From the IMG/VR virus record IMGVR_UViG_3300036770_002533, positions 1-20,799 of that record: a stretch of DNA of 20,799 nucleotides; one strand, given 5' to 3'. The translations under genes were made by a program, and so were the position numbers. Each line of letters opens with the position of its first letter. The first letter of the stretch is position 1. The DNA is from a virus. The notes beneath the pieces are model-generated. The model searched no databases. It had not been told where the DNA came from and was given only the letters and a program-made list of their open reading frames with translations. Of this stretch, positions 1 through 20,799 are shown in pieces.

Positions 1-37
1 GGTAATTTCGAACCCCTTTCTATCGCTAGCGTCAGAA

Positions 38-57
38 GTATGCGTGTCGCAGCATAC
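38..57. repeat. Inverted repeat GTATGC-8 nt-GCATAC
   Basis: A perfect 6-bp inverted repeat with an 8-base centre. The inner bases TGCG/CGCA (41-44, 48-51) can pair alternatively. No T-run follows, so it does not look like an intrinsic terminator. It could be a protein-binding site (operator, or part of a packaging site). The symmetry is seen; the role is not known. Confidence 0.45.
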
Positions 58-132
58 CCTGCTACCACCGCCTTAAACACCCGAAAATCAAAAAGTTGAC
101 CATTATATGCCCAAAATCGCCTGCATGGCACT

Positions 133-146
133 GTTTTGCTTAAAAC
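133..146. repeat. Inverted repeat GTTTT-GCTT-AAAAC just before terS
   Basis: A perfect 5-bp inverted repeat with a 4-base loop, starting 40 bases before the terS start codon. The two 20-base blocks 133-152 and 153-172 are an imperfect tandem repeat (about 13 of 20 positions equal by hand alignment), each holding a TTAAA core. It may be a regulatory or TerS-binding element; the function is inferred from position only. Confidence 0.35.
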
Positions 147-172
147 GGCGTTGTTTGCCTTAAATTGCTGCT

Positions 173-655
173 ATGTCGATCTGCAACACCAAGGAACTGG
201 CTGAGGAGCTGGGCATCACGCAAGCTCGCATCAGTCAGATGAAGAGCCAAGGGCGCTTTGACGGGTGCTTCACGGTCAACCGCAACAAGATCGAGTGGGA
301 CAAGGAAGCAGCGATCACGGCGTACAGAGATGGCAATCCACTTGCGTCCAGCAGCCCCACACGCAGGAAATCAGAAGATCTTGAAATTCCGAGCTTTAAC
401 GAGAGTCGTGCAAAGTCTGAACATTTCCGTGCCGAATTGGCTCGACTGGACCTCGAGGTCAAAGAAGATCAGCTTGTTGAGGTTTCTCGAGTGCAGCGCG
501 AGGCTTTCACTAGCGCTAGGGCTGTACGTGATGCTCTGGGTAATATTCCTGATCGGGTCAGCAACCAGTTGGCTGCGGAATCGGATCCGGTCGTTATTCA
601 TCAGGCATTGACCGAAGAGATCCGCAAGGCATTGGAGACGTTGACCGATGCGTGA
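173..655 (+). CDS. terS: Terminase small subunit (Nu1-like)
   Basis: This 160-aa protein is likely the DNA-recognition subunit of the packaging motor. The first 30 residues form a helix-turn-helix of the Nu1 type (KELAEELGITQARISQMKSQ), with a conserved-looking 'GRF' after the recognition helix, followed by a possible wing. Residues 75-160 are charged and helical, as expected for oligomerisation and for contact with the large subunit. Lambda Nu1 is of similar size (181 aa). The start is the only ATG available: an in-frame TAA lies at 161-163, and there is no clear Shine-Dalgarno sequence. The gene heads the module and overlaps the large terminase gene by 8 bases, which supports the call. Confidence 0.85.
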   Translation: MSICNTKELAEELGITQARISQMKSQGRFDGCFTVNRNKIEWDKEAAITAYRDGNPLASSSPTRRKSEDLEIPSFNESRAKSEHFRAELARLDLEVKEDQLVEVSRVQREAFTSARAVRDALGNIPDRVSNQLAAESDPVVIHQALTEEIRKALETLTDA

Positions 656-2561
656 TGGTGCTCTGATCTACAGGGCTGCGTTCAAGGAGGGTCTGAAGCC
701 TGACCCTGATCTGACGGTGAGCCAATGGGCGGATCAGTATCGAATGCTGAGCAACAAGGCATCAGCGGAGCCGGGACCGTGGCGCACTGATCGAACGCCT
801 TACCTGCGCGAAATCATGGATTGCATGTCCGCCAACTCACCTGTGCAGAAGGTGGTGTTTATGGCGGGTGCGCAGCTTGGCAAGACAGAAGGCATCAACA
901 ATGTGGTGGGTTACATGATCGCCCATGCACCGGGACCAGCATTGTTTGTGCAGCCAACGATTGAGATGGCTAAACGTTTGTCAAAGCAGCGTCTCGATTC
1001 GTTGATTCATGAAACACCCTGCCTCGCCGAAAAGATCGCTCCCGCTCGAAGCCGCGATTCAGGCAACACGATGTTCAGCAAAGAATTCCCCGGTGGGATA
1101 TTGCTGCTTACGGGTGCCAACTCCGCTACGGGCTTACGTTCTGCTCCTTGTCGCTGGGTGCTTCTTGATGAGGTTGATGCTTTCCCAACAGATGTGGATG
1201 GTGAAGGTGACCCTTGTGCGCTGGCAGAACGTCGTGCGTCAACGTTTAGCAGGCGGAAGATCATTCTGACTTCGACGCCAACAGTTAAAGATACGAGCCG
1301 GATTGAAACGGAATATTTGGCATCGGATCAACGTCGATATTTTGTCCCTTGTCCACATTGCGATCACATGCAATGGCTGCAATGGAAAAATTTGCAGTGG
1401 CGTGACGGTGATCCAAAGACTGCTGCGTATGTCTGCGAGGCTTGCGGGAGCCACATACCAGAGCATTACAAGAGCGAAATGCTTCGCAAGGGCGAGTGGC
1501 GTGCGACTGCTACTAGTCAAGATCAACGGACGGTGGGATTCCATTTGTCCTCCTTGTATTCACCGTTGGGATGGAAAAGTTGGGAGGAGATCGTTACTGA
1601 ATTTTTACGTGCGAAGAACGACGCTCCATTGTTGAAGACCTTTGTCAATACGGTGTTGGGCGAGACGTGGGAAGAAGAGACGGGGGCAAAACTTGGGGCG
1701 GATAGTCTTTCGGAACGAGCTGAGTTCTACCCCGCTGGCGAGGTGCCCAAGGGTGCCAGCATCTTGACTGCTGGTGTTGACGTACAGGACAACAGGGTTG
1801 CTGTCGGTTTGTACGGTTGGGGTGCTGGTGAGGAATGCTGGTTGATTAGTCATACAGAGGTGTATGGCGATCCAGCCGGTGACAAGTTGTGGCGTCAAGT
1901 TGATGACCTACTGCTAAGGGATTATCCGCATGCCGAAGGTGGAAGAATGAAAGTATCGGCAATTGGTGTTGACTCTGGCGGTCACTACACAAGTGAGGTG
2001 TATGCATTTGCCAGAAGTCGAAAAGGTAAAGGTGTCTTTGCGTTGAAGGGTCAATCGGTTAGGAACAAGCCACCAATTGGCAAGCCTTCAAAAGTTGACA
2101 TCAATTACAAAGGGCAAGTCCTAAAGAATTCGGCTGAAGTATATCCGGTTGGTAGTGACACGATTAAGTCAACCCTGTTCGGCAGGATGAAGCACAACGA
2201 GATTGGTGCAGGGTACATCCATTTTCATGCAGAAGCAGGACAGGAATATTTCAAGCAATTGACGAGTGAGCGGCAGGTGGTGCGTTACGTCAAGGGTTTT
2301 GCCATTCGTGAATGGAAAAAAAAAGCGGGTGATCGCAACGAGGCATTGGACTGCTTTGTGTACAGCTATGCTGCGCTTCACTTCCTGTACATGCGCTTCA
2401 ACAGAAATACGATTTTCGAGCAATTTGAACGAAGTATTGGTAAGCAACAAAAATCAGCCAATACTGGTGACGCATTGCCCGACAAGCCGATAGACTCACC
2501 GTATCGCCCGCCGCAGAGACGGGTACGGCGCAGTAATCCTTCCTTCGTGACGAGCTGGTGA
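648..2561 (+). CDS. terL: Terminase large subunit, lambda GpA family
   Basis: This 637-aa protein is the ATP-driven packaging motor and nuclease that cuts phage DNA and pumps it through the portal. Seen in the translation: a Walker A GAQLGKT at about residues 74-80, a Walker B VLLDEVD at 171-177, and a coupling motif TSTP at 208-211. A four-cysteine zinc-finger-like insertion follows (C235, C238, C263, C266). The C-terminal nuclease carries the expected acidic residues: D378 in AGVDVQD, D442 in IGVDSGG and D568 in NEALDC. Length and domain order match the GpA family (lambda gpA is 641 aa). The gene starts inside terS (8-base overlap), so translation is probably coupled. A run of nine A bases at 2316-2324 encodes KKK just before the last catalytic motif. 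Confidence 0.95.
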   Translation: MRDGALIYRAAFKEGLKPDPDLTVSQWADQYRMLSNKASAEPGPWRTDRTPYLREIMDCMSANSPVQKVVFMAGAQLGKTEGINNVVGYMIAHAPGPALFVQPTIEMAKRLSKQRLDSLIHETPCLAEKIAPARSRDSGNTMFSKEFPGGILLLTGANSATGLRSAPCRWVLLDEVDAFPTDVDGEGDPCALAERRASTFSRRKIILTSTPTVKDTSRIETEYLASDQRRYFVPCPHCDHMQWLQWKNLQWRDGDPKTAAYVCEACGSHIPEHYKSEMLRKGEWRATATSQDQRTVGFHLSSLYSPLGWKSWEEIVTEFLRAKNDAPLLKTFVNTVLGETWEEETGAKLGADSLSERAEFYPAGEVPKGASILTAGVDVQDNRVAVGLYGWGAGEECWLISHTEVYGDPAGDKLWRQVDDLLLRDYPHAEGGRMKVSAIGVDSGGHYTSEVYAFARSRKGKGVFALKGQSVRNKPPIGKPSKVDINYKGQVLKNSAEVYPVGSDTIKSTLFGRMKHNEIGAGYIHFHAEAGQEYFKQLTSERQVVRYVKGFAIREWKKKAGDRNEALDCFVYSYAALHFLYMRFNRNTIFEQFERSIGKQQKSANTGDALPDKPIDSPYRPPQRRVRRSNPSFVTSW

Positions 2562-3136
2562 ACATCCTTGTCCCGAGCCTGATCTACGCGGGTGACACCG
2601 TCGCTTTTGACGTGCCTGCATTTAAAGATGCGATCGGCACCAATATTGATAGCGGCAGTTATACGTTGACTTGGTACGCCCGTACAAACACCGCAAGCGA
2701 AGGCGCAACCATTGTTGGTGTTGCTGAAGGTGACGGGTGGCGCATTACGGTGCCATCAGCCACGACAGCCGGATTTGATGCTGGTAAGTGGACGTGGCAG
2801 GCAATTGCCACCCTCGGCAGTGTGCAGTACACCGCAGGGCGCGGTCAGTTCACTGTCAAGGCGACAGCCCAATACACCGGTACACCCGGAGCATTTGATG
2901 ATCGCTCCCGCGCCGAAATCGACCTGTCCTACGTCGAGGCTGCTATTCGCACACTTGCGCAAGGCGGCATGGTGCAGGAATACACGATTGGAGGGCGTAG
3001 CCTGAAGCGGTACAAGATGGGTGAGTTGCTGCAATTGCGTGACGACCTTAAAAATGAGATCGCAATGGAACGCAAGGCTGAGCGCATCCGTCAAGGTCTT
3101 GGCAATCCTGGTCTCGCCAAAGTGAGGTTCCGCTAA
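2558..3136 (+). CDS. gpW-like head-tail connector with N-terminal beta-sandwich domain
   Basis: A 192-aa protein begun by GTG in a GTGA overlap with terL. Two parts are visible. Residues 1 to about 105 look like an Ig-type beta sandwich: alternating hydrophobic strands, an opening 'AGDTVAF', and 'AGKWTWQAIA' near the end. Residues about 118-192 resemble lambda gpW: a first helix (SYVEAAIRTLAQGG), a beta turn with 'YTIGGRSLKRY' (gpW has 'VQKDGRRVEF'), and a second helix (GELLQLRDDLKNEI; gpW has 'SDLKKYIAELE'). Lambda W is 68 aa, lies between A and B as here, and plugs the portal after DNA filling. The joining role is therefore inferred from fold pattern and position. The role of the N-terminal domain is unknown; it could decorate the neck. 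Confidence 0.7.
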   Translation: MNILVPSLIYAGDTVAFDVPAFKDAIGTNIDSGSYTLTWYARTNTASEGATIVGVAEGDGWRITVPSATTAGFDAGKWTWQAIATLGSVQYTAGRGQFTVKATAQYTGTPGAFDDRSRAEIDLSYVEAAIRTLAQGGMVQEYTIGGRSLKRYKMGELLQLRDDLKNEIAMERKAERIRQGLGNPGLAKVRFR

Positions 3137-4695
3137 TGGCAATTTTCGGCATCGGTCGCACTGGCGGTCTCAAGCGTCAACTTGAAGAAGCGCAACAGAA
3201 AAACAGCTATTTGAAGCGTGCTTACGCTGCAGCCCAGAACAACAGGCTGACTTCTGATTGGATCAGTCAGGCGACATCGGCTGATAGCGAAATTCGCGGC
3301 AGCATTCGGATGTTGCGCAATCGTGCCCGTCAACTGGTGCGCGATTCCGATTTTGCAAAGTCAGCGCTTCGTGCTGTACGAAACAATGTTGTCGGCACCG
3401 GCATCCGCATGCAGGCTCAAGTGCGCATGCAACGTGGCGGTCGTCTTGCTGATGAGATCAATCGCCGTATTGAAGAAGAGTGGGATCGTTGGACATCAGC
3501 AAAGCGGTGTCATTGTGGCGGCAAGCTGAGCTGGTATGACATCCAGCGCCTTTGTATCACCTCGATGCTTGAATCGGGCGAGGTGTTTGTTCGTTTCGTC
3601 AAGCAGCCGTTCGGCAACAGCAAAGTGCCGCTTGGCTTGGAAATCATCGAATCCGATCTACTGGATGATGATTACAACTCGATTGCCAAAAACGGCAACG
3701 AGATCCGCATGGGTGTTGAGATTGATAGCTGGGGTCGCCCTGTTGCCTATCACTTTTTTGATTACCACCCCGGTGATTATCAATTCAGTTATGCGCAGAA
3801 GGCTGCCAAACGTCGCGTTCGCATCCCAGCCGAAGACATCATTCATCTGTACACAATTGAGCGCCCCGGTCAAACACGTGGGATCAGCGCATTTGCAACA
3901 GCAATCATGCGCCTGCGCAATTTGAGCGGGTATGAGGAAGCTGAAATCGTCGCCGCCCGCGCCAGCAGCAGCATGATGGCATTTGTCAAGACACCAGATC
4001 AGGAGCTGTTTGAAGACGGCACCTTTGATCAGGAATCTGTTCTTGATTTCAGCCCCGGCAGCATCCGCAGGTTGGCGCCCGGTGAAGAGATGCAGTTTTT
4101 TACACCGAATCGCCCTGATGATGCGTTTACACCGTTTGTGCAGCAGATGTTGCGTGCTGTGGCGGCTGGTATTGGCTGCTCTTACACACAAGTAAGCAGT
4201 GATTTCTCACAGAGCAACTACAGCTCTTCTCGTCTTGAATTGCTTGAAACTCGCACGCATTACAAGACGCTGCAGCAATATTTGATCGAATCGCTGTGCG
4301 AAGAGGTCTATGAAAAGTGGCTTGAAATGGCAGTCATGGCTGGTGTACTTGACCTACCTGCGTTTGATAGCAATCCCGAACGCTACGAGGAGGCGAAATG
4401 GATTGCTCCGGCTGCGCAATTTGTTGATCCCCAGAAAGAAGCAGCAGCGTACAAAGAGTTGATTCGCAGCGGCATCATGACCCTGTCACAGGTCATTGCA
4501 TTGCATGGCGGTGATTTTGAAGATCAGATGCGCCAACGTCAGCATGAATTAGCCGTTGCTGATGAGCTTGGCATCATCCTTGATACTGATCCTTCTGCTG
4601 TATCAAATAATGGTGTAACGCAGCCCACCCCTGTACCACCTACCGAGCATCCGGTACAACATGGTGAAGAACCCGAGCTGGAAGACATAGACTGA
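3136..4695 (+). CDS. Portal protein, lambda gpB family
   Basis: This 519-aa protein forms the dodecameric ring at one capsid vertex through which DNA enters and leaves. The family pattern is clear: an N-terminal helix-rich segment, 'NNVVGTGIRMQ' near residue 85, then 'EEWDRWTSAKRCHCGGKLSWYDIQRL' split across the clip region, 'ESGEVFVRF', 'GLEIIESDLLDD', 'GVEIDSWGRPVAYHFF' and 'IPAEDIIHLY'. These match the phage_portal_2 (lambda family) signature order. Lambda gpB is 533 aa. The last 40 residues are Pro/Glu-rich and probably flexible. The start overlaps the previous stop (TAATG), with GAGG 8 bases upstream. It sits between the gpW-like gene and the protease-capsid gene, as in lambda. Confidence 0.93.
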   Translation: MAIFGIGRTGGLKRQLEEAQQKNSYLKRAYAAAQNNRLTSDWISQATSADSEIRGSIRMLRNRARQLVRDSDFAKSALRAVRNNVVGTGIRMQAQVRMQRGGRLADEINRRIEEEWDRWTSAKRCHCGGKLSWYDIQRLCITSMLESGEVFVRFVKQPFGNSKVPLGLEIIESDLLDDDYNSIAKNGNEIRMGVEIDSWGRPVAYHFFDYHPGDYQFSYAQKAAKRRVRIPAEDIIHLYTIERPGQTRGISAFATAIMRLRNLSGYEEAEIVAARASSSMMAFVKTPDQELFEDGTFDQESVLDFSPGSIRRLAPGEEMQFFTPNRPDDAFTPFVQQMLRAVAAGIGCSYTQVSSDFSQSNYSSSRLELLETRTHYKTLQQYLIESLCEEVYEKWLEMAVMAGVLDLPAFDSNPERYEEAKWIAPAAQFVDPQKEAAAYKELIRSGIMTLSQVIALHGGDFEDQMRQRQHELAVADELGIILDTDPSAVSNNGVTQPTPVPPTEHPVQHGEEPELEDID

Positions 4696-7076
4696 TGTCA
4701 AAGCCATTTGTTGAACTGATGAAACGCGAAGCGAAAGGTTTCGCGCCGACGCAGCCACAAAAGCGTTCTGCGCCTGAAATTGAAGTAGTCGAGGATGGGC
4801 GCCCCTATCCCAATGAGCATGCTGCTCGCCTGACCGAACCGGGTCAATACGACCGCATCCGTCGCGTCAACGATGAGTTTGGTGCCGGTATTGATGCGAT
4901 CTATGGCATCAAGGATGAAACTGCTGAACTGCAAGCAATTCGTTTTGATGCTGATCGGTTTACACCGGCTGAAGCTCGTCAATGGCTGAGCGAGCATGAT
5001 TACAGCCCGATTGAATTTGAAGAGGCAACTGGTGAACGCGAAGAAGAACGTGCGGCACCTGATGCATTGAAGGTTGGTGATTTCGTTGAATGGGACAGCA
5101 GCGGTGGCACTGCACGCGGCAAGATCACACGAATTGCACGCGAAGGTGTAATCGAAGTACCTGATTCTTCGTTTACTATTAATGCATCGGAGGAAGATCC
5201 TGCTGCATTGATTCGCGTGTATCGCCGCAACAGCGACAACGAATTTCAAGAGAGCGATACAGTCGTTGGTCATCGCTTCTCTGAATTGCGCAAGATCGCT
5301 GCACTGCGTTTCCTTGAGGGTGAAACGCACAAACGCGCACTGAGCACCGAATTCCGTGCAGATGCACAAGAGCGCACGCTTGAATTCCCGTTTGCTAGCG
5401 AAGCGCCTGTTGAGCGTTACTACGGCATGGAAGTGCTGAACATGGATGAAAAGTCCATGGATCTCACCCGCCTAAACGATGGTGCCCCGCTTCTGTATCA
5501 GCATGATGCTGATCGTATTGTTGGTGTAGTGCAAAAGGCATACATCAAAAACAAGCGTGCATACGCCAAGGTCAAGCTTGCAAATAATGAACTTGGTCGT
5601 GAAATGCAAGAGCTGATTAAAGATGGAATTATTCGTAATGTGAGCTTTGGATACAAAATTAATTCGATGGAAGCCGATGAGTCGACCTCACCAGTCACTT
5701 ATCGTGCGACCAACTACCAGCCCTTTGAGATTAGTTTGGTGACCGTGCCTGCTGATCAATCAGTGGGCATTGGTCGCGCCTTCTCTCATAATGAAGGCGT
5801 CAATACGGCGTCAGCCGGAGAACACAACCCCAACGGAGTTATCACCGTGGATCAACCCCTCAACGTTGAGGCTATCCGCGCTGAGGCTGTACAAGCCAAG
5901 GCGAAGGAAGCCGCTGAAATGATCGCCCTTGGTCAACGTACCAAGAACATCGAACTGGCTCAGGAGTTCATTGCTAACTCCCGTAGCCTCGATGAGCTTC
6001 GCACTGCCCTTCTCGAGAAGATGGGTGTTCAGGAGAAGCCCATCAATCCCAAGGATGCCGAAATCGGCATGTCTGATAAGGAGAAGCGTGACTTTTCCTT
6101 CATCCGTGCCATCAACGCTCTGGCACACCCCAACAACAAAGAAGCTCAGCGTGCTGCTGGTTTCGAATTTGAAGTCAGCCGTGCTGCTCAAGAAAAGAGC
6201 GGTAAGGAAGCTCGCGGCATCCTGATCCCTGCCGATGTGCTGGGTTACGGTCGTCGTGATCTGACCGTTGGTTCCGCTTCTGGCGGTGGTGATCTGGTTG
6301 CCACCGAACTGATGAGCGAGAGCTTCATCGACCTGCTCCGTAAGGCGCTGGTGCTGCAACAAGCTGGCGCCAACGTGATGACCGGTCTGCAGGGCATGGT
6401 TGCTATCCCCCGTCAATCGGGTGGTGCCACCACTTACCACGTTGCTGAATCCGGTTCGATCACCGAATCGCAGCTCACCGTGGATCAGGTGACCATGCAG
6501 CCCCGCACCATCGGCGCTCTGACTGATTACAGCCGTCGCCTGCTGCTGCAGTCCAGCATCGACATCGAAAACCTCGTTCGTCGTGACCTGGCTCAGCAAA
6601 TTGCCATCGAGGTGGAAAACCAAGCCATCAACGGCATTGGTTCTGGCTCCTACCCGCTGGGCTTCCTGAACGTAACCGGAATCAACACCGAATCTGGTTA
6701 CACCACGTTCGCTGATTATGTGAACGCTGAAGCCTCCCTGAGCACCGACAACGCTCTGCTGGGTAGCCTCGGTTATCTGATGAACTCCGCTCTGCGCGGC
6801 ACTCTGAAGACCACCGAAAAGGCGAGCAACACTGCTCAGTTCGTCTACGAAGCCGACAACACCATCAATGGTTATCCGGCTTATGTGTCCAACTCCATGC
6901 CGAACAACACTGCGGTGTTCGCTAACTTCAGCGACATCATGATCGGCTTCTGGAGCGGTCTGGACATCATGGTTGACCCTTACACCGGTTCCGCCTCCGG
7001 CACCGTGCGTGTTGTTGCCATGCAGGACTATGACGTGGCCATCCGTCATCCTGAGTCCATCTGCAAGATCTCCTGA
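4695..7076 (+). CDS. Prohead protease fused to HK97-fold major capsid protein
   Basis: One 793-codon frame with at least four parts. Residues ~38-115 form an N-terminal domain seen in some prohead proteases (EHAARL..PGQYDRIR, 'RFTPAEARQWLSEHDYSPI'). Residues ~125-178 resemble the Tudor-like DUF2945 family (VGDFVEWDSSGGTARGKI, 'PAALIRVY'). Residues ~215-360 are an HK97-type serine protease with candidate triad H270 (YQHD), S317 (VSFGYKI) and E345 (FEISLVTVPAD). Residues ~385-793 are scaffold plus capsid: a charged helical delta-like region to about 500, then 'GGGDLVATE', 'TESQLTVDQVTMQPRTIGA' and 'YPAYVSNSMP', typical of the HK97 fold. The protease should remove the scaffold and free the shell protein. 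Codon use changes sharply near 5815-5850 and an internal start is visible (see separate entry). The gene begins in a TGATG overlap with the portal gene. Confidence 0.92.
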   Translation: MSKPFVELMKREAKGFAPTQPQKRSAPEIEVVEDGRPYPNEHAARLTEPGQYDRIRRVNDEFGAGIDAIYGIKDETAELQAIRFDADRFTPAEARQWLSEHDYSPIEFEEATGEREEERAAPDALKVGDFVEWDSSGGTARGKITRIAREGVIEVPDSSFTINASEEDPAALIRVYRRNSDNEFQESDTVVGHRFSELRKIAALRFLEGETHKRALSTEFRADAQERTLEFPFASEAPVERYYGMEVLNMDEKSMDLTRLNDGAPLLYQHDADRIVGVVQKAYIKNKRAYAKVKLANNELGREMQELIKDGIIRNVSFGYKINSMEADESTSPVTYRATNYQPFEISLVTVPADQSVGIGRAFSHNEGVNTASAGEHNPNGVITVDQPLNVEAIRAEAVQAKAKEAAEMIALGQRTKNIELAQEFIANSRSLDELRTALLEKMGVQEKPINPKDAEIGMSDKEKRDFSFIRAINALAHPNNKEAQRAAGFEFEVSRAAQEKSGKEARGILIPADVLGYGRRDLTVGSASGGGDLVATELMSESFIDLLRKALVLQQAGANVMTGLQGMVAIPRQSGGATTYHVAESGSITESQLTVDQVTMQPRTIGALTDYSRRLLLQSSIDIENLVRRDLAQQIAIEVENQAINGIGSGSYPLGFLNVTGINTESGYTTFADYVNAEASLSTDNALLGSLGYLMNSALRGTLKTTEKASNTAQFVYEADNTINGYPAYVSNSMPNNTAVFANFSDIMIGFWSGLDIMVDPYTGSASGTVRVVAMQDYDVAIRHPESICKIS
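5835..5849 (+). promoter_or_regulatory. Candidate internal ribosome start for a separate scaffold-capsid protein
   Basis: GGAG at 5835-5838 lies 8 bases before an in-frame GTG at 5847-5849 (codon 385 of the fusion gene). Starting here would give a 409-aa protein holding only the scaffold and capsid parts, a normal size for an HK97-type capsid precursor (HK97 gp5 is 385 aa). Just here codon use turns to that of a highly expressed gene: by hand count no TTG, TTA or CTA leucine codons follow, while about five precede. A chance GGAG is possible, so this is a hypothesis with matching evidence. Confidence 0.5.
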
Positions 7077-7093
7077 TGAATAAGGAGCGGGTA

Positions 7094-7330
7094 ATGCGCA
7101 TTCAAATGCTGCGTAACACCATTGTTGATCTCAAGGAGGTCAAGGCTGGTGATTTCGTTGAAACCGATCAAAAATCAGCTTTGCTGTTGATTGGTATTCA
7201 GAAAGCCATTCCCGCTCCTGTTTCTCAGGAAGTAGTTGTCACGACTGAACCTGAACCTAAGGTTGAGTCAGATCCTGTAAAACCCGCTCCCAAACGGAGA
7301 AAGACCAATGATCCACAACCTCGGGTCTAA
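7094..7330 (+). CDS. Small head-region protein of unknown function
   Basis: A 78-aa protein. An ATG at 7076 exists in the overlap with the capsid stop and would add six residues, but AAGGAG at 7082-7087 sits 6 bases before the ATG at 7094, so I choose the latter. The N-terminal half reads 'MRIQMLRNTIVDLKEVKAGD', then 'LLLIGIQKA', a pattern I know from small proteins next to phage capsid genes. The C-terminal half is rich in Pro, Glu and Lys and ends basic (PKRRK), so it is probably disordered. No function is known to me; a head assembly or completion role is suggested only by position. The 3' end overlaps the next gene by 23 bases. Confidence 0.7.
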   Translation: MRIQMLRNTIVDLKEVKAGDFVETDQKSALLLIGIQKAIPAPVSQEVVVTTEPEPKVESDPVKPAPKRRKTNDPQPRV

Positions 7331-7697
7331 GACCTATCTCGCCAGCCTCCTTGGCGCTGATTCTCGCACCGCTACTGCTACCGGCACCGGCTTTGATCTC
7401 CAAGGCACCAATGATGCCGAGGGTGAAGCCATCGTGATCCTTGATTGCGAAGCTGGTAGTGGCACCACTCCTACCCTGAACGTCAAACTTCAGGATTCGG
7501 CTAACAACTCTGATTGGGCTGACATCACTGGTGCTACTTTCACCGAAGTGACCGATGCCGAAGCAGTGATCGAAAAGATCACGATTAACGCCAATGATGT
7601 GCGCCGTTATGTGCGTGCTGTTGGTACTCAGGCTGGCACTAACCCTGTGTTTGTGTATGGCGTGTCTCTTGTCTACGGCAAGAAGTACGGCAACTGA
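7308..7697 (+). CDS. Putative capsid decoration or stabilisation protein
   Basis: A 129-aa protein with no helices evident and a strongly beta character: 'AIVILDCEAGSGTTPTLNVK' , 'LQDSANNSDWADI' and 'VRRYVRAVGTQAGTNPVFVY'. This looks like a beta-sandwich/jelly-roll such as occurs in surface proteins of phage heads. Codon use is as biased as in the capsid half (no TTG, TTA or CTA leucine codons seen), suggesting a protein made in many copies. GGAG at 7296-7299 is 8 bases before the ATG. There is no gpD homologue in the window, so this protein is a candidate to fill that role. This is inference from position, codon use and fold pattern; I cannot name a family with certainty. Confidence 0.6.
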   Translation: MIHNLGSKTYLASLLGADSRTATATGTGFDLQGTNDAEGEAIVILDCEAGSGTTPTLNVKLQDSANNSDWADITGATFTEVTDAEAVIEKITINANDVRRYVRAVGTQAGTNPVFVYGVSLVYGKKYGN

Positions 7698-7702
7698 GTT
7701 AG

Positions 7703-7984
7703 ATGGCGTTTCCTGAACTGCCAGATGCGTTCCTTGCTGATTTCGGGGTTACCTGTCAAATCGGCGCCGGAACCGCCTTCAAGGGCATTCTGGATTCGCC
7801 TATGGATGTGATCGCGGGCGGCATGGCATTGTCACGGGAGTATTTGCTTACAGCGAAAACTTCTGATGTCAGTTCTGCCGTTCGCGGCACTTCTATTACG
7901 GTTGATTCAGCTTCCTATACCGTCAGGGAGAATCGACCAACTGATGACGGAACCTTTTCTGAGTTGTTGTTGAGCAAAGTCTGA
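7703..7984 (+). CDS. Head-tail joining protein, lambda FII-like
   Basis: A 93-aa beta-rich protein. The order 'FGVTCQIG', 'FKGILDSPMDV', 'LTAKTSDVSSAVRGTSITVD', 'SYTVRENRPTDDGTFSELLL' follows lambda gpFII and relatives ('RGVFDDP', 'RTDEVRQLRRGDTLTI', 'VDRVSPDDGG'). FII-type proteins bind the lower face of the connector and form the surface on which the tail docks. Lambda FII is 117 aa; this one lacks the longer N-terminal arm. The start has only a weak purine stretch upstream (GAGTTAG). The stop overlaps the next start (TGATG). Confidence 0.72.
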   Translation: MAFPELPDAFLADFGVTCQIGAGTAFKGILDSPMDVIAGGMALSREYLLTAKTSDVSSAVRGTSITVDSASYTVRENRPTDDGTFSELLLSKV

Positions 7985-8307
7985 TGGCTCGTGTTTATGG
8001 CGTCAGTGGTGAACTTGCCAACAACATTCATCAATTTGAAACGTTGACGGCAGTCGGCAGCACCCAACCCGTTGAAGTTCAAGCCACGCTGTTTACGTTT
8101 CAGCATGTGATTACAGGCGGTAATGTCGAATTCAAGGAGGAGGGCAGCCTTGATGGGACAAATTGGTATGACCTTGCTGCTGCCAAAACCAAAGGTACAG
8201 GCAGTTTTGCTGATCATTACGACGGCTTGATGGCTAAATACATACGCATGACGGTGGTAACAATTAGCGAGGGCTATACGCTGACGACAACGATGGCTTG
8301 CATGTGA
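7984..8307 (+). CDS. Beta-sandwich protein of unknown function in the head-tail junction region
   Basis: A 107-aa beta-rich protein with 'NVEFKEEGSLDGTNWYDLAA' and 'MAKYIRMTVVTISEGYTLTT'. The 'EGSLDGTNW..L' turn followed by 'KYIRM' is a pattern I recognise from beta-sandwich proteins of phage virions, and it echoes the protein at 7308-7697 ('LQDSANNSDWADI' ... 'RRYVRAV'). It occupies the place of lambda Z, between FII-like and U-like genes, but shows no likeness to gpZ, so I do not call it Z. A surface or connector role is possible. Start and stop both overlap neighbours (TGATG). Confidence 0.6.
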   Translation: MARVYGVSGELANNIHQFETLTAVGSTQPVEVQATLFTFQHVITGGNVEFKEEGSLDGTNWYDLAAAKTKGTGSFADHYDGLMAKYIRMTVVTISEGYTLTTTMACM

Positions 8308-8732
8308 TGGCTGACACACGTCGCGAATTGATCCTTGCTCGCATGAAGGGCAACCTTGACACCATCACTGGTGCAACGATTTATCGCAGCCGTGTGGAAC
8401 CTTTGGCGCGTGGTGAAGTCCCAGCGATCATCATTGAACCCGTTAACGATCAGCCGATTGATACCAACTTCTACGACAAGTTGGATTGGACAATGCGGGT
8501 AAGGATCACAACGTTGGTTCGCGCTGCTGTGCCAGATGATTCTTCAGATACCTACACGCAGCAGGTGCATCAAAAACTGATGGCGGATCAAACGGTGAAT
8601 GGCTATGCCCTTGATCTGACGCCTGATCGCACAGACTTTAATTTGTATGAAGCTGATGTGCCTTTGGGTATCATCAGTCAGGATTACCTTGTGCGTTATC
8701 GCACGAGTCGCACTGATCTAACTAGCGCCTGA
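8307..8732 (+). CDS. Tail terminator, lambda gpU-like
   Basis: A 141-aa protein. A TTG nine bases upstream could add three residues, but the ATG at 8307 overlaps the preceding TGA, as at most junctions here, and is preferred. Pattern: N-terminal helix 'TRRELILARMKGNLDTI', then 'GEVPAIIIEP', a strand 'WTMRVRITTLVRA', a helix 'YTQQVHQKLMAD' and a last strand 'LVRYRTS'. This alternation and the position before the tail tube gene match gpU and related tail-completion proteins (lambda gpU is 131 aa), which cap the tube once tape-measure length is reached. Sequence identity looks low; the assignment rests on pattern and synteny. Confidence 0.65.
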   Translation: MADTRRELILARMKGNLDTITGATIYRSRVEPLARGEVPAIIIEPVNDQPIDTNFYDKLDWTMRVRITTLVRAAVPDDSSDTYTQQVHQKLMADQTVNGYALDLTPDRTDFNLYEADVPLGIISQDYLVRYRTSRTDLTSA

Positions 8733-8736
8733 CATC

Positions 8737-8889
8737 ATGGCTAAAATTCAAAAGGAAGTTCCCAATCCCGGAGTGGGCGGCAGTTACTTGTTTGACCCCA
8801 AGTCTGGGAAACTTACACTGATCACAGAATCCGCCGCTCCTACCACCGATGGCACTGACTCGGAAGAAGTTTCTGATTGCGAAGATTGA
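8737..8889 (+). CDS. 50-residue conserved small phage protein, function unknown
   Basis: ATG at 8737 to TGA at 8887-8889 encodes 50 residues beginning MAKIQKEVPNPGVGGSYLFD, then 'PKSGKLTLI', and an acidic tail (EEVSDCED). The 'NPGVGGSY.FDP..GK.TLI' core is one I recall from very small proteins near phage tail genes, so this is probably a real gene rather than chance. It fills the 116-base gap between the terminator and tube genes and overlaps the tube gene by 41 bases in another frame. Its translation would also couple the tube gene, which has no Shine-Dalgarno of its own. Role unknown. Confidence 0.7.
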   Translation: MAKIQKEVPNPGVGGSYLFDPKSGKLTLITESAAPTTDGTDSEEVSDCED

Positions 8890-9790
8890 ATCCAACTACG
8901 GGGTTGATCCCAGCCCTGTTGGTGGTTCTGACGCAATCCAAGTTACCAACCTTGAGGTAGCACCCATTGAGTCTGACAATGTTCAGGCTGCTGCTTATCA
9001 AGGTTTCATTGGCAACAGCACCCGTGGCACCTTGGTTGCCAACAAGCGAGTTAGCGTCACCTTTGATGTTGAGCTTGCTGGTTCTGGTACTGCTGGTACT
9101 GCGCCTGCATTTGGTCCACTGCTCAAATCTTGCGGTCTGAGCGAAACCACTGTTGCCGCCACCAGCGTTACCTATGCCGGTGTGAGCAGCAGCTTTGATT
9201 CTGCAACGCTGTATTGCTTCTACGACGGCACCCGTCACAAAATCACTGGCGCTCGCGGTACTGTCAGCTTCAACTTCTCTGCTGGTCAGTTTGCTACGGC
9301 AAGCTTCAACATGATCGGCATTTACAACGCCCCTGATGGCACTGCGCTGAGCGGCACCTTCACTGTTGCCAATCAGGCTGCTGCCATTGAGGTGAACGAC
9401 ACCAACATGACCACCGCCACCTTCCATGGTGTGACTGGTGCTCGCATCGAGTCGTTCGATCTGGCGCTAAACAACGAAGTGATTTACAAGGAGACCGCTT
9501 CCAGCCAAGAGGTTCTTATTACCAACCGTGCTCCTGGTGGCACTGCGGTGATTGAAGCTCCTGCTGTTGGCACCACCGATTACTTCGCCAAAGCTGCTGC
9601 TGTTACTACTGGCGCTACCACGTTGGTGCTGGGTGGCACTGCTGGCAACATCATCACTCTGGGTGCTGCTCAGACTGATATTACGGGAGTATCATACGGT
9701 GACACCAACGGTGTGATCTCGCTGTCCATGCCTTATTTGGCTCTGCCCACTACGGCTGGCAACGACGAAATCAGCCTTGCGTTCACCTGA
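8849..9790 (+). CDS. Major tail tube protein
   Basis: A 313-aa protein expected to stack as rings forming the tail tube. The opening 'MALTRKKFLIAKIESNYGVD' followed by 'IQVTNLEVAPIESDNVQ' is characteristic of the phage_tube_2 type of tube proteins, with 'RGTLVANKRVSVTFDVELAGSG' split over the next strands and 'GPLLKSCGLSET' around residue 90. The remainder is beta-rich and small-residue-rich. The last ~80 residues (after about 230) may be an extra surface domain, since lambda gpV also carries an Ig-like C-terminal domain; here I see no certain Ig signature. It lies between terminator and chaperone genes, the standard place. The chosen start gives the family's usual N-terminus despite the overlap with the 50-aa gene. 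Confidence 0.88.
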   Translation: MALTRKKFLIAKIESNYGVDPSPVGGSDAIQVTNLEVAPIESDNVQAAAYQGFIGNSTRGTLVANKRVSVTFDVELAGSGTAGTAPAFGPLLKSCGLSETTVAATSVTYAGVSSSFDSATLYCFYDGTRHKITGARGTVSFNFSAGQFATASFNMIGIYNAPDGTALSGTFTVANQAAAIEVNDTNMTTATFHGVTGARIESFDLALNNEVIYKETASSQEVLITNRAPGGTAVIEAPAVGTTDYFAKAAAVTTGATTLVLGGTAGNIITLGAAQTDITGVSYGDTNGVISLSMPYLALPTTAGNDEISLAFT

Positions 9791-9796
9791 TTTCCT

Positions 9797-10123
9797 ATGG
9801 CTTTCATCCTCAAAAAGACTGCATCGTACAAATGGCCAGTCACGGTAGAAGTACCTACTGATGGTGGCAAATTTGAACGTCAAACGTTCGATGCAATCTT
9901 CAAGAAGATGAGTCGTTCTGCCTTCAACGATCTCGTTGACAATGGTGATGACGCCCTTGTTGATGGGATCCTTGAAGGTTGGGATGGAATCAAGGATGAA
10001 GATGGCAAGGATGTGCCGTTCACACAGAAAAACAAAAAAGAGCTGTGTGATGATCCCTATGTGATGAAAGCGCTAATTCAGGCATATGCCGATAGCGTCA
10101 CAGGGGCACCAGCAAAAAACTGA
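9797..10123 (+). CDS. G: Tail assembly chaperone G
   Basis: A 108-aa acidic protein, likely the short product of a G/GT chaperone pair. It opens 'MAFILKKTASYKWPVTVEVP', then 'FDAIFKKMSRSAFNDLVD', typical of tail assembly chaperones in this position between tube and tape measure genes. In lambda gpG coats the tape measure and recruits tube subunits; it is not part of the virion. The frame ends at TGA 10121-10123, immediately after the slippery heptamer A AAA AAC, so most ribosomes should stop here. There is no clear Shine-Dalgarno before the ATG. Confidence 0.82.
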   Translation: MAFILKKTASYKWPVTVEVPTDGGKFERQTFDAIFKKMSRSAFNDLVDNGDDALVDGILEGWDGIKDEDGKDVPFTQKNKKELCDDPYVMKALIQAYADSVTGAPAKN

Positions 10124-10461
10124 AAGAAGCCGCTGAGTACTGGGCGAAAGGCGGCGTCGTCGACGAAAGAGAAAGTGATCTGAAGGCTTTGGGTGCAACA
10201 CCAGAGCAGATCGCTGCTGCGCGTTTAGAGGCAGTCGAGGTTGATTGTGAAGTTTGGGAGGAGAACTGGGATATTGTGATGATGTTCCTGCGGCTGGGTA
10301 CGCAATGGAACACAAGCATGGCTGGATTGACTGGCTTGAACTACCCGAGTCTGGAATGCCTATGTAAGCTGTATTCAGTCAAAGACCCTGTCGCCATGTT
10401 TGAAGGCGTGCAGGTGATGGAACTAGCAGCCCTGACTGTTCTGAACAGCAAAAGGAAATGA
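9797..10461 (+). CDS. GT: Tail assembly chaperone GT (product of -1 frameshift at 10120)
   Basis: After slippage at 10114-10120 the C of AAC is read again and translation continues in the -1 frame as LKEAAEYWAKGG to TGA 10459-10461. This adds 113 residues and gives a protein of 221 aa. The T part contains 'EVWEENWDIVMMFLRLGTQW' and 'MAGLTGLNYPSLECLCKLYS'. It has no ATG or ribosome site at its beginning; a TTG at 10189 would miss the first 23 residues, so frameshifting is the sensible route. In lambda the T domain links the tape measure to tube subunits. The stop overlaps the tape measure start (ATGA). Confidence 0.85.
10114..10120 (+). promoter_or_regulatory. Programmed -1 ribosomal frameshift site (A AAA AAC)
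   Basis: The heptamer fits X XXY YYZ exactly in the zero frame (GCA AAA AAC TGA). The zero-frame stop follows at once, and the -1 frame is open to 10461. Eight bases downstream GCCGC (10129-10133) can pair with GCGGC (10151-10155), a plausible stimulatory stem, and a 10-bp palindrome TCGTCGACGA follows at 10157-10166. Lambda uses a related site for G/GT. Efficiency cannot be judged from sequence. Confidence 0.85.
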
Positions 10462-13025
10462 GCCAAACCACCGAGCTGCTGCTGAAGATCCGCCAGCAAG
10501 GTGGTGAGCAACTGACAAAGCTGCAGGGCAGCCTGAAAAACCTTGGTCAGCAGAGCAGTGCAACCAACGTTAATTTTAAACAGTTAGCGGAAGAACTCAG
10601 AAAAGTACAAAGCACTTCTGTTAATAGCATCAATAATCTCAAAGGTTATGCAAGTGCATGGCGAGAGATTGCAAATAGCGTCAAGATTGGCAGCGCTGAA
10701 TTCAGGCAAGCAAGTGCTGAGGCGGCAAAGCTTGAGAAGCAATTACAGCGCACTCAGGGTCGTGGTGGTGGACTCAGAAGTGCAGCGCAGATTGCTGGCA
10801 CTGTGGCTGGTGCTGGTGTATTTGGTGGCTTTGAAGGCGCTGCTGGCGCTGGTATTGGTGCTTTGTTTGGTGGTGTTCCAGGCGCCGTTGTTGGTGGTGC
10901 GATTGGCGCCCAAGTCGGCGGAGTTCGTCAGGCACTTGGTGGTACTGCAACGTATGCAGCAGATATTTCACGTCAACGTCAAGCACTGCAGCTAGTTACT
11001 AAGGATGCTGGTGAATACCAGCGTGCGCTGAGCTTTATCGATAAAACCAGTCGCGAACTTGCAATTCCGCAAGACATCCTGACTCGTCAATTTACGCAGC
11101 TTACCGCTTCTGTTAAAGGCGCTGGAGGGAATGTACGTGATGCAGAAAAGGCATTTATTGGTATCGCTTCTGGTATTCGAGGAACCGGTGGCAGCCTCGA
11201 GCAGCTTGATTCTGCACTGACTGCAACATCACAGGTATTTAGCAAAGGCAAAGTTAGCGCAGAAGAACTTCGTCAGCAGATTGGTGAGCGGTTGCCAGGT
11301 GCATTTAGCTTGTTTGCCAAATCTATTGGCATGACACCGCAGGAGCTTGATAAAGCACTGGAAAAGGGTCAAGTTAGTTTGCAAGATTTCCAAAAATTTG
11401 CTGAACAACTTTTTGCTGAATACGGTGAAAATGCAAAGATTATTGCTGATGGTCCCGATGCTGCTGGCGATCGCCTTCGCACTTCTTTGTCAAGGCTTAG
11501 CGAAAGTGTGGGTACATTGCTAAAGCCAATTGGCGCAGCATTTCAAAGAATCTTTGCTGGCATTGTTGAGGTAATCGATAAAGCAGTTCGTAAATTTAAT
11601 CAATTCACAAAATTGCTTGGCCACCAAGATCTCACTCGCCTGCGTGCCGATCTTAAAACTCAAGACGCTTTAATTACAGAGCTTGAGCAAATGAATGCTC
11701 AAAAAGCTCAAAAAGGATCTGCGTTGGAAGAACAATATACAAGAGCGTTGGAAAAACGAAAAAGAACACAAGCAGAAATTGCTCGATATGAATTACAAGC
11801 CAAGCCGACTGCGACAAGCAAAGAACCGCCGTCAAGATTACCTGGGATTTTGCCGGATGAAAAAGACACAAAAAGTGAAGCCGAAAAATTAGCTCGTATT
11901 GCTCAGCAAGCATTCAATAAAACTCTTCAGCAACTTGGAATTGATTTAGGGATTACAGAAAAACGATTCTTAATCAAAGAGCTGTACGAGATTGAGTCTC
12001 AAATTCAAGAAGCAATTGAAAAGGGCAATAAAGACGAAGAGAAACGACTTGAATTATTGAAGCGTCGTGCAACATTAGAAGTTACCGAAACCGCACTACT
12101 TGACGAAAAGGAACGTCTAGAAAAGTTGATTAATGAGGGCAGGGTAAAGGGCGTAGATGTGACAAATGCGGCGAACAAGCTGAGTATTGTTTCTGTCGCC
12201 CTTGCGCAAAATCAGCTTGACTACAAACGTCAATACAACGAAGAGTTGAAATTAGAGCGTGCATTGACAGAGGAATATTTCAAGCAATTTGCTTACAACG
12301 GTGATACTGAAAAAATACCAACAGTCTTCAGTGCATTTGAGGAGCAAATTCGATCGCTGCGTGAAGCAATTGCGGATACGTTCCCTGAAATGGTTGAGTT
12401 ATCAAATAGCTTGTCAAGTGCATTTGGCAATGCATTTCAGAATCTTGTATTCAGTACGCAATCTGCACGTGAAAGCCTAGCCCAATTATTTACTGATATT
12501 GCAAAATCTTTTCAAGACATGATTATTCAAATGATTACTGATTACCTTAAGTTGCAAATTATTACTTTTCTTAAAAACATATTTGCGCCTAGTCCCGTTA
12601 GCTTGCTTGGAAACTTTTTTGGTGGTGGCGCACCATCGCAATTTACAACACCATCTTTTGGGATAGACGCAACTGGCTTGGCCGGTCCCGTTTCACCGTT
12701 TGCAATGGGTGGAATTATGACGGAAGTGGGACCGCTTAAATTGAAGCGCTATGCAGTAGGTGGCATTGCCAATAGCCCACAACTTGCCATGTTTGGCGAA
12801 GGCAGCCGTCCTGAGGCTTACGTGCCCCTCCCTGATGGGCGCACCATTCCAGTCACCATGAAGAACGGGAATAACCAAGCAACTACTGTTACCGTCAACG
12901 TAGATGCTTCTGGCACTTCCGCTCAAGGCAATGCACCAAATGCCAACGCACTGGGTAATGCCATTGGAGCGGCAGTGCAAGCAGAATTGATCAAACAGAA
13001 ACGCCCCGGAGGACTGCTCGCATAA
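10458..13025 (+). CDS. Tail tape measure protein
   Basis: An 855-aa protein that should set tail length and be released during DNA injection; lambda gpH is 853 aa, so a tail of about lambda length is expected. Order: N-terminal coiled-coil-prone helices (1-100); a Gly/Ala-rich hydrophobic stretch at ~102-162 that could insert in membrane; the tape measure signature at ~165-310 with 'KVSAEELRQQIGERLPGAF'; charged, Lys/Glu-rich helices from ~400 to 620; a hydrophobic segment near 690-715 (IIQMITDYLKLQIITFL); and a C-terminal tail with 'FAMGGIMTEVG', 'FGEGSRPEAYVPLPDGRTIP', common at the ends of tape measure proteins. The central part (about 11,680-12,600) is visibly richer in A and T than flanking genes. 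The start overlaps the GT stop. Confidence 0.93.
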   Translation: MSQTTELLLKIRQQGGEQLTKLQGSLKNLGQQSSATNVNFKQLAEELRKVQSTSVNSINNLKGYASAWREIANSVKIGSAEFRQASAEAAKLEKQLQRTQGRGGGLRSAAQIAGTVAGAGVFGGFEGAAGAGIGALFGGVPGAVVGGAIGAQVGGVRQALGGTATYAADISRQRQALQLVTKDAGEYQRALSFIDKTSRELAIPQDILTRQFTQLTASVKGAGGNVRDAEKAFIGIASGIRGTGGSLEQLDSALTATSQVFSKGKVSAEELRQQIGERLPGAFSLFAKSIGMTPQELDKALEKGQVSLQDFQKFAEQLFAEYGENAKIIADGPDAAGDRLRTSLSRLSESVGTLLKPIGAAFQRIFAGIVEVIDKAVRKFNQFTKLLGHQDLTRLRADLKTQDALITELEQMNAQKAQKGSALEEQYTRALEKRKRTQAEIARYELQAKPTATSKEPPSRLPGILPDEKDTKSEAEKLARIAQQAFNKTLQQLGIDLGITEKRFLIKELYEIESQIQEAIEKGNKDEEKRLELLKRRATLEVTETALLDEKERLEKLINEGRVKGVDVTNAANKLSIVSVALAQNQLDYKRQYNEELKLERALTEEYFKQFAYNGDTEKIPTVFSAFEEQIRSLREAIADTFPEMVELSNSLSSAFGNAFQNLVFSTQSARESLAQLFTDIAKSFQDMIIQMITDYLKLQIITFLKNIFAPSPVSLLGNFFGGGAPSQFTTPSFGIDATGLAGPVSPFAMGGIMTEVGPLKLKRYAVGGIANSPQLAMFGEGSRPEAYVPLPDGRTIPVTMKNGNNQATTVTVNVDASGTSAQGNAPNANALGNAIGAAVQAELIKQKRPGGLLA

Positions 13026-13396
13026 TGGCAACCTTCAACGACGCAACAGTTGGCACAAGCACTGGTGGTACAACACCAGACTTTGGTGCAACGAAAAACA
13101 GCGAACCAAAAATTCGCGCCACAAAATTTGGTGATGGTTATGAGCAACGTGTCACCTTTGGTTTGAATCAAAACCCTAAACGTTGGGATCTCACGTGGAC
13201 TGCAAAAACAAATGCAGATGCAGATGCAATTGAAGCATTTTTTGATGCTCGCGCTGTTGATTCTGCAAGTTTTGACTGGACGCCACTTGATGAATCAACA
13301 TCGTATAAGTGGGTTTGTGAAACTTGGACAAGAGAGCATCAATACGCAAATATCAACATCATTCGTGCAACATTCCGGCAAGTATTTGAGCCATGA
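13025..13396 (+). CDS. M: Minor tail protein M
   Basis: A 123-aa protein matching the lambda gpM family (phage minor tail protein). Visible hallmarks are 'IRATKFGDGYEQRVTFGLN', 'WDLTWTA' and 'AFFDARAVDSASFDWTP', followed by 'YKWVCETWTREHQYANINII'. In lambda gpM joins the tail tip complex before tube growth and links the tip to the tube. The reading frame begins in a TAATG overlap with the tape measure gene and ends in an ATGA overlap with gene L, the lambda order. Confidence 0.9.
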   Translation: MATFNDATVGTSTGGTTPDFGATKNSEPKIRATKFGDGYEQRVTFGLNQNPKRWDLTWTAKTNADADAIEAFFDARAVDSASFDWTPLDESTSYKWVCETWTREHQYANINIIRATFRQVFEP

Positions 13397-14142
13397 CCGT
13401 ACCAGTCTCAGCGTTGCAGGAGATTGCACCCGGTGCGATTATCGAGCTATTTCGGCTTGAGCTGAATACTGCGCAGCATGGCACCAACGAAGTGTTTCGC
13501 TTTCATGCTGGCACCAACCTGAACAACAACGCCAATGTTTACTGGGCTGGTGAGGAGTATTTAGCTTTTCCGATTGAAGCTGATGGTTTTGATTACAGCG
13601 GCAACGGGCAGCTACCACGTCCCAAAATTCGCGTCAGCAACATTCTGAGCACGATCACGGCGCTCATCTTGACTTTGCCCGATGGATTGGAAGGCGCCAA
13701 GGTTACACGCATCCGCACGTTGGCGCGATACATTGACTCAACAAACTTCCCTGGCACTGTTGCGCTTCTTGCGCAGGATGGCTCAGAACTGATTACACAA
13801 GGCGGCGGCTTGATATCTGCTGAGGCTACCAACCCATTTGGAACGCCAGACCCTACAGCCGAGTTTCCGCGCGAGATCTACTACGTCGATCGCAAGACGG
13901 TAGAAAACCGCGATGTGGTGGAGTTTGAGCTAGCTGCAGCGTTTGACCTTGCAGGTATCAGCGCACCAAAACGCAAGTGTGTCGCCAACATTTGTCAATG
14001 GGTATACAAGTCAACGGAGTGTGGCTACAGCGGTGGTTTGCCGACTTGCCTCAAAACATTGACCGATTGCAAAGCGCACTTTGGCGCCACGGCTGAATTG
14101 CCATTTGGCAGCTTCCCTGGCATTGGAGCCTATTTCGGATGA
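13393..14142 (+). CDS. L: Minor tail protein L, with Fe-S type cysteine cluster
   Basis: A 249-aa protein of the lambda gpL family, a tail tip component. The N-terminal domain carries '[19 protein letters not shown]' and '[20 protein letters not shown]', the usual opening, and '[13 protein letters not shown]'. The C-terminal domain has cysteines at 201, 210, 219 and 226, plus C196. Lambda gpL binds an iron-sulfur cluster through four C-terminal cysteines, with the same CX8C spacing for the first pair; the later spacings are shorter here. A cluster is therefore likely but not shown. Overlaps of 4 bases with M and K suggest coupled translation. Confidence 0.9.
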
Positions 14143-14864
14143 CTTGGCGCACTGCTGCTCTTGATCACGCCAAAGTGGAAGATCCGCGTGAAGCGTGTGG
14201 TTTGTTGGTGATTATCAAAGGGCGAGAACGCTATTGGCCATGCCGCAACCTCAGCAGTGGCGGCGATCAGTTCATCCTTGATCCTGAGGATTATGCGGCT
14301 GCGGAAGACAATGGCGAGATCGCGGCTGTCATTCACTCACATCCCGTAACGCCACCAACGCCAAGTCAGCCTGACTTGATGGGCTGCGAAGCCAGTGGGC
14401 TGCCGTGGTACATCGTCAACCCTAAAACTGAGCAATGGGGTGAATGCAAACCCAATGGTTACAAAGCGCCGCTGATTGGGCGGCAATGGACGTGGGGCAT
14501 CAGCGATTGCTGGACTTTGGCGCGTGACTGGTATCGAGAGCATGGTTTGAACCTCCCAGATTGGGAGCGCCCGCTAACACCGGAGCAGTTCGAGGCTGCG
14601 CCCATGTTTGATGCCTGTTGGCGTGATGCGGGGTTTCGCCAGTTGGAGGAAGAGGAGGAGCTGCAAAAGGGTGACTTTCTGCTGATGAACATCAGTGGCA
14701 TTGGGCTGAACCATTGCGCTGTCTATATCGGTGATGGCATGGTGCTACACCATCTCCGTGGGCGACTGAGCAGCAGGGATCTATATGGTGGTGGTGGCTG
14801 GCTTCAGAAATGCACTGGGCGTAGACTGCGCCATCCCAGCTTCCTTACAATGGGCGGAGGCTAG
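14139..14864 (+). CDS. K: Tail assembly protein K: JAMM peptidase plus NlpC/P60 domain
   Basis: A 241-aa two-domain protein. The N-terminal half is an MPN/JAMM metallopeptidase with E18 (EACGLL) and the zinc motif H66-S-H68 ... S76-x-x-D79. The C-terminal half is an NlpC/P60 cysteine peptidase with C124 (SDCWTL), H192 (LNHCAVY) and a third polar candidate H204. All expected catalytic residues are present, so both domains look active. In lambda-type phages gpK is needed for tip assembly and may act on peptidoglycan during DNA entry. The start overlaps gene L by 4 bases, and gene I follows after 9 bases. The domain pair is the usual one for this family. Confidence 0.93.
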
Positions 14865-14873
14865 AGGGTCGTC

Positions 14874-15476
14874 ATGCTGCGCAAGATCAAGCTGTACGGA
14901 CGCCTTGCCAAGTTTCTGGGACAGCGCGTGTTCGAGGCGGATGTTGCTAGTGCGGCCGAGGCAGTGCGCTTTTTGCTGGTGAACTTCCCGCAGCTTGAAA
15001 AGCACATGGCGGATCAGCATTACCGCGTGAGTGTGGGGAAATATGCCTTAACTGCAAAAGAGCTTCAAGATCCTGCGGGACAGCAGGAAATCAAGATTGT
15101 TCCGGTGTTGGCTGGTGCGGGTGGTGGAGCCGGTCGAATCATCGTAGGGGCACTGTTAATTGCAGGAGCATTTTTTACGGGAGGAGCAACTATTGGGCTT
15201 TTGGGGCTAGCGGCTCCCGTCGCTGTTAGCACCGTCTTGGTAGGCATTGGCGCAACACTGGTTCTTGGCGGCGTCGCCCAGCTCCTAACTCCAACGCCCA
15301 AAATCAACGCCCCTGGAACACCGCAAGACAATAATGACCCACGCAAGAGCTATAGCTTCAGCGGCATCCAGCAAACCAGTAGACAAGGCGTACCAGTGCC
15401 GATTGTTTACGGCGAGACTGTCGTCGGCAGTGTCGTGATCAGCGCCGGTATTGACACCGTGCAGGTGGTGGCGTGA
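14874..15476 (+). CDS. I: Tail assembly protein I
   Basis: A 200-aa protein of the lambda tail I family. Residues 1-75 look like the ubiquitin-type fold of gpI (RKIKLYGRLAKFLG, 'AAEAVRFLLVNFP'). Then comes a Gly/Ala-rich hydrophobic stretch (~78-138; GAGGGAGRIIVGALLIAGAF) and a C-terminal piece with 'VPVPIVYGETVVGSVVISAG'. gpI is needed to make the tip with gpJ but is not clearly a final virion part in lambda. GAGGG at 14864-14868 is 5 bases before the ATG; this is one of the few non-overlapping starts in the module. The end overlaps gene J (TGATG). Confidence 0.92.
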   Translation: MLRKIKLYGRLAKFLGQRVFEADVASAAEAVRFLLVNFPQLEKHMADQHYRVSVGKYALTAKELQDPAGQQEIKIVPVLAGAGGGAGRIIVGALLIAGAFFTGGATIGLLGLAAPVAVSTVLVGIGATLVLGGVAQLLTPTPKINAPGTPQDNNDPRKSYSFSGIQQTSRQGVPVPIVYGETVVGSVVISAGIDTVQVVA

Positions 15477-18400
15477 TGACACGGATCTACGGTGCTGGCG
15501 GCGGCGGTGGTGGTGGTAAGGGTGGTGGCGGCGGTGGTGGCGGTGGTTCCCAGCAAACCGCCTATACGCCAACAATCACACCAGATAGCCTTGATTCAAA
15601 GCAGTATGCAACTGTTGTTGACTTGATTAGTGAAGGCGAAATAGAGGGATTAAAGAATGGCTTGAAAAGCATTTTCCTTAATAACACACCGCTTCAAAAC
15701 GCAGATGGCTCTTACAATTTTCAAAGCGTTGTTGTCAATACGCGGAATGGCACGCAAGCGCAAGCGCCGCTTTATGTAGCTACTGATATTGAAGATGAAA
15801 AGCCCGTAGGGGTTGAAGTTCAATATGGCAGCCCAATAACTTATCAAGTCGCCGATTCCAATATCAACGCAGTTCGCGTCACGATCTCAATTCCGCAACT
15901 TCAAGCAAACGATGAAAAAGGCGACATATGGGGCGTGGATGTCAGCTTGGCTATTGCCGTTCAGTATGACAGTGGCGGGTTTCAAACTGTAATCACAGAC
16001 ACCATATACGGCAGGACAGCGGACCTATATCAGCGTGATTATCTAATCAATCTCGCCTCTGGCTTTACGACGGCGGATATTCGTGTAACACGCTTAACTC
16101 TGGCAGATGAGGACCGACAGCTTCCAGGAATCATTGCTATCAGCAGCAAATTCAACTGGACCAGTTACACCGAAATTATTTACGCCAAATTGCGATATCC
16201 CAACAGCGCATTGGTGGCACTGCGCGTTGATGCAGAACAATTCAATGCCATCCCGCAACGCTCCTATTTAATCCGTGGCATCAAGGTTCAGATTCCAAGC
16301 AATGCCACAGTCGACAGCACAACCGGCAGGCTGATTTACAGCGGCATCTGGAATGGTACGTTTGGCGCTGCTCAATGGTGCAGCGATCCTGCGTGGATCC
16401 TGTGGGATCTGCTAACAAGCACTCGTTACGGCTTTGGTGATCACATCCAAGCAGCTCAGCTTGACAAATTTGCCTTCTATAGCGCCAGTCAGTATTGCTC
16501 TGAGCTGGTGCCTGATGGATTCGGTGGTATAGAGCCGCGTTTCTCCTGCAACGTCAACATTCAGACAGCAGAAGATGCGTACAAACTGATCAATGATATG
16601 TGCTCCGTGATGCGGGTGATGCCGTATTGGAGCACTGGTGCGCTAACGATCAGTCAAGACAAACCAGCAGATACAGCGTATCTATTCACACTGGCAAACA
16701 TTACTGAAGAAGGTTTCAGCTATCAAGGCGGCAGCCGCAAAACACGCCCTACCGTTTGCGTTGTCAGCTACCTAGATCTCGAGACCAGAGATATTGCATA
16801 TGAGGTTGTTGAGGATGCCGAAGGCATTCAAAAGTACGGCGTCGTCAAGACTGAAATCAGCGCTTTCGCTTGCACAAGTCGCGGGCAGGCATATCGGATC
16901 GGTGAATGGCTGCTGTATTCCGAACGCTACGAGAGCGAAATTATCAGCTTTACTGCTTCGATTGATGCTGGTGTGGTTGTACGCCCAGGGCAGATTATTG
17001 AAGTAGCAGATCCAGTACGCACTGGCTCACGGCGTGGTGGTCGCATTGCAAGCGCAACAACGACTGCAATCACGGTGGACGATGCCACTGGCTTGACTGC
17101 TGCTGGCGCTGAACTGTCAGCGATCATGCCTGATGGCACAGTCGAGACTCGCAGCATTGCATCCATTGCTGGCGATGTGATCACGGTATCCACTGCGTTC
17201 AGCGTGGCACCCAATGCCAATAGTGTTTGGATTTACCAGACAAGCAATATCCAAACCTCAACGTGGCGGGTGCTTACCGTTAGCGAGCAAGATGGGCTGC
17301 GATACTCCATCAGCGCTATTGCTTACAACGCCAGCAAATACGATTACATCGAGCGTGGTACTGCGCTGGAACAGCGTGATATTACAGACCTGAACATCAT
17401 TCCAGAGCCGCCAACAAATCTAAGCGCACAAGAAGTGCTATATGACGCAGGCGGTATCGCTAAATCCAAGCTAATTGTTAGTTGGCAGCTAGCAGCAAAT
17501 GCACCTTTCTACCGCGTCGAATGGCGTAGGGACAGCGACAACTGGACTATTCAAACAGTTAAGAGAACAGATTACGAAATTCTTGACACTATAGAAGGCG
17601 TTTACGAAATAAAGGTTTACAGCATTGGTGCAAACCTGCGCTCATCGATACAGCCCGCGCTGCTGACCAAAACAACATTCGGCAAAACAGCGCGGCCTGC
17701 CACGCCTACAGGAATCAGCATTATTCCAAACAGCGAGACAACAGCGATCCTCAGTTGGGACCGTGCCACTGAGCTAGACGTGCTGCTTGGCGGCAAAGTA
17801 TTGATCCGCCACAGCACGTTGTCTGCTGGCGCTGTATGGCAAGAAAGTCAGGATATTGTGAGCGCCGCGGCAGGTAGCCAAACGCAAAAGCAAGTGCCGC
17901 TGCTGGAGGGCACCTATCTAATCAAGTTTGAAGACGATGGTGGCAGGCGATCCACTGCGCCCGCTACTGCCATCGTTGATCTCCCAACACCACAACCTCG
18001 CCTGCTGGTCAAGAGCTACAGGGAAGAGCTGGAGTCACCGCCATTCAATGGCAACGTCACCAACATGGTTTACAACGCATCATTGAGCGGACTGATCCTC
18101 GCTCTTGGTGTGTTCGTTGATGATTTGGCTGCAGACGGCGATTGGGACGCTTTAGGGCTGATTGATGGCACTAGCAGCAACAAGGGCAGCGGCGAATATG
18201 AGTTTGGCAGCACTTACGATTTAGGCGCTGTTTTCGATCTAAACCTGCGCAGGTATTTTGTCACGGCACCCTATCAAATTGGCGATCTCTGGGACGATCA
18301 GACTGATTTGATTGATGCGTGGACTGACATCGACGGCGATGTGCTGGATCAGGTCAACGCTGTGCTTTACGTCCGCTCCACCCCAGACGATCCTGGCAGC

Positions 18401-18784
18401 TCGCCCACTTGGAGCGATTGGCATGAGCTTGTTAATGGCATTACCCGTGGCCGCGCCTTCCAGTTCAAGACCATCGCTACCAGCGAAGCTGAGTCGCAGA
18501 ACATCATCATCAGCGAGCTTGGCGCTGAGTTGGAGCTCCAGCAACGCACCGAATCGGTCGGCGATTTGACCAGTGGTGCCGGATCGTATGCCGTGACTTT
18601 TGATGAAGCCTTTTACCAAGCACCTGCTATTGGCATCACGGCTTACAATATGGCAACAGGTAACTATTACACGGTTACCAGCCAGACTCGCACTGGTTTC
18701 ACCATCACCTTCTACGACAGCGGAGCGAACGTGATCAGTCGAGACTTCACCTACATCGCCACTGGGTACGGCAGGGAAATCTGA
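15476..18784 (+). CDS. J: Tail tip attachment protein J (host specificity)
   Basis: A 1102-aa homologue of lambda gpJ (1132 aa), the central tip protein. The start at ATG 15476 fits the TGATG overlap; a GTG one codon earlier is possible. Residues 5-25 are almost all glycine. The conserved core follows: 'YATVVDLISEGEIEGLKNGL', 'SYTEIIYAKLRYPNSALVAL', 'YLIRGIKVQIPSN', 'YSGIWNGTFGAAQWCSDPAW', 'LVPDGFGGIEPRFSCN', and 'AFACTSRGQAYRIGEWLL', all with direct counterparts in lambda J. Two fibronectin-III-like repeats lie at ~642-840. The last ~80 residues (from 'FYQAPAIGITAYNMATG') form a beta domain found at the end of many gpJ-type proteins, probably where receptor contact or fibre docking occurs. 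Confidence 0.95.
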   Translation: MTRIYGAGGGGGGGKGGGGGGGGGSQQTAYTPTITPDSLDSKQYATVVDLISEGEIEGLKNGLKSIFLNNTPLQNADGSYNFQSVVVNTRNGTQAQAPLYVATDIEDEKPVGVEVQYGSPITYQVADSNINAVRVTISIPQLQANDEKGDIWGVDVSLAIAVQYDSGGFQTVITDTIYGRTADLYQRDYLINLASGFTTADIRVTRLTLADEDRQLPGIIAISSKFNWTSYTEIIYAKLRYPNSALVALRVDAEQFNAIPQRSYLIRGIKVQIPSNATVDSTTGRLIYSGIWNGTFGAAQWCSDPAWILWDLLTSTRYGFGDHIQAAQLDKFAFYSASQYCSELVPDGFGGIEPRFSCNVNIQTAEDAYKLINDMCSVMRVMPYWSTGALTISQDKPADTAYLFTLANITEEGFSYQGGSRKTRPTVCVVSYLDLETRDIAYEVVEDAEGIQKYGVVKTEISAFACTSRGQAYRIGEWLLYSERYESEIISFTASIDAGVVVRPGQIIEVADPVRTGSRRGGRIASATTTAITVDDATGLTAAGAELSAIMPDGTVETRSIASIAGDVITVSTAFSVAPNANSVWIYQTSNIQTSTWRVLTVSEQDGLRYSISAIAYNASKYDYIERGTALEQRDITDLNIIPEPPTNLSAQEVLYDAGGIAKSKLIVSWQLAANAPFYRVEWRRDSDNWTIQTVKRTDYEILDTIEGVYEIKVYSIGANLRSSIQPALLTKTTFGKTARPATPTGISIIPNSETTAILSWDRATELDVLLGGKVLIRHSTLSAGAVWQESQDIVSAAAGSQTQKQVPLLEGTYLIKFEDDGGRRSTAPATAIVDLPTPQPRLLVKSYREELESPPFNGNVTNMVYNASLSGLILALGVFVDDLAADGDWDALGLIDGTSSNKGSGEYEFGSTYDLGAVFDLNLRRYFVTAPYQIGDLWDDQTDLIDAWTDIDGDVLDQVNAVLYVRSTPDDPGSSPTWSDWHELVNGITRGRAFQFKTIATSEAESQNIIISELGAELELQQRTESVGDLTSGAGSYAVTFDEAFYQAPAIGITAYNMATGNYYTVTSQTRTGFTITFYDSGANVISRDFTYIATGYGREI

Positions 18785-19977
18785 TGGCACAACACGATTA
18801 CGTCATTGCGAACCAGTCAGGCGCTGCGTTCCGTGCTGACCTGAACAATGCCTTGGCGGCGATTGTCAGTCAAAACAGCGGCACATCAGAACCCAGCACG
18901 ACGTTTGCCTACCAGCCTTGGGCGGATACGACGAACGGGCTATTCAAAATCCGCAATGCTGCCAACAGCGGCTGGATCACGCTGTATCAGCTTGACGGTG
19001 AATGGAGCACGATCGCACTAGAAGACGGCACTGCTGCTACCCCATCCCTGTATTTCAAAGACAGCGGTACTGATACTGGCGTTTACAGCCCTGGTGCCAA
19101 TCAGGTTGGCATCGCTACTGGCGGTGTGCAGCGCGTCAACTTCAACGGCGCCACTGAGGTGGTATTCAATGATGGAGGCGCTGATGTTGACTTCAGGATT
19201 GAGGGTGACACAGAGCCAAATCTGTTCAAGATTGACGCTGGCACCGATCAAGTGCAGGTTGCCAACCTGAACGGCGGACCGCTTTCGGGTTTTCGTAACC
19301 TGCTGATTAATGGAAATCCAATTATTAACCAACGCGGCTATGTGTCTGGCACTGCTACCAGTGGCGCCAATGAATACACGCTTGATAGATGGCGTGTCGT
19401 GACATCTGGGCAGTCAATCTCCTGGACTGATAGCGAAAACGTCCGGACAGTGACAGCACCGGCCGGTGGTGTTGAGCAGGTGATTGAAGGGCTGAGCATT
19501 ATTAGTGGCACTTATACGTTGAGCTGGACTGGCACGGCCAGTGCAACGGTTGACGGCAATTCAATCAGCAAGGGCGGCACAGTAACGCTAACTGGCGGAA
19601 CTAATGCAGCCGTAAAATTTAGCAGCGGCACATTTGCCTTGGCGCAGCTTGAGGTCGGCTCGGTCGTCACACCGTTTGAGCGTAGGAGTTACGGGCAGGA
19701 GCTAAGTTTGTGTCAGAGGTATTACACGCAGGTTCCGGTTTCTATTAGAGGAACAGTTGCCTCTAATGGCAGATTGGCCAATCACGCTTATTATAAAACT
19801 ACCATGCGTACTGCGCCGACACTAGTCGCAGGAGGTACGGTTTCTACATTGCAAGTAACAAGTGAAACCACGGGAGAGATTACGACTCAAGGATTTAGAT
19901 ATGACGTGGCTCCAACAACTGCTGACACTGATGCCTACGTTTTTGGCCGCGTTTGGCTGGCCTCCGCCGAGCTGTAA
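18784..19977 (+). CDS. Tail fibre protein
   Basis: A 397-aa fibre in three parts. Residues 1-65 (MAQHDYVIANQSGAAFRADL; 'WADTTNGLFKIRNAANSGW') form an N-terminal module common in phage side fibres, likely the virion anchor. Residues ~80-155 carry 'SGTDTGVYSPGANQVGIATG', a repeat-like beta module shared with the last gene of the window. From ~175 ('GFRNLLINGNPIINQRGYVS') comes a carbohydrate-binding-like jelly roll seen in many fibre tips, ending in 'ELSLCQRYY' and a divergent last ~80 residues (TMRTAPTL) that probably meet the receptor. It starts in a TGATG overlap with J. The host receptor cannot be predicted. Confidence 0.85.
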   Translation: MAQHDYVIANQSGAAFRADLNNALAAIVSQNSGTSEPSTTFAYQPWADTTNGLFKIRNAANSGWITLYQLDGEWSTIALEDGTAATPSLYFKDSGTDTGVYSPGANQVGIATGGVQRVNFNGATEVVFNDGGADVDFRIEGDTEPNLFKIDAGTDQVQVANLNGGPLSGFRNLLINGNPIINQRGYVSGTATSGANEYTLDRWRVVTSGQSISWTDSENVRTVTAPAGGVEQVIEGLSIISGTYTLSWTGTASATVDGNSISKGGTVTLTGGTNAAVKFSSGTFALAQLEVGSVVTPFERRSYGQELSLCQRYYTQVPVSIRGTVASNGRLANHAYYKTTMRTAPTLVAGGTVSTLQVTSETTGEITTQGFRYDVAPTTADTDAYVFGRVWLASAEL

Positions 19978-19980
19978 CCC

Positions 19981-20229
19981 ATGACATACCAACTGACCGA
20001 AGACGACACCATTCTCCGCCTCGCGGATAACGCCTTTATCCCACCCGACACAGCCAACATTGACTACCAGGCGTACCTCGCTTGGATGGCTGAAGGCAAC
20101 ACGCCCGAACCTGCCCCTAAACCCAAACCCGCTTTAATGCTTACCACTGAGCAAAAGCTAGAAGCCGCTGGCTTGACGGTAGCTGAACTGCGCGAGCTGT
20201 TTGGCTTGACTGATCCCACCAACAACTGA
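19981..20229 (+). CDS. Small tail fibre accessory protein, XkdW-like
   Basis: An 82-aa protein between two fibre genes. '[18 protein letters not shown]' followed by '[20 protein letters not shown]' is a pattern known from XkdW-like and fibre-associated small phage proteins. A Pro-rich linker and a short helical end ([20 protein letters not shown]) follow; the last helix resembles the ends of several phage fibre accessory proteins. It could be a chaperone for fibre folding or attachment; this is by position and likeness only. It follows the fibre gene after 3 bases. Confidence 0.7.
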
Positions 20230-20239
20230 CTTTTCACCT

Positions 20240-20244
20240 AGGAG
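20240..20244 (+). promoter_or_regulatory. Strong Shine-Dalgarno before the last fibre gene
   Basis: AGGAG lies 6 bases before the ATG at 20251. Few genes of this module have such a site; most rely on stop-start overlaps. It decides the start of the truncated final gene. Confidence 0.75.
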
Positions 20245-20250
20245 TCCATC

Positions 20251-20799
20251 ATGGCCAACATCAAGATCACCGATCTGACGGCTTACACAGACGCGGCAAG
20301 CACTGACGTTCTGCCGATCGTTGATGTAGGCGCTGATGTTACTAAAAAGATCACGATTGGTAATGTCGTCAAAGCTGTGCCGCTGGGTACGGCAGCGCTG
20401 CCTGGACTGGCGTTTGATGGCGACCCAAATTCTGGGGTGTACTCCCCCGGCGCAGACCAAGTAGCCATCTCGACTAACGGGGTTGGGCGGTTGTTTATCG
20501 ACTCCAGTGGCCGCTTAGGTCTGGGGACTAGTAGCCCTGACACGGCTTTTCATTTAGCCAGCACAAGTCCTGTATTTAGGTTTGAAAACCCCACCACGGC
20601 CAGCACGACTGGTACGTCAATGGGCAAAATCGAATGGGAAACCAGAGATGCCAGTGCGCCAGGTGTTATCGGCTACATTGACGTTAATGATTCCAACAAC
20701 TTTGGAACCGCGTTTGATATGAACTTCGCCACTGGTATAAGTGGCTCGGCTAGCACCAAGGTAACTATTAAAGCTGACGGGAAAGTAGGGATTGGCACT
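20251..20799 (+). CDS. Second tail fibre protein, truncated by window end
   Basis: An open frame of 183 codons running off the right edge without a stop. It begins MANIKITDLTAYTDAASTDV, continuing 'LPIVDVGADVTKKITIGNV', an N-terminal module common to cyanophage fibre and virion proteins. Then 'GLAFDGDPNSGVYSPGADQV' and 'AISTNGVGRLFIDSSGRLGL' match the module in the first fibre, and the rest is typical fibre sequence with 'GTSSPDTAFHL' and a second, similar 'KVTIKADGKVGIGT' at the edge, suggesting the beginning of a repetitive beta shaft. An adhesin or fibre is inferred. Its full length and tip domain are outside the window. Confidence 0.85.
   Translation, partial: MANIKITDLTAYTDAASTDVLPIVDVGADVTKKITIGNVVKAVPLGTAALPGLAFDGDPNSGVYSPGADQVAISTNGVGRLFIDSSGRLGLGTSSPDTAFHLASTSPVFRFENPTTASTTGTSMGKIEWETRDASAPGVIGYIDVNDSNNFGTAFDMNFATGISGSASTKVTIKADGKVGIGT

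Follow-up and report, generated by a model that had tools for sequence, protein, structure and literature searches.

Background

In phage lambda, the C/Nu3 region encodes a long form bearing a protease of the S49 type and, from an in-frame internal start, an abundant protease-free C-terminal product; P2 gpO, a nested protease/scaffold gene, is grouped with it. Herpesvirus UL26/UL26.5 also combines an upstream serine protease with an in-frame scaffold nested at the C-terminal end, obtained there by means of a separate transcript, the capsid protein being encoded by a separate gene. HK97 gp4/gp5 comprise an S78-type protease and a capsid precursor, the N-terminal delta domain of which is removed at maturation. 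Fused coat genes are known from Gifsy-2/ES18-type phages. In another phage cluster of Rhodobacter, RcC, capsid and protease are apparently fused (PMC8601537).

The gene described here belongs with the fused heads of phrog_617 (S-CBS1/3, S-LBS1, R4C, RcCronus, Mica, VP882 and phiHAP-1). They share its architecture, are homologous to it over the protease-delta-capsid region and carry, as it does, an ATG or GTG in the linker between protease and delta domain; they are annotated as a single long major capsid protein. In the database records examined, the internal start is not marked, and a literature search of open-licence papers found no published description of a start, nested or internal, within a gene of this fused kind.

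An earlier note on this DNA, proposing an internal start in the head gene, had likened the locus to lambda C/Nu3. The likeness holds for the mode of nesting, a conserved and selected in-frame internal start lying within a protease-bearing gene, with the difference that here the capsid itself would be nested. It does not extend to homology, which would imply an S49 protease and a scaffold-only product, whereas this protease belongs to the S78 type and the putative nested product includes the whole Phage_capsid match. The latter feature also distinguishes the locus from UL26/UL26.5, with which it shares an upstream serine protease and would share C-terminal in-frame nesting. Protease and capsid precursor, separate genes in HK97, are here fused, with a putative nested start.

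Results

Organization of the fused head gene

The window, i.e. the whole stretch of DNA analysed, is a 20.8-kb IMG/VR virus record. Its fused head gene (4695..7076, plus strand, as all features of the gene given below) encodes a protein of 793 aa, composed of an N-terminal region, an S78 protease, a linker, a delta/scaffold domain and an HK97-fold capsid. Pfam matches locate a Hva1/TUDOR domain (Hva1_TUDOR, residues 128-174, 5076-5216) in the N-terminal part, the prohead serine protease domain (Peptidase_S78) at residues 258-356 (5466..5762) and Phage_capsid at residues 531-792. The protein matches phrog_617 with an E-value of 4.1e-148 over residues 207-792, and the presence of S78 protease and HK97-fold capsid in a single reading frame, within a full-length match, places it in this fused protease-major capsid family. 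With about 44% identity, S-CBS1, S-CBS3 and S-LBS1, siphophages of cyanobacteria, are the closest isolates. The N-terminal region is shorter in some close relatives, e.g. in the homologues L061-L073.

In the predicted structure (mean pLDDT 76.5), the linker, residues 356-388 (5760..5858), is disordered, with pLDDT below 50; it is also hypervariable, and ends at the putative internal start, codon 385. The delta/scaffold domain that follows (residues 385-530, 5847..6284) is predicted to be helical, its first helix spanning residues 391-415, 6 residues past the internal start. A second disordered stretch, residues 519-543, surrounds the predicted maturation site, beyond which residues 531-793 (6285..7073) would form the mature HK97-fold major capsid protein; PDB entry 8gta_A aligns to residues 531-789. 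Within the otherwise variable linker, TCA GCC (codons 373-374, 5811..5816) is invariant, its nucleotides being identical in 79 out of 79 close relatives.

Conservation of the internal GTG in close relatives

The GTG at codon 385 (5847..5849) is preceded, with a spacer of 8 nt, by a Shine-Dalgarno (SD)-like GGAG (5835..5838), and initiation there would yield a product of 409 aa (5847..7076); these positions and counts agree with those of the earlier note. A lone GGAG-GTG in one sequence is weak proof, and it is rather its conservation that constitutes the proof. The note had named loss of both elements in close relatives retaining the fusion as a result that would speak against an internal start; in a set of 79 sequences, the window and 78 others from IMG/VR, the GTG is present in all and the GGAG in 78, the one close relative without it being L060.

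The linker codons beside codon 385 vary freely within this set. Valine is always or nearly always found at 26 columns: 25 of them use two to four valine codons, and only codon 385 is always GTG. Synonymous diversity, evaluated in windows of 15 codons, reaches the minimum of the whole gene at about codons 381-399, and in the window starting at codon 385 is 0.21 of expectation. This comparison of sequences indicates that the GTG is selected as a codon, not merely as a residue. A second low of synonymous diversity is seen in the capsid part, at 6903-6932 (codons 737-746) and following.

The putative internal start across the fusion family

Six scans, together with isolate records, provided 397 homologous fusion genes, which were grouped into 155 clusters at 90% identity. 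The linkers were anchored directly on start codons, alignment columns shifting the Met/Val relative to Glu by 1-3 residues. Where the linker ends, just before the delta helix, 154 of the 155 clusters have an ATG (131 clusters) or a GTG (23 clusters) in the matching position; the sole exception, L358, has no start codon in its linker. All 395 assigned members fit ATG/GTG, one of them once a one-codon alignment shift had been corrected. The start is embedded in diverse motifs, among them PMEP, TMSEE, SDMNEK, PVEE and TVDQ. The copies checked individually (R4C, phiHAP-1, Murka, PPpW-3, and plasmid-borne copies from Klebsiella and Pseudomonas) all have ATG at the site, Met189 in the case of R4C, several of them with an SD-like sequence before it.

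As the sites were anchored on start codons, the case for selection relies on independent tests: valine codon invariance, synonymous diversity, swaps along the tree, RNA folding, and the expectation for the linkers. Valine at the matching place is encoded by GTG throughout the family, and by no other valine codon, even in two clusters where GTG is otherwise rare for valine (6% and 16%). A tree of the downstream part requires at least 7 swaps between ATG and GTG, of which 6 cannot be avoided given the well-supported branches. From codon content, 117.8 linkers would be expected to contain an ATG or GTG and 81.7 an ATG; the numbers observed are 154 and 131. Binomial figures overstate the independence of the clusters, which are related to each other. 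The proposal of an internal start is thus supported, with the refinement that the start is a family-wide feature and not a peculiarity of this phage.

In the homologues L351 and L346 the linker is long and contains two candidate ATGs, of which the one farther upstream is accompanied by an SD-like sequence; two nested starts are thus possible there. In Roseobacter phage CRP-823 (L085, 1789-4717), the capsid gene is annotated as two overlapping genes, perhaps because of a frameshift; its relatives are not annotated in this way.

Codon usage along the gene

The earlier note had also described, from hand counts, an abrupt change of codon usage at the internal start, and the counts were confirmed. 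From codon 385 to 793, leucine is encoded by CTG (25), CTC (7) and CTT (3), and never by TTG, TTA or CTA, while in codons 1-384 it is mixed (CTG 9, CTT 5, TTG 4, CTC 1, CTA 1); the AAG/AAA ratio for lysine is 14/1 from codon 385 and 11/6 before. Synonymous codon usage was analyzed by using a model with one change-point, compared with a null obtained by shuffling synonymous codons within the gene. With the best change-point the log-likelihood rises by 75.0, compared with 28.2 ± 3.8 in the permuted genes (z 12.4). The second part begins at codon 374 (codons 373-382 lie within 3 log units), about 10 codons upstream of the GTG. No such step is seen in five other long genes of the window, coding for terminase, portal, tape-measure, tip and tail-fibre (z 0.2-2.2).

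The effective number of codons falls from 48.9 in the protease half to 38.5 in the delta domain (385-530) and to 34.1 in the capsid (531-793); for contiguous stretches taken from other genes the average is about 50. Upstream codon usage is therefore ordinary, whereas the downstream part is the most biased gene of the window, which implies a much higher output downstream. Low values are found also for a 129-aa gene at 7308-7697 (38.5), possibly, as a guess, an abundant decoration protein, and for the gene at 8849-9790 (43.2), for which a tail tube may be guessed; both would fit codon bias as a mark of high-copy proteins. A 412-aa antisense open frame on the minus strand (5811-7049) spans the putative nested gene and ends at the TCA at 5811-5813. 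It is best regarded as a by-product, since its stops would need TTA, CTA or TCA on the plus strand, codons avoided by the capsid half.

In the family, the change-point, searched from the protease core onward, is significant in 60 clusters; in 41 of these it falls within 30 codons of the start, against 6.8 expected, and in none of the 60 within 30 codons of the beginning of the capsid fold, about 140 codons beyond the internal start. A domain boundary as the cause of the step was rejected on the latter result. In 149 of 154 clusters codon bias is greater past the start than before it; with the delta segment alone, and segments of equal length, the same holds for 148 of 154. As the delta domain is probably removed on maturation, the mature capsid fold cannot set this bias, while synthesis in bulk can. 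In the GC-rich relatives R4C, phiHAP-1, Murka and PPpW-3 a codon change-point was not detectable.

Initiation features and RNA folding

Predicted SD pairing at the site differs between types of relatives. It is strong in the Roseobacter type (mean -7.8 kcal/mol, against a gene mean of -2.9) and good in window-type genes (-5.9 kcal/mol), while the cyanophage type with PME or PVE at the start has no SD (mean -0.6 kcal/mol, short even of the gene average). A start led by GGAG, as put forward in the earlier note, is found in the window type, but many cyanophage-type relatives have an ATG or GTG without a Shine-Dalgarno sequence. Dependence on SD sequences is lower in cyanobacteria.

Of the RNA windows compared over 154 clusters, the one of 40 nt around the start shows the least structure (z +1.23 ± 0.06), and strong folding is seen some 45 nt downstream of it (z -1.61). 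This downstream structure has an energy of -14.8 kcal/mol, against -11.7 for synonymous permutations, and lies under the permuted mean in 85% of the clusters. In window-type genes it may correspond to a possible stem-loop at 5870..5912 (codons 392-406, about 20-65 nt past the start), which is more stable than its synonymous permutations and shows weak covariation: one of its pairs occurs in two compensatory states, maybe from a single event.

Comparison with R4C and phi39:1

The mature R4C capsid protein (8gta) has 268 aa, corresponding to residues 362-629 of the 629-aa gene product, and by homology the first residue of its chain corresponds to residue 531. The R4C head is reported to contain 415 capsid copies with the HK97 fold, and the relevant passages of that report describe, for the virion, the capsid protein alone (PMC10276861). 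In Cellulophaga phage phi39:1, an unfused relative, the capsid has a gene of its own next to that of the protease, and the start of this gene lies no more than about 8 residues from the position homologous to codon 385. The putative nested product includes the delta domain (385-530), which would be removed later, and so would equal a whole capsid precursor of the HK97 type.

Discussion

The 793-codon head gene very probably consists of two nested in-frame genes, the 409-aa form being the predominant product and the fusion a minor one, carrying the protease; this judgement is drawn from comparison of sequences. Ribosomes starting at 4695 would produce the chain of 793 aa, protease-linker-delta-capsid, while independent initiation at GTG 5847 would produce, in much larger amount, the delta-capsid chain of 409 aa, the source of most shell subunits. 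A few long chains may co-assemble with the short ones by way of their delta and capsid portions, thereby bringing the S78 protease into the procapsid. A cut by the protease at about residue 530/531 would then remove delta, together with protease and linker in the case of the long chains, so that about 263 aa remain as the mature subunit.

A larger amount of capsid could likewise result from a separate transcript, starting from a promoter inside the protease region, on which the internal codon would be the first one available for initiation. The relatives without SD and the invariant upstream TCA GCC would suit such an arrangement, which we nevertheless regard as unlikely: the conserved elements are of the translation-start type, and the one match to a sigma-70 promoter, at 5764-5792, is no more than chance would give (1 found, 0.6 expected), so that this candidate was rejected. 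Moreover, a separate transcript would still require the internal start, and would alter nothing but the origin of the mRNA.

The internal start might instead be used for a minor product, with the fusion supplying most capsid subunits. GTG is usually a weaker start codon than ATG, its combination with GGAG makes a start of moderate strength, and the GGAG is lost in one close relative; the much higher downstream output, implied by the change from ordinary to most biased codon usage, makes this reading improbable.

That only the chain of 793 aa is made, as database records annotate it, with the Met or Val always found at the site and the nearby DNA kept for the sake of the protein (e.g. as a self-cleavage site) and the step due to fusion history or to selection for accuracy in the capsid, is highly improbable, because a protein constraint leaves unexplained why valine is always GTG while other invariant valine columns vary, as well as the dip in synonymous diversity and the open RNA exactly at the site, because the step matches the start, not the capsid fold, and takes in the delta domain, which would be discarded, and because 415 copies of 530 removable residues, by our estimate about 24 MDa, look excessive inside a T=7 procapsid.

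Returning to two nested genes, we hold it rather likely that throughout this widespread family an unannotated nested start makes the capsid precursor, that the minor fusion delivers the protease covalently, and that the ratio of the two forms is set by the strength of the start, perhaps with a contribution of the downstream stem-loop.

Conclusions

A nested start of this kind would explain how phages with a single-gene fusion could do without a protease for every shell subunit. It would also correct the way in which the major capsid protein is annotated in a large group of phages from marine, freshwater and other bacteria, including the structural model phage R4C. Nested genes may, moreover, be revealed from sequence alone, by combining steps in codon usage with the conservation of single codons.
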